Of a DNA stretch of 64,000 nt, positions 1 through 64,000 are shown in pieces (position 1 is the stretch's first letter; the number at the start of each line of letters is the position of its first letter). Source of the DNA: Magnetococcales bacterium (GTDB lineage: Bacteria; Pseudomonadota; Magnetococcia; Magnetococcales; UBA8363); the NCBI GenBank assembly GCA_015232865.1, contig JADFYU010000007.1, forward strand, positions 31,554 through 95,553, read 5' to 3'. The position numbers and the translations under genes are program-made. The notes under the pieces are model-generated. The model saw only the letters and a program-made list of their open reading frames with translations, did not search any database and was not told where the DNA came from.

Positions 1-1992
1 CCCGCGATCGTTGACCAAACCACGGATTTTACCCCATTCCAGACCGACGACAAAAATATCACCCACACACAACATGCCGCTTTGAACCAGACAGGTGGCA
101 ACGGAGCCACGTCCTTTATCCAGCTTGGCTTCAACGATGGCACCGCGTGCTTTTTTGTTGATATTGACCTGCAAATTCAGCATTTCCGCCTGTAGCAGCA
201 ACAGCTCCTCAAGTTCGGAAACACCCTCTCCGGTCTTGGCGGAAAGTTTACAGAATATGGTCTCACCACCCCACTCTTCCGGCACCAACTCATACTCGGT
301 CAACTGTTGCATGATCCGGTCGGGATTCGCAGCCGGAACATCCATTTTGTTGATGGCGACGACGATGGGCACACCAGCCGCCTTAGAGTGTGCGATGGCT
401 TCGATGGTTTGAGGCATGACCCCATCATCGGCCGCCACAACCAAGACGACGATATCGGTCATCTTCGCCCCACGAGAGCGCATGGCCGTAAAAGCCGCAT
501 GGCCCGGCGTATCGATAAAGGTGATGGTCGCGCCACTTTCGACCTTGACCTGATAAGCACCGATATGTTGCGTAATACCACCAAATTCACGAGAGGTGAC
601 GTCGGTACGACGAATGGCATCGAGCAAGGAGGTCTTGCCATGATCCACATGGCCCATGACGGTGACAACGGGGGAGCGCACGGTCAACTCGGCGACACTG
701 TCTTCGGATTCAGCCAACTCGGCGTCAATGGTCGCCGCTTCTGAAACGATTTTGGGACGATGGCCCAACTCTTCGACGATCAGCACAGCGGTGTCTTGAT
801 CCAACACCTCGTTAATGGTGACCATCATCCCTTGTGTAAAGAGAAGCTTGATGACCTCGGAAGATTTGACCGCCATTCGGCTGGCCAATTCAATTACGGT
901 AATAACCTCCGGAATGATGACATCCCGAATAACCGGAGCCTGGATGACAGCCGGAGCTTCCGGTTGATAACGCCCGCCCCGACCTCGGGAAGACTTACTC
1001 CGACGTTTCTGCGGGGGAACTCCGACATCCTCGACCTGAGTAATGGCATTTTTACCCTTGCGCTTGACACGGGTTTTAAGGGTTCTACGCGGCTCCCCTT
1101 CCTCCCCTTTGGCAATGGCTTTTTCCTCCAACACTTTTTTCTGGGCGCGCAACTCTTCCAACTGCGAAAGACGCTTGGCAACCAGCGCTTCCGTTTTACT
1201 CCGAGCGACATCTTCCCGCTGGGCTTTACTGAGTTTAATCGGCTTCTTCTCGATCGGTGGGGCAATCACCTCAACAAACTCCGGCTCTACCACCTGCTCT
1301 TCGATAACCTCAACGACCGTCTGCGGCGCCGATTCATCCTCCTGCATCAACTCGGCAGCTGCGTCCGTTTTGATCGGTCTCTTTTCCGGTTCCCGAGCCG
1401 CTGTCTCAGCAACGGGATGATCTGCCGCCAAAACGACCGATTCGGATGCCGACTCCACCTCCGTCTGTCCTGAAAGATCCGCCGTCGCTGCAGCCTGGGC
1501 TTCGGCAATGGCCGCCTCTTCTTGGGCTTTTTTTGCGGCCACCTCCTTTTGCTGACGCTCGGCCTCTTCGGCCGCAGCCTTCTGAGCCACTCTCTTTTCA
1601 TCTTCGAGAATTTGGAGCCGAGCTTTTTCCTGGGCGATCCGTTTTTGATCTTCGAGGAAGGCTTTACGCTCCTCCTCGGTCATGGGCTTGAGAATCTGCT
1701 GACGTCTGGGGCGGGATGTCGAAGGCGAATCAGATGGTCGTTTTTCGATCGTTGCGGCCAATACCGATCGTGCCGGAGGGGCTGCCCAACCCGACCTGTC
1801 AGACCCCTCCCTGGCACTGTCATCTTGGGAGAACGACTTTTTACGCCGCCTCTCAACGACCACATTCTTACTTCGCCCATGGGAAAAGCTCTGTTTGATC
1901 GAACCATCTTCCACGGTCTTGCGTAATACGATGTGACGAGGGGCTTTCAGCCTCAACGTGCTATCCGCATCGCTCTTTTTGGTATCGCTCAA
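1..1992 (-). CDS. infB: Translation initiation factor IF-2 (partial, C-terminus beyond window edge)
   Basis: IF-2 is the GTPase that brings initiator fMet-tRNA to the 30S subunit and promotes subunit joining. About 664 codons are visible. A lysine/arginine/glutamate-rich, low-complexity N-terminal half is followed by the G domain; the P-loop GHVDHGKTS is near residue 445 and is followed by the switch I region with [10 protein letters not shown]. The window edge cuts domain II at [17 protein letters not shown] chose a TTG start ([16 protein letters not shown]) because GGTGGAG lies about 8 bases upstream and the N-terminal STLRLK is typical of the family. It is the last visible gene of rimP-nusA-ylxR-infB, with an unusually wide gap of about 290 bases after ylxR. 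Confidence 0.95.
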
Positions 1993-2283
1993 AAGAAAAA
2001 TCTCCACCGAATGAATAAAACCGTCATTCTCTTACGCAAAGCCACAAATGACCGCGCAGAAAAAAAACCGGCAAGGGCGCCAGAAAAACTGGGAAGACCC
2101 TACAAAATTACCAATTTTTCCTGTTTGGCAGCCAACGTCGTCCACCAAACAAAAAACCAACCGTCAAAGACTATCCGCCCAAAATGATCAGATGTCGAGA
2201 TCAAAGCGGAATAGAACCCTTATTTAACTTCTTGAAGCCTACGCCAACGAATCAATCCTGCCCCATAAACTTATACTGTCCAC

Positions 2284-2973
2284 CTATCTTTTTCCAGCCG
2301 ATTTTCCCGGTCCAGGGGTTAAAAATGAGTTCCATCGCAAAATGTCCTCACGAACCCGTCGCACCATCCCGTTTTGAGTGACAACCAAAATGGCAACCTT
2401 TTCACCGCCGCAAACCGTACCGAAATGGTCTCGGTCCAGGAGCTCAAAGACCTCCGGCTCCTTCTGGGTCATGGCCGACAACTTTCGCCGCTGACCTTCA
2501 AATTTTTCACGGGTGTTTGATGCCGAGTCAGCGGCCAACAGCCATAACATCTCGGCAGAGCCAGCACCGGACCGACCCCGTAGCGGCGAGGCAAGGGCCT
2601 CAACCGACTCCTGAACCCCACGCAGACCCCATCGCAAGTTACCTGACCGGCGCGCCAAACTCAAACCATCCAGAAGTCGCCGCTGAAGCCCCTGGCCAAT
2701 CCGCAACAAAATCGGCTCAAAATCCAACCCTTTTTCCGAACCAAACCGCTTATGCAGCTTTACGATGGCATCCGCTGTTGGTACGACATAATAACCACGT
2801 CCCGACAACTTTCCAGCCAGATCCTCGAACAACTGACCGTCCGGCCCCAGGACAAACCTCAGCAGACGTCCTTTTTCAGCCGCCTGACGACTGATGACAC
2901 ACATCCTGCCCGGCTCGGAGGAATCGGTATGATCCCGCTCAGAGGCGGTTTGATTAGGCCTTTTCCTCCTCAT
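2284..2973 (-). CDS. ylxR: YlxR/DUF448 RNA-binding protein with C-terminal L7Ae-like domain
   Basis: A small nucleic-acid-binding protein of the nusA-infB operon. The N-terminal 80 residues carry the YlxR signature (GRMCVISR, LLRFV, GKLSGRGYYV). The C-terminal half, ending GGEKVAILVVTQNGMVRR, resembles the L7Ae/L30e-like domain of the long alphaproteobacterial form; 229 aa fits that form rather than the short 90-aa Firmicutes one. The ATG at 2973 overlaps the nusA 3' end by 20 nt, which implies translational coupling; a TTG one codon upstream is possible. Homologues have been reported to bind RNase P RNA or to act in transcription; the role here is inferred from family and context. Confidence 0.88.
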   Translation of the reverse strand: MRRKRPNQTASERDHTDSSEPGRMCVISRQAAEKGRLLRFVLGPDGQLFEDLAGKLSGRGYYVVPTADAIVKLHKRFGSEKGLDFEPILLRIGQGLQRRLLDGLSLARRSGNLRWGLRGVQESVEALASPLRGRSGAGSAEMLWLLAADSASNTREKFEGQRRKLSAMTQKEPEVFELLDRDHFGTVCGGEKVAILVVTQNGMVRRVREDILRWNSFLTPGPGKSAGKR

Positions 2974-4468
2974 CAAACCAACCTGCCATCTCTCTTGCTT
3001 CCATGATCAAGGACTCAGCCACCGGCTGGGACAAAGCGTTTCCGGATAATTCCAGCAGCTCGTCTGTTGCCAAATCAGCCAGGTCATCCAGATTTTCCAC
3101 CCCTTTTTCGGCCAGGGAAATGACCAACTCTTCACTCAAGGCACTCAACTGGAACAGGCGCGGATCAATATCCAACTCAACCTTGCGCTCTTCGGTCTCC
3201 AAGGCGTTGTGAAGCAGATGCTCCCGCGCTCTATTGCGCAACTCCTGAGCGATGTCAATGTCAAATCCATCGATGGAAGCCAACTCTTCCAAAGGAACAT
3301 AGGCGACATCTTCGACGCTGGAAAACCCTTCCTGGACCAAGGCCCCGGATACATCCTCATCCAGATCCAAAAACCGCATGAGTTGCTGAGAAATGGCACT
3401 GAACTCTTCGGCCCGACTGGAGGCGTCCTCCTGTTCGGTAATGATGTCAATCTTCCAGCCGGTCAGTTCGGAGGCCAGACGCACGTTCTGACCCCGACGA
3501 CCAATGGCCAACGAAAGCTGGTCTGCCGTGACGATGACCTGAATACTGGTCTCCTCCTCATCGACGATGACACGGGCCACCTCGGAAGGGGCCAGCGCAT
3601 TACAGACAAAAACAGCCGGATCAGAGGACCATTCGATAATGTCGATGCGCTCGCCCTGCAACTCGGTAACCACGCCTTGAACCCGCGAGCCTCGAACACC
3701 GACACAAGAACCGACCGGATCGATGTGGGAATCGTTGGAACGAACGGCTATTTTGCTGCGGAAGCCCGGATCTCGTGCAACGGCCTTGATCTCGACAATG
3801 TTATCATAGATCTCCGGCACTTCCATTTCGAAGAGACGCACAACCATTTGCGGATCGGTGCGGGACAGAATGATCTGCGGCCCCCGGTTGACGTCTCTCA
3901 CCTCGTAGATGAAGGCCCGAATCCGGTCACCCTGTCGGTAGTGTTCGCGAGGAAGTTGATGCTCATGAGGCAGAAAAGCGGCGGCCCGACCCAGATCGAC
4001 ATGGATGTTATTCCGCTCGACCCGCTTGACCATACCGTTGACCAACTGTCCCTGGCGCTGAATATACTCTTCGTAGATGCTCTTGCGCTCGGCTTCGCGA
4101 ACCTTCTGAACAATCACCTGCTTGGCGGTTTGCGCCGCAATCCGCCCGAATTCGATGGGCGGAAGCCCCTCAGCCAGAAAATCGCCGATCTTGGCTCCAG
4201 GGTTCAGCTTTTGCGCATCTTCCAGGGTTATGTTGACATCCGGCCCCTCATAGCTCTCTGAGTCCTGGCCCTCAACCACTTCAAAAAGCTGACTGATCGC
4301 AAACTCACCCGATTTATAATCGAAGCTGGCTTGAATGTTTTTATGCGCCCCATATTTTCGACGAGAGGCCGTTTCGATGGCCACCTCCATGGCCTCGATA
4401 ACCACGTCCCGAGGTATGCCACGCTCACGCGCCAACTGTTCAGCGTACTGAATGATCTCCACTGTCAT
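2954..4468 (-). CDS. nusA: Transcription termination/antitermination factor NusA
   Basis: NusA binds RNA polymerase and nascent RNA and modulates pausing, Rho-independent termination and N/rrn antitermination. The 504-aa sequence has the N-terminal polymerase-binding domain (MTVEIIQYAEQLARERGI), an S1 domain around 135-200 (GMVKRVERNNIHVDLG), two KH domains (VGSCVGVRGSRVQGV and IGRRGQNVRLASELTGW), and two C-terminal acidic helix-hairpin-helix repeats (about 360-500), as in proteobacterial NusA. It lies 23 bp downstream of rimP, and its C-terminal DEEEKA codons provide a GAGGAGG ribosome-binding sequence overlapping the ylxR start. Confidence 0.97.
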   Translation of the reverse strand: MTVEIIQYAEQLARERGIPRDVVIEAMEVAIETASRRKYGAHKNIQASFDYKSGEFAISQLFEVVEGQDSESYEGPDVNITLEDAQKLNPGAKIGDFLAEGLPPIEFGRIAAQTAKQVIVQKVREAERKSIYEEYIQRQGQLVNGMVKRVERNNIHVDLGRAAAFLPHEHQLPREHYRQGDRIRAFIYEVRDVNRGPQIILSRTDPQMVVRLFEMEVPEIYDNIVEIKAVARDPGFRSKIAVRSNDSHIDPVGSCVGVRGSRVQGVVTELQGERIDIIEWSSDPAVFVCNALAPSEVARVIVDEEETSIQVIVTADQLSLAIGRRGQNVRLASELTGWKIDIITEQEDASSRAEEFSAISQQLMRFLDLDEDVSGALVQEGFSSVEDVAYVPLEELASIDGFDIDIAQELRNRAREHLLHNALETEERKVELDIDPRLFQLSALSEELVISLAEKGVENLDDLADLATDELLELSGNALSQPVAESLIMEAREMAGWFDEEEKA

Positions 4469-4491
4469 GGGACTACGACTCCACAGGGGTA

Positions 4492-4968
4492 TTAAAATTC
4501 CACGTCCAAATTTGCCTTGCTGATGCCAGACAGGGGAACGACGATCTCACCCTGCTCCGTCATGATCCGAACCTGCCCGTCATTCAGCCCAAGCAATTTA
4601 CCTTTAAACAAGCGACCTTTATCTTTCCCATCCAGATCCTTTAGCGACATATAGGTTTTAACAGCAACCAAATGGCCGACAAAGCGGATGTAGTCCGCCT
4701 CCTTTTTCAGGGGGCGGGTTAAACCAGGTGAGGAGACCTCCAGACGATAGACGCCCGGAACACAATCCTCGACATCAAGCAGACCGGAGAGATATCGACT
4801 TACCGCCGCACACTCGTCCAGATCCAAATTTCCTTCCGTTTTTTCAATGTAGACCCGGAGAAAAAATTCCTGGCCCTCCTTGACATACTCAACATCAACC
4901 ACCCCACACCCGACTGTCTCAGCAGCCTCCTGGGCAAACGGGGTAATCTTCTCAGCTATTTCTGACAT
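4492..4968 (-). CDS. rimP: Ribosome maturation factor RimP
   Basis: RimP assists late assembly of the 30S subunit. The 158-aa protein matches the family in length and motifs: LRVYIEK, a CAAVSRYLSGLLDVED segment, YRLEVSSPGLTRPL, and a C-terminal Sm-like barrel ending VPLSGISKANLDVEF. It opens the rimP-nusA-ylxR-infB operon on the minus strand. The 165 bases upstream, before the ftsB terminator, are AT-rich and presumably hold the operon promoter, although I cannot assign clear -35/-10 boxes. No tRNA gene precedes it, unlike the metY arrangement in enterobacteria. Confidence 0.96.
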   Translation of the reverse strand: MSEIAEKITPFAQEAAETVGCGVVDVEYVKEGQEFFLRVYIEKTEGNLDLDECAAVSRYLSGLLDVEDCVPGVYRLEVSSPGLTRPLKKEADYIRFVGHLVAVKTYMSLKDLDGKDKGRLFKGKLLGLNDGQVRIMTEQGEIVVPLSGISKANLDVEF

Positions 4969-5133
4969 AATCGTGCTTACCGAAAAATAAAACGAAAAAA
5001 CATCTCTTTAGGAAGGATGTCTTTGTTTTGCAGCGGAAACCCAAGAATCATCTTCGACGCAGAGAAACGAACAAAACAAAAAAAACAAGTCTTAACAGAT
5101 ACTTAAACTAAGAACTCCGGAAAACCAAAGACG

Positions 5134-5157
5134 AAAAAAGCCGGCGTTGCCGACTTT
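5134..5157 (-). terminator. Rho-independent terminator downstream of ftsB
   Basis: Read on the minus strand this is AAAGTCGGC-AAC-GCCGGCTTT followed by a run of T, a compact GC-rich stem with one G-U-type mismatch. It lies about 190 bases after the ftsB stop and before rimP, so it separates ftsB from the rimP-nusA-infB operon. Confidence 0.7.
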
Positions 5158-5344
5158 GTCTTGGGTGCTCCTCAGCTCAGTCAACGGCTAATATATGGTG
5201 ATTCAAGTCAAATGCCAAGGAAAACCCAAAAAAAAATGATCTGTTCTCTGATGTCAAACCAAATCGCTGCGACCATCTCTGCTGGGAAAAACGGATTTCA
5301 ACCTCATTTATTCCAGGAACGGCGAGGAAAACCGGAAGATTTGA

Positions 5345-5659
5345 TCAGTGGTTGGATTCGATAAAAATAATCTCGTCGGGATAAACCATGCCCAGATCGC
5401 GGCGAGCCACCTCCTCCAGAAGAATGTCTTCGTGCTCCCCTAACAAGATCTCCTCCTTGATACGGGCTATTCTTTTTTCGATCTGACGATTTTCCTTGGT
5501 CAATACCTGAAGCTGCTTTTCTGTCTGGCGCCAACGAACCAAGCCCTGCTCGCCAAACCAAAGAAGATACTGCGCCCAGACATTGGCCACGAGCAGCAAT
5601 AGACCAACCAGGACCCATTTTGATACTGTTCTTTTCGGTTTTGTCACACCACGCTCCAA
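5345..5659 (-). CDS. ftsB: FtsB/DivIC-like septum formation initiator
   Basis: A small bitopic division protein of the FtsQLB complex. The 104-aa sequence has a short cytoplasmic N-terminus, one membrane segment (VLVGLLLLVANVWAQYLLW, about 16-34), a periplasmic coiled coil (about 40-80, rich in K/E/R), and the conserved C-terminal region EEVARRDLGMVYPDEIIFIE typical of FtsB/DivIC. It diverges from pyrE and is followed by a terminator. The call relies on this architecture; FtsL is the main alternative, but the RRDLGMVYPDE motif favours FtsB. Confidence 0.85.
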   Translation of the reverse strand: MERGVTKPKRTVSKWVLVGLLLLVANVWAQYLLWFGEQGLVRWRQTEKQLQVLTKENRQIEKRIARIKEEILLGEHEDILLEEVARRDLGMVYPDEIIFIESNH

Positions 5660-5733
5660 GATGAATCCATCAGCCGTAAACCTCTAATCCAGGGTTATAT
5701 ATCATTTGACCCTTGTAACACAAAGGAAACAGC

Positions 5734-6384
5734 ATGCCTCGAAACATCGAAACCAGCCTCGACTTTCTCCGTTTCTCCCTCGGTGCTCACGTTCTACGCT
5801 TTGGTTCGTTTCGAACCAAAGCCGGTCGGGACAGCCCCTATTTTTTCAATGCCGGCCTTTTCAACTCGGGAGCCTTGATCGAACAGCTCGGCAACTACTA
5901 CGCGGACACCATCATCCAAAAATGCCCACCCTTCGATCTGCTTTTCGGTCCGGCCTACAAGGGAATCCCCCTGGCGACGACCGCAGCGACCGCCCTGGCC
6001 AGACGCCATGAACGGGACGTTCCACTGGCCTACAATCGAAAAGAGGCCAAAGATCATGGGGAGGGAGGAAATCTGGTCGGCGCTCCGGTTGAAGGCCGGG
6101 TTTTGATCATTGATGACGTTATCAGCGCCGGAACCTCCATTCGAGAGTCAGCCGGATGGATCGAGCAGGCCGGCGCAGCCGTGGCCGGTGTCGTCATCGC
6201 ACTGGATCGCCAGGAAAAAGGAACCGGAAACCAAAGCGCTGTACAGGAGGTGGAGCAAATGCTGGGAGTGCCCGTCATCGCCATCGCTCAACTGACCGAC
6301 CTCATCAGACTGCTGGAGAATGATCCGAGCCAAGTCGGAACCTTGGCCGCCATACACGAGTATAGAGACCGTTACGGAGCTTAG
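5734..6384 (+). CDS. pyrE: Orotate phosphoribosyltransferase
   Basis: PyrE converts orotate and PRPP to OMP in de novo pyrimidine synthesis. The 216-aa protein shows the substrate loop GSFRTKAGRDSPYFFNAG, FGPAYKGIPLA, the flexible lysine-rich catalytic loop YNRKEAKDHGEGG, and the PRPP-binding motif VLIIDDVISAGTS. Start MPRNIETSLDFL fits family alignments; a longer upstream frame is not needed. It is transcribed alone, divergent from ftsB, and ends just before a strong palindrome at 6418-6450. Confidence 0.97.
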   Translation: MPRNIETSLDFLRFSLGAHVLRFGSFRTKAGRDSPYFFNAGLFNSGALIEQLGNYYADTIIQKCPPFDLLFGPAYKGIPLATTAATALARRHERDVPLAYNRKEAKDHGEGGNLVGAPVEGRVLIIDDVISAGTSIRESAGWIEQAGAAVAGVVIALDRQEKGTGNQSAVQEVEQMLGVPVIAIAQLTDLIRLLENDPSQVGTLAAIHEYRDRYGA

Positions 6385-6417
6385 ATCAGGGAAAGAGACC
6401 CGGACGACCGGCCAAAA

Positions 6418-6450
6418 CAGAAGGTGCGGAGAAACCCTCCGCACCTTCTG
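6418..6450. terminator. Perfect 14-bp hairpin between convergent genes (no U-tract)
   Basis: CAGAAGGTGCGGAG and its exact complement CTCCGCACCTTCTG flank a 5-base loop. It sits between the convergent pyrE and 6489-6974 genes and so could serve both. No T-run follows on the plus strand; on the minus strand TGTTTTGG follows. Function as a terminator or mRNA 3'-end stabiliser is inferred from position only. Confidence 0.55.
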
Positions 6451-6488
6451 GAATAGACAACCCGTTCCGATCAATCAGGCCGATTGAA

Positions 6489-6974
6489 TCAGCGACACTC
6501 TTTTAGGGATTTGACCGCTTTACCACTTCCAGACAGGGAAACGGTGTATTTATAGTTGTTGCCAGCCGCATTGGAAAAGCGGATGACCATCTCACGTTTT
6601 CTAGCCACATTGGTCAGCAGATCGCTGGTGGACTCCAGATATTGCCAGGCCCAATAACCGTCTTTTTGAGCCGCATCCAGAACAAAGGAGACGTTTACGG
6701 GTTTGTTTTTATCAAACTGGACCTGAATTTTACGGTGAGCCAGTCCGATGGACTCTTTTTGAGTAAAAAACTCGCCGTAATAATCGTCGGTCGGGAACAA
6801 GGCCAAAATGGCACTGGGCTGTTTCTTGCCATAGTGGAGAGCAATTTCCAATTTGCAGGTTCCCTCTACCTTGCGAACCGTATACCGACCATCTTGATAG
6901 AACACGTCACTGGCACTCAACTCCCCCCAAGGAAATAAAACCGCCAACAACGCTAGGATAATGGAAAAACGCAT
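6489..6974 (-). CDS. Secreted protein of unknown function
   Basis: A 161-aa protein I do not recognise. The start MRFSIILALLAVLFPWGELSA is chosen because AGGAG lies 8 bases upstream; a longer frame exists but lacks a ribosome-binding site. The first 21 or so residues form a cleavable signal peptide (cleavage likely after LSA-S), followed by a soluble domain rich in beta-strand-like alternation (FYQDGRYTVRKVEGTCKLEI, YKYTVSLSGSG) with two cysteines that could pair. This indicates a periplasmic protein. It is monocistronic, convergent with pyrE, and separated from metH by an AT-rich 370-base region. Confidence 0.7.
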   Translation of the reverse strand: MRFSIILALLAVLFPWGELSASDVFYQDGRYTVRKVEGTCKLEIALHYGKKQPSAILALFPTDDYYGEFFTQKESIGLAHRKIQVQFDKNKPVNVSFVLDAAQKDGYWAWQYLESTSDLLTNVARKREMVIRFSNAAGNNYKYTVSLSGSGKAVKSLKECR

Positions 6975-7346
6975 CCTTAAAACTCCTATTTTTGTGAGAT
7001 TGAAACCAATACCGGAAACCACGCTTCCCTAATTTTTTGAAACTCTCGAAATATTTATATATATTCCGAAGATTCCCCGTCCTGCAAATTATTTAAGGAA
7101 ACGCGCCCCTTTTTCTTCCGTCTGAATCAGATTATTGTAACCTATACTGGATTGGGTCGCCAGCCATTTTCAACTTTTGCACTATTTTATTTACTTGTAA
7201 GTTGAGAGAATTCCCACAGGATCTCTCTGAGCTTGAAAAAAAATAAAACCCGGAGCGGGGGGGGGATTTTTGGGCATTCGTAGTCGGATTTCATCTTTTC
7301 ACAAGCTCTCTGTCAATCTTTAGATTTTGGAACATGGATATTTATC
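6975..7346. other. Divergent promoter region upstream of metH, with a G9 run
   Basis: About 370 AT-rich bases between the secreted-protein gene and metH. A 6-bp stem GAGAGA/TCTCTC (7204-7227) is followed by A-rich sequence, and an uninterrupted run of nine G lies at 7257-7265, about 80 bases upstream of the metH ATG. I see no cobalamin, SAM or SAH riboswitch that I could defend. The rest is unassigned. Confidence 0.5.
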
Positions 7347-10300
7347 ATGACTGTCTCTGTAGAACGCACCACCCGGTTTCTTGAACTGTTGTCGGAACGC
7401 ATTTTGGTACTCGATGGCGCCATGGGGACCATGATTCAACGCCACCAGTTGACCGAAGCCGACTTCAGGGGAGAACGGTTTATAGACCACCCAGCCGACC
7501 TGATCGGCAACAACGACCTGCTTTGCCTGACCAAGCCGGATATTATCAGTGGTATTCACACGGCCTACCTGGAGGCCGGAGCCGATCTGTTGGAGACCAA
7601 CACCTTTAACGCCAACGCCATCGCCCTGGCCGACTACGATCTGTCGGATCTGGCGTTCGAAATCAACAAAGCCGCCGCCGCTCTGGCCCGGAAAGCCGCC
7701 GACGAAGCCGAGTCTAAAAATCCGCACAAGCCCCGTTTCGTGGCCGGCGTTCTCGGCCCCACCAACCGCACCGCCTCCATCTCTCCAGACGTCAACAACC
7801 CCGGCTTTCGCAACGTCTCCTTCGATGAGTTGGTGGCGGCCTATCAAACCGCCATTCAAGGGTTGTTGGAGGGGGGAGCTGATCTGCTTCTGGTGGAGAC
7901 CATCTTCGACACCCTGAACGCCAAAGCCGCCCTGTTTGCCATCACCGACTATAACGAACGTCACCAAACCACCTTGCCGGTCATGATCTCTGGAACCATC
8001 ACCGACGCCAGCGGTCGAACACTGTCCGGGCAGACCGTCGAAGCCTTTTGGAACGCGTTGAGCCATGCCAACCCCATTACTTTCGGTTTCAACTGCGCCC
8101 TGGGTGCCGATCAACTTCGCCCTCACCTGGCGGAACTGAGCCGGATTGCCGAAACCCGGATCTCCGTCCACCCCAATGCCGGACTGCCCAATGAGCTGGG
8201 TGAGTATGACGAATCCCCCCAAGCCATGGCGGAAAAAATTCGCGAGTTTGCCACATCCGGCCTGGTCAATCTGGTCGGTGGCTGCTGCGGAACCCAACCG
8301 GAACACATTCGAGCCATCAGTGAGGCGGTCGCTGGAATCACCCCACGCACCCCCCCGACCATCTCCCCGCGCTGCCGGCTGAGCGGATTGGAACCTTTCA
8401 ACATTACCGATGAGTCGCTGTTCGTCAATGTCGGCGAGCGAACCAACGTCGCCGGTTCGCGCCGTTTTGCCCGACTGATCCGGGAAGAGAACCACGATGA
8501 GGCGTTGGATGTGGCACTCAAACAGATTGAAGAGGGGGCGTCGGTCATCGACATCAACATGGATGATGCCATGCTGGATGCCAAAGCCGACATGGTCCGG
8601 TTTCTCAACCTGATCGCCGCCGAACCGGACATCTCCCGCGTGCCGGTCATGATCGACTCTTCCAAGTGGGAAGTATTGGAGGCGGGCCTCAAAACCCTTC
8701 AAGGCAAGGGGATCGTCAACTCCATCAGCCTGAAGGAGGGGGAGGAAGTTTTCCTGAAGCAGGCCCGTTTGGCCCGTCGATATGGTGCGGCGGTCCTGGT
8801 CATGGCCTTCGATGAGTCCGGCCAGGCCGATACCCTTCAACGACGGATCGACATTTGCGCCCGCGCCTACAAGCTGCTGACCGAAGCCATTCATTTTCCT
8901 CCGGGAGAGATCATCTTCGATCCGAACATCTTTGCCGTCGCCACCGGCATCGACGGACACAACCGCTATGCCCTGGACTTTTTTGCGGCCAGCCGATGGA
9001 TCAAGGCCAACCTGCCGGGGGCCAAGATCAGCGGCGGCGTCAGCAACGTCTCTTTTTCGTTTCGGGGCAACAATCCGGTTCGCGAAGCCATGCACGCCGC
9101 CTTTCTCTATCATGCGGTCAAAGCCGGAATGGATATGGGAATCGTCAATGCCGGACAACTGGCTCTTTATGAAGAGATTCCACAGCAATTGCGGGAGCGG
9201 GTGGAGGATGTTCTGCTCGATCGACGTCCGGACGCCACCGACCGACTGCTGGAGATTGCCGATACCGTTCGAGAGCAGGAAAGCGGTATCGACAAGGTGG
9301 AAAAATGCGCCGAATGGCGGAGCCTGCCGGTAAACGAACGGCTGACCCATGCCATGGTCAAGGGAATCACCGAATTTATCGAGGCCGACGTCGAAGAGGC
9401 CCGACAGTTGGCCGACCATCCCCTGAGCGTCGTCGAGGGTCCGCTGATGGCCGGCATGAATCGGGTCGGCGATCTGTTCGGCGACGGTCGGATGTTTCTG
9501 CCCCAGGTAGTCAAAAGCGCACGGGTGATGAAAAAGGCCGTGGCGGTCCTCATCCCCTACATCGAAGCCAGCCAGACCAAAGGAACCAGCAGCAGCAAGG
9601 GTAAAATCCTGCTGGCGACGGTCAAGGGGGATGTCCACGATATCGGCAAGAATATCGTCAAGGTGGTTCTCCAATGCAATAATTTTGAGGTGATCGACCT
9701 GGGCGTCATGGTGGCCGGCGATACGATCCTTCAAAGAGCCAGAGACGAAAAGGTCGATATCATTGGCCTCTCCGGCCTGATCACCCCATCCCTGGAACAG
9801 ATGGCCCTGATTGCCCAGGAGATGGAGCGCACCAACATGACCCTCCCCTTGATGGTCGGTGGTGCCACCACCTCTCCCCTACATACGGCTGTCAAGATTT
9901 CCAACCACTACAGCGGCCCCACCGTCCAGGTCAAGGACGCCTCCCGTGCGGTGGGGATTGCCAGCGATCTGCTGGATAAAAACCGACGCGAGGCGACCTT
10001 TGCCGCCATACGTCAGGAGCAGGACAAACTGCGGCAGCGGTATGCCCAAAAACGCAAACCGACCACCGGCTTGAAGCAGGCACGCAACAACCGCTTCCAA
10101 ACCGATTGGTCCTCTTTTCCCCCTCCCCGGCCCACCACCTTCGAGCGCCAAGTCATTCAAGATCTGCCTCTGGAATCCCTGAAGGGGTTTATCGACTGGA
10201 CCCCCTTTTTTCACACCTGGCAGATGAGCGGCCATTATCCCGAAATTCTTCAGGATGAGAAAAAAGGGGCTGAAGCTCAAAAATTGTTTGACGACGCCCA

Positions 10301-11051
10301 ACTCTGGCTGGATCGAATCATCCGGGAAAAAATCTTGACTGCCCGAGCTGTCTTTCAACTGTTTCCGGCCAACAGTCGGGAGGATGACGACATCGAGGTA
10401 TACGAAAAGAACGACACCCAACACCCCATTGCCATAGTTCACACCCTGCGACAACAAGGAGTCAAACCGGAAGGACGCCCCCATTACGCCCTATCCGACT
10501 TTATCGCCCCCAAAAAAAGCGGCCTGGCTGACAGCCTGGGATTTTTTGCCGTTACCGTGGGAATCGGGCTGGATGAACAATGTCGAAAATTGGAAGATGA
10601 GGGCAATGATTACGGCTCCATCATGGTCAAATCATTGGCGGATCGCCTGACCGAAGCCTTTACCGAAAAGCTGCACCAAGAGGTCCGCAGCACCCATTGG
10701 GGCTACGCCAAGGAGGAGGTCTGGGATAACGACGATCTGATCCAGGGCAAATACCAAGGCATCCGACCGGCACCCGGCTATCCGGCCTGCCCGGACATCA
10801 GCGAAGCCGCCACCCTGTTTTCCCTGCTGGAGGTCACCGGTCAGATCGGCATCCACCTGACCGAAACCGGGGCCATGTCTCCTCAAGCGGCGGTGTGTGG
10901 CTATTATTTTTCTCACCCGCAATCACGATATTTCCGGGTTGACGGCATTAACCGTGAACAGGTCGAGGAGTATGCCCAGCGCAAAGGAACGACGGTTGAA
11001 AGTGTCGAGAGGCTGTTGACCGCCTACCTCTCCTATGCCGATGGGGAATAA
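7347..11051 (+). CDS. metH: Cobalamin-dependent methionine synthase
   Basis: MetH transfers a methyl group from 5-methyl-THF through methylcobalamin to homocysteine. All four modules are present in 1234 aa: the homocysteine domain with zinc ligands (VGGCCGT near 310), the pterin-binding domain (about 350-620; [13 protein letters not shown]), the B12 cap and Rossmann domain with the axial histidine in DVHDIGKN (near 762) and VGGATTS, and the C-terminal reactivation domain with [11 protein letters not shown] (near 1140) for SAM-dependent reactivation. Full length, no frameshift. The stop codon TAA lies inside the 5-bp direct repeat of a 48-bp miniature element; the likely transcript terminator is about 285 bp further on. 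Confidence 0.98.
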
Positions 11052-11052
11052 A

Positions 11053-11100
11053 CCCAGAAGCGGCGGTTGGCGGTGCGTGCCGACAACCGCCGCTTCCAGG
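11053..11100. repeat. 48-bp end-only palindromic element (mini-element E)
   Basis: The two inverted ends CCCAGAAGCGGCGGTTG and CAACCGCCGCTTCCAGG are joined by a 14-base loop, with a perfect 13-bp stem (11057-11069 with 11084-11096). The right end matches the right end of the full element at 36955-37117 over the GCGTGCCGACAACCGCCG core. The 5-bp direct repeat ATAAA flanks it (11048-11052 and 11101-11105), and the metH stop TAA is at positions 2-4 of the left copy. It looks like an internal-deletion form that moved on its own. Confidence 0.75.
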
Positions 11101-11127
11101 ATAAAGACAAATGGCTTGACGGTTCAA

Positions 11128-11292
11128 CCTAGATTCGGCAGTTGGAAGTGCGTAAGCGCGGTGCAACATATTGGTTTATCTGGTGAACTGGAAAAAATCG
11201 AAGTCACCTTATTGGTGATGAGACTTTTTTCCAGTTCACCAGGTGAATCAAGAGGTTGTGCCGATTGCGTGCTTACAACTGCCGTATCTAGG
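11128..11292. mobile_element. 165-bp palindromic MITE-like element (copy A)
   Basis: The terminal inverted repeats CCTAGATTCGGCAGTTG and CAACTGCCGTATCTAGG (one mismatch) bound a long imperfect hairpin. Its inner arms are CTGGTGAACTGGAAAA and its complement, and the apex is GTCACCTTATTGGTGAT. The 5-bp direct repeats TTCAA are at 11123-11127 and 11293-11297. It has no coding capacity. Copy D at 55348-55510 is the same sequence in reverse orientation, differing by a 2-bp indel, which implies recent mobility. The stop codon of the convergent minus-strand gene falls inside the right direct repeat. Confidence 0.85.
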
Positions 11293-11293
11293 T

Positions 11294-11599
11294 TCAACCC
11301 CACCAAGTCACGTTGGGATCGGGCCGAACATCAAACCGGACGGTCGAACGACCGTCCGGGCGGTTTTTGCTCGCCTCTTGCTGAATTTCCAAGAGCGCTT
11401 GCCGAGCCAGATAGTCGGCAATATGCCGGCACCACTCCTGTTTTTTTGCCTTTAACGACACCGATCCAACCACAACCACCGTCTGTTCAATCAGATCCAC
11501 CTCGACAACCACACCACCCTTGAGGGTCAATTCGACCCCGATTGGCACCTTTCCCTGCCAACGAATGGTGTGGGAGACGACACCGGAGGAGGCGTTCAT
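11294..11599 (-). CDS. Hypothetical protein translationally coupled to yhbY
   Basis: A 101-aa protein I do not recognise. It begins within the last codons of yhbY (ATGA overlap), so it is co-translated with it. The N-terminal half has alternating hydrophobic strands (VSHTIRWQGKVPIGVEL, VVVEVDLIEQTVVVV) and the middle is helical (QEWCRHIADYLARQALLEI); there is no signal peptide. The stop lies in the direct repeat of element A. The last 25 codons also contain the palindrome that probably terminates metH, so this C-terminus may have been shaped by that signal. Confidence 0.65.
   Translation of the reverse strand: MNASSGVVSHTIRWQGKVPIGVELTLKGGVVVEVDLIEQTVVVVGSVSLKAKKQEWCRHIADYLARQALLEIQQEASKNRPDGRSTVRFDVRPDPNVTWWG
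11336..11368 (+). terminator. Intrinsic terminator for metH, inside the convergent gene's 3' end
   Basis: On the plus strand CCGGACGGTCG-AA-CGACCGTCCGG is a perfect 11-bp stem, extendable by outer CCG/CGG pairing, followed by TTTTT at 11364-11368. Orientation and U-tract fit termination of metH transcripts. It overlaps codons of the minus-strand 101-aa gene. Confidence 0.75.
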
Positions 11600-11904
11600 G
11601 ATTTTGTCGGCACCTGAATGGTGCGTTTTTCTGGATTTGGGTGGGGTCGGTATAAAAGGGCCATATGACCGATCATCCCGACCTGAACACTATCACTTTG
11701 CTCAACAAGCTGGGCCGACAGCTCTTTTTTCTCCAATTTATGGTCATTAAACCGGACCTTGATCAACTCATGGTCCGCCAAAGCCTGCCTGACAAAATCC
11801 AAGACCGTCGGCGTCACCCCTTCCCGACCGATCAAAACCAGCGGCTTGAGTCCGTGAGCCAGACCCCTGAGATATTTTTTTTGAAAACCTTTCAAGACCA
11901 GCAT
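11596..11904 (-). CDS. yhbY: YhbY/CRS1-YhbY-domain RNA-binding protein
   Basis: A small pre-50S-associated RNA-binding protein. The 102-aa sequence covers a single CRM domain: LKGFQKKYLRGLAHGLKPLVLIGREGVTP, ALADHELIKVRF, and a GxxG-type loop region (GREG). Length and sequence are standard. It heads a two-gene minus-strand unit with the hypothetical protein at 11294-11599, with overlapping stop and start. The AT-rich 217 bases upstream also serve the divergent chemoreceptor gene. Confidence 0.92.
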   Translation of the reverse strand: MLVLKGFQKKYLRGLAHGLKPLVLIGREGVTPTVLDFVRQALADHELIKVRFNDHKLEKKELSAQLVEQSDSVQVGMIGHMALLYRPHPNPEKRTIQVPTKS

Positions 11905-12121
11905 TCTCGTTCCTTATTTGTATAACCAAACAATAATAAAATGAATTTTTTTTTAGAGCAATCCAACATACCGATTTGTCAAAAAATAAACTTGGTAAAG
12001 ATAGACGCACACTTCAACGTTCGTTAAACTGATTAATGAAAAAAAAATAGAGTGAAGAGAGCCCAAACAGCAAGCCAAACTCAACGGAACCATTTTTCGG
12101 GATCATGATAAGAGAGTCAAC

Positions 12122-15100
12122 ATGAACCGCTTTGATCGTTTATCGACCGGCATGAAGGTCAGTCTAAGCTTTGGCGTTATCGGACTCTTTTTTCTTTTGG
12201 CGACGCTCCACTATCAAAAGCTGGTCATGGATCACCGAGAGCAGATTACGACACTCTCCCAAGCGGCCCAAACACTCGCCGACAGCCAGCAATCTCAACT
12301 CAATCGACCACTGGAAAACCGGTTGAAACAGGGGTTGAACCTGGTCAAGGAGCAACGAGACTACATCAAGAGACAACAAACGGCACTGACAGATCGGGAA
12401 AATCGTCTCAGCCAACTACAAAATCCACAGCGGATGATGCCGGAGCCGACCGGGAAGGTCAAGCCTCTACCCCCGCAGGGAAAACCGCTTCAGCCGGAGA
12501 AAACAGATCAAGCCGATATGACGGCCGATTGGTCGCTACTGAAAAAACTGTTACTCAACGTCATGGATGACCTCGACAACTACCAGAACCAGCCAAAACC
12601 ACAGGTGGCTGACGAGTTACTCTCCTCTCTGCAAGAGATTGACCGGGAGTTGATCAGGCAGTCAAACTTTCCCACCTATCTGGGACGCAAAACCGCCCTA
12701 TCCCAACACATTAAAAGCGCCCGGACTTTGCTGAGCAATCCAAGCCAAGTCGATTCAAAAATAATGACCGTTCATCCGGTTACCTCCAAAACCCAGTTAG
12801 ATCAAGCCGCCAGACAACTCAAACAGGCTTTCGCTCCCTTTGATCTGGATCAAATCCGCGCCCAGGTGATGGTCATTCGCCGCATGGAAAAAGAGTATCG
12901 TCTGCACTGGAAGGTTCGGTTTCGTGAGGATCATGTGGTCAAAATGGGCCTGCTGAAGAATTTTCTTGGCTCAGAGGGTCGTTCTTTTCCAGAGATTGAC
13001 AACAGATTAAATCGTTACAACAGCGCATTTACACAATTCATCGATGAAAACCTGCATGGACCAGCCACACCGCAGACCATCCGGGAGATGAATCGTTCGG
13101 GACAGGAGTTGGAGCAGTACATCGAAAGCCGCTGGGTGGCTGACAGTTTCAGACTGGTCAATTCCCTTTTGCAACAGGCCAAACAGGAGGACGACTCCGG
13201 CGTCGAGAAAATCGTCGGAAAACTGATTCAAGCCATTGATGGCTCCCGAATCGGAATTTTTCAACAAAACCATCTGAAAAAAATTCTCTACAGCTATTTT
13301 TCCGCCTTTAGAAATCGGGAAACGACGATCACCGTCCAGGCTGACTATTCCTCTTTGCCTGCGTCAAATCCGGCGGAAATTGGTCAACGGTTATTGCCCT
13401 TATACCAGCAGATCGTCCTGACCCTTGACGATCTGAAACAACCAAGCCCGACGCCGACAAAAGTCGACCCGATGGTCAAGGTCCCGGAAATGACCGTTTC
13501 CGACTCCATGGAGGCCCGACCCAGCCAGACAAAGGAGCACGACACCCCTCTTTACCAGCCCGGCCCCTTGCCACAAGTCGATTCCAGCCTGTTCGACAAT
13601 CCAAGCCAACCCCTTGGCACAGTTGACGTCAACCCGGCCCTACAGCAGGTGCTGCAAAAGAGAGCCTCGCTCAACCCGCCCCCCTGGACCCTGACCCCCT
13701 ATTGGCTCGCCGTCTCCCTGGCCCTGCTCGGCGTAATCGCCTGGCTGACCGGCAGGACCATCGATTCCGGCCCCAAACAGTTGCTTCTGGCCTTGAAAAA
13801 CCTGAACAGCGGTCGCGGCCTTACCGAATTCATTCAACAGTCAGCCAGTGGTTCAACCCTCCTGGCAGAGTTGGCCCAAGAGGTTTGCACTCTGGTGGAT
13901 CGGGCCGAAACCGTCAACACCTTTACCGGCTACAAGAGCGAGCAGCTTTCAACATCCGTTATGGAACTGGTCAGCCTTTCGACCCAATTGGCCCGCCAGA
14001 ACCAAACCTTGAAAAACCAAAGCGAGCAGGCCGCCAAAAGCACAGATCAACTCTCTTCCGAGCTTGATTCAACCGCCGATGAGAATCGGGTAACTACGGC
14101 TTTACTGGCGCAAATCGCTGAAACAACCGCTCAGATCGAACAAAGCCTCTCCTTTCTGGCCAGCAAGATTCTCGAAACCGACACCCTGCTTGACGGCATC
14201 AACCAAACGACGGATCAAAACAACCAGCAGATGAGCAGTATCCAAGAGGCCGCTCGGCAGGCCGATATTTACATCGACCAAACCGCCGACGTTCTGAACA
14301 GAATCGTCGAGGATCTCAAACAGACAAAAACCCGATTGGCAACCGCCAACCAGGAATCCGAAACCGCTCAGGATCTGGCCCGGAACAACAGCCGGATGAT
14401 GGAACAGTTGAGTCAATCGGCGCAGGAGATCGGCGAGGTGGTGGTATTGATCAACGCCATTGCCGAACAGACCAATATGCTGGCTCTGAACGCCTCGGTC
14501 GAAGCAGCCGGGGCCGGAGAGTACGGCAAGGGCTTTTCGGTCGTTGCCAATGAGGTGAAGGAACTTGCCAGACAGACCGCACTGGCCACCCAACTGATCG
14601 ATGACAAGGCCGACGATATCCAGACTCAATCCAAGGAGATGAAAGAGCAGGCCACTCTGATCTGTACTCGAATCGATCGGGTCAATCAATCCAATCAGCA
14701 GATCGCTCAGGCTCTAAACCAGCAGGAGGGAATGGTGACGACCATTTTCGATACGGTCAACAAGATTGCCAATCAAAACCGACAGACGACCCAACTGGCC
14801 GGTGATACATCGGAAAATCTTGCTCGTACCAATCAACAACTGGTGGAGCTATCGGATAACACCGATCATCTGAAACAGACCATTGAGCAAACCACCAAAG
14901 GGGTCGAAAGCCTGAGCCAAATGAACCAAAGCAGCCTGAATCAGACCAATCAGACCGGAATCCAGGTCTCTCGCATGACCGAATTCGCCCAGCAGGTCAC
15001 GCCGACGCTGACCAGCCTGACCGATCAGGCCGACTCGCTTTTGGCTACCGGGCAAAAAATTGATTTACAGACCCAAGCCATCGTGAAGGTTTTGACAGAA

Positions 15101-15151
15101 TTGAAACAGGAGACGCAAACATTCGGTTTTCAACCTGACAATTCAATCTGA
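12122..15151 (+). CDS. Large methyl-accepting chemotaxis protein
   Basis: A transmembrane chemoreceptor that would signal to CheA/CheW. Residues 13-28 form the first membrane helix. A roughly 500-residue periplasmic region follows, predicted helical and ending in a Pro-rich stretch, with no sensor domain I can name. The second membrane helix is near 529-546 ([19 protein letters not shown]), followed by a short linker rather than a clear HAMP domain. The cytoplasmic coiled coil carries the signalling tip near 776-812 ([20 protein letters not shown], then [20 protein letters not shown]). The tip has Gly where most receptors have Arg in EAARAGE. There is no C-terminal CheR-binding pentapeptide. 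No che gene is nearby. Confidence 0.93.
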
Positions 15152-15237
15152 ATTCGGCAGTCAAACCTATAATCGGCCGTTGACGGCTCCTGCCGGCAAC
15201 AGCCAAATCTGGAACAAACAGGCTCAGGAGTCTAAAT

Positions 15238-15615
15238 GTGAACGAAAGATGTCGTCTGGACAAATGGCTGTGGGCCGCCCGATTTTTCAAAACCCGAACC
15301 TTGGCAACCGAGGCAATCAATGGCGGCAAGGTCCACCTCAATGGCGATCGCTGCAAACCGGGCCGGGCACTGTCGGTGGGTGAGGTGTTGGAAATCCGCA
15401 AAGGCCCCTTCGTCTACATCATCACGATTCAGGCCCTGTCCGATCGACGCGGACCCTATAAAGAGGCGATATTGCTCTATGAGGAGAGCCAGGAGAGTAT
15501 CGGACGCAGAGAACGGGTCCAGGAGGGTTTGAAAGCGCAGATCCGGCCCGTTCCCGGTGGCAGGCCGACAAAAAAAGATCGCCGAAATTACACCAAAGCC
15601 TGGCCGTCAGAATAA
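15238..15615 (+). CDS. hslR: Hsp15-like S4-domain RNA-binding protein
   Basis: Hsp15 recognises 50S subunits carrying stalled peptidyl-tRNA and aids their recycling. The 125-aa protein has the S4 domain at the N-terminus (CRLDKWLWAARFFKTRTLAT, then INGGKVHLNG) and a basic tail (GGRPTKKDRRNYTKAW). The GTG start at 15238 is supported by AGGAG 7 bases upstream. The stop TAA is inside the left direct repeat of element B. It lies just downstream of the chemoreceptor gene but has no functional link to it that I can see. Confidence 0.9.
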   Translation: MNERCRLDKWLWAARFFKTRTLATEAINGGKVHLNGDRCKPGRALSVGEVLEIRKGPFVYIITIQALSDRRGPYKEAILLYEESQESIGRRERVQEGLKAQIRPVPGGRPTKKDRRNYTKAWPSE

Positions 15616-15616
15616 T

Positions 15617-15757
15617 CCAAATTCGGCAGTTGAACGGGTGTAGCTGGTGCAATTGGAGTAAAACGCAGTCGCCTTATTGGTGATCAAGCATTTTTTTAAT
15701 TCGTCCGGTCGATCAGAAGGTAGGGAGACGTGCATGGGTTCAACTGCCGAATTCAGG
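15617..15757. mobile_element. 141-bp palindromic MITE-like element (copy B)
   Basis: The inverted ends CCAAATTCGGCAGTTGAAC and GTTCAACTGCCGAATTCAGG are nearly perfect. The apex is GTCGCCTTATTGGTGAT (15668-15684), the same as the other copies with one change. The 5-bp direct repeats ATAAT flank it (15612-15616, 15758-15762), and the hslR stop codon TAA is at positions 2-4 of the left one. The inner arms are less complementary than in copies A and C, so this is a diverged subtype. No coding capacity. Confidence 0.8.
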
Positions 15758-15798
15758 ATAATATGGTCCGCAGTCTTGAATCAGGATGGCGAAAAAAA

Positions 15799-16233
15799 TC
15801 AACCGTTGTGGGTTCGATTGGGACACTCAGCGTTCAGGCAGTCGGCATAGATGTAGAGGGCATGATCCTGAACCGAGAATCCTTTTTCCGCAGCCACCTC
15901 CTTCTGGCGCTTTTCAATGACTTCATCCATGAACTCCACCACTTTTCCGCACTCCAGACAGACCAGATGGTCATGGTGGTGGCCCTGGTTCAACTCAAAA
16001 ATGGCCTTGCCGGTTTCGAAATGGTGACGTTGCAACAACCCGGCATGCTCAAACTGGGTTAAAACCCGATAGATGGTGGCCAGACCGATTTCGTCTCCGT
16101 CGGAGAGAAACTTTTTATAGACATCCTCAGCGGTAAAGTGACTTCCGGCCTCGGACAAAAAAAGTTCGAGAACACGCATACGTGGAAGCGTTGCCTTTAA
16201 TCCAGCCTTTTTGAGATTGTTGTTCGTTATCAT
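15799..16233 (-). CDS. fur: Ferric uptake regulator Fur
   Basis: A metal-responsive repressor that senses Fe2+ and controls iron uptake genes. The 144-aa protein has the winged helix (about 1-80; DEIGLATIYRVLTQFEHAGL), the regulatory histidine cluster GHHHDHLVCLECG (85-96), and two CxxC-type pairs (C92/C95 and C132/C137). The length is standard. The gene is monocistronic and divergent from the secreted hydrolase. A perfect palindrome in the shared upstream region (16344-16359) is a candidate autoregulatory site. Confidence 0.95.
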   Translation of the reverse strand: MITNNNLKKAGLKATLPRMRVLELFLSEAGSHFTAEDVYKKFLSDGDEIGLATIYRVLTQFEHAGLLQRHHFETGKAIFELNQGHHHDHLVCLECGKVVEFMDEVIEKRQKEVAAEKGFSVQDHALYIYADCLNAECPNRTHNG

Positions 16234-16343
16234 AAGGATCTCATCCTGAAACTATTTTTTGAGTCGTCTGTCTCAATAACCACAAAGGGGGAGCCAATCA
16301 TTAAACAGCTTGATCGGAACAAAACCCAACCGGGTGATTGGAG

Positions 16344-16359
16344 ATGATTTTAAAATCAT
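16344..16359. promoter_or_regulatory. Perfect 16-bp palindrome, candidate operator between fur and hydrolase gene
   Basis: ATGATTTTAAAATCAT is an uninterrupted AT-rich palindrome about 110 bases upstream of fur and 125 upstream of the divergent gene, followed at once by a related half-site TTTGATTTTCAT. Its length and TGAT...ATCA ends resemble Fur-family operators. The sequence is seen; the regulator is inferred. Confidence 0.35.
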
Positions 16360-16485
16360 TTGATTTTCATTGTAAATTAATTAAACTCGCTAGAGAAGGT
16401 CCAATAGCCTTTATCTCTGATTTAAATTTTAAAAAAACATAAAAATATAAGGATTCCGTTCTTAAGAATCGATTAAGGGGTAATC

Positions 16486-17319
16486 ATGAAAAAATTTCTC
16501 GGCATTTTTGTTGCGCTCTTCATCTTCGGTATCAATAGTAGTGCCAGGGCCGATGTTTTGGTTTTGATCCACGGTTATCTGGGCAGCCCGGATAGCTGGG
16601 AGGCCAGCGGGGCCATGTCGGTTCTCGATGGCAACGGTTGGCGACGGGCCGGCATTTTGCAGACCAACCCCCGTGGAGAGGTACTGTTGCTGCCGGCTCA
16701 TGCCGCCTCTCAGGAGAACAAGAACAAGGTTTATATCGTCTCATTGCCCTCGCAAGCCCCCTTGATGTTCCAGGTCAGCCACCTGGAGGCCATGTTGGGA
16801 TTTTTAAAGCAGCGTCACCCTGACGAGCCATATATTCTTGTCGGCCATTCGGTTGGTGGCGTCCTGGGTCGTCTGGCTCTGGTCCGGGGCACGGTTCCCA
16901 ATCCCAAAGCCCTGATCTCCATCGCCTCCCCACACTTGGGCACCCCCCGAGCCGGACAGGCCCTTGATTTTACCAGTGACCCCTGGCCGGTCGAGGTGGT
17001 CAAGGAGATGTTTGGCGGTCCTCCGTACAGCACCCTGAAATCTTCCCGTGGCCTCTATTACGACATCTCCGGCCCCTGGCCCGGCTCTCTGCTGGACTAT
17101 CTGAACAATACCGACCACCCACCCATCCACTATGTCTCCGTGTTGCGCTCACACGCCTTCATGATCTGGGGAGACAGTGTCGTACCAACTCCCAGTCAGG
17201 ATATGAACAACGTACCGAAACTTCGGGGTAAATCCACCGTTTATACGACGGGAACCGGCCACTCTCTCGTGGCAGCGGATGGCCTGCTGATCGCTGAAAT
17301 CCTTAAATCTATCCCATAA
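16486..17319 (+). CDS. Secreted alpha/beta-hydrolase (lipase/PGAP1-like)
   Basis: An exported serine hydrolase, probably an esterase or lipase. The signal peptide covers residues 1-22 (MKKFLGIFVALFIFGINSSA, then RA-D). The oxyanion-hole motif LIHGYLGS is at 27-34, the nucleophile elbow GHSVGG places Ser at 122, and a C-terminal TGTGHS supplies the likely catalytic His. SPHLGTPRAG resembles the PGAP1/lipase-class segment after the elbow. Substrate unknown. SD-like AAGGGG precedes the ATG. The region shared with fur suggests possible iron-dependent control, which is inference only. Confidence 0.85.
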   Translation: MKKFLGIFVALFIFGINSSARADVLVLIHGYLGSPDSWEASGAMSVLDGNGWRRAGILQTNPRGEVLLLPAHAASQENKNKVYIVSLPSQAPLMFQVSHLEAMLGFLKQRHPDEPYILVGHSVGGVLGRLALVRGTVPNPKALISIASPHLGTPRAGQALDFTSDPWPVEVVKEMFGGPPYSTLKSSRGLYYDISGPWPGSLLDYLNNTDHPPIHYVSVLRSHAFMIWGDSVVPTPSQDMNNVPKLRGKSTVYTTGTGHSLVAADGLLIAEILKSIP

Positions 17320-17338
17320 TCCTAGCCTTATCCCCTCA

Positions 17339-17381
17339 TTCCGGGCCAACATGCCAATGATCCGCTCTTGTTGGCCCGGAA
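17339..17381. terminator. 13-bp hairpin between hydrolase and DnaJ-related gene
   Basis: TTCCGGGCCAACA and its exact complement TGTTGGCCCGGAA enclose a 17-base loop, 20 bases after the hydrolase stop and directly before the next start codon. There is no U-tract. It could end the upstream transcript or restrict ribosome access to the downstream start; neither can be decided from sequence. Confidence 0.45.
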
Positions 17382-17384
17382 TAA

Positions 17385-18026
17385 ATGGAGGAAATCCGTG
17401 CACTCTTTTTCTGCCTGCTCCTCATGAAGCCACCGACCGGGGATCATCGAGACAAACTGCTGGACCAACTTCATGCCATCCTTTGCGAATTTCCGGCCGG
17501 AATCAAGGAATACGCCCTATACGATCGCCTGAGAAAAGATAAAATCCGCCCATTCTTTGGCATCAATCTCGGTGATGAACTTCAGCTCTATCGCATTCAT
17601 TTTCTCCTTTTTCACCTGCTCTACCTCCTCCAGGACCGGCTGCGCAGGACCGGTGATCAGACAGTTGAAATCCACTGCCTGAATATTTGCATCAAACCCT
17701 GGCATCCACCATCAGACACCGATGTACCGGAATTGAGCGACCCTCTGCGCGGGTATTATAAGGAGGTGGCACGGCTGGAGACGGTTCAACGACAGGAGGT
17801 GAGCCAGATGATATCGGATTTCTGGCTCCAATTTGAACGGCAGGATCAACGCAGTCAAGCGCTGGCCCAACTGGGATTGAATGACCCGGTGGAGAACGAC
17901 GAAATCAAAAGCCAATACAGAAAACAGGCCAAAATGCACCACCCGGACCGTGGCGGAGACCCCGAACAGTTTCGAATAATCACCGCTGCCGTTGACGTTC
18001 TCTTGAATGAGCCGAATTCACGATAA
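17385..18026 (+). CDS. DnaJ-related protein with C-terminal J domain
   Basis: A co-chaperone-like protein of 213 aa. The N-terminal 120 residues match the DNAJ_related architecture (ILCEFPAGIKEYALYDRL, then FLLFHLLYLLQDRL). The C-terminal 60 residues are a J domain with the HPD triad in MHHPDRGGDPEQF, which should stimulate DnaK ATPase. There is no G/F region or zinc finger, so it is not DnaJ itself. The start is uncertain: ATG 17385 contains its own GGAGG sequence, and ATG 17424 is an alternative. Client unknown. Confidence 0.8.
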   Translation: MEEIRALFFCLLLMKPPTGDHRDKLLDQLHAILCEFPAGIKEYALYDRLRKDKIRPFFGINLGDELQLYRIHFLLFHLLYLLQDRLRRTGDQTVEIHCLNICIKPWHPPSDTDVPELSDPLRGYYKEVARLETVQRQEVSQMISDFWLQFERQDQRSQALAQLGLNDPVENDEIKSQYRKQAKMHHPDRGGDPEQFRIITAAVDVLLNEPNSR

Positions 18027-18175
18027 AACACCAGCCAGTCAACAACATTTCACGAAAATCAGCCCGGCCCCAGACTCTGCCGCCCAGAAGTTGACACTGG
18101 TTCATTTCTTGCTTAATCAACTTATCGATTCACTAAAGAGCTGTCATACAACAAAAAAATGTTGGAGCCGTATAT

Positions 18176-19039
18176 ATGGAATTTCTGGATTTTCTCTATC
18201 AAAGCGCCGCAAAAGCCCCTTTAACAAGCAGCATCAACTCAAAAAAGGAGCTGTCAAGCGATGCGGCTCTCATCGACAACAAAAAAAATATTCTTCAACT
18301 TTTGACACTGATGACGATGGAGGGGGATTTTCCCATCAATGTTCGAATCGGCAATCAGATTTTTGACTATCACTCCTTTCTCAAGCTGGATATGATTCCG
18401 GGCATGAAGGAAGAGATCAACCTTTATCTGATCATCGATGCATTGGACCCGGCTATTGGAAATATTCGCATCCGCAAGAGCGATTCCGTCATGCTGAGAA
18501 TGAATACCAAGCGGTATAACCTCTCTTTTTCTGTAGACTACCTGGATATGGTCGGGCGAAACGTTCTCAAACTCTCTTTTCCAGAATCACTGATTATTCG
18601 AACCGAAAAACGGCAGGGTATTCGAATCTCGATCGATGCAAAATGGGGCCTGACAACTACCGTCACCCGAGATGCCGGTATCACTTTTCCGGTCAAAACA
18701 CTGAACATCAGCAGTGGCGGAGTCTATTTTCAACCCTCAACCAAAATTCCCCAAATTATCAATGGCGGCCACATCATCTGTCATTTCACCTGGAAATCTC
18801 AAAAAATAGATTGCCACACCAACGCCTCCATCATTGAAAACCGGATTATCGAGGATATCCTCTACTATCGAGCACGTTTTCGTTTTGAGCAGTATGACTC
18901 GGCCATGCGAGAGCTCGAAGCTTTGGTTGCTACGGCGCAACTTCGGGTCATTCAACGTCGGCGGGAACTCTTCAGAGAGTTCAAAACCCCAACGGAGTTG
19001 GGGATGGCCAGCAAGAATAAAATCTTGGGCAAAAAATAA
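18176..19039 (+). CDS. PilZ-domain (c-di-GMP effector) protein, YcgR-like layout
   Basis: A predicted c-di-GMP-binding protein of 287 aa. The N-terminal half (about 40-145) looks like a YcgR/PilZN-type beta domain (INVRIGNQIFDYHSFLKLD). The PilZ domain begins near 145 with the RxxxR motif in EKRQGIRIS and the NxSxGG motif in LNISSGGVYF, both needed for c-di-GMP binding. A basic helical tail follows (LRVIQRRRELFREFKT). It likely links c-di-GMP to motility or surface functions, but no flagellar gene is adjacent. The stop is 37 bases before mini-element F. Confidence 0.85.
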   Translation: MEFLDFLYQSAAKAPLTSSINSKKELSSDAALIDNKKNILQLLTLMTMEGDFPINVRIGNQIFDYHSFLKLDMIPGMKEEINLYLIIDALDPAIGNIRIRKSDSVMLRMNTKRYNLSFSVDYLDMVGRNVLKLSFPESLIIRTEKRQGIRISIDAKWGLTTTVTRDAGITFPVKTLNISSGGVYFQPSTKIPQIINGGHIICHFTWKSQKIDCHTNASIIENRIIEDILYYRARFRFEQYDSAMRELEALVATAQLRVIQRRRELFREFKTPTELGMASKNKILGKK

Positions 19040-19075
19040 CCGTCCAAGCCGGGCTGCCAAAAACCCGCATATTAT

Positions 19076-19123
19076 CCTGGATACGGCAGTTGTTGGCTCA
19101 TCACTCAAGCTGCCGAATCCAGG
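19076..19123. repeat. 48-bp end-only palindromic element (mini-element F)
   Basis: CCTGGATACGGCAGTTG and CAAGCTGCCGAATCCAGG are joined by a short loop: the same ends as copies A and D with the interior missing, and the same 48-bp length as mini-element E. The flanks differ (ATTAT left, TCTAA right), so there is no intact direct repeat. The stop TAG of the adjacent minus-strand gene occupies positions 2-4 of the right flank. Confidence 0.7.
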
Positions 19124-19124
19124 T

Positions 19125-19382
19125 CTAACCGTTCAGTCCGAAGAAATTTTTTGCAAAATGACCAACCACCCCTATGATGATCCCGACCATTCCGCCAGCC
19201 ATGAGGCCGTTTAGCGCCGCTTTTTTTTCTACCCTGCGCAGACGATCATCCAAGGTACCCATCCATTTTGTCTGCTCTTGCTGCCGATTCTGGATGGTCT
19301 CCAAGGCCCCCTGCATTTTACCGACTCCCAAAAGCAGATCGTGAAGAATATCCATTTGATTATGGTTTAATTTTGGTTTCAT
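19125..19382 (-). CDS. Small membrane protein, XhlA/holin-like
   Basis: An 85-aa protein with a helical, coiled-coil-like N-terminal half (GKMQGALETIQNRQQEQTKW, LDDRLRRVEKKAAL) and one C-terminal glycine-rich membrane segment (GLMAGGMVGIIIGVVGHFA). This layout resembles XhlA-type phage or bacteriocin lysis accessory proteins. It lies just downstream of an endolysin-like gene on the same strand, which supports a lysis-pair reading. The family assignment is by architecture only. Confidence 0.6.
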   Translation of the reverse strand: MKPKLNHNQMDILHDLLLGVGKMQGALETIQNRQQEQTKWMGTLDDRLRRVEKKAALNGLMAGGMVGIIIGVVGHFAKNFFGLNG

Positions 19383-19457
19383 TATCCGCCACCCTTTTCC
19401 GTTATCAAAACACTGCTGACCAACAATTCTGCTCTGGATTTCATCGCCCGATTCTTG

Positions 19458-19937
19458 TCACAAGAGATTGCTCAAACCGTATCGAGACCAATTGGTCATA
19501 AATTCTGCTTCCGTCCCTCGCCCGGCCGCGGTGTTATAGTAGCGTTTCCAATAGGCCGCCAGACCGTTGACATCGTTTGCTTCGGGCAGCGGGGCAAAAA
19601 CGCGTCGATAGTGCAATCGACACATGACCGCCGCCAACAGCAGATCCGTTACCAACGCCTCGGGTTCCGGTTGCAAAGGCCACTGATGGGCCAGCCGACT
19701 GGCAATGGCGGGACGAAATCGGATATAGTTTTGCCAGATATCCTGAAAAGTGGCCGACTCCATCTGAAACACCCCTAATGCCGGCCCTCCCCCCAACTGA
19801 TGAATGTAGTGACCCATTTTGGACTCCTGAGCGGCCGTACCCAACAACAACGCCTCAGCAGAAGGACTTTTCATATCCAGGAGCGCCAACGCCGGCTGGA
19901 TGATATACTGTTTGAACTGTTTTACCTCGATTCCCAT
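19458..19937 (-). CDS. Phage-type lysozyme/transglycosylase-like protein
   Basis: A 159-aa putative peptidoglycan hydrolase. The start [20 protein letters not shown] has GGAGAAG directly upstream; a longer frame from 19967 is less likely. [13 protein letters not shown] resembles the catalytic-Glu region of lysozyme-like and SLT folds, followed by [10 protein letters not shown] and a tyrosine-rich helix ([16 protein letters not shown]) typical of phage tail- or lysis-associated enzymes. There is no signal peptide, so export would need a holin such as the 85-aa neighbour. No other phage gene is nearby; it is either a domesticated remnant or part of a small lysis device. Confidence 0.65.
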
Positions 19938-20081
19938 TTTCTTCTCCAAGCTATTGGACAACGCCATGTTCTTACTTGGAAAACAGTGAAACAGATTGTA
20001 AGCCGGATGGCTCGATGTACCGCTTCAACAAGTCAGGGAATAACGGGCAACGACGATCAAACCACTCGGACAAAATGTGTC

Positions 20082-20528
20082 ATGGCCACTTATGTACTGT
20101 TGATTAAAATTTTGCAAAACCAGGAGATCGATATCGGGGCCAGGGGACGATTTTTCCTGCGCCGGGGGAGCTATCTCTATGTCGGATCGGCTCGGAAAAA
20201 CTGGCAGAAACGGGTGGCTCGGCATTGCCGAAAAGAGAAGAAAAAACGCTGGCATATCGACTATATACTGACACTCGACACAGCCTTTATCGAGACGGTC
20301 TGGGTCTGCCCGGACAATCGGGAGTGCCCGACCTGCAGAAGCCTGATTGATCTGGCGGAAACCCGCATTCCCGCCCCCCGAATCGGTGCCTCGGACTGCC
20401 GCTGTCCGGCCCATTTTTTACAGGTCGAAACTGGTTTTTCGGCTGTGGAAGAAAAGCTGCAACAGTCCGGCTTTCTCCCCCTGACCATCCGCAGCCCGGT
20501 TTTACAGGTTTTGTCGGCCATCTCCTGA
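20082..20528 (+). CDS. GIY-YIG nuclease-fold protein of the DUF123 family
   Basis: A 148-aa protein. The GIY-YIG core is [22 protein letters not shown] near residues 25-46 in two blocks, followed by [10 protein letters not shown]. The DUF123-type features are the cysteine motif ECPTC and [12 protein letters not shown]. The family's role is unclear (DNA binding or cleavage, sometimes fused to endonuclease III). The start ATG 20082 gives the family N-terminus [10 protein letters not shown]; the open frame upstream runs antisense to the endolysin-like gene and is not coding. No clear ribosome-binding site. Confidence 0.8.
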
Positions 20529-20551
20529 CAACGGCTGTTTCCGGGGCAGGC

Positions 20552-21466
20552 TCAGGTGAGAAAATAGTGCCAGAGCGGTAGAGTGATGTAGGAGATCAAC
20601 AGCCCGACTCCGACCATGGCCGCAATCAGATCTGGTGCCAGCCCCGCCGCAATGGCCAACGCACCGGACGTAATCATGGAGGGCATGGCCGCCTCGAAAA
20701 TAGCGATGGTTGCCGCATCCCCCTGCAACCCCAGAACCACACAGATGGCCAGAGCGACCATCGGAGCCAGGAAAAGCTTCAAGAGCAGTCCGGCAAAAAG
20801 CGGTTTGACATACTGTTTTTCCAGATGAAACGTCAATTGAAGACCGACAGCCACCATGACCACCGGCACCAAGGTGGCGGCAAGCCGCTCCAGGATGGCG
20901 GTGGCGACCGACCCAAAGTGCCAGGAAAGATTCATCAAGACCATGGCCAGCAACAAGGAGAGAAAAGGCGGAAAGGTCATGATTTTAAGAAAAACCGTTC
21001 GAACGGACAACGCGCCTTGGCCGGAATAGATGGCCAGAACAATGGCACCATAAATGGTCAAACCCGGAAAGGTGCCCAACTGGTCATAAAGCACGCCATA
21101 AGGGATGAAATCGGCACCAAACAGGGCGTCGATCATGGGAATGCCTAAAAATGAGGTGTTGCCCAGAGGGATGACCATCAACAATCCGCCGGTAATTGAG
21201 CGGCTCCAGCCCAACAGCTTGGACAAGCCGAGAACCGCCCCGACAGAAAACCCCATCATCAGCCAGGGCATGAGAATCGGCGTCAGCAATTGGGTCGAGA
21301 AGGTCAGTTTGGGAACCTGAATCAGGATCAGGGCCGGCAGGGAGATGTAGATGACATACTGATTGAAGGAGAGCGCGGCTGACTCCGGGAAAACCCGCAA
21401 ACGGCGCAGCACCATTCCGGCGAAGAGCAGAATCAGAATCAGAACAAAATTTTCCATATCGACCAT
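20552..21466 (-). CDS. AEC-family (auxin efflux carrier-like) permease
   Basis: An inner-membrane transporter of 304 aa with about ten hydrophobic helices. Family hallmarks are an N-terminal helix-reentrant unit with SLPALILIQVPK, the central segment PLGNTSFLGIPMIDALFG, and a repeat half (ATLVPVVMVAVGLQL, then AAMPSMITSGALAIA). Bacterial AEC members export or exchange small organic acids such as malate or malonate; the substrate here cannot be read from sequence. It is convergent with the GIY-YIG gene and is the downstream neighbour of lptG. Confidence 0.88.
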   Translation of the reverse strand: MVDMENFVLILILLFAGMVLRRLRVFPESAALSFNQYVIYISLPALILIQVPKLTFSTQLLTPILMPWLMMGFSVGAVLGLSKLLGWSRSITGGLLMVIPLGNTSFLGIPMIDALFGADFIPYGVLYDQLGTFPGLTIYGAIVLAIYSGQGALSVRTVFLKIMTFPPFLSLLLAMVLMNLSWHFGSVATAILERLAATLVPVVMVAVGLQLTFHLEKQYVKPLFAGLLLKLFLAPMVALAICVVLGLQGDAATIAIFEAAMPSMITSGALAIAAGLAPDLIAAMVGVGLLISYITLPLWHYFLT

Positions 21467-21487
21467 TGTGCCACAACCGTTTGCCCT

Positions 21488-22576
21488 CTACCCGTTCTGC
21501 TTTGGATCGGCCAGATGGAGAAATAAAAAGCCGCCAATGCCCAGAAAAATAAGCACCGGCGCCCAGGCGGACAACATGGCTGGCAAGCGTCCCCCCAACC
21601 CCAGAGCGGTGGAGAGGTCCACCACCACAAAGAGGGCAAAACCCAAAACCAAACCGATCAAAAGGGATCGACCGACACCACCCTGGCGAGGCAGCCGCAG
21701 AGTAAAGGGAAAAGCCAGCAAAATGGCCGCAATGGTGGTGGCGGGGTCGGCCAACTTCCGGTGCAGCATCACCCAATGGGTGGTGGCATCGGCCCCCTCT
21801 TTTTCAAGCCGTTCCGCCAACATCCGCAATTCACCGATGGATAAAAACTGGGGCTCATCCGGTTTTTCACCCAAGATTGAGGGGTCAAGATCGATGCGCC
21901 ATGGCCTGACATTAAAACGGACCGCCTGGACGGAACGATCGAACACATATTCGGTTCCCTCATGAAGAGACCACTGATTACGAGAAAAGCGGGCGACCTT
22001 GGCATCGATGCGACTGACCAGATGCCGCTGCTTATCGAAACGGAAAACAATCACATCCGTCAACTTCTTATCGATTGCACTGCCCTTTTTGGCATGGACA
22101 ATCTGTTGATCGATGCGATACCACAAATTACCGGCCTCAGTCAGGGATGGCGCCTGGCGATCCAAAAGGTAATCCTGGAGACCATAGTAGGCTTTGTTGG
22201 CACGTGGAATGATTTGGTCCTGGAGCACCACGTGAACCGACGCGATCAGCACACCCCCGATGAGAAACGGGATGATGATTCGGTATAAGGAGATGCCGCT
22301 CGCCCGCATGACGGTGATTTCGCTCTGACGGGTCAATCGGGTCAGGACGATGAGTGTGGCCAGCAGAGCGAAGGAAGGAAACAACATGGTCAGGAAAGGG
22401 GGAAGGCGGCAGAGCATGAGCAGGATCAGATCCGGCCAGTTAAAGTTGATTTTTTCGGAATATCGGCGAATGCTCTCAACACCGTCAATCAAAAAAAACA
22501 GCCCCATGAAGACGCCGATCACCTGCATGAAACCACGCAGATAGAGATGGAGAAGATAGTAGAAAAGAACCGGCAT
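21488..22576 (-). CDS. lptG: LPS export ABC transporter permease LptG
   Basis: LptG pairs with LptF and LptB2 to extract lipopolysaccharide from the inner membrane. The 362-aa protein has three N-terminal membrane helices, the family motif SEITVMRASGISLYRI after the second, a periplasmic beta-jellyroll (about 130-265), and three C-terminal helices. It starts 1 base after the lptF stop, so the two are translationally coupled. lptF was chosen as the upstream gene by order and by the divergence from pepA, which is a common proteobacterial arrangement. Confidence 0.93.
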   Translation of the reverse strand: MPVLFYYLLHLYLRGFMQVIGVFMGLFFLIDGVESIRRYSEKINFNWPDLILLMLCRLPPFLTMLFPSFALLATLIVLTRLTRQSEITVMRASGISLYRIIIPFLIGGVLIASVHVVLQDQIIPRANKAYYGLQDYLLDRQAPSLTEAGNLWYRIDQQIVHAKKGSAIDKKLTDVIVFRFDKQRHLVSRIDAKVARFSRNQWSLHEGTEYVFDRSVQAVRFNVRPWRIDLDPSILGEKPDEPQFLSIGELRMLAERLEKEGADATTHWVMLHRKLADPATTIAAILLAFPFTLRLPRQGGVGRSLLIGLVLGFALFVVVDLSTALGLGGRLPAMLSAWAPVLIFLGIGGFLFLHLADPKQNG

Positions 22577-22577
22577 G

Positions 22578-23756
22578 TCAGTTTTTCTTTCCGATGGCTG
22601 CGCCCGGTCGCAATAGCTTCAGAGGCAGGGAAGCCATGATATGGACCAGAACAAGTGCCAGTTTGAAGGGCTTGCCACGAGCGGTTTTGACCAATATATA
22701 AACGGTCAGCATCGCCATGATTCCGGTTGGCAACCCATAACCGACTATGGGAGAGAGTCCGCCGTCTTTGGCGATGGCCTCCCCCAGAGAGAGGAGAAAA
22801 ATATGGACGATCAAGATCAAGACCGCCACCACCAGACCGTAACTACGCCCGGATCGGTGGGACTGCTGCAAACCCAGGGGCAAAGCCAACACGCCTAGAA
22901 TAAAGGTTGCCATGGGAAAGGCCCAACGACGGTGCCACTCCATACTGGCTCGATGAGACCGTTCCGGCTTATCCTCCCGGATCACCCGGTCCAGATCGGA
23001 CATGCCCATCTCCTCCAACCCTTTTTTACTCTCCTCGCTGCCCAGACCGAGGGAGACATCCAACTCCAGATCGTAGGTGCCGAATTTAAGCTGTCGATAG
23101 TGGGTGTCGCTCAGTTGTTCGTGGCGACTACCTTCGGTCAGAAAGATGGCCGCATTGCCGCTGACCAACGTGTGCAATCGGCCGCTTTTGGCAATCAGGG
23201 TGACCGGTTTCTCCTCTTTGCGCTGGTCATAGATCAAAATTCCGCCCATGGTCTGGGTTGTCGGATCATGGGTATCGATATAGATGGTCAGGCCAGGAAC
23301 CACATGGCTGAAGGTTTGCGGCTTCAAGGTCAGGGTGGTGGAGGAGACCAGTGCCAATCGAAGCTGACGAAACTGATGGAAGGTTTGCGGAACCCAGACC
23401 ATCTCGAAGAACAGGGAAAAAAGCGAAAAAATCCCCACAAGCAGGGCAATGGGCCGGAGCAACTGATAGAGACTGACGCCGCTGGCCTGGATGACCACCA
23501 TTTCACTATCCTGAGAAAAACGTCCCAACGACAACAAAACGCCGGTCAACACCGCCATCGGCAAGGCCGCCACAATAAATTGAGGCACCAACAGGAGAAT
23601 CATTTCACCCAGCACAGCCACTGAGACCCCTTTATTGATCCAAAGATCGACCAGTTGCAAAGTCCGAGGCAACATGATCAGGAAGGTCAAAATCAGCAAG
23701 GCAAAAACCAGGGAAACGGCACACTCGACAAAAAGATATCTGGAGAGACGATTCAT
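22578..23756 (-). CDS. lptF: LPS export ABC transporter permease LptF
   Basis: Partner of LptG in the LptB2FG exporter. The start MNRLSRYLFVECAVSLVFAL was chosen by family similarity; in-frame ATGs 3 and 4 codons upstream, and a longer frame, exist without a convincing ribosome-binding site. Motifs include QDSEMVVIQASGVSLYQLL after the second helix, a periplasmic domain (about 125-260) with GLTIYIDTHDP, and C-terminal helices. 392 aa is normal. It is divergent from pepA across about 200 bases. Confidence 0.92.
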   Translation of the reverse strand: MNRLSRYLFVECAVSLVFALLILTFLIMLPRTLQLVDLWINKGVSVAVLGEMILLLVPQFIVAALPMAVLTGVLLSLGRFSQDSEMVVIQASGVSLYQLLRPIALLVGIFSLFSLFFEMVWVPQTFHQFRQLRLALVSSTTLTLKPQTFSHVVPGLTIYIDTHDPTTQTMGGILIYDQRKEEKPVTLIAKSGRLHTLVSGNAAIFLTEGSRHEQLSDTHYRQLKFGTYDLELDVSLGLGSEESKKGLEEMGMSDLDRVIREDKPERSHRASMEWHRRWAFPMATFILGVLALPLGLQQSHRSGRSYGLVVAVLILIVHIFLLSLGEAIAKDGGLSPIVGYGLPTGIMAMLTVYILVKTARGKPFKLALVLVHIMASLPLKLLRPGAAIGKKN

Positions 23757-23954
23757 AATGGCCATCATAACAATTTTTATCCCAATACCGCAGCCCCTTT
23801 TGGTGGCACTTGAGCCGATCATATCGTAACATGGTGAACGGGTTCGCCCAAGTATTGAGAAAACAGCAACGGATGATCGATAAAACGACGGCAAAAAAAC
23901 AACCATTGGATCATCGGACAAAATTCAGCCGACAAACAGGAGTTACCCCACCTT

Positions 23955-25481
23955 ATGAAAGATCAACTCATCAAATTGGATGTACTGTCAGGCCACCCCG
24001 GAAAGTGGCGGGGAGATACCCTGGCCATAGCCGTCTTCAAAGATAGCCGACCGCAAGAATCCCTCAGCATCTGTGACGAACCGCTCAAAAAAGCCATCGG
24101 CCATATTCTGGAGGGCCAGTGGATCAGTGGACGTCTGGGTGATACACTACTGATTCCAACGCCCGCCGAGAGTGGAATGCAGGCCCAACGAATCCTGCTC
24201 ATCGGTCTGGGATCGGAAGCCAAAATCGACCACGAAAAGGTGAGGAAGCTGGGAGCCAACCTGGCCTGTGCTTGTCAAAAACACAATATTCCCACCCTCA
24301 ACTGTCTGATCTCCCTAGACAAGCTCAATACCCTCAAAGAGCAGGAGGTCATCGAATCGCTGGCGGAAGGGATCTGGCTGGGCAGCTATACGTTCAATCA
24401 GTTTCAGACCAAAAAGTCCGAACAGAACAAAAAAAATCCAGTCAAAAAAATAGGCTTTGGCATCAAGACCGAGCCCGCTTCACGCCACCGCCAGGCATTG
24501 AGCAAGGTGGAAAAAATATGTCGGGGGGTTATTCTGGCCCGAAACCTGGGCAACCAGCCCGGCAACCTGCTCACTCCGGAAGGTCTGGCACTCCAGGCTA
24601 AAGAACTGTCGGAAAATCTGCCGATAAAAACAACCGTATTCTCTGAAAAAACGTTGGCCAGAAAAAAAATGGCCGGCATTCTGGCTGTGGGTATGGGCAG
24701 CCAGAACAAGCCTCGATTGATCACCATGGAATACCTCAACGGCGGCAAAAAACCGTTGTTGGCAGTGGTCGGCAAAGCGGTCACCTTCGATTCCGGCGGC
24801 ATTTCCCTGAAGCCGGGAATTAAAATGGAAGAGATGAAGTTTGACATGTGCGGTGGAGCGGCGGTGTTTGGCTTCATGCAGGCCATCGCCGAGATGAAAC
24901 TTCCCATCAACGTGGTGGGCATTGTCCCCGCCGCCGAAAACCTCCCCTCCAGCACCGCCCAACGACCGGGTGACATCATCAAAACGGCCAAGGGAATCTT
25001 TGTCGAAGTGGTCAACACCGATGCCGAAGGCCGTTTGATCCTGGCCGACGCCCTGCACCATGCGGAATCCTTTGCACCGGACACCATCATCGACCTGGCC
25101 ACCTTGACCGGCGCCTGTGTCGTCGCGCTCGGCTCCCACGTCAGCGCCGTCATGGGAAATCAGGAGACGCTTCTCAAAAACCTGCAAAAAGTCGGTGATC
25201 GTTGCGGCGATCTCATCTGGCCCTTCCCTATGCTGGAGGAGTATCAAAATCAGATCAAATCCACCGTTGCCGATATAAAAAATGTCGGCGGCACCGGCGG
25301 CGGAACCATCACCGCCGGCTGTTTTCTCTCCCGGTTTGTCGAGGAAAACCGCAACTGGGCCCACCTGGACATTGCCGGCACCGCCTGGGATCTGAACGGA
25401 ACAAACCCCGTCACCCCCAAGGGAGCCACCGGCGTCGGCGTCCGTCTGCTCTGCCGTTATGCCGAAGAGTATTTCGCCTAA
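23955..25481 (+). CDS. pepA: Leucyl aminopeptidase (M17, PepA)
   Basis: A two-zinc cytosolic aminopeptidase. The 508-aa protein has the variable N-terminal macro-like domain and the catalytic C-terminal domain. Visible are GKAVTFDSGGISLKPG (metal-binding Lys/Asp, near 272-287), FDMCGGAAV, the family signature NTDAEGRL at 354-361, and LATLTGACVVALG. AGGAG lies 11 bases before the ATG. In some proteobacteria PepA also binds DNA (XerC/D recombination, carAB); that cannot be judged here. It is followed by a strong hairpin at 25505-25548. Confidence 0.96.
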   Translation: MKDQLIKLDVLSGHPGKWRGDTLAIAVFKDSRPQESLSICDEPLKKAIGHILEGQWISGRLGDTLLIPTPAESGMQAQRILLIGLGSEAKIDHEKVRKLGANLACACQKHNIPTLNCLISLDKLNTLKEQEVIESLAEGIWLGSYTFNQFQTKKSEQNKKNPVKKIGFGIKTEPASRHRQALSKVEKICRGVILARNLGNQPGNLLTPEGLALQAKELSENLPIKTTVFSEKTLARKKMAGILAVGMGSQNKPRLITMEYLNGGKKPLLAVVGKAVTFDSGGISLKPGIKMEEMKFDMCGGAAVFGFMQAIAEMKLPINVVGIVPAAENLPSSTAQRPGDIIKTAKGIFVEVVNTDAEGRLILADALHHAESFAPDTIIDLATLTGACVVALGSHVSAVMGNQETLLKNLQKVGDRCGDLIWPFPMLEEYQNQIKSTVADIKNVGGTGGGTITAGCFLSRFVEENRNWAHLDIAGTAWDLNGTNPVTPKGATGVGVRLLCRYAEEYFA

Positions 25482-25504
25482 AGGCCAACGAGCTGTCTAC
25501 CTGC

Positions 25505-25548
25505 GTTCAATGGCCGACTCTCGGTTTAACCGGAGTCGGCCATTGAAC
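25505..25548. terminator. Large perfect hairpin after pepA (no U-tract)
   Basis: GTTCAATGGCCGACTC pairs exactly with GAGTCGGCCATTGAAC (16 bp), and the interior CGGTT-T-AACCG extends the stem to 21 bp with one bulge. It lies between convergent pepA and the phosphatase gene. AAAAACGG, not a T-run, follows. Probably a bidirectional transcript end. Confidence 0.55.
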
Positions 25549-25586
25549 CTAAAAACGGCACGGGGCAACAGACAACGGCCCTGGGT

Positions 25587-26381
25587 TCAAGTGGTTAAAA
25601 ACCGAACCGTCTCCGCTTCCAAAACCAGACAACTCAACACGCCGGAATAGCAGGCTCCGGTATCGATACCAATCTGGTTGGGCAACTGGATGGGCTGTTT
25701 GGTTACGGTGTGGCCATGGACAATGCGCTTTTCAAAGAGTTTTTTATGACTTAAAAAAGGCTCCCGAATCCAGAGCAGATCCATCTCTTTTTGCTTGTTC
25801 AAGGGCACGCCGGGCCTAACCCCGGCATGAACCATGAAATAATCGCCCATTTCATAATACAGGCGTAAATTTGAAAAAAAAACCAGATGGGCCGGGGGAA
25901 TCGCCTCCAGCAGACAATCCCGCAAGGCTCGCATACGATCGACGGCGGATATCTGGGCTTTGACCTTGATGTCATAACTCAAGGCCATTTCCATTCCCCC
26001 ATGCTGGGTCCAGGTGTGGTTGGGCTGGGGATCGAGCAAAAAACTCTCCAGTTCCGATTCATGGTTGCCCTTTAAAAAAATCTGTTCACAACCCGTTATG
26101 GAATGGCTGAGCAACCGATCGATCACCCCACGACTGTCAGGGCCGCGATCGATGTAATCCCCCAGATAGATGATGCGTCTTTCCACCTCCGGCGGCAAAT
26201 CCTCAAGCTCTCCCTCAATCTGCGCCTGGATATTGATCAGCAGATCCAAGCGGCCATGGATATCGCCGATTACATAGAGCCGATTGTCCGACGGAATTTG
26301 GAACGGCTTAATGGGCTGCCCGACGGCCTCTCCGGTTTTAACGGAGGAGGAAGAGATTATCTTTTGCAAAAAACTAAACAC
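25587..26381 (-). CDS. Metallophosphoesterase, serine/threonine protein phosphatase type
   Basis: A 264-aa PPP/bis(5'-nucleosyl)-tetraphosphatase-type phosphatase. The dinuclear metal motifs are complete: GDIHGR, GDYIDRGPDS, GNHE, and later VHAGVRPG and VHGHTV. A GTG start at 26381 is preferred because GGAGAG lies 7 bases upstream; a TTG 10 codons further up is possible. Substrates could be phosphoproteins or Ap4A-like nucleotides; the motif set alone does not separate them. It is monocistronic and convergent with pepA. Confidence 0.87.
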   Translation of the reverse strand: MFSFLQKIISSSSVKTGEAVGQPIKPFQIPSDNRLYVIGDIHGRLDLLINIQAQIEGELEDLPPEVERRIIYLGDYIDRGPDSRGVIDRLLSHSITGCEQIFLKGNHESELESFLLDPQPNHTWTQHGGMEMALSYDIKVKAQISAVDRMRALRDCLLEAIPPAHLVFFSNLRLYYEMGDYFMVHAGVRPGVPLNKQKEMDLLWIREPFLSHKKLFEKRIVHGHTVTKQPIQLPNQIGIDTGACYSGVLSCLVLEAETVRFLTT

Positions 26382-26654
26382 GCCACACCTCTCCAACAGC
26401 GATTGTCTCAAAAATGAACAGAACAGACCGACCTTGGGTAAACCCCTGTCCCAAAGGATACGACAATTTCACCGGCTTTCCACCCGGCAAAATTGTCCCC
26501 TGACATTTTTTCCTCGCTGAAATAAAAAAGATTAAACTCAACAAAATCAGCCACTAAAGAAAAATACACCGACAGGCACAATTATTGCATATCAGAATGG
26601 TAACATAACAGTGCCGCACCAACAGAGGGCTTTGAACAATAAGGAGAAACACGC

Positions 26655-27011
26655 ATGAATATCAGTATGATCAACAACTTGGACGCAGAAAATACAATCC
26701 AGGATGCCTTAGGAATCGTCGAAGCCGGTCCCGAACATCCAGATTATGATCAAGCCTGGGAATATTTGGCTCTATGCGAGAATCCCAGCATCCGCGACGC
26801 CATGCGTACCGCCATGGAACAAACCTATGGCCCTTACCCTCTGCCCACCGGCTACACCGATAGCGGCGAACCCCACTGGAGCCTGTCAGTCATGTCCGAA
26901 TATCTCAACATTCCCGAGGAGGAGTTGACCGCCCAGAGTCTTGAGATTCAGGAACGTTGGGGAGAAAAGGCAGGTGTTGTCCGCACGGAAGATTTAAACA
27001 AAGTGCACTGA
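26655..27011 (+). CDS. Hypothetical acidic protein
   Basis: A 118-aa soluble, acidic protein with no domain I recognise. AAGGAG lies 9 bases before the ATG, and the composition (many E, D, P and aromatic residues in YGPYPLPTGYTDSGEPHWSL) looks like a genuine protein. There is no signal peptide or membrane segment. Its stop is only 23 bases before a strong sigma70-type promoter that drives the candidate small RNA at 27070-27243. No operon partner. Confidence 0.65.
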   Translation: MNISMINNLDAENTIQDALGIVEAGPEHPDYDQAWEYLALCENPSIRDAMRTAMEQTYGPYPLPTGYTDSGEPHWSLSVMSEYLNIPEEELTAQSLEIQERWGEKAGVVRTEDLNKVH

Positions 27012-27033
27012 GAGCTAGAAAAAATAAAAAAAC

Positions 27034-27063
27034 TTGAACCAATAGCCGAAAATGTTGTATAAT
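27034..27063 (+). promoter_or_regulatory. Consensus-like sigma70 promoter
   Basis: TTGAAC (27034-27039), an 18-base spacer and a perfect TATAAT (27058-27063). It is the best promoter match I see in the window. A start near 27070 is predicted, with no sizeable gene directly downstream. Confidence 0.6.
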
Positions 27064-27069
27064 GGGGAA

Positions 27070-27243
27070 ACAGCTGGCAGCGAGTGAACGATCGTGATCG
27101 AGACCAACTGCCAGCCTATTTTATTGATTTTTCTCTAAATTCCAGCCAGACAAGGAGATCATCATGTTTGATTGATATGACGAAGCATCCAGTGCAACAA
27201 AGATCCATTCCCCTAACAAGTTTTTTCTTATTAGGGTTTTTTT
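27070..27243 (+). ncRNA. Candidate small RNA (~175 nt) with own promoter and terminator
   Basis: The interval from the predicted start to the terminator forms a discrete transcription unit. The 5' end folds into a hairpin closed by GCTGGCAG (27073-27080) and CTGCCAGC (27108-27115). The centre is AT-rich and holds an AAGGAG sequence 6 bases before an ATG that reads only three codons (M-F-D-stop, 27164-27175), overlapped by a second ATG at 27177. The 3' end is the intrinsic terminator. I do not recognise it as 6S, SRP, tmRNA or RNase P RNA. A leader-peptide role is an alternative. Confidence 0.45.
27211..27243 (+). terminator. Intrinsic terminator of candidate small RNA
   Basis: CCCTAACAAG-TTTTTT-CTTATTAGGG followed by seven T. 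One C-A mismatch in a 10-bp stem; classic hairpin plus U-tract, plus-strand orientation. Confidence 0.8.
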
Positions 27244-27653
27244 GTGTCAAAATTTCCTGGATAGTGCCAGCAAACACCGCCTCAACCTTCGGCCCTGTTT
27301 CAAAGAGGCCAGCCTCTTTGACAACCGATATCTGACAAACCAAGACCTTACACACACACGAGCGAATCCTTCAAATCAATCTTCGACAATGACTCTGACT
27401 CTGGCACGGCGAATGCATTTTTCCGTTCACTGGAGCAGACTGCAAAAGCTCCGGCATAAACCCGGATCAAGCCATTTTCAGCAGGTATCTAACGCAATCT
27501 ATTGACCCAACTGAACAATCAAAACAGGATGCCGATTATACCCGGTGGCGTCAATTGAACAGGAACCCAGACAGTCCAATAGCTTACGTTTCGCGCTTGC
27601 CGTTGCTGGTCAGATTTGAATGAGAACTCTCTCCAACCAGTTTGAAAGATAAT

Positions 27654-27881
27654 ATGAAGAATTTCCCCCGGTTATTTGTTCTATGTCAGGAACTGAGCAA
27701 GATTCAACAACAAAAAAAAGGAGTCCTAAAAAGCGACCAGGAGACCAAACAGTGGTTAGAGCTAGACCGATTGATCGCTCTCCATAGCAAACCGGCTATT
27801 ATCAACGACGACTGGACCATACCAGTCTGGAATGGTGTTGCTGTCGAGCGGGGAATGGATCACTCGCAACTATCTTTGTAA
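27654..27881 (+). CDS. Small hypothetical protein
   Basis: A 75-aa soluble reading frame, MKNFPRLFVLCQELSKIQQQ onward, with a basic helical first half and a tryptophan-containing tail (DDWTIPVWNGVAVERG). A weak GAAAG precedes the ATG; a TTG four codons upstream would extend it. I do not recognise it. The protein-like composition and lack of a competing frame make it plausible, not certain. About 400 bases of unassigned AT-rich sequence lie between the small-RNA terminator and this gene. Confidence 0.4.
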   Translation: MKNFPRLFVLCQELSKIQQQKKGVLKSDQETKQWLELDRLIALHSKPAIINDDWTIPVWNGVAVERGMDHSQLSL

Positions 27882-27943
27882 TGCTAAATCTGCCCTAAGG
27901 AGTCAAAAAAACATATTCCGACAAAGCAGACACAAGCAACAGA

Positions 27944-27974
27944 CCGTTTGACCCGGTTGAACCGGGTCAAACGG
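27944..27974. terminator. 31-bp perfect palindrome between convergent genes (no U-tract)
   Basis: CCGTTTGACCCGGTT, one central base, then its exact complement AACCGGGTCAAACGG. It lies 36 bases beyond the stop of the minus-strand membrane protein and about 60 bases beyond the small plus-strand gene. Likely a shared transcript end; no T-run in either direction. Confidence 0.55.
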
Positions 27975-28009
27975 TAAGGGCCTCATTCGCGACGCTGATC
28001 AATCAACGA

Positions 28010-28735
28010 CTACCAACGACCGAAATGTGCTTGGCGTTGATTGCAAACCGCCGGATCAAAACGATTTTGGAGCGCATCAAAGTAGTCCCGACAAAAAATG
28101 GGATTTTGACCGGACATCACACAATCCTTCCGACCCTGGCTTAATCGAACCGACTCTTGTTGAACAGCAGAGAGACAACCGTTGCGCCATTGACAAGCCA
28201 TATAGCGACTCATCTCCTCACCGGGATAGCCAGGCGGAGTACCGCAATCGACCGGAGACAAAGCAGCCCCCGGAGCCGCCGCCTCCTCAACCCTCTTCTC
28301 CGTCACGACCGGCTGCCAAGCCTTTTCCATTACGCCGGCAACACTCTGCTCTGGAACCAATTCGGCTGGTGATTGTGGTTGTTGCTCGACTGTTTCACTG
28401 CTTTTCTGATCGGTCGGTTCAGAGGGAGGTACGGCTGAGGCCGAAAGATTTTCGACGATGGACGACACCGGCTCGTCACTCGTTTTTTGTTCGGAACCGG
28501 AAAGAGCGGCATTCACCGGAGAAGCCGGAGTATCTGGTGTCGGGTTCGTACTGGCGACAACAACATCTTCGCTTGTGGACTGGGAAAACCTGATCATTTT
28601 ATTATTGACCGAGACAAGACCGGACGGCCCGGAAATTAAATGTATGAGCAGGAAAAAAAATCCGATACCAATGCAGGCACCCAGCAGATAGGGGGTAACG
28701 GTTCTAAAAATCCAATGTATAAAACTCAAGATCAT
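28010..28735 (-). CDS. Membrane-anchored protein with disordered linker and Cys-rich C-terminus
   Basis: A 241-aa protein of unknown function. One N-terminal membrane helix (LLGACIGIGFFFLLIHLI, about 17-34) is followed by roughly 120 residues of Ser/Pro/Glu/Val-rich linker, then an 80-residue C-terminal domain with six cysteines (in CGTPPGYPGEE, MACQWRNGCL, DCVMSG, IFCRDYF, AVCNQRQ). The spacing suggests three disulfides in the periplasm. It diverges from the RelA/SpoT gene across 56 bases, so the two share a promoter region. No homologue recognised. Confidence 0.65.
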   Translation of the reverse strand: MILSFIHWIFRTVTPYLLGACIGIGFFFLLIHLISGPSGLVSVNNKMIRFSQSTSEDVVVASTNPTPDTPASPVNAALSGSEQKTSDEPVSSIVENLSASAVPPSEPTDQKSSETVEQQPQSPAELVPEQSVAGVMEKAWQPVVTEKRVEEAAAPGAALSPVDCGTPPGYPGEEMSRYMACQWRNGCLSAVQQESVRLSQGRKDCVMSGQNPIFCRDYFDALQNRFDPAVCNQRQAHFGRW

Positions 28736-28791
28736 CTCTCGTCCCTCTCCTTGTCTTAACGGATCGCTGAAGATAAATTTCAGACAATCCG

Positions 28792-30849
28792 ATGAATATA
28801 CTCTTTTCTCTGAATGATGGAAATACCCATCAAGTCAAAATCGACTCTATTTTAATTGAATCGACTAATCACTGGCGTTGCGTCAAACCATCCGTTACCC
28901 TAATTTCGTCAGAAGAGAAACAGACTGCTATTTTTGCCAAAGAGAGTCGGTCAACAATGGATGACCTGGACAAACAAATTTCCGGCTTATTGGAACTCAC
29001 TCGGGGACGACTGGGCGAGCAGGATGTTGGTCGGGTCGGCCGTGCCATCAGTATGGCGATGGAGTTTCATGCCGGCCAGTTTCGCAAAATGGACGGCTCT
29101 CCTTACGTATCCCATTGTATCGAAGTGGCTTACGACTGCCTGTTCTGGGGGTTGACAGATACGTCAGCCGTCTGTGCCGCCCTGCTCCATGACGCCGTAG
29201 AGGACGCCCCCGAACACCTGGAACCAGTCCAGAGAATCAAACGCTTTGACGCCAAAGTCTACGAAATCGTCGAAGCGCTCTCCAAAATCAGGAATCTGCA
29301 AACCGGAGGCGGCGATCTGCCCGCCACCTACCGGAGAATTTTGGGTGCTGCCGGCAAGGACATTCGGGTTCTCATCATCAAAGCCTTCGATGTCTATCAA
29401 AATGCCGCCACTCTGGAGGTCCACAACCGGGCCAAGGCCAAAAACAAAGCCAGCCTCGCCCTGATTTATGTCGGTGCGGCCCGCCGCTTGGGGATGATGT
29501 CCCTGGCCGATGCCATCATCGACCGGATTCTTCCCCACCTGATGCCGGTTCAATGTATGCGCGCCCAGAGAACCCTGGATGGACTCAGGGAACAGTGCAA
29601 ACCCAGCATCCATCTGCTGCGAAAACAGTTGGACACCCTGATCGGTCACAAACTGGCCAAAGAGATTCTTATCGAAAAAAGAACCTTGGCCGACTATTTC
29701 TACCTGACGGAAAATCCCGGTACGGGTCGACTGATGCGCGTGGGTTGGCCAATCTTCAGAATCAGGATTTTGGTGCGTAACGACGATACCGCCTGGCGGG
29801 TTCTGGGAAAAATGCACAGCCAGTTTGGCCCCATGCCACGCCACATCAAAGATTATCTGAACGCCCCCCGGATCAATGGATTCAGAGCCTTGACCACCCG
29901 CATTCTCTGGGATGGACACCCGGTCAACGTTCATGTTGTCCGGCTTCAGGACGACGCCGCCAACCGCATGGGGATTTTAGCCGAATGGGGCGTCAGCGGC
30001 CCGGATACTACGCGTTACATGCGGTTATTGTCCACCCTGGGGGATAGTGATCTGCGCATGTCGGAAGTCCATGCCCATGTGCTGCCGGATTTACTGGATA
30101 TCTATTCGCCCAAGGGCGACCGGCTCACCTTTCCGGTCGGTTCGGTGGTGGTCGATTTTGCCTATCTGGTCCATACCGAACTGGGACACCGCTGCATCGG
30201 CGCCCAGGTCAACGGGATCAACCGACCACCGGAACACCCCCTGAGCGATGGCGACGTTGTCAATGTGCTCACCTCCAAAAATGCCGTCCCCCAAAGAATC
30301 TGGCTGAGCGTAGTCAAAACGGCTCGGGCGCGCACATTGATCAAACAGGCTCTAAAAGATCAAACCACCCTCGTTATCAAGGGTGTCCAGCGAGATAAAT
30401 TGGATCATTTCAAACTCACTTCCCTCTCCGGGGAAGATCTGCTCTGGTCCTGTTGCTGCCTGGCGACACCGCCGGACCCCATCGTCGGACGCATTTCCGA
30501 AGAGGGTCGCTGGATCGTGCATCACAAAGAGTGTTTAAAGCTTAAAGCAACCGATCAATGGAAGCCGGGGAGTTGGGGATATGACCGTAAAAAACAACTG
30601 ATTTTACGAGTTAATTTTTCCATTACCAATACCCACGGCGCTCTTCTTCCGATTCTGGAAATCTTGGCCAGACAGGTGATAAACATCCACTCCATCCAGA
30701 GTCAGGGACGATCATCCAACCTGAATACCATTACATTGGAGATGAGTGGAAAATTACCGGAGGTGCTGGGAAGGATCTTGTACGAACTCACCTCGGTGTC
30801 GTCAGTCCAGGAAGTTTTAAGCTATTCATGGCGTGAGAGTCACTCCTGA
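28792..30849 (+). CDS. RelA/SpoT homologue with intact hydrolase but degenerate synthetase site
   Basis: A (p)ppGpp-metabolism protein of the long RSH type (685 aa). The HD hydrolase residues are all present: R98, H108, HD at 133-134, ED at 137-138, D200 and N204. The synthetase region aligns (HSQFGPMPRHIKDYLNAPR) but lacks the active-site residues: the Asp of YDxxAxR is Arg (IFRIRILV, 323), NGYQSLHT reads NGFRALTT, and the Glu of VEVQIRT is replaced (PVNVHVVRL). TGS (437-500), zinc-finger/RIS (553-583, CC plus HHKEC) and ACT domains follow. Predicted to degrade but not make ppGpp. A start at 28957 (MDDLDKQ) is an alternative. Confidence 0.87.
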   Translation: MNILFSLNDGNTHQVKIDSILIESTNHWRCVKPSVTLISSEEKQTAIFAKESRSTMDDLDKQISGLLELTRGRLGEQDVGRVGRAISMAMEFHAGQFRKMDGSPYVSHCIEVAYDCLFWGLTDTSAVCAALLHDAVEDAPEHLEPVQRIKRFDAKVYEIVEALSKIRNLQTGGGDLPATYRRILGAAGKDIRVLIIKAFDVYQNAATLEVHNRAKAKNKASLALIYVGAARRLGMMSLADAIIDRILPHLMPVQCMRAQRTLDGLREQCKPSIHLLRKQLDTLIGHKLAKEILIEKRTLADYFYLTENPGTGRLMRVGWPIFRIRILVRNDDTAWRVLGKMHSQFGPMPRHIKDYLNAPRINGFRALTTRILWDGHPVNVHVVRLQDDAANRMGILAEWGVSGPDTTRYMRLLSTLGDSDLRMSEVHAHVLPDLLDIYSPKGDRLTFPVGSVVVDFAYLVHTELGHRCIGAQVNGINRPPEHPLSDGDVVNVLTSKNAVPQRIWLSVVKTARARTLIKQALKDQTTLVIKGVQRDKLDHFKLTSLSGEDLLWSCCCLATPPDPIVGRISEEGRWIVHHKECLKLKATDQWKPGSWGYDRKKQLILRVNFSITNTHGALLPILEILARQVINIHSIQSQGRSSNLNTITLEMSGKLPEVLGRILYELTSVSSVQEVLSYSWRESHS

Positions 30850-31079
30850 TCCAAAACATCAGAGCCTGCACAATGGCGACAGGTCGCACAGACCTCACCC
30901 CGCCATCCACGCAGACAGACTGACGGATGGTGAACCTCGCCGTCCGGGCAGATCAAAGCCCCCCAACCCAATTTAGCCTTGGCCTGAATCCGCATCTGCT
31001 TGAAAAATATCGACAGGCCATTGCGCCCACCCGAAGAGGGGGCGCTCTTTTCAAATCCGATCACACGGGAACTTTGCAT
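30840..31079 (-). CDS. Small Cys-rich hypothetical protein
   Basis: A 79-aa protein with AGGAG seven bases before its ATG. The N-terminal 40 residues are basic; the C-terminal half carries a cysteine cluster (ALICPDGEVHHPSVC, then GEVCATCRHC) that could bind zinc or a metal cluster. It overlaps the last 10 bases of the convergent RelA/SpoT gene. I do not recognise the family. The ribosome-binding site and cysteine pattern argue for a real gene. Confidence 0.55.
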   Translation of the reverse strand: MQSSRVIGFEKSAPSSGGRNGLSIFFKQMRIQAKAKLGWGALICPDGEVHHPSVCLRGWRGEVCATCRHCAGSDVLDQE

Positions 31080-31460
31080 TTTTAATCTCCTGTAAAACCA
31101 AGATCCGATCGTTATTCTGAATATCCATCAACCTGGATTCGAATTGAAGCAGCGGCCTCTCAATGCAGATGTTAATCAAGGAACGTGCCATTCATTAAAT
31201 TAATGTATGTCAGATTTTTTTAACTCAATAAATCAATTTTAAATCAAACAGTTCCATTAAACATATCAGTCGCCAGATTCACACGACAATCATCAAACCA
31301 AAACGGCTTGACAGATCGATCGTCAACAATCAATCACATCCTCTTGACCTCTTTGACAATGAGATCACATTTCCGTGACAATAAGAACGGTCGGCATGGA
31401 GAGAGAGAGAGAGAGAGACCGTATGCGAAGGGGGGGGAAGGAGGACAACCGTTTTCACTC
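31080..31460. other. AT-rich intergenic region with (GA)10 microsatellite and G8 run
   Basis: About 380 bases without a credible gene. The right part holds ten perfect GA units (31399-31418) and, a few bases on, eight consecutive G (31430-31437), just beyond the ugpB stop. The left part, about 250 bases of AT-rich sequence, presumably holds the promoter of the 79-aa gene. An open frame on the plus strand through here is antisense to ugpB and is not supported. Confidence 0.5.
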
Positions 31461-32822
31461 TTACGGCTTGTTCAGTTTGGCTTGGTAAGATTTTCTGAAG
31501 GTTTGCAGCAGTTCATCACCCTCGTTGACGATGGAGCCCAACCCTTGTTTGGCCGATTTACGTCCAGCCAGAATGGATTCCAACTCATGAAGAATGATAT
31601 CACGCAAGCGAACCATGTGACCCAACCGTACGCCACGTGAGTTCGGCGTTGGCTCCAAGCGGGTCAACTGTTTGAGAGCCACCTCCATATCCGGGTGCTG
31701 TTTATAAAAATCCGATTTTTTGGTTATCTCATAAGCGGCCCGCGTGATAGGCAGATAGCCGGTGGATTGGTGCCAATCTGCTTGCACGGTCGGAGAGATC
31801 AGATATTTGAAAAATTGCGCAACCCCCCGATACTCCACCTTTGAGTGACCGTTCATCACCCACAAACTGGCTCCGCCGATCATGGTATTTTGTGGCGCAC
31901 CCACCATATCCGCCCAATAGGGCAACTCGCTCATGCCAAAATCAAACGGCGCCTTGGCCTTGAATTCAGCATAACTGGCGGACGAGGCGGTATACATGGG
32001 ACAACTCTCGTCAAAAAATTTACTATTTCCCAGATTCTTGCGCCCACCATAGGAAAAAATTCGATTTTCCTCCCAGGCAGCCAGCTGGGTAAAATGTTTA
32101 ACGGGCAACCCATCATTGAGGGTCAGCCGAACATCCAACCCATCAAAACCGTTTTCTCCGGTTGCAAACGGAACATTGTGCCAGGCGGTGAGATTCTCCA
32201 AATGAATCCAGGAGATCCAGGAGGTGGAAAAACCGCACGGATAACCGGCCGCCAGCAGTTTTTTTGCATAATCGGCCACCTGCAACCAGGTTTTAGGCGG
32301 TGAATTCCCATCCAATCCCGCTTTTTTGAAGGCTGTTTTATTGTAGTAGAGAACGGGCGTCGAGCTATTGAAGGGCATGGAAACCATCTGACCGGCCTGA
32401 TTGGTATAGTAGCTGGAAACCGTTGGGATGAACTGGTGGGAATCAAAATAACCGTCCACCTCCTCCATCACCTCCGGAAGCAACCGGAACGCATGTTCAT
32501 TAACCATCATGGTTGCGGTTCCGACGTCAAATACCTGGAGAATATGCGGAGGCTGTTTAGTCCGAAAGGCGGCAATGCCGGCGGTCATGGTCTGGGTGTA
32601 ATCGCCTTTGTAGACCGGGATGACCCGGTAACCATTCTGAGACCGGTTGAAATCAGCGGCCAACGACTCAACCTTGGCTCCCAACTGCCCGTCCATGGCA
32701 TGCCACCAGCGGATTTCGATCGTCGCATGGCCGGAAGAGGGGAACAATCCTCCCAGAATGACGAACAGAGCGCTTGTCAATAAACGAACCCAACCCTCCC
32801 TGATCAGACGCTCTTTCAACAT
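31461..32822 (-). CDS. ugpB: Extracellular solute-binding protein, UgpB-like (glycerol-3-phosphate)
   Basis: Periplasmic binding component of a sugar-type ABC importer. The signal peptide spans residues 1-33 (RLLTSALFVILGGLFPSSGHA). The mature protein begins with the family motif IEIRWWHAMDGQLGAKVE, followed by PPHILQVFDVGTATMM, MPFNSSTPVLYYNKTAFKKA and GGASLWVMNGHS, all typical of UgpB. 453 aa is normal. No permease or ATPase gene (ugpA/E/C) is next to it, so this is an orphan or the rest lies elsewhere. Substrate assignment follows family similarity. Confidence 0.88.
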   Translation of the reverse strand: MLKERLIREGWVRLLTSALFVILGGLFPSSGHATIEIRWWHAMDGQLGAKVESLAADFNRSQNGYRVIPVYKGDYTQTMTAGIAAFRTKQPPHILQVFDVGTATMMVNEHAFRLLPEVMEEVDGYFDSHQFIPTVSSYYTNQAGQMVSMPFNSSTPVLYYNKTAFKKAGLDGNSPPKTWLQVADYAKKLLAAGYPCGFSTSWISWIHLENLTAWHNVPFATGENGFDGLDVRLTLNDGLPVKHFTQLAAWEENRIFSYGGRKNLGNSKFFDESCPMYTASSASYAEFKAKAPFDFGMSELPYWADMVGAPQNTMIGGASLWVMNGHSKVEYRGVAQFFKYLISPTVQADWHQSTGYLPITRAAYEITKKSDFYKQHPDMEVALKQLTRLEPTPNSRGVRLGHMVRLRDIILHELESILAGRKSAKQGLGSIVNEGDELLQTFRKSYQAKLNKP

Positions 32823-33014
32823 GTCAAACGTGTCCTGTTTTGGCAGCAGATTCTCCCATCCACACCACTGTGATTCAATAACCAGGCCAGTTGCAGAATC
32901 GACTGCGTATTTATCCTCAATTCAGAGGTCGAACGCGCTGGAGAGGGGGATCGTTTGTTTTTTGAGTTTGATTTGACAAACAAAAAAGCTGAACCGGTGG
33001 GGCACCGGCTGGAT

Positions 33015-33635
33015 TTAGTTCTTTTGCAACAGGTGGGTTTGAAAACGTTGCCAATCCGCAGGTCGATCCACATCCCACTGTCCGGGAAATTCCTCCCATA
33101 ACCAGCCGAGTTTTTCCAACCGCTTTCGAGTCTGTTCGGCTACTTGTGGCGTCCCCCAGGGCATTTGAGAAAACAGGCTGGGGGCCAATCGGGTCATGCC
33201 CAACAGAATATAGCCACCATCTGCCGCCGGAGCCAAAACCGCCGGCACCCGTTTCAGGGCGGATTCGACCTGATCCAACAACGCCGCCGTTACCGAAACA
33301 CCATCCGCCCCCAACAACACAACAGCGTCGGCCTTTTCCAAGCCCGCCGCTGCGATCCAGTGCAGTCGGCAACCGAGATCACCGGCAGGCTGACAAAATC
33401 GACTGACCGAAGAGGGCAAAGCGTCAAAAAATGGATGGTCGAGATCCGGCGCAACCCAAACAGCCAGCTTGCGACCTGAATCGCGCTGACACCAACCGCT
33501 GGCTATGGTCAGGACATACGACATCATCCGCTCATGGGCCTGAGCAGCCCCCCGCTCCCCCAATAGCGGAATCAAACGGGTCTTAGCCTGACCGGCAACC
33601 GGAGAACGACCCAGAATATTGAGCGAGATCAGCAA
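33015..33635 (-). CDS. TIGR04282-type glycosyltransferase (DUF2064)
   Basis: A 206-aa nucleotide-diphospho-sugar transferase-fold protein. The N-terminus LGRSPVAGQAKTRLIPLLG matches the family's PxxGxxKTRL nucleotide-binding motif. VVLLGADGVSV corresponds to the usual GTDxP segment, with the Cys-Pro pair replaced. The acceptor-side segment AADGGYILLGM is conserved. It overlaps the ArsM-like gene by 7 nt, so the two are co-translated. Related transferases occur next to arsenic-modifying methyltransferases; substrate unknown. Confidence 0.83.
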   Translation of the reverse strand: MLISLNILGRSPVAGQAKTRLIPLLGERGAAQAHERMMSYVLTIASGWCQRDSGRKLAVWVAPDLDHPFFDALPSSVSRFCQPAGDLGCRLHWIAAAGLEKADAVVLLGADGVSVTAALLDQVESALKRVPAVLAPAADGGYILLGMTRLAPSLFSQMPWGTPQVAEQTRKRLEKLGWLWEEFPGQWDVDRPADWQRFQTHLLQKN

Positions 33636-34765
33636 CAGCCAGAGGAGGTTCCACAGCCCCCGGTATTGGTGATCTGCCCGCCCCCTGTCTGCGACGCCGG
33701 ACGAGGAGTGGCGGGAAGCGCAACAAACGGGGCGGGAGGGTTCAAGGTGGCCGGACGGAGTCGAATGAACTGATCCGCATAAGGTTCCAACCCTAAACGC
33801 TCGAAAATCTGCTCGGAGACGGCAACTCGGACTCCCGCCGGAAAACGATTACCAAAGTCATCCTCGGCCACCGCCAGCGGTCCCCGATAGATCACGGCAT
33901 GACCCCGATCGGTCTGTGCTGTTTTCATGCTCAGTTGATCTTTGCTGGCGACCAATGTTACGGAACGGAATTCAATCCCCTCGACGACCTGCCACGGCTT
34001 TTCGTCCCATTTATCGTAGGCCACCGCCGTAAACCCGGCCTCACGGAAAAGTCGAATGAACTCCGACTCTTCAAAGGCCCCGGAGATACAACCGCTCCAG
34101 AGTTCGGGGTCGGACTTCAGATAATCCGGAACGACGACATCGGAGACGATATCGGAGATGGCTATACGGCCACCGGGTTTGACCACGCGATGGATCTCTT
34201 GGATCAACTGCCGTTTTTGCGCATCATCAACGAGATTGAGCACACAATTGGAGATAACCAGATCAACACTGTCATTTTGGATCAGGGGAGATTTCGTACG
34301 CTGCTGCGAACACCACGAATCAAAAGCGTCGGCACCGGCCAGATCGGTGACCGGATTGGTCGCCAGATAGGCGGCAACCCGATCCAGTGAAAGGGCCAGA
34401 TCTTGAATGCGCCCTTTATGAAAACAAACCCGATCCTCCCCCAGTTTTTCGGCGATCTGCCCTTGATAGTGACGAGCCAGAGCCAACATGTCATCGTTCA
34501 GATCCACACCGATCACCCGGCCCCCCTCTCCCACCAGTTGGGCCGCCATATAGCAGATCTTTCCAGCGCCGGAGCCCAAGTCCAAAACCGTATCCCCCCG
34601 ACGAACATAGCGGGAGGGGTCTCCACAACCATAATCACGTTCGATAATTTCTTGAGGCAATATTTTCAGCAGATCGGTATCATAAGAGACCGGGCAACAG
34701 AGCGCATCGACCACTCGGGCAGCCCCTTCTGAATATCGGTCGCGAACGTGGTTTTCCATTCCCAT
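33629..34765 (-). CDS. ArsM/AS3MT-like arsenite S-adenosylmethionine methyltransferase with Cys tail
   Basis: A 378-aa class I methyltransferase. SAM motif I is VLDLGSGAGKICYMAAQLVG. The three cysteines that bind As(III) in ArsM have clear counterparts: C47 in DYGCGDP, C174 in ISNCVLNLV and C226 in LWSGCISGA. A roughly 100-residue C-terminal extension includes YRGPLAVAEDDFGNRFPAG and ends in GGCGTSSGCC, a likely thiol or metal-binding tail. It begins 4 bases after lpxD and overlaps the glycosyltransferase, at the end of the mre/rod operon. Arsenite methylation is inferred from the cysteines; the product fate is unknown. Confidence 0.8.
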   Translation of the reverse strand: MGMENHVRDRYSEGAARVVDALCCPVSYDTDLLKILPQEIIERDYGCGDPSRYVRRGDTVLDLGSGAGKICYMAAQLVGEGGRVIGVDLNDDMLALARHYQGQIAEKLGEDRVCFHKGRIQDLALSLDRVAAYLATNPVTDLAGADAFDSWCSQQRTKSPLIQNDSVDLVISNCVLNLVDDAQKRQLIQEIHRVVKPGGRIAISDIVSDVVVPDYLKSDPELWSGCISGAFEESEFIRLFREAGFTAVAYDKWDEKPWQVVEGIEFRSVTLVASKDQLSMKTAQTDRGHAVIYRGPLAVAEDDFGNRFPAGVRVAVSEQIFERLGLEPYADQFIRLRPATLNPPAPFVALPATPRPASQTGGGQITNTGGCGTSSGCC

Positions 34766-34769
34766 AGCC

Positions 34770-35723
34770 CTATTCCCCTTGCTTTCTCATAAAATCATGA
34801 ACTTTTTTCATAAAGTCCGGCAACTTTCGTACAGAAGCCAGACACAACATGCTCTGACGGCGATTTTCTCCCCACCAGCCGGTCCAGGTCTCCCCGGCCG
34901 GAATATCTGAGACCACGCCCGTTGACGCACCAACCCGAGCGCCCGCCCCGATGGTGACGTGGGGAACGATCCCGGCCTGACCACCGAGAATCACCCCATC
35001 TTCAATAACACAAGAGCCGGCGATTCCCACCTGGGAGACAATGATACAACACCGACCAATCTGAACGTTGTGGGCCACTTGGACCAGGTTGTCAATCCGG
35101 GTACCGTAACCGATGACCGTCTCACCAAATCTGGCCCGGTCGATGGTGGTTGACGAGCCGATGTGAACATCATCCTCGATCCGAACCCGACCAAAATGGG
35201 TAATCGGTTCCAGACGACCGCCGGAAAACTCATAGCCAAACCCCTCACCACCGATTACCGCGTTGGCCTTGATGATGCAATTTTTGCCGATGAGACAGTG
35301 ATCATAAATCGTCACACCGGCGTGAATCTGGGTCCAATCGCCAATGACAACACCGGCTCCAATCACGACCCCGGCTCCGATGGCAACATCCTGCCCCAAC
35401 TGCGCGGTTTCATGAATGACCGCCTGGGGGTGGATTCCGCTGCAACTCAGATGGGGCTGCCCCAGAAGCTTGGCCGCCCGCGCCGCATCCAGGGGGGGGG
35501 CGGCACTGACCAAACGGGGCTTTTCCAGTACCGCCGTATCCATGGACAGTTCCTCAGGAACCAATAGCGCACCGACAGACTCGACCCGATTCAACCATTT
35601 TCTGGCCGTTATAAAAGAGAGGTGGTTGGCACCGGCCTCTTCTACCGGAGCCACGGCATCCACGAAGACATCGGCCCCTAGCTGCTTCAATTCGAGTTGT
35701 TCTGCCAATTGGGATAGTGTCAC
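34770..35723 (-). CDS. lpxD: UDP-3-O-acylglucosamine N-acyltransferase LpxD
   Basis: Third step of lipid A synthesis: adds a hydroxyacyl chain from ACP to UDP-3-O-acyl-GlcN. The 317-aa protein has the N-terminal uridine-binding domain and a left-handed beta-helix of hexapeptide repeats (IGAGVVIGAGVVIGDW and others). The catalytic His is in VQVAHNVQIG, with GEGFGYEF upstream. GTG start, AAGGAG 10 bases upstream. A coding C8/G8 run (35492-35499) lies near codon 75. Its place after rodA, not in bamA-lpxD-fabZ-lpxA, is unusual. Confidence 0.95.
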   Translation of the reverse strand: MTLSQLAEQLELKQLGADVFVDAVAPVEEAGANHLSFITARKWLNRVESVGALLVPEELSMDTAVLEKPRLVSAAPPLDAARAAKLLGQPHLSCSGIHPQAVIHETAQLGQDVAIGAGVVIGAGVVIGDWTQIHAGVTIYDHCLIGKNCIIKANAVIGGEGFGYEFSGGRLEPITHFGRVRIEDDVHIGSSTTIDRARFGETVIGYGTRIDNLVQVAHNVQIGRCCIIVSQVGIAGSCVIEDGVILGGQAGIVPHVTIGAGARVGASTGVVSDIPAGETWTGWWGENRRQSMLCLASVRKLPDFMKKVHDFMRKQGE

Positions 35724-35756
35724 GACTCAAAGACTCCTTTTTCCATATTTTCCGGC

Positions 35757-36914
35757 TCAAACCGATCGCCCATGCTGTTTGGAATACAGGCTGACGTGAG
35801 ACAACAAGCCCATCGCGATCATCAAGGTGAGCATTGAACTGCCCCCATAACTGATGAACGGCAGTGGAATGCCCACCACGGGTAACAGTCCGATCACCAT
35901 ACCAATATTGACCAGTACCTGAAAAGAAAACAATGCCGTCATGCCAACAACAACCAAAAGACCGTACCGATCATTGGCTTGAGAGGCAATGAGCAAGGTT
36001 CGAAGGATAATCAGACCATACAGGAACAGCAGGGCTATTCCGCCCAAAAACCCCCACTCCTCCGCCAATACTGAAAAAATAAAATCGGTATGCCGCTCCG
36101 GCAGAAAATCCAGATGAGATTGACTGCCACCCATAAACCCCTTTCCGGCCACCCCGCCGGAACCAATGGCAATTTTTGACTGAATGATGTGATATCCAGC
36201 ACCAAGGGGGTCTTGTTCCGGAAAAAACAGGGTGATGATACGTCGCCTTTGATAATCGTGCAAAAGATTCCACGCCATGGGCAACGAAGCACCCAGCCCA
36301 ACCATGGAACCAAGAATCCACTTCCAGGAGAGGCCCGCCACCACCATTACCGTCACACCGACGGCAATGACCATGATCGCCGTCCCCAAATCCGGTTGTT
36401 TGATGATAAATGCGGCCGGCACTCCGATCATCAGCAATGGAATGGCAAAATCCTCACCTCCCGACTGAAAAGAGACGGACCGATCGTGATAGTATCGGGC
36501 GATGGCCAGAACCAACGCCACTTTCATCAATTCCGACGGTTGCAGTAAAAATCCACCGATGGACAACCATCGCCTGGCCCCCATCCCGATGGTCCCGGCA
36601 AAAAATACAGCCATGAGCAACAGCAGGGAGATACCATAAAACAGATAGGCATAACGACGGTAAATCTTCTCCCCACCCATCAAACCCAAGACCAACATCA
36701 GGGACAACCCGAAACAAAAACGAATAATCTGTCGCCAAAGAAGAGAGATATTATCCTCACCACCAATGGCCGAGTAGAGAATCACAAAACCGACACTCGC
36801 CAACAAAATCAGCAGGACAAACAGACTCCAGGGAAAGCGGACGAACCGCTCCTGTAGCCCCAGAGGGGATTCACCACCCAGACTTAAAAAACCCTTTTTA
36901 TCGGAGAATGCCAA
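35757..36914 (-). CDS. rodA: Rod-shape SEDS glycosyltransferase RodA
   Basis: The SEDS peptidoglycan polymerase that works with PBP2 in lateral wall growth. About ten membrane helices are visible; motifs include WRQIIRFCFGLSLM, GSGGVAGKGFMGGSQSHLDF, LPERHTDFIFSVLAEEWGF and GIPLPFISYGGSSM, all RodA/FtsW hallmarks. The TTG start at 36914 (AFSDKKGFL) is preferred for its upstream AGGA; another TTG 8 codons earlier is possible. mrdA lies upstream in the same direction, but element C separates them, so RodA translation depends on reading through or past that hairpin, or on a separate promoter. Confidence 0.92.
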   Translation of the reverse strand: MAFSDKKGFLSLGGESPLGLQERFVRFPWSLFVLLILLASVGFVILYSAIGGEDNISLLWRQIIRFCFGLSLMLVLGLMGGEKIYRRYAYLFYGISLLLLMAVFFAGTIGMGARRWLSIGGFLLQPSELMKVALVLAIARYYHDRSVSFQSGGEDFAIPLLMIGVPAAFIIKQPDLGTAIMVIAVGVTVMVVAGLSWKWILGSMVGLGASLPMAWNLLHDYQRRRIITLFFPEQDPLGAGYHIIQSKIAIGSGGVAGKGFMGGSQSHLDFLPERHTDFIFSVLAEEWGFLGGIALLFLYGLIILRTLLIASQANDRYGLLVVVGMTALFSFQVLVNIGMVIGLLPVVGIPLPFISYGGSSMLTLMIAMGLLSHVSLYSKQHGRSV

Positions 36915-36954
36915 GACCGTCTTCCTCGCTGCGCGCAAAACCTGTAAAAATAAT

Positions 36955-37117
36955 CATGGAAACGGCGATTGGCGGTACTTGTATGATGCAACAGATTGAT
37001 TTATCTGGTGAAACAGAAGAGATCGCCGTCACCTTATTGGTGATCAGATCCTATTCTGTTTCACCAGTATAATCAATGTGTTGCGCCAGATGCGTGCCGA
37101 CAACCGCCGTTTCTAGG
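36955..37117. mobile_element. 163-bp palindromic MITE-like element (copy C) between mrdA and rodA
   Basis: The ends are CATGGAAACGGCGATTG and CAACCGCCGTTTCTAGG. The inner arms GGTGAAACAGAA/TTCTGTTTCACC differ from copy A at three positions that covary, keeping the stem. The apex GTCACCTTATTGGTGAT (37028-37044) is identical to copy A. The flanks differ (ATAAT left, GTCAA right). The mrdA stop TGA lies at positions 2-4 of the right flank. It is the only copy inside an operon. Confidence 0.8.
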
Positions 37118-37118
37118 G

Positions 37119-39017
37119 TCAATCGCCATACTCCTCCGCCGGGGAATAGCTGCCGGACGTTTGAGGATTTTTGGATTGAGCAACAGGCACAACTCCATCC
37201 CCACCGTTTTCCGGTTGAGCAAAAAAATAATCGATCACCTCTTTGGCGACCGGAGCCGCCGAGGAGCTCCCATGCCCCCCGTGTTCAATGACCACCGCTA
37301 TCGCCAATGTCGCCTCTTCGGAGGGCGAGGCGGGGGCATAGGTGACGTAGAGAGCGTGATCGGCATGGCGTTGATTGTCGGATTTGATGATTTGCCCCGA
37401 CTCCTGGCGTTTATGACGAACCACTTGTGAGGTGCCGGTCTTGCCTGCCGCAGTCACCCGCGCCGGTTGAGATTTTTTTGCCGTTCCCACCCGACCGTGA
37501 ACCACCTCTTGCAACCCTTTTTTGATCAGAGCCAGATGGTCGGCTTTGATATGCCCCCAATGCAACACCTCCGGCAACTCATCCTCCCCCCAATCGACCA
37601 GGGTCGGACGATAAACCGTACCTCCATTGGCAATAGCAGCAATCATGTTGACCAACTGCAACGGAGTCGCCAACAGATAGCCCTGGCCGATGGCCGTAAT
37701 CAAGGTTTCTCCCGGATACCAGATCACCCCCTGGGTCGCCCGTTTCCAGGATCGAGAGGGAACCAACCCGGATCGCTCCCCAGCTAAAGCAATGTGACTC
37801 ACCTCCCCCAGCCCCAGCCGCCGAGCTTGACGTTCGATGGCGTCTATGCCCACCTTTTCGGCCAACTTATAAAAAAATACGTCACAGGATTGCGCCAGAG
37901 CCTGAATCAATCCGACCTGACCGTGCCCCTGGCGGCGCCAACAATAGAATTTATGATTTTCCCGCGTGATGTGGCCCGGACAATAATAGCGCTCCTTGGC
38001 ATCCATCTTCCCCTCGGCCATGGCCGCCAACGCCACGATCATTTTAAACGTCGATCCCGGCGGATATTGACCCTGAATGGCTTTATTGCCCAACGGCCGG
38101 TCCGGGTCGGAAATCAGCGCGTTCCACTCCTTGGAGGAAAAACCGCGTATGAACTGATTGGGATTGTAGGAGGGCAGGCTGGCCATGGCCAGAATCCGTC
38201 CATTACGCGGGTCCATGGCGACCACCGCACCGGATTTGCCAGCCAGGGACTTCTCAACCGCTTGCTGCAAACCCAGATCGATGGTGAGTTTGAGATCCTG
38301 ACCCGGACGGGGAGAGGTCTCGCGGAGTTGGCGAATCTGGCGACCAATGGCGTTGACCTCCATCTCCCGAACCCCCTCCCGGCCTCGCAATTCCATCTCA
38401 TACTGTCGTTCCATACCGCTTTTCCCGACAAAATCACCGGAACGGAAATGAATGGCCGGAAACCGCTTCTCATCCTGTTCGCTGACTTCATTGATATATC
38501 CGAGCAGATGAGCCGCAGTCGAACCAAAGGGATAATCGCGAATGGATTGCACCTGGATGGTCACGCCGGGAAAGGTGTGTATCCGGGTCTCGATGTGGCT
38601 CAGCTCCTCCCAGCTCAAGTGGGATTTAATCTGTAGGGGCAGAAAGGAACGCTGTCTGCGCAACCGGTTATAAATTGAATCGATTTGACTTTCGGAGAGT
38701 TCGATGATGGGCTGTAACCGGTTGAGCAATTCTGGAAAATCACCAGCCAACTCCGGGATGACCGCCAAGCGGAAATCCGGTCGGTTGTCAACCAGAATGC
38801 GACCGTGACGATCGGTGATCCGCCCCCGTGGTGCGGAGATGGGTTGAAGAGAGATTCGGTTATCTTCGGCCAGATTCCGATAGGCACCGCCCTTCATCAC
38901 CTGTAGATAAAACAGCCGCCCGCCCAGGATCGAAAACGCACCAAACAATCCGCCGCCGATAACCCACAGGCGGCGTCTGGCATCAATCTGAAATCGTTCA
39001 TGTTCGTCATCCAACAT
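37119..39017 (-). CDS. mrdA: Penicillin-binding protein 2 (elongasome transpeptidase)
   Basis: PBP2 crosslinks peptidoglycan made by RodA. The 632-aa protein has an N-terminal membrane anchor (about 16-38), the class B dimerisation domain (SAPRGRITDRHGRILVDNRP), and the transpeptidase domain with SxxK in GSTFKMI (near 320), the SxN-like SCDVFFYKL, and KTGTSQV (near 523). A Ser/Pro-rich tail ends the protein. It starts directly after mreD (TAA-ATG). The stop codon abuts element C with one base between. Confidence 0.96.
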   Translation of the reverse strand: MLDDEHERFQIDARRRLWVIGGGLFGAFSILGGRLFYLQVMKGGAYRNLAEDNRISLQPISAPRGRITDRHGRILVDNRPDFRLAVIPELAGDFPELLNRLQPIIELSESQIDSIYNRLRRQRSFLPLQIKSHLSWEELSHIETRIHTFPGVTIQVQSIRDYPFGSTAAHLLGYINEVSEQDEKRFPAIHFRSGDFVGKSGMERQYEMELRGREGVREMEVNAIGRQIRQLRETSPRPGQDLKLTIDLGLQQAVEKSLAGKSGAVVAMDPRNGRILAMASLPSYNPNQFIRGFSSKEWNALISDPDRPLGNKAIQGQYPPGSTFKMIVALAAMAEGKMDAKERYYCPGHITRENHKFYCWRRQGHGQVGLIQALAQSCDVFFYKLAEKVGIDAIERQARRLGLGEVSHIALAGERSGLVPSRSWKRATQGVIWYPGETLITAIGQGYLLATPLQLVNMIAAIANGGTVYRPTLVDWGEDELPEVLHWGHIKADHLALIKKGLQEVVHGRVGTAKKSQPARVTAAGKTGTSQVVRHKRQESGQIIKSDNQRHADHALYVTYAPASPSEEATLAIAVVIEHGGHGSSSAAPVAKEVIDYFFAQPENGGDGVVPVAQSKNPQTSGSYSPAEEYGD

Positions 39018-39512
39018 TTATCGATACTCCAGCCAAGACCTGTGGACAAAAATCAGCACAAAAACCACGGCAGGCATAACCAACATCGTCGCCACCGGAC
39101 GTCCCAAAAAAAGGGGCAGGTAGAAATCACCGTCCAGCAAGAGAGAAACAAAAAGCAATTGGATGCTCTGATCCACCACAACCAAAATCAACATGACCGG
39201 CAGCAGGTGCAAAAACTCCGCCGCCCGCAGTCGAATGCCAAAAGAGCCGATGAGTAGAATCATGATCACCTTTGAAAAGGCGTTCAGACCCAACGGGGTT
39301 CCGGCCAGCAGATCCAACAACAATCCGGTGCAAAAAGCCAGGATCGGGCCACAGAGGTCAGACCGGTAAAGCCGCCAGTAAAAAAGAGAGATCAGGACCA
39401 AATCCGGTCTGAAAATCGACCAGGCCTCAAAAGGCAGGGAAAGCTCCTGAAGAACAATGGCCATCCAGACCACCAGGGTTGGAATCCATGGAATCAGCAG
39501 GGTTGAAATCAC
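39018..39512 (-). CDS. mreD: Rod shape-determining protein MreD
   Basis: A small polytopic membrane protein of the elongasome. 164 aa with five or so hydrophobic helices; the segment ILAFCTGLLLDLLAGTPLGL matches the conserved GxxxDxxxxxxLG core of MreD. It overlaps the mreC stop by 4 nt and is followed immediately by mrdA, the standard mreBCD-mrdA order. Start MISTLLIPWIPTLVVWM is consistent with the overlap. Confidence 0.93.
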   Translation of the reverse strand: MISTLLIPWIPTLVVWMAIVLQELSLPFEAWSIFRPDLVLISLFYWRLYRSDLCGPILAFCTGLLLDLLAGTPLGLNAFSKVIMILLIGSFGIRLRAAEFLHLLPVMLILVVVDQSIQLLFVSLLLDGDFYLPLFLGRPVATMLVMPAVVFVLIFVHRSWLEYR

Positions 39513-40393
39513 GGTTCCGATTCGAAATCGGCATCCAGGCCCGACACTTCATCCGCCTTTATCGTCGAAGGGGAAATAAGCAAGGTTACCTCTTCAGTGC
39601 GGTCAAAATCGACCACCGGCATGACCATGACCCGTCGAAACAGCCCACTGCCACCAGAAACCAACTGTTGGACCCGGCCCACCACCAACCCCTTGGGCAG
39701 ACCTCCCCCGGTTCCCGAGGTGACGATCAGATCGTTGACCTGGATGTCGTCCACCTTGGAGACAAACTCCAACTGCAACTTTCGACTGTTGAAACCAGCA
39801 GCGATTCCACGGGTACGGGTGCGCTGTACCAAGACCGGAACCCGCGAGTTCAAATCCAACAGGGTCAAAACCAGGGAGGAGTGATTTCCGACCCGCACGA
39901 CCCGGCCCAACAGCCCTTCGGGCACCACGACAGCGGCATTGAGTTCAACCCCTTCCGACCGCCCGACGTCGATCAGCAGAGAGCGGGCAAACGCCGAGGA
40001 GCTGTCACCGACCACTCGGGCGGAGATGCGTTTGACCTCCGGTTTGGCGGGGATGTTCAACAACCGATGCAGACGTTGATTTTCCTGGGCCAGCTCCTCC
40101 ATACGACTGCCCAACAGACGCAATTTTTGCAGCTCCGCCTTCATGAGGCGGTTTTGCAAATCCAACTGTTTCAAATCGGCAATTCGGGTTTTAGCCTGGT
40201 AAAAAAGGTTCAACGGGGAGAGAACAACCCGCTGAACCGGGCCGACGACATCCAAAATCGAGTCATTGATCAAATCTTTTTGACCAGGCTCATGAAGACG
40301 GACGGAGAGCATCAGAACCAGGGCGACAATCAACACAAAGATTGCTACCAATCCATTCCGATACTGTTTGAGAAGGGCAAGAAGCTCTACCAT
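39509..40393 (-). CDS. mreC: Rod shape-determining protein MreC
   Basis: A bitopic periplasmic scaffold that activates PBP2. 294 aa: one N-terminal membrane helix (GLVAIFVLIVALVLMLSV, about 14-31), a coiled coil (about 65-110; LKQLDLQNRLMKAELQKLRL), and two beta-barrel subdomains with VVVPEGLLGRVVRVG and the conserved DLIVTSGTGGGLPKGLVVG. It lies 91 bases downstream of mreB and overlaps mreD. Confidence 0.95.
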   Translation of the reverse strand: MVELLALLKQYRNGLVAIFVLIVALVLMLSVRLHEPGQKDLINDSILDVVGPVQRVVLSPLNLFYQAKTRIADLKQLDLQNRLMKAELQKLRLLGSRMEELAQENQRLHRLLNIPAKPEVKRISARVVGDSSSAFARSLLIDVGRSEGVELNAAVVVPEGLLGRVVRVGNHSSLVLTLLDLNSRVPVLVQRTRTRGIAAGFNSRKLQLEFVSKVDDIQVNDLIVTSGTGGGLPKGLVVGRVQQLVSGGSGLFRRVMVMPVVDFDRTEEVTLLISPSTIKADEVSGLDADFESEP

Positions 40394-40484
40394 GAGGGAA
40401 ATTAAAGCCCTCGAAATGAAAAAATCAAGGGGAACAGAGAAAAAGAGGCATTTTTACAGCTGACAAACCAAGGTTCGCCAGCCC

Positions 40485-41567
<1,083 letters not shown>

Positions 41568-41647
41568 TCAACGCGATTAAAAATTTATAAAAGCTACAAA
41601 GAATATCATGAAAACCATTACGTTATCAAGCTTAGGATTTTACCCCT

Positions 41648-44383
41648 GTGAACAATGATCCGCAAAACAGCCCCACAGTCGCAAACGACGCCAACTCCTA
41701 CCGAACCGACGATCTATTTCACGCCATCGGTCTGGACCGACGCCTCAAAGAAATAACCGGTGGCATTCTCGGCCCTCCATCCAATCATACACAGCGCAGA
41801 CAGCTGATCGCCCTCTTCAAAGAGACCCTGGAGAGCGGCCAGAAAAGATTGGAGCGTCTTCATCTGGCCCGTGCCTCCGGTCAATATATCGTCGAGGGAC
41901 GCACCCTACTGGTTGACGCCATTTTGCGTCGCATTCATACCCTGCTCAATGCCAACAGTAAACATCACGTCTTCTCCCTGATTGCAACCGGGGGATATGG
42001 CCGAGGAGAGCTGGCTCCGGCCTCAGATATCGATCTGCTGTTTTTGCTTCCCGACGAACTCAACTCCGAGCAGGAACAAAATGTCGAACGCATGCTCTAT
42101 TGTCTTTGGGATCTGGGTCTGGATATCGGCCACGCCGTTCGCACAATTGACGAATGTGTGCAACAGGCGCGCCAAGATTTGGAAATTCGCACCTCCATGT
42201 TGGAATCCCGGTTCCTGGCGGGGGACGAAGCCCTGTTTGAAAACTATAAAAAAACTTTATTTAGCAAAGTGTTGGAAAAAAATCCAGAAGGGTTTCTTCG
42301 AGCAAAACTTATTGAACAAAGCAAGCGCCACGAAAAATTTGGCAACACCCATTTCTATCTGGAACCCAACATCAAGGAAAATCCCGGCGGGCTTCGAGAC
42401 ATCCAAACCTTCTTCTGGATCTCCAAATATCGCTATAAAGTTGAGAATATACGCGACCTGATCCCCCAGGGAATCATCACCCCGGAGGAGTACCGGATTT
42501 TCATTCGAAGCCGGGAATATCTCAGGCGGGTCCGCAATGCCCTGCACTACCGGGCCGGACGCCGGGAGGACCGCCTAACCTTTCAGTATCAAATCGAAAT
42601 TGCTGAAGAGTTTGGCTACAAGGACCGGCCAGGCATTCGAGGTGTGGAGCAGTTCATGCGTCGTAATTATCAGGTCGCCAGACAGGTCGGCAACCTCTCC
42701 ATGGTCTTTTTAAGAAAATACCAGGAAGAGCACAGAAAACTGCACTGGTGGAACCGACGACGCATTGAAAAAGATTTTCTCTCCATTGGCGGTAAAGTGA
42801 CGGTGTCAAACTCTGATGCTTTCGTTAACAATCCGACCCTGTTGCTTAAAATATTTGACGTCGCCCAAACCCACATCAAACCCATCCACCCGGAGACCAT
42901 GCGACTGATCAGCCGCAACCTCACCTTGATCGATCGGGATTTTCGGGAAAATCCCGTTCACGCCAAACTATTCAGGAGCATGCTATGCAAAAAAAGGGCG
43001 GTTGCCTGGGTTCTCAGACGGATGAGTGCCAGTGGCGTGTTGGGTCGATATATTCCAGAATTTGGCCGTATAATCGGCCAATCCCAACACGATCTCTTTC
43101 ATGTTTTTACCGTTGACGAACACACTCTGCAAGCTGTGGAAGCCCTGCGGCATATCAAAAACAAGGATTTTTCAAAAGAGCTCCCCATCGCCACCCAAAT
43201 CATGGAAAACATCGGCAACCCCCTGGCCCTGATTCTCGGCACCCTCTTCCATGACATTGCCAAAGGTCAGGGCGGCAATCATCAGGACAAAGGGGCCATC
43301 ATCGCCCGGGAAATCTGCCAGCGACTCTGCATTTCCGAGCAGGACACGGAATTGACGGTCTGGCTGGTCAAAAAACATCTGATATTTTCTCGCACCGCCT
43401 TCAGAATGGATATTGGCGACCCGGAGACCGTGGCTCGGTTTGTCTCGGAGATTGACAACGTCTACAAACTCAAGCTGCTCCTGCTTCTGACGGTGGCCGA
43501 CATCAAAGCGGTCGGACCCGGCGTCTGGACTCTCTGGAAGGCGTCGCTGTTGAGGCAGCTCTACATTCTAACGCTGGAATCCCTGGAGCAGGGCGAGTTC
43601 AAACCGGAAAGAATGCTTCTGCAAGCGGACATGCGCAAAGCCGACGCCATCAGCTTACTCAGCAAATCTTATGACATGGAAGAACTGACGGCCCATTTCG
43701 ACCGTTTTTCCGCAGACTATTTCCTCCACTACGAACCGAAAACATTGGCCGAACATTTTCAATCTCTACACCCGTACAAAGACAAACCTTTGGCCATCAT
43801 CTTCCGCAGCGAGCCGGATTCAGATACCACCGAGTTGATGCTGCAAACCCAGGATCATCACGGTCTGATCGCGTTGGTTTCCGGGGCTTTGGCTACCGAG
43901 GGCGCCAACATTCTCTCGGCCAACATCACCACAACAAAAGATGGCATGGCTGTGGATATTTTTATTTTTCAAAACGCTCAAGGAACGGCCATTCTCAACA
44001 AACGGCGACTGGACCGGATTGAAGCCGCTTTGACCGTCATGTTGACCGGAGAGGTCAGCCCCGACATCCTGCTCTCCCAAACCATCGAATCCGCCGAGCA
44101 GACCCATCCGTTCCGGGTTGCTACCTCCATTCGAATTGACAACAGCTTTGAAAATTTCACCTTGATCGAAGTAACCTCCCTGGATCGAATCGGACTGCTC
44201 TTTACCATCTCCCGAGTTCTTCAAAAACATGGGGTACAAATTTCAACGGCCAAGATCTCCAGTTATGGTGAAAAAGCGGTGGACGTTTTTTATCTCCGCG
44301 ATCTGTTCGGCCTGAAACTCAGAGAGAAAAAACTGGAGATCATCAACCAGGATCTAAAAAAAGCCATCGATGCGATGCCGTAA
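41648..44383 (+). CDS. glnD: Bifunctional [protein-PII] uridylyltransferase/uridylyl-removing enzyme
   Basis: GlnD senses glutamine and uridylylates or deuridylylates PII proteins, controlling nitrogen assimilation. 911 aa: nucleotidyltransferase motif GGYGRGELAPASDIDLLFL in the first domain (near 114, G-rich loop plus DxD), HD phosphohydrolase motif LFHDIAKGQGG (near 532), and two C-terminal ACT domains (about 720-790 and 825-900; LTVMLTGEVS between them). GTG start with AGGA about 10 bases upstream. Complete. No glnB or amtB is adjacent. Confidence 0.96.
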   Translation: MNNDPQNSPTVANDANSYRTDDLFHAIGLDRRLKEITGGILGPPSNHTQRRQLIALFKETLESGQKRLERLHLARASGQYIVEGRTLLVDAILRRIHTLLNANSKHHVFSLIATGGYGRGELAPASDIDLLFLLPDELNSEQEQNVERMLYCLWDLGLDIGHAVRTIDECVQQARQDLEIRTSMLESRFLAGDEALFENYKKTLFSKVLEKNPEGFLRAKLIEQSKRHEKFGNTHFYLEPNIKENPGGLRDIQTFFWISKYRYKVENIRDLIPQGIITPEEYRIFIRSREYLRRVRNALHYRAGRREDRLTFQYQIEIAEEFGYKDRPGIRGVEQFMRRNYQVARQVGNLSMVFLRKYQEEHRKLHWWNRRRIEKDFLSIGGKVTVSNSDAFVNNPTLLLKIFDVAQTHIKPIHPETMRLISRNLTLIDRDFRENPVHAKLFRSMLCKKRAVAWVLRRMSASGVLGRYIPEFGRIIGQSQHDLFHVFTVDEHTLQAVEALRHIKNKDFSKELPIATQIMENIGNPLALILGTLFHDIAKGQGGNHQDKGAIIAREICQRLCISEQDTELTVWLVKKHLIFSRTAFRMDIGDPETVARFVSEIDNVYKLKLLLLLTVADIKAVGPGVWTLWKASLLRQLYILTLESLEQGEFKPERMLLQADMRKADAISLLSKSYDMEELTAHFDRFSADYFLHYEPKTLAEHFQSLHPYKDKPLAIIFRSEPDSDTTELMLQTQDHHGLIALVSGALATEGANILSANITTTKDGMAVDIFIFQNAQGTAILNKRRLDRIEAALTVMLTGEVSPDILLSQTIESAEQTHPFRVATSIRIDNSFENFTLIEVTSLDRIGLLFTISRVLQKHGVQISTAKISSYGEKAVDVFYLRDLFGLKLREKKLEIINQDLKKAIDAMP

Positions 44384-44520
44384 AAATCACCCGCGCCAAC
44401 CCCCTATCCGGCATAGAAAAAAACTTGGCAGCATAAACTCTGGCAATCGAGCGCAAAAGAGGATAGAATCAGGATTTACCGTGAAAGACAGATATTTAAG
44501 TAACCAACTATTTATTAAGG

Positions 44521-45882
44521 ATGTTTTCTGCCGTGGCCGAAAATAATTGGAACAAAAACTCCTGGAAACAGTTCAACGCCCATCAACAACCCGACTGGCC
44601 CGACCAGGAGGCATTGGATTTGACGAGCCAGAACCTCAGCAGCTATCCACCTCTGGTTTTCGCTGGTGAAGTCCGTTCCCTCAAGGAGCATCTGGCCAAG
44701 GTCGCCAAAGGTCAAGCATTCCTGCTGCAAGGAGGGGATTGTGCGGAATCCTTCGACTCTTTTTCCGCCGACTCCATTCGTGACAAACTCAAAGTATTGT
44801 TGCAGATGGCCATCATTTTGACCCACGGTCTCTCCAAACCGGTGATCAAGGTGGGGCGTATCGCCGGCCAGTTTGCCAAACCCAGGTCCAGCCCCATGGA
44901 GACTCAAAACGGTGTCTCGTTACCCAGTTTCCGGGGTGAATCGGTCAATGCCCCCTATTTCTCAGAGTCGGCCCGCCTTCCAGATCCTTCCCGGCTCGAA
45001 CGGGCCTATTTCCAATCGGCCAGCACTCTGAATCTGCTCCGGGCTTTTACCAGCGGCGGCTTTGCCGACCTCAACCAACTTCAGGAGTGGAACCAGGATT
45101 TTGTCAGGCAGAGCCCTCAGGGACAGCGGTATAAGGAGTTGGGGGATAAGCTGGGTGAGGCGTTGCGTTTCATGCAGGTCGTTGGTATCAATGCCGACAA
45201 CACCCCCGCTCTCCACGATGTCGAATATTTTACCAGCCATGAGGCCCTGATTCTGGAATATGAGAGCGCTTTGACCCGACGAGACTCCCTGACCAACAAG
45301 TTTTACGACTGTTCCGCCCATATGCTCTGGATCGGTGAGAGAACCCGACAGTTGGACGGTGCTCATGTCGAATTTCTACGAGGTGTCGAAAATCCCCTCG
45401 GTGTCAAAATCGGCCCAACCGCTACCGCCGACAACGTTCTTGGACTCTGCGACAAACTCAACCCAAACAATGAGCCGGGACGACTGACCTTCATCGGTCG
45501 GTTCGGCCATGAGAAAATACAGGACGCTCTGCCTCAACTACTCCGCTCAGTCTCTCGGGAGGGTCGAGAGATCGTCTGGAGTTGTGACCCCATGCACGGC
45601 AACACCTACTCCTCTCCCTCTGGCCTGAAAACCCGGTCAATTGAACACATTCTGTCCGAGATCAAACACTTCTTCAGCATTCATGACAGTGAAGGCACGG
45701 TACCCGGCGGCGTTCACTTCGAACTGACCGGAGAAAATGTCACCGAGTGCGTCGGCGGCTCCTCAGAGGTGCTTGAAACAGATCTCAAGGACCGTTACGA
45801 AACCACCTGCGATCCCCGCCTCAACGCCGCTCAGAGCCTTGATATTGCTTTTTTGGTCGCGGAGACCCTACAAAAGAGTTGA
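44521..45882 (+). CDS. Class II 3-deoxy-7-phosphoheptulonate synthase (DAHP synthase)
   Basis: First step of the shikimate pathway: PEP plus erythrose 4-phosphate to DAHP. At 453 aa it is the plant-type (AroA-II) enzyme, not the E. coli AroG type. Motifs include LLQGGDCAESFDSF, VIKVGRIAGQFAKPRS, MLWIGERTRQLDGAHVEF, IVWSCDPMHGNT and GGVHFELTGENVTECVGG. The start is ATG 44521 or GTG 44533; AAGGA is better spaced for the latter. A terminator-like hairpin follows at 45933. Monocistronic after glnD. Confidence 0.95.
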   Translation: MFSAVAENNWNKNSWKQFNAHQQPDWPDQEALDLTSQNLSSYPPLVFAGEVRSLKEHLAKVAKGQAFLLQGGDCAESFDSFSADSIRDKLKVLLQMAIILTHGLSKPVIKVGRIAGQFAKPRSSPMETQNGVSLPSFRGESVNAPYFSESARLPDPSRLERAYFQSASTLNLLRAFTSGGFADLNQLQEWNQDFVRQSPQGQRYKELGDKLGEALRFMQVVGINADNTPALHDVEYFTSHEALILEYESALTRRDSLTNKFYDCSAHMLWIGERTRQLDGAHVEFLRGVENPLGVKIGPTATADNVLGLCDKLNPNNEPGRLTFIGRFGHEKIQDALPQLLRSVSREGREIVWSCDPMHGNTYSSPSGLKTRSIEHILSEIKHFFSIHDSEGTVPGGVHFELTGENVTECVGGSSEVLETDLKDRYETTCDPRLNAAQSLDIAFLVAETLQKS

Positions 45883-45932
45883 ACGACCCATTATACAATT
45901 CCTGCGGTGGCGGATCCATTGGCCGACAAATA

Positions 45933-45955
45933 GGGGGAAGGCGTCTTCCCCCTTT
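45933..45955 (+). terminator. Intrinsic terminator after DAHP synthase
   Basis: GGGGGAAG-GCGT-CTTCCCCC followed by TTT: a perfect 8-bp GC-rich stem with a 4-base loop, about 50 bases beyond the stop. The mirrored strand also has an A/T-rich edge, so it may act for the convergent 67-aa gene as well. Confidence 0.65.
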
Positions 45956-45993
45956 AGGGAACAGAATGGTCGGGGAGAGTTTTTGAAAAGTCA

Positions 45994-46197
45994 TTAGAAA
46001 CGCCCTCTTTCGTTTTGAATCGTGTTGATCGTTGTCCGAGCCTCGGCTGGAATGCCGGGCAAGACGCCATACCACCATTTTCGGACAACGGATTCCGATG
46101 TTTTAAGATCTTTGGCCAAGGCCCGAATATAGACCCGGTTGATCAAGCCGTTTCCGTACAACTTGGTTCCGGCGACACGTAACTCTTCTGATGTCAT
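45994..46197 (-). CDS. Small helix-turn-helix protein
   Basis: A 67-aa basic protein. AGGA lies four bases before the ATG. MTSEELRVAGTKLYGNGLIN resembles the N-terminus of a widespread group of small alphaproteobacterial/phage HTH proteins, and ALAKDLKTSESVVRKWWYG is a plausible helix-turn-helix with the recognition helix SVVRKWWYG. It may be a transcriptional regulator or phage-derived. There is no partner gene. Convergent with the DAHP synthase gene and its terminator. Confidence 0.65.
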   Translation of the reverse strand: MTSEELRVAGTKLYGNGLINRVYIRALAKDLKTSESVVRKWWYGVLPGIPAEARTTINTIQNERGRF

Positions 46198-46496
46198 GTT
46201 CCTAACCCTTCATTTTTTCCGTGACAAACAACCATCCATTTTTTCCAAGGCAGTCAGGCCGCTTGACCGACCGGCATCCGTTCAGCCAAAGAAGACTCAC
46301 CCCGACTCCCCTGATCCCAGCGCCAAAGCAGACTGCGCAACCAACCAATCCGTGCAATTTCAGGTAAAAACAGACCGCCCCCACTTCCAAATAAATTATT
46401 CATGACCTTTATTCCTCACAATTCCAATTACTGTTGTTATATATTGATCGACAAAAAACCCCTGTGATTTTGACAGTTCACACCGAATTCAAACAT

Positions 46497-46691
46497 CTAA
46501 TATTCAGGAACAAGCCTTTTCAACACAATAATCGTCAAAAAAAACATCACCACCCCAACAACAACCAGAAATGTCGATTTCTCTGGGTTTGATCTGGCTG
46601 ACACCCCTCTTTTCCCATGAAAAACGGGCCGAGCCAGCAACTCATGATAGGAGTCCGCTCCCCGTATCAACTCTGCTTCCTGTGCTTTCAT
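46497..46691 (-). CDS. Small single-pass membrane protein
   Basis: A 64-aa reading frame with a basic/polar N-terminus (MKAQEAELIRGADSYHELLA) and a C-terminal membrane helix (TFLVVVGVVMFFLTIIVLKR). AGAGG lies about 12 bases upstream of the chosen ATG; a TTG three codons earlier is possible. Function unknown. Its topology as a C-tail-anchored small protein is the only supported statement. Confidence 0.45.
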   Translation of the reverse strand: MKAQEAELIRGADSYHELLARPVFHGKRGVSARSNPEKSTFLVVVGVVMFFLTIIVLKRLVPEY

Positions 46692-47263
46692 GACCGACAA
46701 AAACCTCTCAAACAGAACACCATTCTAAAATCCAATCTCTAACCGCCATTAATGCAACTGACTTGCCAAAACAATGCAAGAATCATCCAAGCAAAAGAAA
46801 TGATTTCTAACTTGTTTATTTTACATACAGTTTCATTAACTTTATTTTTCTAAAACCTAGAAACAACGATTTTCAAACTTCCATTAATCGTTTATTTGTA
46901 TCGTGGCTTTTTTTTTATGCCAGAACAGAAACAACACCGAGACACAAAATTTTGACACTCAAATTTTGGCAGAGCGGAGCAGACCAGTGGTTGGCTGGTT
47001 GACCAAAGGCAAAAAAACAAGAAAAAAGAAGGGTAGGGTTCGGGGCAACGTTCCGAAAAACAGAAGAAGAATTGATTTCGGCAAAAGGTGGCAGGAAAAA
47101 ACCTAGATTCGGCAGATGCAATTTTTTGGAAAAAATGGCGCCCCCGCTTGGGGATGGGTGCCTGCGGTACAAAGGCGAGAACCTTGGGCTTCGCCCAAAC
47201 CCACCAGGGGTGTGACACCCCTGGCCCCCAAATGAGGGAGAACTCCTGCACCCTGTACTGGAT
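46692..47263. other. Intergenic region with solo element end and tandem GC hairpins
   Basis: About 570 bases. The left 200 are very AT-rich and probably promoter DNA. The middle encodes no credible protein. A solo copy of the element end, CCTAGATTCGGCAG, is at 47102-47115. Near the nitrilase stop are two tandem hairpins: TTGGGC-TTC-GCCCAA (47184-47198) and CCAGGGGTGT-G-ACACCCCTGG (47204-47224). They are in a GC-rich tract unlike its surroundings, and could be a dispersed repeat or the transcript end of the nitrilase operon. Confidence 0.5.
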
Positions 47264-48082
47264 TCAGATTCCTGAATCAGCCAGCAGGGTGTCTACACAG
47301 GGGATTTTTTTCCGGGCCTGGGTGACGCGGTTTTGCTCCAGGTCAGCCAAGATTACGCCGACCCCTTCCGGGCACTGACTGATTATCGTTCCCCAAGGTT
47401 CCACCACCATGGAGTGCCCATAGGTTCTCCGACCGTTGGGGTGTCGTCCCTCTTGGCCGGCGGCTAGAACATAAGCAAAATTTTCGATGGCACGCGCCCG
47501 CAACAGCACCTCCCAATGGGCCTGACCGGTGCTGACCGTAAAGGCGGACGGAACCGTGAAAAGGGTCGCCCCCATAGCTGTCAACTGACGGAACAACTCT
47601 GGAAAACGCAGATCATAACAGACGCTCAGTCCGATTCGTCCAAACGGTGTATCGACGACGACCGGTCGATCACCCGGACAGACCAGCTTGGATTCCCGAT
47701 AGGGTTTTCGTTCGCCGATCTGAGCATCAAACAGGTGTATCTTATCGTATCGGGCCTGAACCTCTCCCCCATCGTCAACCACAAAACAGGTATTGGCAAA
47801 GCGGCTTGAACCGGGAACGGCGATGGTGATGGAGCCACCAACGATCCAGACGCCGTGTTTGGCGGCAAACTGTTGCAGAAAAATTAACGAAGGACTGTTA
47901 TCGGGATCTTCCTGGCCGGCGATTTTCTCCTCGTCGGTCTGAGCCATGAGCGAAAAACATTCAGGAAGCACCATCAAAGCGGCCCCTTGCTCGACAGCCT
48001 GCCCCATCAATCGACCAGCCTCAACCAGGTTGGCTTGCCGGTCCGGTCCGGAACACATCTGAATCAGGGCAACCCGATTCAT
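47264..48082 (-). CDS. Carbon-nitrogen hydrolase, Nit1/deaminated-glutathione-amidase type
   Basis: An amidase of the nitrilase superfamily, 272 aa. The Glu-Lys-Cys triad is E41 (VLPECFS), K114 (RYDKIHLFD) and C155 (LSVCYDLRFPELFR). The DLRFPELFR segment and RRTYGHSMVVEPWG match the Nit1/NitA branch that repairs deaminated glutathione. It begins three bases after grxC, consistent with glutathione metabolism. The comF-grxC-nitrilase order is common in Alphaproteobacteria. Confidence 0.88.
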   Translation of the reverse strand: MNRVALIQMCSGPDRQANLVEAGRLMGQAVEQGAALMVLPECFSLMAQTDEEKIAGQEDPDNSPSLIFLQQFAAKHGVWIVGGSITIAVPGSSRFANTCFVVDDGGEVQARYDKIHLFDAQIGERKPYRESKLVCPGDRPVVVDTPFGRIGLSVCYDLRFPELFRQLTAMGATLFTVPSAFTVSTGQAHWEVLLRARAIENFAYVLAAGQEGRHPNGRRTYGHSMVVEPWGTIISQCPEGVGVILADLEQNRVTQARKKIPCVDTLLADSGI

Positions 48083-48085
48083 CGG

Positions 48086-48343
48086 TTATTCAGCCAACAG
48101 CTTGTCGAGTTCTCCATCCAACTCCAACTCATAGAGATCGTCACACCCCCCGATATGCTTATCGCCGATAAAAATCTGCGGTACAGTCCGTTTACCGCCG
48201 GATTTTTGCAACATCTCATCACGACGATCCGGGTTCTTGGTCAGGTTGATCTCCTCATAAGAGGCCCCTTTTTTATCCAACAACATTTTGGCGCGCACGC
48301 AGTAAGGGCAGACGGTGGTGCTGTAAACGATAATTTCAGGCAT
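48086..48343 (-). CDS. grxC: Glutaredoxin 3
   Basis: A glutathione-dependent disulfide reductase of 85 aa. The active site is CPYC in VYSTTVCPYCVRAKMLL; the cis-Pro segment is GKRTVPQIFIG and the glutathione-binding tail is GGCDDLYELELDGEL. The start MPEIIVYS is set by GGAG upstream and family length; an open frame extending upstream is spurious. Between comF and the nitrilase. Confidence 0.94.
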   Translation of the reverse strand: MPEIIVYSTTVCPYCVRAKMLLDKKGASYEEINLTKNPDRRDEMLQKSGGKRTVPQIFIGDKHIGGCDDLYELELDGELDKLLAE

Positions 48344-48506
48344 GATTTTTTCTCCACTTTTTTTCCTGGCGCCGAAGGCTGGAAGAACGTACCCGCTAAA
48401 ATCCATTGGTTTATCGGTGCGGGGGGAAACCCCATCATCTTCCATATAAATCAATTGTTTGTATCAGGTTCGAATGAACAACCGCCGGTTCCGGGTCTAT
48501 CCAATA

Positions 48507-49229
48507 TTAATGTTCGACAACGCTACGGGCAAAACAGAGTATCACAATTCGCCTGGCTCCGACACGATGTAAAGTTTGCACGGCGGCTGCCATGGTCGCC
48601 CCCGTGGTATAGACATCATCTACCACAAGAACAGACTGACCGGCAATCCGCTTTGGGTCCGCCCAAAAAGCCCCCTGAACATTTTCCAGACGACTCTGAC
48701 GAGACAGCCGGGTCTGAGGCGTGGTCATTTTGATACGCTTCAACCCGTTTGTCACCAAAGGACGATTTAATTTCTCGGCCAATTCCGCCGCAAACAGGGC
48801 GGACTGGTTGTATCTTCGGCTTAATAATCGCCGTGGATGCAACGGAATGGGCAAAATCAAGTCCGGCTCCTCCCAGGATAGCTCGGAAGCCAGACGGTGC
48901 CAACATAACCGCCCCAATACCCGGCTAAACTCGGAACGGTCGGAAAATTTATAGGAGACCAACAGGTCAGCCACCAGCCCCTGGTATATGAACGGAAAAT
49001 AGGCCCGGTCAGAAAACCCGTTAAACCCCATACACCGGCCACAACCCAACTCAGGCCCCGCCGCATCTCCCCCGCAACACAAGCAATAACGGTCAGGCGC
49101 AGGAGGAAGCTGCTCAAAACAGCTTTCGCACAAATCAAAAGGCTTGGAGACGTCCGTTCGACAAAGGGGACAGGTGGGCGGAAAAAGAAAATCCAACAGC
49201 CGCCCTCCCCCGGCTTTCAAAAACGACAC
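48507..49229 (-). CDS. comF: ComF-family phosphoribosyltransferase-like protein
   Basis: 240 aa with an N-terminal four-cysteine zinc motif region (CPLCRTD, CESCF, CLCC, CGRC), the segment YKFSDRSEFSRVLG, and the PRTase core LPIPLHPRRLLSRRYNQSALFA plus the PRPP motif VLVVDDVYTTGAT (quoted as separate blocks). ComF proteins are linked to DNA uptake/transformation; enzymatic activity is unproven. It diverges from the methyltransferase at 49314, and grxC and the nitrilase follow. Confidence 0.9.
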   Translation of the reverse strand: MSFLKAGGGRLLDFLFPPTCPLCRTDVSKPFDLCESCFEQLPPAPDRYCLCCGGDAAGPELGCGRCMGFNGFSDRAYFPFIYQGLVADLLVSYKFSDRSEFSRVLGRLCWHRLASELSWEEPDLILPIPLHPRRLLSRRYNQSALFAAELAEKLNRPLVTNGLKRIKMTTPQTRLSRQSRLENVQGAFWADPKRIAGQSVLVVDDVYTTGATMAAAVQTLHRVGARRIVILCFARSVVEH

Positions 49230-49313
49230 GCCACTCTCCTCCCACCCTTTGTCAACCGGACCGTTGCCCTATACCATGTCAGAATCTTACACAAAAAACC
49301 AATGAGAATACCC

Positions 49314-50228
49314 ATGACCGAAACCGTCGTTCCCTTCCTGCAACCCCCCGAATACCCCGACCCGGTTCGGGTTCGACGGGCCTGGCAAAAACATCAGGAT
49401 CAGTGGCAAGACCCCAACGCCCTGATCAATCAGGTTGGCCAGCAACTGCTGATTCGTCTGGAAGAGATTAAAATCAAACCGCAAAAAATTCTCAACTTTG
49501 GTTCCCGCAGCGGCCTGATCACTCAACAACTGCGAAAAAAATGGCCAAAGGCAACCGTTGTGGCCGCCACTTTTTCCGAAAACGCCGCCAAAAACTCCGC
49601 CCCCTACCAGGGCTTGCTGCGTCGAAGCCGACAACCCGCCCTGGTAGCTGCCGGCAACGCCCTGCCCTTCAAACGAAATGGGTTTGACGTGGTGCTTTCC
49701 AACATGGCCCTGCACTGGAGCGGCAACCCGGCGGCAACCCTGCGAGAAATGAGACGGATTCTCAAACCGGGTGGCGCGCTCCTGATAACGGTGCCGGGAG
49801 CAGAATCCCTACAGGAGTTGAAAAGCTGCCTGGCCCGGATCGATGAAACGTTTTGGGGCCGGGTCTGGCCACGAGTTCCCCACTTCATGGATATGCGCGA
49901 ATTTGGCGATCTACTGGCCTCCAGCGGCTTTACACAGCCCATCGCCGATCGAGACCCCATTCAGGCCACCTTCGCCGATACCGAAACCCTGATTGGCGGC
50001 CTGAAACGGATGGGAGCCGGAAATCATCATGCCAACCGCTTGAAGGGATTGACCCCCAAGGGCTATATTCAACAGCTGGACCGTCTCTATCAGCAACAGT
50101 TCGGTCAGCCTGACGGCGGAATTACCGTCTCCATGGAAATTCTCTTCGGCCACGGTTGGAAAGCCGACCCCAACCGCCCGGAAGAACAACCAATCCAGAG
50201 TTGCTCCCTGCCCAGCCAATTTTCATAG
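49314..50228 (+). CDS. SAM-dependent methyltransferase, BioC/NDUFAF5-like
   Basis: A 304-aa class I methyltransferase-fold protein. Motif I is degenerate (ILNFGSRSGLITQQL), followed by AAGNALPFKRNGFDVVLSNM and LHWSGNPAATLREMRRILKP, which align with both BioC (malonyl-ACP methyltransferase) and NDUFAF5. Divergence from comF is a common alphaproteobacterial arrangement for the NDUFAF5-like group. The lack of a GxGxG in motif I makes me hesitate to call it BioC. ATG 49314 is preferred over 49302. Confidence 0.8.
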   Translation: MTETVVPFLQPPEYPDPVRVRRAWQKHQDQWQDPNALINQVGQQLLIRLEEIKIKPQKILNFGSRSGLITQQLRKKWPKATVVAATFSENAAKNSAPYQGLLRRSRQPALVAAGNALPFKRNGFDVVLSNMALHWSGNPAATLREMRRILKPGGALLITVPGAESLQELKSCLARIDETFWGRVWPRVPHFMDMREFGDLLASSGFTQPIADRDPIQATFADTETLIGGLKRMGAGNHHANRLKGLTPKGYIQQLDRLYQQQFGQPDGGITVSMEILFGHGWKADPNRPEEQPIQSCSLPSQFS

Positions 50229-50241
50229 CGATTTTTTAACT

Positions 50242-50272
50242 CCATTCGGCCGTTGAACGGGTGTGGCTGGTG
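50242..50272 (+). repeat. Truncated solo left end of palindromic element (subtype B)
   Basis: The sequence from CCATTCGGCCGTTGAACGGG to TGTGGCTGGTG matches the left end of element B with two substitutions and a small deletion. No right end or apex is found before the next gene's stop at 50318, so only a fragment remains. Confidence 0.6.
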
Positions 50273-50317
50273 GACCAGAAGGGGAGCAAGATGGATGATT
50301 TATTTTTCCCGCGACCC

Positions 50318-52201
50318 CTACCCCTCCACCTGAATGGGTGGGTTGGTCGGCAAATAAGACGAAAGCGGCAGCAGCCAATCGGTTGACTCCTGTCGCTGTT
50401 GCTGGAACTCAAACCCCAGCTCGGCATAGTGGTTGCGGACCAGGTTGTTGCGCCCCGACGGAATCCAACAGCCCCGCAGAGCGCCAACCCCCTCTTTTCG
50501 TGCCGCCTCAACCAAAACCTGTAACACCCGCTCTTCCACCCGCCTCTTCAACACCCGACAACTCATCAGCCAACTGTCGATCTCCCATATCGACCCATTG
50601 CGGCGGCAGATTACGACACTGATCATGCCGTTATCACCAAACCGATCCCGCAGCCAAACCTGTAGGGTAAAAACCGACGAGTCACTCTCCATCGCCAAGA
50701 TCTGAGCCTCGGTATAACGACGGGTGGTCAGATTGAACTGGTTGGTTTTGTTGATCAACTGCACAATGCGACTGCGTCCGACCGATTGAAAAGGAGCAAA
50801 ACGGGCGACCATTTGCAAGGATTGGAGAAAATCATCCAAACTTCGAGCGCTGCCCTGAAGGGTGCTGCGCTCAGCATTGGCCTGATATTGATCGGCCCGT
50901 TGTCGATCGTCTGCGGTAAAGCCGACGGATTCAAAATATCCGGCCGATAACAGCACTCGACTATAAAGAGCGGGGTCGTCCGGCAACTCCGGCACGGCAA
51001 CCAAAGGCAACGCCTCCCGAACCTGGGCCCGCTCGACCGGATTGTCATCCAAAAATACCAACGCATCCAAACCGATATTCAACTGCTGGGCAATCTGTTC
51101 CAGATTGCTGGCTTTATCAATCCAGTTGGCCTTGAAAACAGCAATGTGCGACTCCTTGAGCAACATTTCCGGGTGTTCCTGAAAAGGAAGCCGAGCCGCC
51201 GCCTCCTCATTTTTTGAACAGACAGCCAGAACGATGCCCCGATCCCGCAGGTTGAGCACGGTTTTTTGAATCTCCAGGAAAGCCTCGCCCATCGCGCTGC
51301 CCTGACCGAGCGCAATCCCCGCCAAGCCGTCATCGCCAATGACCCCTCCCCAAAGGGTGTTATCCAGATCCAAGACCAGACATTTGCGGCTTTTTCCCCG
51401 AATAGCCCCCAACAGACGGGCCACCTGCTCGGCGTAGAGAGGAACCAACCGTTGGGAAAAGGGAATTTTGGCCATATGCCACTGGAGAGGATCGTGCCAT
51501 TGATCCAAACCCACCCGCGCCGCCATGGTCGCCACATCCAACAAGACGGTGCCGGAACTCTCCGGCAGGTCGGTCAAAAACTGGTTAAACGCCATAATCT
51601 GCCGAGAAAGAGAGGTCCTTACCCGATTCTCAAAACTGCCAAACAGGGCCTGAACAGGAGGAGAGAGGGTCTGAACGATTACGGTTCGATTTCCCCCTTT
51701 GCCAAACTGTTCCAGCAACAGGCGATAGTGGTCGAAAACCGGCTTGAGGATCGAATCCATATCGCCCTGAAGGGTCTGTGAGAAGGGCAGACCCCGATGA
51801 TCCAGAGCCAACAAAAGAGCGTCCAACTGCGCTTGATTCAGCCGGGAGTTGGGGTCGAGAGCCTCCTGAGCCACCTGACCAAAATCGGCCTCGACCACCT
51901 GCAAACCGATACCGTATCGCAGAGCCGAGGCGATCAAGGCCGGCGTGATGAGGGTGGTGGTGGCGTTACTGACCAGACCCAGGCGAAAGCTGCTGAGTTG
52001 AGAAAGAGGCCGACCCTGGCTTTGCAAGTCGGTCAGCAGGGTAGAAAGCCGGAGTAATTGGTTGATATTAAGCGCCTGCTTAGATAGGCGAATCAACTCA
52101 GCCGACAGATCGCCCGGAGTCTCGGACAAAGAGCGACAGGCTGCACTAAAGTTTTTTGACGCCGGGGGCAACCAGGAACAGTTTTCAAGACTCCAACTCA
52201 T
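50318..52201 (-). CDS. FkbH-like HAD-IIIC protein
   Basis: A 627-aa protein with an SGNH-like N-terminal domain (about 40-260), a HAD domain with the catalytic motif VLDLDNTLWGGVIGDDG (near 275), the later FLDDNPVERAQVREALP, and a C-terminal GNAT-like domain (about 500-610; WEIDSWLMSCRVLKRRVEER). FkbH proteins load glyceryl or related three-carbon units onto a carrier protein. The acyl carrier protein gene lies 50 bases upstream, as expected for the pair. The product that uses the unit is unknown; no polyketide or glycan cluster is visible. Confidence 0.88.
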   Translation of the reverse strand: MSWSLENCSWLPPASKNFSAACRSLSETPGDLSAELIRLSKQALNINQLLRLSTLLTDLQSQGRPLSQLSSFRLGLVSNATTTLITPALIASALRYGIGLQVVEADFGQVAQEALDPNSRLNQAQLDALLLALDHRGLPFSQTLQGDMDSILKPVFDHYRLLLEQFGKGGNRTVIVQTLSPPVQALFGSFENRVRTSLSRQIMAFNQFLTDLPESSGTVLLDVATMAARVGLDQWHDPLQWHMAKIPFSQRLVPLYAEQVARLLGAIRGKSRKCLVLDLDNTLWGGVIGDDGLAGIALGQGSAMGEAFLEIQKTVLNLRDRGIVLAVCSKNEEAAARLPFQEHPEMLLKESHIAVFKANWIDKASNLEQIAQQLNIGLDALVFLDDNPVERAQVREALPLVAVPELPDDPALYSRVLLSAGYFESVGFTADDRQRADQYQANAERSTLQGSARSLDDFLQSLQMVARFAPFQSVGRSRIVQLINKTNQFNLTTRRYTEAQILAMESDSSVFTLQVWLRDRFGDNGMISVVICRRNGSIWEIDSWLMSCRVLKRRVEERVLQVLVEAARKEGVGALRGCWIPSGRNNLVRNHYAELGFEFQQQRQESTDWLLPLSSYLPTNPPIQVEG

Positions 52202-52253
52202 AACCCATACCCTTTCTCAAAACAGGAGGTGCACGTTATTCTTGCCAGACTCC

Positions 52254-52496
52254 TTAGGCGGTTTTTTTGGCGATGAGGTCGATAAAGGAACCGATATTTT
52301 GCAGTTGCATCACCTCGCTGGTACTCAAGCGAATATTAAAATGCTCCTCGATGGAGACGATCAAGCGGATATTGCTCAAGCTATCCCACCCCTTGACATC
52401 CTTGGCATTCATACCCGGATTCACCTCCAGCGAAGGGGTATTGAATGTCTCCCGCATGATTTCAGTGAGTTCCACCAAAATTTCATCCGCATTCAT
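52254..52496 (-). CDS. Acyl carrier protein paired with FkbH
   Basis: An 80-aa phosphopantetheinyl carrier. The modified Ser is S39 in VKGWDSLSNIRLIVSIEE, where GWDS replaces the GADSLD of fatty-acid ACP. That substitution is typical of specialised carriers in modification or polyketide pathways. Helix IV region LQNIGSFIDLIAKK. Directly upstream of the FkbH-like gene on the same strand. Confidence 0.9.
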   Translation of the reverse strand: MNADEILVELTEIMRETFNTPSLEVNPGMNAKDVKGWDSLSNIRLIVSIEEHFNIRLSTSEVMQLQNIGSFIDLIAKKTA

Positions 52497-52573
52497 ATTT
52501 TTTTACTCCCTGATACCTGATAAACACAACAATACAAAAACATAAAAAAGCAAAGAGTGCCGCAAAAACAGGG

Positions 52574-52984
52574 TTACGGCTGTTTCTGGTTATCCAGCAG
52601 TTTGTCCAGCAAAGGCCGGTCCGCCGGTGGAAAAGAGAGTGTCGAAAGCTGTGAAACATGAAACCATCGGACATCATGAACATCCAACGGTTGCACCTCC
52701 CCTACGAAATGGCCACAGCGAAACAGCACCATCAGCAGGTGAAAGGTTTCATAAGGGTGAGAGACAAACTGCCAGGGACTCAAATCGGAGACCGTCAACC
52801 CCACCTCTTCCTTCATTTCTCGAATCAACGCCTGTTCCGGACTTTCGCCGATCTCCACTTTGCCCCCCGGAAACTCCCAGCACAATCCCAACGGCCCACC
52901 CGGTTTTCGCCGCGAGAGCAACACCCGCCCCCGATCATCCTCAATTAAAGCGGCGACAACCAACACCAGAGGAAGCGCACTCAA
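52574..52984 (-). CDS. mutT: MutT-type NUDIX hydrolase
   Basis: A 136-aa pyrophosphohydrolase. The NUDIX box is complete: GGKVEIGESPEQALIREMKE and then EVGL. FVSHPYETFHLLMVLFRC matches the MutT substrate-binding region, so cleaning 8-oxo-dGTP from the nucleotide pool is the likely role. It overlaps the upstream 165-aa gene by four bases (ATGA). mutT close to argJ is common in Alphaproteobacteria, and argJ is about 3 kb away here. Confidence 0.9.
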   Translation of the reverse strand: MSALPLVLVVAALIEDDRGRVLLSRRKPGGPLGLCWEFPGGKVEIGESPEQALIREMKEEVGLTVSDLSPWQFVSHPYETFHLLMVLFRCGHFVGEVQPLDVHDVRWFHVSQLSTLSFPPADRPLLDKLLDNQKQP

Positions 52985-53478
52985 AACAACCCCTTGATCC
53001 AGGAAAAACCGGCTATTTTGGTCGGTGCGGCCCCAGGGGAAGAAGCGGAGTCATGCCCCCATTCCGGCACCAAGTCCGGTTTGATTCGAGTCAAGACCCA
53101 CCAGGGCTTAATCCCCCCCTGCCCGCCACATCCGCATCCAGCCCGCCGGGGATGAAAGATTTTGATTATCTGCGGGTCAGCCATGCTTTGTACATAGATC
53201 AGGGTACTCCAAACCCCCTTCTCTTCCCGCAAAATCTCCTCCATCAACCCTTCCAGATGGCAACCGGCGGTCTCGCCATCGACCGAGGGCAACTCCAAAT
53301 AGGGGCGGGTCGGGTCCACCACATACCAACCATCCCGCTCCACCACGTCAGCGGCCAGTTGATAGGTGTCCGCCAATCGAACCATTCCGCTAAACCGCCC
53401 CTTCAATCGCTGCGCAAATGAGAGCGCGTCATCTGTTGTCGGTTCCCGATTATTCACCGTCTCCATCATCCTTGCCAC
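52981..53478 (-). CDS. Conserved-looking hypothetical protein with CGCGG motif
   Basis: A 165-aa soluble protein, not recognised. It sits between the CDF transporter (stop one base upstream) and mutT (4-nt overlap), so all three are co-translated. The middle contains RDGWYVVDPTRPYLELPS and the glycine/cysteine motif RRAGCGCGGQGGIKPWWVL, which could bind a metal or nucleotide. GTG start; ATG three codons later is possible. Context suggests a link to metal homeostasis or nucleotide repair, which is inference. Confidence 0.6.
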   Translation of the reverse strand: MARMMETVNNREPTTDDALSFAQRLKGRFSGMVRLADTYQLAADVVERDGWYVVDPTRPYLELPSVDGETAGCHLEGLMEEILREEKGVWSTLIYVQSMADPQIIKIFHPRRAGCGCGGQGGIKPWWVLTRIKPDLVPEWGHDSASSPGAAPTKIAGFSWIKGLF

Positions 53479-53479
53479 T

Positions 53480-54682
53480 CTAAACCGCCGTTTTAAGGTT
53501 TAAAACCGAACGTTTGCGGTCGATCATGACAAAACCGATCTTTATCTCATCAATCTGAGGCTCCGCAGACAGAATCTGCTTCGAGAGTGCCTCAACCTCC
53601 GTTCTGATCAGAGGGACCGGATAGTGCCAATCTACCCCCAGATCCAACTCCAGCAGGATGCCGCTGCGACGATAGTGGGGCGTAATCCGATGCAATTCGT
53701 CAAACAGGGGACGATCTTTGATCAGTCCCTTGACCAACGTTTCAAGTTTGGATCGGCCAACCAAAATGGGCACCTGATCCTCCAGATCCTCCTCAGGGTC
53801 GATGTGAACCAAAACGTCGGTGATGGCACTGACCTCTTCCAGCAGATGCAACCGAACCATTTCGGCTATCTGATGACCCTCGGAGACCGAAAGATAACCG
53901 TTGACCACCACATGAACATCGACCCGGATATCCGGTCCCAAACCACGGGGATTGAGCAGATGGGCGGAAATGACCCCCGGCACGTCGTTGACCAGATTGG
54001 TAATTTTTTGTTGAACCTCCTTATCGATGGCATTCGTGGAGTCGGTCAAATCCCGCAACGCTTCCACAAACAACTCGACACCGACCTTTCCCAAAATCAA
54101 GGCGACGACGATCGCCGCCAACGGATCGAAAATCGGCACCCCGGCCATGGCTCCACCAATACCGATCAAAGCGGCAACCGAGGAGACCGCATCGGAACGA
54201 TGGTGCCAGGCATTGGCGATCATCGCCTTGGCGTTATATTGTTTACCCAGTCGATAAGTATATTGAAAAATAATCTCTTTAACCAAAATGGAGAGGACAG
54301 CCGCCCACAGAGCCAACATGGTCGGCGGCTCCAAACTCGGGTTGAGCAGCCGCTCCCAGGCATCAAAACCGATCCCTACCGCTACCAGCAACAATGCCAC
54401 GGAGACAAATTGGGTCGCCAATGTCTCATATTTACCGTGACCGTACGGATGATCCTCGTCCACCCCTTGACGGGCAATGCGCATGGCGAGCAACACCACC
54501 CCATCGGTGAGCAGATCCGAGGCCGAATGAATACCGTCGGCCAGCATGGCCGCCGAATTCCCCACGACTCCAGCGATGACCTTACCCACGGAAAGGGCGA
54601 TATTGACAAAGACACTGATGATGGTGGCTTTGCGAGCGACATAATAACGTTCGTCTCTGATTTCCTGCTTGTTGAAGTCCAT
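53480..54682 (-). CDS. Cation diffusion facilitator with extended C-terminus
   Basis: A divalent-metal/proton antiporter. Six membrane helices lie in residues 1-205; metal-site residues are in LADGIHSASDLLTDG (TM2) and HHRSDAVSS (TM5), with the loop DEDHPYGHGKYE. A first C-terminal domain (about 210-290; SAHLLNPRGLGPDIRVDVHV) is followed by an extra 100 residues with VDWHYPVPLIRTEVEALSKQ, making 400 aa against the usual 300. ATG 54682 has AAGGA nine bases upstream. The family includes MamB/MamM of magnetosomes, but nothing else here supports that role. Metal unknown (Fe, Zn or Mn). Confidence 0.88.
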   Translation of the reverse strand: MDFNKQEIRDERYYVARKATIISVFVNIALSVGKVIAGVVGNSAAMLADGIHSASDLLTDGVVLLAMRIARQGVDEDHPYGHGKYETLATQFVSVALLLVAVGIGFDAWERLLNPSLEPPTMLALWAAVLSILVKEIIFQYTYRLGKQYNAKAMIANAWHHRSDAVSSVAALIGIGGAMAGVPIFDPLAAIVVALILGKVGVELFVEALRDLTDSTNAIDKEVQQKITNLVNDVPGVISAHLLNPRGLGPDIRVDVHVVVNGYLSVSEGHQIAEMVRLHLLEEVSAITDVLVHIDPEEDLEDQVPILVGRSKLETLVKGLIKDRPLFDELHRITPHYRRSGILLELDLGVDWHYPVPLIRTEVEALSKQILSAEPQIDEIKIGFVMIDRKRSVLNLKTAV

Positions 54683-55081
54683 CCCGATCAATCCTTAAAA
54701 AATTTACTCGCCGATGATCCCCACCACCTATTCGCGCCAATCATAAAGGAACCGGCCTCCCCTTGACAATGAATAGTGGCTAACAGACACTTTTAGGCTG
54801 CCTATTCCGAGGCTTGGGATCAAAATCTTCAGATTTGGGAAATGGACGATTGAACAAGCCGGTTTGATGGTTGGCTGGAAAATTTTCCGTATAGTCGGTA
54901 TCTATTGTGAAATAATCGGACCTTACGAAACTAAAAGACCTGGCCGTGGGAGTTGTTGGCTACAGGTTGTTCGCACAAGAACTGTATTCGTTGTCAGGAA
55001 GGGCAACGACTCAGTCAGGAGACTCGAAAAACCATCGCACCCTGTTTTTCTCGCCTCCCATGGACCAAAAAAGTAAGCCTG
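54683..55081. other. Unassigned intergenic region
   Basis: About 400 bases between the CDF transporter and the 75-aa gene. It should hold the CDF operon promoter. Open frames on the plus strand here lack ribosome-binding sites and protein-like composition. I see no RNA gene or repeat. Confidence 0.4.
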
Positions 55082-55309
55082 TCAGTGGAAGGTGGCAGCG
55101 CGCAAGCTGTTGGAGCTACCGGTCAATCCGCCTGTGGTCTTGGACATGGCACTGGCCACAACCGCCATATGCAGGGGAACACGATCCTCCGAAGGAACCC
55201 CTTTCACCTCTCCCATCAGATTCATCCACTCCAAAATCTCTTCATACTCCGGCTCCATGTCGCCCAACCATTTCAACCGATCCAAACGCCCTTTAATACG
55301 CTGTGCCAT
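55082..55309 (-). CDS. Small hypothetical protein
   Basis: A 75-aa protein beginning MAQRIKGRLDRLKWLGDMEP, with GGGAG eight bases before the ATG. The first half is charged and helical with paired methionines (EILEWMNLMGEVKG); the second is Ser/Gly/Thr-rich. No signal peptide. Not recognised. Its upstream region is occupied by element D, 38 bases away, so its promoter must lie within or beyond that element. Confidence 0.5.
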   Translation of the reverse strand: MAQRIKGRLDRLKWLGDMEPEYEEILEWMNLMGEVKGVPSEDRVPLHMAVVASAMSKTTGGLTGSSNSLRAATFH

Positions 55310-55347
55310 AATCACGACTCCCTTAAACCCTCTTTGTCAGATATAAT

Positions 55348-55510
55348 CCTAGATACGGCAGTTGTAAGCACGCAATCGGCACAACCTCTTGATTCACCTG
55401 GTGAACTGGAAAAAAGTCTCATCACCAATAAGGTGACTTCGATTTTTTCCAGTTCACCAGATAAACCAATATGTTGCACCGCTTACGCACTTCCAACTGC
55501 CGAATCTAGG
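55348..55510. mobile_element. 163-bp palindromic MITE-like element (copy D)
   Basis: The reverse complement of copy A except for a 2-bp indel (GCGG for GCGCGG). Ends CCTAGATACGGCAGTTG and CAACTGCCGAATCTAGG. The 5-bp direct repeats ATAAT are at 55343-55347 and 55511-55515. The central TAA of the repeat is again a stop trinucleotide, though here no supported gene ends there. It separates the 75-aa gene from argJ. Confidence 0.85.
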
Positions 55511-55768
55511 ATAATCATTTTTCCAATTTTCTCAGCCGCCAGAAACGGATCGGAAACGGTTTTGTCTCTTTTGTCGTTTAATGAAGTATCAAAATTGATG
55601 CCAAGTAAATTTCGTTTTAATCTATGGATAGTTACTGAGATGGAGAAGAGAATTATTCAATCAAACTGTCAATAATTTGGTGGCTCGGGTAGATTTCCCG
55701 ATTGTTTTCTGCCAATTTGACCAATGAACAAGCCGACCTGACCCCTTGACGATGGAGCACACCGAATT

Positions 55769-56986
55769 ATGGCCGTAGGAATGCCGACCTTGAACGATTT
55801 GCCGGAAATAGCTGGATTCAAAATGGCCAGTTGCGCCTGTGGAATCAAAAAAAATGGTGCAACCGACCTGCTTTTGGTCGCCATGGACCCGCCTTGCCAG
55901 GTCGCCGGACTGTTTACCACCAACCAGGTCGTGGCGGCTCCGGTCACCCTTTGTCGGCAACGCCTGGCCGAAGGTCGGGCCGGTGCCTTGATCGTCAACT
56001 CCGGCAACGCCAATGTTGCCAACGGTCCACAGGGCATGAGCGATGCCCTGGCCATCAGCCGAGAGGTGGCTCAGTTGCTCTCCATTCCTGAAGAGTCGGT
56101 TTTTGCCGCATCAACCGGTGTTATCGGCGAACCCCTGCCGGTGGCCGCTCCTTTGGCAGCCATTCCAAATCTGGTTCGGACATTGAAGCCGAACAACTGG
56201 AAAGAGGCCGCCTGCGCCATCATGACAACCGATACGGTGCCCAAAGGGGCGACGCGCCAGGTGGAGATCGGCGGAAAACGGATTACCATAAATGGCATTG
56301 CCAAAGGGGCCGGAATGATCCACCCGAACATGGCAACCATGTTGGCCTTTCTTTTCACCGACGCCCATATCACGGCTGCCGCCTTGCAACAGATCCTATC
56401 CAAAGCTGCGGCAAACAGCTTTAACTGTGTCTCCGTCGATGGGGACACCTCAACCAACGATACCCTGCTGGCATTTGCTTCAGGCCAGGCCGACAATCCC
56501 CTCATTGACGACATCCAATCGACCCAGGTGGCACCATTTCTGGCCGCTGTTAATGATCTCTGCCAGGAGTTGGCCCAGTGGTTGATCCGAGATGGAGAAG
56601 GGGCAGTAAAGTTTGTCTCCATTATCGTCGAGGGGGCAACAGACGAAAAATCCGCCAAACAGATTGCCAATTCGGTGGCCAAAAGCCCCCTGGTCAAAAC
56701 CGCCTTCGCCGGCAGTGACCCCAACTGGGGGCGGATTCTCTGTGCCATCGGTTATGCTGGCGTGCCGTTTGCCGTCGATCTGATCGATATTTTTTTAGCG
56801 GAGGTTCAGATTGTCAAAGGCGGCGTGCGTAACCCGGAATATCGGGAACAGCAGGGAAAGGAGGTGATGAATCGGCAAGAGATTTCCATCCGAATCGACC
56901 TCCATGGCGGCTCGGCCAGCAGTACGGTCTGGACCTGTGATCTAACCCATGACTATATTTCGATCAATGCCGACTACAGAAGTTGA
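55769..56986 (+). CDS. argJ: Bifunctional ornithine acetyltransferase/N-acetylglutamate synthase
   Basis: ArgJ recycles the acetyl group in arginine synthesis. 405 aa with the autocleavage site GMIHPNMATMLAF; the Thr of ATML (near 189) becomes the nucleophile of the beta chain. Also VNSGNANVANGPQG, MTTDTVPKGA and GSDPNWGRILCAIGYAG. Whether it also does the acetyl-CoA-dependent step cannot be read directly. GGAG lies 12 bases before the ATG. Overlaps the start of the HAD gene. Confidence 0.96.
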   Translation: MAVGMPTLNDLPEIAGFKMASCACGIKKNGATDLLLVAMDPPCQVAGLFTTNQVVAAPVTLCRQRLAEGRAGALIVNSGNANVANGPQGMSDALAISREVAQLLSIPEESVFAASTGVIGEPLPVAAPLAAIPNLVRTLKPNNWKEAACAIMTTDTVPKGATRQVEIGGKRITINGIAKGAGMIHPNMATMLAFLFTDAHITAAALQQILSKAAANSFNCVSVDGDTSTNDTLLAFASGQADNPLIDDIQSTQVAPFLAAVNDLCQELAQWLIRDGEGAVKFVSIIVEGATDEKSAKQIANSVAKSPLVKTAFAGSDPNWGRILCAIGYAGVPFAVDLIDIFLAEVQIVKGGVRNPEYREQQGKEVMNRQEISIRIDLHGGSASSTVWTCDLTHDYISINADYRS

Positions 56987-57692
56987 TGACAGCCGACAAT
57001 CATTGCCCTGGTCCCGAATCAAAACCGTATTGCTGGATATGGACGGCACCCTGCTGGATCTGAACTTTGACAATGTTTTTTTTCTGGAGACCGTCCCCCA
57101 GGCGGTCGCCCGAAAGTGCGGGCTGAGTTTTGAGTCGGCGTTGGAACAGGTCTTGGCCACCTACAAAAAAGTAGAGGGCACCCTGGCGTGGTATGATCTC
57201 GATCATTGGTCGCGGGAGCTGGGCATGGACATTCCCCTGCTCAAGGAGGAGGTGGCCCATTTGATCCAGGTCCATCCCCATGTCCTGCTTTTTTTAAAAA
57301 CAGTTCAGCAAAAACAAATTCCGATCCATCTGGTCACCAACGCCCACGCCCGCGCCATTGATCTGAAAATGGCCCGGACCCCCATTGGCCGATATCTGAC
57401 CAGCCTCACCAGCAGTCATGAGCTTGGGTTTTCCAAAGAGCAGCCCGAATTCTGGCCCGCCCTGAAACAGCGCATCCCCTTTGATGAGACAACCACCCTG
57501 CTGGTGGATGACTCCGAGCCGGTTTTGTTGGCGGCCCAGGAGTATGGTATCGCCTATATTCGTCATATTTCAGCCCCCAGCAGCCAGCACCCGAAAGCCC
57601 CTTCCCAACGGTTTATCTCCGTCGATGATTTTCGCGTGTTACTGCCGGAAATCGAGATAAATCCCGGTTTTTCGATCAAACCGTCGCACTGA
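56967..57692 (+). CDS. HAD hydrolase, YrfG-like GMP/IMP nucleotidase
   Basis: A 241-aa nucleotidase-type phosphatase. The HAD motifs are LLDMDGTLLDL (I), HLVTNAHA (II), a Lys in GFSKEQPEFW, and LLVDDSEPVLLAA (IV). KTVLLDMDGTLLDLNFDNVF is typical of the YrfG branch acting on purine monophosphates. The start is 56967 or 56949, both within the argJ 3' end (20- to 38-nt overlap), implying coupling. It ends 17 bases inside the convergent methyltransferase gene. Confidence 0.85.
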   Translation: MPTTEVDDSRQSLPWSRIKTVLLDMDGTLLDLNFDNVFFLETVPQAVARKCGLSFESALEQVLATYKKVEGTLAWYDLDHWSRELGMDIPLLKEEVAHLIQVHPHVLLFLKTVQQKQIPIHLVTNAHARAIDLKMARTPIGRYLTSLTSSHELGFSKEQPEFWPALKQRIPFDETTTLLVDDSEPVLLAAQEYGIAYIRHISAPSSQHPKAPSQRFISVDDFRVLLPEIEINPGFSIKPSH

Positions 57693-58356
57693 CAACCAGA
57701 CCACGGGCATAGAGTGAGGCTGGAGATCCCGCCATCTGCCAAAAATCCCGACTCTCCGGCGTCTGGGCTTGTCTGAGTTTGGAACGACAGTACAGCGCGT
57801 GTGGCAGTCCCAGAATTCTCTCGTAAAAATGTTTCGGGGCCGGTACATCGGTCGGATGCAGGGTAATATTTTCAAAACCAAGCAGACGTAAAACCAAATA
57901 GAGTTGCGGAAAAGACCAGGGAGTCACGTGCATATGTGAACCGGGCTTTATCTGATCCACCAGATTGGGAAAGCTTGGAAAAAAACCACGCAAAAAATAT
58001 TGCAGCTTGGCACCGGGATACCAGACGTTTGGCGTCGTTAGAATAATGGTTCCGCCGGGGTTTAAATGGTTCTTGGCATGACGCATAAACAGGGCTGGGG
58101 TCAGCAGGTGTTCAATGCCTTCACAGGAAACGATACAATCATAGGTGGGGAAATCGTCCGGTATCCCCTCATCAAGGTTGCCATTGGCAAAACGTCCATA
58201 AGGCGGGCGATGCTGGGTGTATAGATCCAGCCCGTCAATTTCACACGCCCTATCGAGGGAGTTCCCCAACCAACCGCTACCGGAGGGCGCATCCAATATG
58301 GACGCCGGTTTAAGCTCTCTTAGGATTTTCAAAACGACTGGCTGATAGGGCTTCAC
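57676..58356 (-). CDS. Class I SAM-dependent methyltransferase
   Basis: A 226-aa methyltransferase. Motif I is ILDAPSGSGWLG, followed by IDGLDLYTQ, YDCIVSCEGIEHLL and LNPGGTIILTTPNVW, the UbiG/Methyltransf_11-23 layout often seen in glycan or lipid modification. The GTG start at 58356 is chosen for AAGGA seven bases upstream; the open frame continues upstream into the dCMP deaminase gene but is not coding there. Substrate unknown. Confidence 0.82.
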   Translation of the reverse strand: MKPYQPVVLKILRELKPASILDAPSGSGWLGNSLDRACEIDGLDLYTQHRPPYGRFANGNLDEGIPDDFPTYDCIVSCEGIEHLLTPALFMRHAKNHLNPGGTIILTTPNVWYPGAKLQYFLRGFFPSFPNLVDQIKPGSHMHVTPWSFPQLYLVLRLLGFENITLHPTDVPAPKHFYERILGLPHALYCRSKLRQAQTPESRDFWQMAGSPASLYARGLVVSATV

Positions 58357-58396
58357 ATCGACATCCTTGAAAAATATTTCATTTTTTAATGAGTTA

Positions 58397-58885
58397 TTAT
58401 GGCAGGCAGACCAACTCAATCCCGGCATAGTCGGCAATGGATTGGGAACGATCGTCCGGGTATGGTCCCCCGAAAACCACCTGCTTAACCCCGACGTTGG
58501 CCAGCGCTCCCATACAGGAAGAGCAGGGCTGGCAGGTGACGTAAACCGTTGCCGACTGCAAGGAGACGCCATGTCTGGCGGCATTGGCTACACCATTGGC
58601 TTCGGCATGGGCGCAAACACAAAGCTCCAATCCTTGACCGCTGGGCAGACCCGCTGCCCGACGCGGACAGATGGGGGGGTGCGGATAACCGCTGGGAACC
58701 CCGTTGAATCCGGTGGCCAGAAGCCGTTTGTCCCGCACGAAAACCGCCCCCACCTTGCGACCGGAAGCACAGGTACTCATTTGGGCGGCCAAACCAGCGG
58801 CATCCATCCAGTGCCGATCCCAACTGGGACGATCAACCGGGCTGGACTCGTCCAATATCCGATTTTTTTTAAGTGATTCAGTCAT
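58397..58885 (-). CDS. dCMP deaminase-family protein (ComEB-like)
   Basis: A zinc cytidine/dCMP deaminase of 162 aa. The zinc site is complete: CAHAEANGVANAARHG (HAE) and VTCQPCSSCMGALAN (PCxxC). KVGAVFVRDKRLLATGFNG is the conserved N-terminal strand. Predicted role: dCMP to dUMP for thymidylate synthesis. The gene precedes the methyltransferase on the same strand with 40 bases between. Confidence 0.88.
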   Translation of the reverse strand: MTESLKKNRILDESSPVDRPSWDRHWMDAAGLAAQMSTCASGRKVGAVFVRDKRLLATGFNGVPSGYPHPPICPRRAAGLPSGQGLELCVCAHAEANGVANAARHGVSLQSATVYVTCQPCSSCMGALANVGVKQVVFGGPYPDDRSQSIADYAGIELVCLP

Positions 58886-59117
58886 ATCCGCCTGATCTTC
58901 CTCATTTTTTTGAAAAACAAAAGCACCCTTTCAAACGGACCTTGCGAACCGCCAAAAATTACGTCAACGAAAACAATATGTTATTTCGCACAAAAAGGCA
59001 AAGGCGCTGAATCTGGAAAAAAGAAGATTCCCACCCAGGGAAACTTTTGTGAAAGTAGGGTATGATATCTATGGAAGCGTGTCATCTGAACCATAATTTC
59101 AAAAGAGAGTGCCCATC

Positions 59118-60083
59118 ATGAGCCATTACGCCAGACCTCTATTCCCCTTGTTCCTATTGGTAATTCTTTCCTGTTCTCCTGCTCCCCAAGAGAAGAAAAA
59201 TCAGTTTGTCTCGGTGGGAACCGGTGGCGTGACCGGGGTCTATTATCCCGCCGGAGGCGCCCTCTGCCGCCTGGTCAATAAAACCCGCTCCGAACACGGA
59301 CTGCGCTGTAGCGTGGAATCGACGGGGGGGTCCATCTACAATACCAACGCCATTCTGGGTCAGGAGTTGGATGTCGGAATTGCACAAGCCGATATCGCTT
59401 ACAAAGCCGTCCACGGTGAAGCACCCTTCAAGGAGAAGGCGACTCAACTGCGCAGCCTGTTTGCCCTGCACCCGGAATCGGTCTCCCTGGTCACCCGACA
59501 GGATGCCCAGATCAACAGCTTGGACGATCTGCGTGGTAAGCGGATCAACCTGGGCAACCCCGGCTCCGGCAACGCCCGCACCTCCGAAGAGCTGCTTCAG
59601 TTTTGCGACATTGCCATAACCGATCTGGCCCTGGCTGGCCGCCTCAAGGCCGTCGAGATGCCCGACGCCCTTCGAGACAACAAGCTGGATGGCTATTTTT
59701 ATGTGGTGGGCCATCCCACCGCCAATATCAAGGATATCGCGACCAGCACCCCAATCCGGCTGGTTCCCCTGAGCGGCGGTTGTGCCGACAGGCTGATCGC
59801 CAGATGGGATTATTTTGTCAAGACAGAGATTCCCGCCGGCCTTTACCACGGTGTAGAGGGGGCCGTCCCCACCTACGGCGTCAAGGCCTTGTTGGTGACC
59901 AGCACCAACCTCTCCGAGAGCGACGCCTACCAGATGGTCAAGTCCATCTTTGAAAATCTCGACAATTTCAAATCCCTGCACCCAGCCCTGAACGCCCTGA
60001 CCCCGGAATCCATGCTCGAAGGACTAACCGCCCCCATCCATCCGGGCGCCTTGAAGTATTACAAAGAGAAAGGCTGGAGGTGA
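59118..60083 (+). CDS. TAXI-family TRAP transporter receptor, lipoprotein
   Basis: A solute-binding receptor of 321 aa. The lipobox LVILSCSP near residues 14-21 indicates an outer- or inner-membrane-anchored lipoprotein. Family motifs: VSVGTGGVTGVYYPAGGALC, VESTGGSIYNTNAI, GIAQADIAYKAVHG, LRGKRINLGNPGSG. TAXI receptors deliver organic acids such as glutamate or 2-oxo acids; the substrate cannot be read here, and no TRAP permease is adjacent. ATG 59118 is preferred; a GTG three codons upstream is possible. Confidence 0.9.
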   Translation: MSHYARPLFPLFLLVILSCSPAPQEKKNQFVSVGTGGVTGVYYPAGGALCRLVNKTRSEHGLRCSVESTGGSIYNTNAILGQELDVGIAQADIAYKAVHGEAPFKEKATQLRSLFALHPESVSLVTRQDAQINSLDDLRGKRINLGNPGSGNARTSEELLQFCDIAITDLALAGRLKAVEMPDALRDNKLDGYFYVVGHPTANIKDIATSTPIRLVPLSGGCADRLIARWDYFVKTEIPAGLYHGVEGAVPTYGVKALLVTSTNLSESDAYQMVKSIFENLDNFKSLHPALNALTPESMLEGLTAPIHPGALKYYKEKGWR

Positions 60084-60153
60084 GGCAAGACAGCTTAAGC
60101 TTGCCAACCACCCGAACAAACCGGCACCTCGACCACCGAATCGAGCTGGTGGT

Positions 60154-62280
60154 TCAGACAGGGAGCGGTCGATACATATTGGGATAGGTTCCCTTCTCGT
60201 GGAGCAGGCGCCACCGTCCCGATAGCATGGCATGAAATGATTTGTAGGCGGCCGTCATTTCGAGTGTTGGATAGGTGGAGGGAAATGACCCGGCAAGCAT
60301 CCGTTCAAAGTCGAAGGGCGCATCCAACAGCAGGCGAATATCATTCAAATCTTTTTTGAATTGGGCCGGATTCTCTTCCGTGTATCCGAATCTGGCCCGA
60401 ACCGGATAAAAGAGGGTCTCCAGAATATATCGATCCCGCTCGCTAAAAAGAAAACCGGGACTATCTCGAATCGGCTCGACGGGGCCATGATCCTCGGTTT
60501 GTCTTTTGCCATACAGAACGCTGCTGGGGTCTCCCCACCACTCCAACCCCTGCATGGTCGATTGATAGAGGGTGGGAGAATCAGAGATGCCAAGCCAGAG
60601 ACACAGGCGGCGCATGGCCTCTTTCGGGTCTTTCTTGATGTCTTCCAGTCGGATGGCAACTGAATCCTGCGTTGAAAAGTTTACATTATTGACATCCATC
60701 AAGGTGCGATTGAGTTTGCTGACGATACGGGCATATTTTCGGTATCCGTTGGAGAGATTTCTATCGCTATTGGATTTAAAAGCCCAGGACTCACAGGATT
60801 GAACCGGGTTGCGAATGATGGATAACAAAGCTGTATCCGGGCGAAATTTTAATAAATTACTCAGGGAAAAATATTCAATTTGATGAATATGGTTTAAAAT
60901 GACCTTTTTATTTTCAGGGGCATTGCCAAGGGACTTTTCATAGGCGTCATGAACATATTCAAACAACTCTCCATGATTGACAGAATCCTGATTGCGCAGA
61001 GATTCGGAGAGATTCCGTACAAACAGAGCCTGGTCAAGTTGGAGTGGTTGGTCACGCCCCTCTCCCATTCGGTCGAACCCTTCAGCAACACCCAAACCGA
61101 CGTTGGTACCATAAATATCGCCAATAAATGGAGAGGGTGTTTTCTGCATGCTTCGGGAGTCAAACAAAACCTGATGCAATTGAGCAAACCGTGACGCTAT
61201 ATTTTCAAATCCGTTATCAACAATACTCTGCCAGACTCCCCGGCCAAAATAACCGCTTAAATATACACCAGGAGTTGCTGATATTTCAGGGTGACCATCC
61301 AGTAAACTATGGAGATACCCCGTCCCAGCCCTGCCCAGACTGACCAAGGCAACCATTTTTTTTGAATTTCTCTTGGCTGCACCGATAACGGCTGGGGCTG
61401 TTTCAGCCTGACTGTTAAACGCGGTCTCCTGCAAAACGTTTGGCAAACTATTTATGATGCGTTTTTGATCCTCCAGAAAATCTTCCCCTGTTATCTGCTT
61501 GACCTTCAACCGGGCGATGGCCTGCTCTGCCAATCGACAAGATATGGAGGAGTTCTCCTGATTATTGGGATCGGAAACCGCGGGCAATTTTTCAGTAATC
61601 TGATCAACTGTGATATTTCTCTGTCCACAGAGCACATCATAACAAAGGGATTCCAGGGTCAGACCGAAGTTGCTGTATACTTCTGCATCATCCGGCTTTA
61701 ATGAGAGTGCCTTTTGATAATATTCAACCGCCTCGTCCAACCGACCCAATTCTGAAAAAGCATTGGCAATGGCACCGTAAATTTCCGGCTGATTAGGATT
61801 GATAGAGAGCGCCTGCTTATAGCAGGCTACCGCTTCATCCAACTTATACTGACCGATGAAAACGTTGCCAAGGTTTCTATGCACGCCGGCATAATTCGGG
61901 TCGATTGAGAGGGTTTTTTTGTATTGCTCTATAGCCTCGTCAAATCTGTTCAACTCTTTCAAGGCAAGCCCCAGGTTAAAATGAGCGGTTGGATTTACCT
62001 GGGTCCGAATGGCTTTTTGATAACCGACAATCGCCTCTTCTGTTCTCCCTTGTGCTTGTAGAACAAGGCTCGAATTGATGAGAGCTGCGTTATTATTCGG
62101 ATTGATTTCAAGCGCTTTTTTGTACCATAGCATCGCTTCATTTATTTTTCCCGCTTGGTGACACTCAATACCATTCTGAGAATAAATCTGGGCATTTCTC
62201 ACATTTGACGGGATTGTGCTCGGGTCACTAGCGGATTTAGATAACATTTTTTTTTGACGTCTTCTTTCTGCACGGTTCAT
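60154..62280 (-). CDS. TPR protein with sulfotransferase domain
   Basis: 708 aa. The basic N-terminus MNRAERRRQKKML is followed by about six TPR repeats (30-200), each with the W/Y-x-A-x-N-P pattern (ALEINPNNNAALINSSLVL). The C-terminal half has a sulfotransferase-like fold: PAPS 5'-phosphate loop SLGRAGTGYLHSLLDGHP, then LLSIIRNPVQSCESW for the 3'-phosphate, and RLCLWLGI. ATG 62280 has GAGG eight bases upstream. It may sulfate a surface glycan or protein. It diverges from a gene with an APS-kinase-like domain. Confidence 0.82.
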   Translation of the reverse strand: MNRAERRRQKKMLSKSASDPSTIPSNVRNAQIYSQNGIECHQAGKINEAMLWYKKALEINPNNNAALINSSLVLQAQGRTEEAIVGYQKAIRTQVNPTAHFNLGLALKELNRFDEAIEQYKKTLSIDPNYAGVHRNLGNVFIGQYKLDEAVACYKQALSINPNQPEIYGAIANAFSELGRLDEAVEYYQKALSLKPDDAEVYSNFGLTLESLCYDVLCGQRNITVDQITEKLPAVSDPNNQENSSISCRLAEQAIARLKVKQITGEDFLEDQKRIINSLPNVLQETAFNSQAETAPAVIGAAKRNSKKMVALVSLGRAGTGYLHSLLDGHPEISATPGVYLSGYFGRGVWQSIVDNGFENIASRFAQLHQVLFDSRSMQKTPSPFIGDIYGTNVGLGVAEGFDRMGEGRDQPLQLDQALFVRNLSESLRNQDSVNHGELFEYVHDAYEKSLGNAPENKKVILNHIHQIEYFSLSNLLKFRPDTALLSIIRNPVQSCESWAFKSNSDRNLSNGYRKYARIVSKLNRTLMDVNNVNFSTQDSVAIRLEDIKKDPKEAMRRLCLWLGISDSPTLYQSTMQGLEWWGDPSSVLYGKRQTEDHGPVEPIRDSPGFLFSERDRYILETLFYPVRARFGYTEENPAQFKKDLNDIRLLLDAPFDFERMLAGSFPSTYPTLEMTAAYKSFHAMLSGRWRLLHEKGTYPNMYRPLPV

Positions 62281-62704
62281 TACTCTACCTCGTCGCATAC
62301 CCCAAATTTTCGTTCAAAAAAAAAGGGTTGAATTGTCATCAAGAACTAATAATAAGGGTTTGCAGGAAAACTGGTCTGACGGCTACACCGTTAAAAAACC
62401 AGGGAACACAACTCAGACCAGCCCGCCTCGAACCATTTCTCTATAAATAGCAAAATATCTCTTCATTAATATATAGATACACTTCTCTTGTCAAGCGTTT
62501 ATTCCAGACACGCCAAGAGTTAAACCGAAAGTCACGGATGCAGGGTCAAGACTTCAACTCGTAAATCATGGGGGTAGGCAGTACCGCTAAATTTTTGGTA
62601 TGCTGATTCGCAATGCTGTTCACTTCTTGTCCAATCATCCTAGAAACGGCGTCAGAGGCGTGCCGACCACTGCCCGTCAGTAGATTCAAGGAAAAAAATC
62701 CACT
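62281..62704. other. Divergent intergenic region with degenerate element-like palindrome
   Basis: About 420 AT-rich bases between the sulfotransferase and kinase-methyltransferase genes; it must hold both promoters. At 62639 a CCTAGAAACGGCG start, then GGCGTGCCGACCACTGCCCG, resembles the 48-bp mini-elements but pairs poorly. Nothing else is assignable. Confidence 0.4.
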
Positions 62705-63862
62705 ATGAATGGAGCAAACAATCAAAACTCTGGGGTTATCTGGGTGACCGGGTATTCAGCATCCGGAAAAACAACCGTAGGTCGTAAGCTGGAAATGAAA
62801 CTTAGGTCTGCTGGGTTACAGACCGTTTTTCTGGATGGGGATGATCTACGTTCGATTTTTGGCAATCGCTGGGGATATGATCGTGAAAATCGCATCGAGC
62901 TATCAAAAGTGTACTTCAGGTTCAGCAGTCATTTGGCTGCACAAGGATTGACTGTCATTATCGCTGCCGTTTCAATGTATGACGAGGTGCGGGTTTGGTT
63001 GAAAGAGAATGTTCCGAATTCGATTGAAGTATATCTTGAAGTGCCGGAATATGAGCGAATAAAGCGCGATAAATCAACGAAGAACATATACCGACTTAAT
63101 AAAGATCTTACAACCATGTATGACGAATCAAAAGAGCCTGATATTGTCATACAGAATTTTGGAAAGATGGACCCGGATACGGCTGCGGAGGAAATTAAAC
63201 AATATTTTCAAAAAAAAGGTTTAGGCAGGCGAGCCAACCGTGGAAGAAACCAGCACTGGGACGCATTCTATGACTCTGAAGTTGCTCCGATTGATTCTTC
63301 ACTTTTTGCCATATCTGTCGCAAGAACCCTGCCGGAAAATTGTGATCTTTTGGAAGTTGGTTGTGGAAATGGGCGTGATGCAAATTATTTCGATACATTA
63401 GGACATAATGTTACCGCTATCGATGCCTCGGATAGCGCAATCAAATTTTGTCAGAAGCGGTATGGAAATCAATCCATCACATTCCACTCCGGAACAATTG
63501 GAACATTATCTGCGGCAGACTCGAAAAAATATTCAGCCATCTACTCCCGGTTTTGTATTCACGCCATGACACCGATCGAAGAAAATGAGTTTTTGAATAC
63601 CGCCACAAAACTACTTCTTCCCAAGGGCAAAATGTATTTAGAATGTCGTTCCATCAATGATCCTCTGGCTAGAAAAGGAGAGGTCATCAGTCCGACTGAA
63701 AGGATTAGTGGTCATTACAGACGTTTTATCGTGCTGGACGAATTAGTGCACAGCCTTGAACGAGCCAACCTTCGTGTGATTGAGGCCATTGAGTCGAAAG
63801 GTTTGGCCATTTATAAAGATGAAGATCCAATGGTGATCAGAATTACGGCTCAATTGGATTGA
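62705..63862 (+). CDS. APS-kinase-like P-loop kinase fused to SAM-dependent methyltransferase
   Basis: A 385-aa two-domain protein. Residues 10-170 are an APS-kinase-fold domain: Walker A GYSASGKT (16-23), FLDGDDLRSIFG, and a divergent lid and acceptor site (RENRIELSKVYFRFSSHLAA) lacking the FISP motif of true APS kinases. Residues 185-385 are a class I methyltransferase (LLEVGCGNGRDANYFDTLG, AIDASDSAI, MYLECRSIND). The pair recalls the kinase and methyltransferase enzymes of O-methyl phosphoramidate capsule modification in Campylobacter (Cj1415, Cj1419/1420). Alternative: PAPS supply for the neighbouring sulfotransferase. The fusion is seen; the function is inferred. Confidence 0.8.
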   Translation: MNGANNQNSGVIWVTGYSASGKTTVGRKLEMKLRSAGLQTVFLDGDDLRSIFGNRWGYDRENRIELSKVYFRFSSHLAAQGLTVIIAAVSMYDEVRVWLKENVPNSIEVYLEVPEYERIKRDKSTKNIYRLNKDLTTMYDESKEPDIVIQNFGKMDPDTAAEEIKQYFQKKGLGRRANRGRNQHWDAFYDSEVAPIDSSLFAISVARTLPENCDLLEVGCGNGRDANYFDTLGHNVTAIDASDSAIKFCQKRYGNQSITFHSGTIGTLSAADSKKYSAIYSRFCIHAMTPIEENEFLNTATKLLLPKGKMYLECRSINDPLARKGEVISPTERISGHYRRFIVLDELVHSLERANLRVIEAIESKGLAIYKDEDPMVIRITAQLD

Positions 63863-64000
63863 ACTGAATCCGAAACTTCAGTTTGAAAGAAAAGTGCACG
63901 AAATTGATCTTCCAGTTGAATCGCTAGTACAGCCCGGCATGAATAGTTCATCATTTATGCCTTCAACGGCTTTCCTTCATAAGTCCACTTGAAAGGTTTT
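63863..64000. other. Right edge of window, no gene assigned
   Basis: The last 138 bases contain an AACTGA/TCAGTT mini-hairpin just after the stop (possible transcript end) and no supported reading frame. Confidence 0.3.

Follow-up and report, generated by a model that had tools for sequence, protein, structure and literature searches.

Miniature insertion elements of Magnetococcales and other bacteria target NTNAN sites and are over-represented on stop codons

The miniature elements described here insert at a five-base DNA site, NTNAN. This motif is primary, and among the sites that the elements occupy stop codons are over-represented. Seven of them lie in the window, that is, in the whole stretch of 64,000 nucleotides that was analysed, for which an initial annotation had proposed that such elements insert exactly at stop codons; this observation is confirmed in part and holds with the corrections given below. 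An excess of insertions at real stop codons is clear in two of the three genome classes considered, and the explanation that we prefer, with a probability of about 0.6, is that of an IS1380-type MITE that targets NTNAN and whose copies are filtered by selection at gene junctions.

Elements of the window and the stop codons they adjoin

The seven MITE-like elements of the 64-kb window have ends of the CCTAGATTCGGCAGTTG type, are 48-165 bp long and are assigned no strand. Short and multicopy, with terminal inverted repeats, a 5-bp target duplication and no room for a transposase gene, elements of this kind have the properties by which MITEs are recognised. E1, a 48-bp hairpin element (11053..11100), is flanked by the duplication ATAAA (11048-11052 and 11101-11105), inside which lies the TAA stop of metH (11049..11051, forward strand), a gene supported by Pfam. 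E2, a 165-bp element forming a near-perfect hairpin (11128..11292), has the duplication TTCAA (11123-11127 and 11293-11297), which includes the TGA stop (11294..11296, reverse strand) of a conserved 101-aa gene at 11294-11599. E1 and E2 occupy the facing stops of these two genes; judging by the sequence, about 19 bp separated the two stops before the elements inserted. E3, a 141-bp element (15617..15757) with a terminal repeat one base short at its left end, is flanked by ATAAT (15612-15616 and 15758-15762) and by the enclosed TAA stop (15613..15615, forward strand) of an hslR-like gene, for which Pfam supports an S4-domain protein. The 48-bp E4 (19076..19123) has the mismatched flanks ATTAT and TCTAA and adjoins the TAG stop (19125..19127, reverse strand) of a conserved 85-aa gene at 19125-19382, and the 163-bp E5 (36955..37117), with flanks ATAAT and GTCAA that differ while both being NTNAN, adjoins the TGA stop (37119..37121, reverse strand) of mrdA/PBP2, again with Pfam support for PBP2. 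Two unlike NTNAN 5-mers on either side of one element, as at E5, are the pattern that recombination between copies would leave.

On re-reading, the five stop contacts of the initial annotation (metH, the 101-aa gene, the hslR-like gene, mrdA/PBP2 and the 85-aa gene) proved exact to the coordinate, and in all five exactly one base separates the stop from the element end. The annotation was also right that no supported gene ends at its copy D, our E6, a 163-bp element (55348..55510) with the duplication ATAAT (55343-55347 and 55511-55515), as a homologue search with the 84-aa ORF ending there found none. Its count of six elements with resolvable ends has to be raised to seven, E7 (15147..15212) having been overlooked. 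This degraded 66-bp element, with flanks TTCAA and AACAA and a right boundary set by reading the sequence, covers the final codons of a chemoreceptor gene (12122-15151), and the stop TGA of this gene (15149-15151) is provided by the left end of the element; E7 therefore breaks the stop rule. The claimed 5-bp duplication is perfect in four of the seven (E1, E2, E3 and E6 only), and since the flanks of E4 and E5 are unequal, no target duplication is evident at these two. A perfect duplication puts the stop in both copies, so the protein is unchanged, as had been argued.

In a Pfam search the 101-aa and 85-aa proteins had no match. Besides themselves, they have four and seven relatives respectively, several of them named Magnetococcales, which end at the same terminal residue, with one aligned relative ending two residues later; from this shared end residue, the stops of both genes look native. 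The relatives named Magnetococcales make it probable that the window comes from this order. Five of seven window elements on native stops is a high proportion relative to the wider rate (P 0.0025-0.0076), in a window that was chosen for this pattern. A lone element end with one mismatch (47102-47118, flank AAAAA) has no partner that could be found in the window, and an Rfam search of the window returned nothing at the gathering threshold.

Collection of copies and target motif

A pattern scan of genome contigs covered at least 120 stretches, many of them from Magnetococcales MAGs, and also Roseateles, Paucibacter and one Geobacteraceae MAG. In the eight genomes searched, element-end matches with at most two mismatches numbered from 5 to 143 each, against at most two for a reversed-pattern control. 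Elements were defined as pairs of 17-bp ends 36-260 bp apart and were collected regardless of their flanks. The first set, from 120 stretches of seven genomes plus the window, comprises 147 elements; the full set adds 20 stretches of genome G002 and smaller loci, and holds at least 234 distinct elements after de-duplication. Five viral-contig loci (L001-L005), none with a good partner end, were left out, as were elements at most 60 bp from a locus edge and duplicate flanks. In the window, the automatic procedure recovered E1, E2, E4 and E6 correctly, placed E3 one base off, misplaced E7 and did not include E5. Genes were called with a purpose-written dicodon model, which assigned 0.76-0.90 of bases to coding sequence; it missed the S4 and 85-aa genes, so that the window stop insertions counted are E1 and E2 only. 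The three genome classes are Magnetococcales-like, high-GC and G007-like, smaller loci being put into a class by their GC content, and baseline rates at non-stop sites were estimated from the same data. A 14-mer scan for a control MITE family in the same genomes found no usable one; in genome G004, an intergenic 14-mer was hit seven times across four loci, always outside called genes.

Duplications are perfect in 117 of the 234 elements, have one mismatch in 45 and more in 72. All perfect duplications except one (116/117) read NTNAN, i.e. N-TNA-N, and in the first set all 75 perfect duplications (out of 147 elements) are centred on TNA. NTNAN is found on both sides in 36/45 one-mismatch elements and in 21/72 of those with two or more mismatches. 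The target is a palindromic DNA preference for T as the second and A as the fourth base of the 5-bp site. The centres of the 117 perfect duplications are TAA/TTA in 77 cases, TCA/TGA in 39 and TAG/CTA in one. TNA can be TAA or TGA on either strand and never TAG, so that any stop codon of the TAA or TGA type is a legal target. TAG makes up 599 of the 2577 stops called and is the site of one of the 41 insertions on called stops. Because TAG is so rarely used, recognition of the stop codon as such is disfavoured. The TAG contact of E4, where the flanks are unequal and the gene was not called, is a further case beyond the 41.

Excess of insertions on real stop codons

Elements of any duplication quality lie on a called stop in 41 of 234 cases. 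For the 117 perfect-duplication copies the figures are 26 on stops, 77 between genes and without a called stop at their centre, and 14 overlapping called coding sequence; insertion exactly at stops, taken as a rule, is thus not upheld. The enrichment for in-frame stops that the initial annotation had expected is seen: against a control made of exactly the same 5-mers in the same genome group, at non-coding or stop sites, 26 of 103 insertions are on in-frame stops where 7.0 are expected. This excess was repeated in two sets, the first with 14/67 (4.3 expected) and the new one with 12/36 (2.7 expected), and it is still seen when the window elements are taken out of the first set (12/65, 4.1 expected) or when one duplication mismatch is accepted (36/141, 9.6 expected, with 21 more in coding sequence). 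By class, 15/58 insertions are on stops in Magnetococcales-like genomes (2.3 expected) and 8/22 in high-GC genomes (3.1 expected). The absence of enrichment, named in advance as what would refute the idea, is not found overall; in the G007-like class, 3/23 against 1.6 expected is no significant excess.

The distance from a facing stop to the element end has a spike at one base (22/147 elements), with between 0 and 3 cases at each of the other distances up to 60. Models of flank composition gave the same picture, with 14 observed and 1.7 expected in the Magnetococcales-like class, 8 and 2.7 in the high-GC class and 3 and 1.1-1.4 in the G007-like class. An extended target motif was considered as the cause and rejected: the bases 4-5 from the centre differ slightly, and a logistic flank model leaves most of the excess.

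The excess depends on the arrangement of the neighbouring genes. Stops take 17 of the 34 insertions in convergent gaps (10.6% expected) and 18 of the 74 in co-directional gaps (7.1% expected). Gaps of at most 40 bp hold 20 insertions at stops and 2 elsewhere in the gap, with expectations of 1.60 and 1.71, and the proportion of stop sites hit is 20/539 beside such gaps, 8/480 beside gaps of 41-120 bp and 7/619 beside gaps of more than 120 bp. Normalised for the motif, the insertion density at the stop is raised 7.7-fold and 5.0-fold in the two group classes (18 insertions each); past the stop it is 2.1-fold and 3.8-fold at 5-10 bases and about 2-fold at 11-20 and 21-40, in bins where one element may count for two facing stops.

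Two further sources of the pattern were examined and set aside. Purging with age is not apparent, as the share of stops among stop-or-noncoding insertions has no clear trend with the number of end mismatches (17/53 for 0-1, 8/47 for 2-3, 7/30 for 4-5 and 4/11 for six or more). Orthologous copies were not counted twice: with homology taken as an identity above 35% over 60% of the protein, E1 and E2, which lie in the same gap, are the only stop insertions whose nearest genes are homologous; the stop insertions therefore look like independent events.

Selection, insertion bias and other explanations

According to the explanation that we prefer, an IS1380-type subgroup would supply the transposase that mobilises the miniature elements in trans, and these would land on NTNAN sites everywhere, selection then removing nearly all of the coding insertions. 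Where gene ends are tightly packed, selection would also purge hits on ribosome-binding sites or terminators, and the stop codon would thereby be left as the safest site at tight junctions; where genes converge, a benefit of the hairpin may contribute further to the excess. Strong selection overall is suggested by the scarcity of coding insertions despite abundant coding NTNAN sites: Magnetococcales-like groups have 121,368 coding and 26,947 non-coding NTNAN sites, and of 94 insertions there whose duplication has no more than one mismatch, 13 overlap coding sequence. The excess is largest in gaps of at most 40 bp, where neighbouring sites are few and probably constrained. Against this explanation, selection alone must account for the excess in convergent gaps, where neither flanking gene has its promoter, and for the absence of a clear trend of stop share with element age; sites 5-40 bp past a stop are themselves used about 2 to 4 times more than expected, and a higher rate at stops beside short gaps than beside long ones is not predicted by simple tolerance.

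The insertion step might itself favour gene 3' ends, such as DNA near stops that is transcribed or translated, with the motif fixing the base and selection hiding the coding side; we regard this as possible and rather unlikely. Such a bias would agree with the excess over exact-5-mer controls in two sets and over flank models (14 insertions in the Magnetococcales-like class where 1.7 are expected), with its persistence inside the same convergent gaps and with its presence in the copies with best-kept ends. It would also agree with the insertions whose nearest start is more than 30 bp away, of which one lies 2-10 bp past the stop (2.7 expected) and 34 at the stop (4.8 expected). However, TAG stops are few (1/41) and stops as such are apparently not recognised, stops by long gaps are hit less than those by short gaps, a pattern not predicted by a plain gene-end bias, and the G007-like class is not significant in either comparison (3/23 against 1.6; flank models 3 against 1.1-1.4). 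On the evidence of standing genomic copies, selection at tight junctions is favoured over insertion bias.

It is improbable that the NTNAN motif and the absence of elements from genes are sufficient, the stop pattern being a by-product with no further cause. The motif is present in 116/117 perfect duplications and much of the stop-triplet pattern does follow from it, but 26/103 insertions were observed on stops against 7.0 expected, and a caller-free test points the same way: in the Magnetococcales-like class, open frames of at least 100 codons end at the duplication centre in 15/66 cases against 0.9 expected, an upper view of the excess because the background was the same 5-mers anywhere, coding included. 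Very improbable, finally, is positive selection of the hairpins as terminators or protectors of mRNA 3' ends kept behind stops, chiefly between convergent genes: E2, whose core resembles a terminator on both strands, folds as a single near-perfect hairpin (-105.3 kcal/mol, z -16.8), an A-run and a T-run flank the core in 41/75 elements of 155-170 bp and convergent gaps show the highest excess, yet hairpins of 48-64 bp, which have no room for the core, are found on stops no less often (6/23) than elements of 141-170 bp (10/56), and no terminator-like pattern was matched around E5.

Consequences for host genes

A second in-frame stop is found two codons past the native one (STOP-NNN-TAG or TAA) in 34 of the 41 stop insertions; E1, which folds as a single hairpin of -33.4 kcal/mol, is among the seven in which none is added. 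Nine genes were found running into elements, two of which are read through, L148 10363-10414 (52 bp) and L323 12306-12444 (139 bp). In both, element and 5-bp duplication together have a length divisible by three, and the insertions add 19 and 48 codons respectively. In this they resemble the Rickettsia palindromic elements.

Full-length IS1380-like relatives

A full-length relative of 1634 bp (L036 445-2078) has the duplication ATGAT and ends with 4 and 0 mismatches of 17 to those of the MITEs. Its transposase (503-2044) matches PF13701 above the cut-off, and its best NCBIfam match is IS1380 (NF033539), below the cut-off. This copy lies across an ORF that by its translation is putatively recQ-like, and seems not to be at a stop. 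A second relative of 1630 bp, on a Polaromonas plasmid (L329 1448-3077), has the duplication TTAAA and 3 mismatches of 17 at each end, and the best NCBIfam match of its transposase is also IS1380, below the cut-off. The two transposases are 50% identical, and their NCBIfam scores of 130.6 and 155.5, under the cut-off of 180, suggest a divergent subgroup of the IS1380 family.

The L036 transposase had no match in any of the 12 element-bearing genomes searched. The IS1380 model had matches in 6 of these 12, two of them above the cut-off, and near the IS1380-matching fragment of L322 (G002:C41) there is no end with fewer than six mismatches. The element-bearing genomes yielded no complete transposase between matching ends, and mobilisation in trans is therefore what we infer.

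The same ends with NTNAN flanks were also observed in distant groups (Methylacidiphilum, Limisphaerales, Thiorhodococcus and a Verrucomicrobia MAG), with perfect duplications at L086, L087 and L113 and one mismatch at L028, so the system seems widely spread. At L314 5832-8027, a 2.2-kb stretch with sugar-nucleotide epimerase and glycosyltransferase genes is flanked on both sides by TTTAA, between one weak end (5 mismatches) and one good end (1 mismatch); this is possibly a passenger-carrying transposition unit, or chance.

Comparison with known systems and significance

The elements share with the IS1380 family, which includes ISEcp1, the match to transposase models, full-length relatives of about 1.63 kb and 5-bp duplications. 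The ends of ISEcp1 also start with CCTAG, and duplications in the family are in the range of 4-5 bp, in which those of L036 (ATGAT) and L329 (TTAAA) fit. The site reported for ISEcp1 is TATGA and not NTNAN (PMC2887853).

YPAL/RU-2 of Yersinia are likewise miniature palindromic insertions that duplicate their target. The abstract of the original paper reportedly places them just downstream of stop codons. Their duplications are of 3-26 bp, at or beside dyad symmetry, and their inverted repeats are internal (PMC2229807), whereas the elements described here have a 5-bp NTNAN duplication and 17-bp terminal repeats. The pneumococcal BOX elements are also often at the extreme 3' end of genes, and in 36 cases it is the BOX repeat that encodes the stop (PMC3049150); here, in contrast, the gene retains its native stop at all contacts but that of E7. 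Like the elements here, the ERIC, RUP and Correia MITEs are small, carry inverted repeats at their ends, duplicate their target and are regarded as non-autonomous, but their termini are TA (PMC2229807), unlike the 5-bp NTNAN site. The initial annotation knew of no described MITE with such a stop rule, and none was recognised in the available parts of the open-access literature, including PMC9325909, PMC2887853, PMC4133298, PMC3049150, PMC2229807 and PMC3119063.

Because two of the three stop codons fit its five-base target, an element of this kind has a simple route for spreading in gene-dense genomes while leaving proteins intact, and the gene that it follows gains a hairpin and, in most cases, another stop. 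If insertion bias were true, its combination with the NTNAN target would give base-precise landing on TAA or TGA with the host protein spared, and this would be a built-in safe-harbour strategy of a bacterial DNA transposon, a counterpart of safe-harbour targeting.
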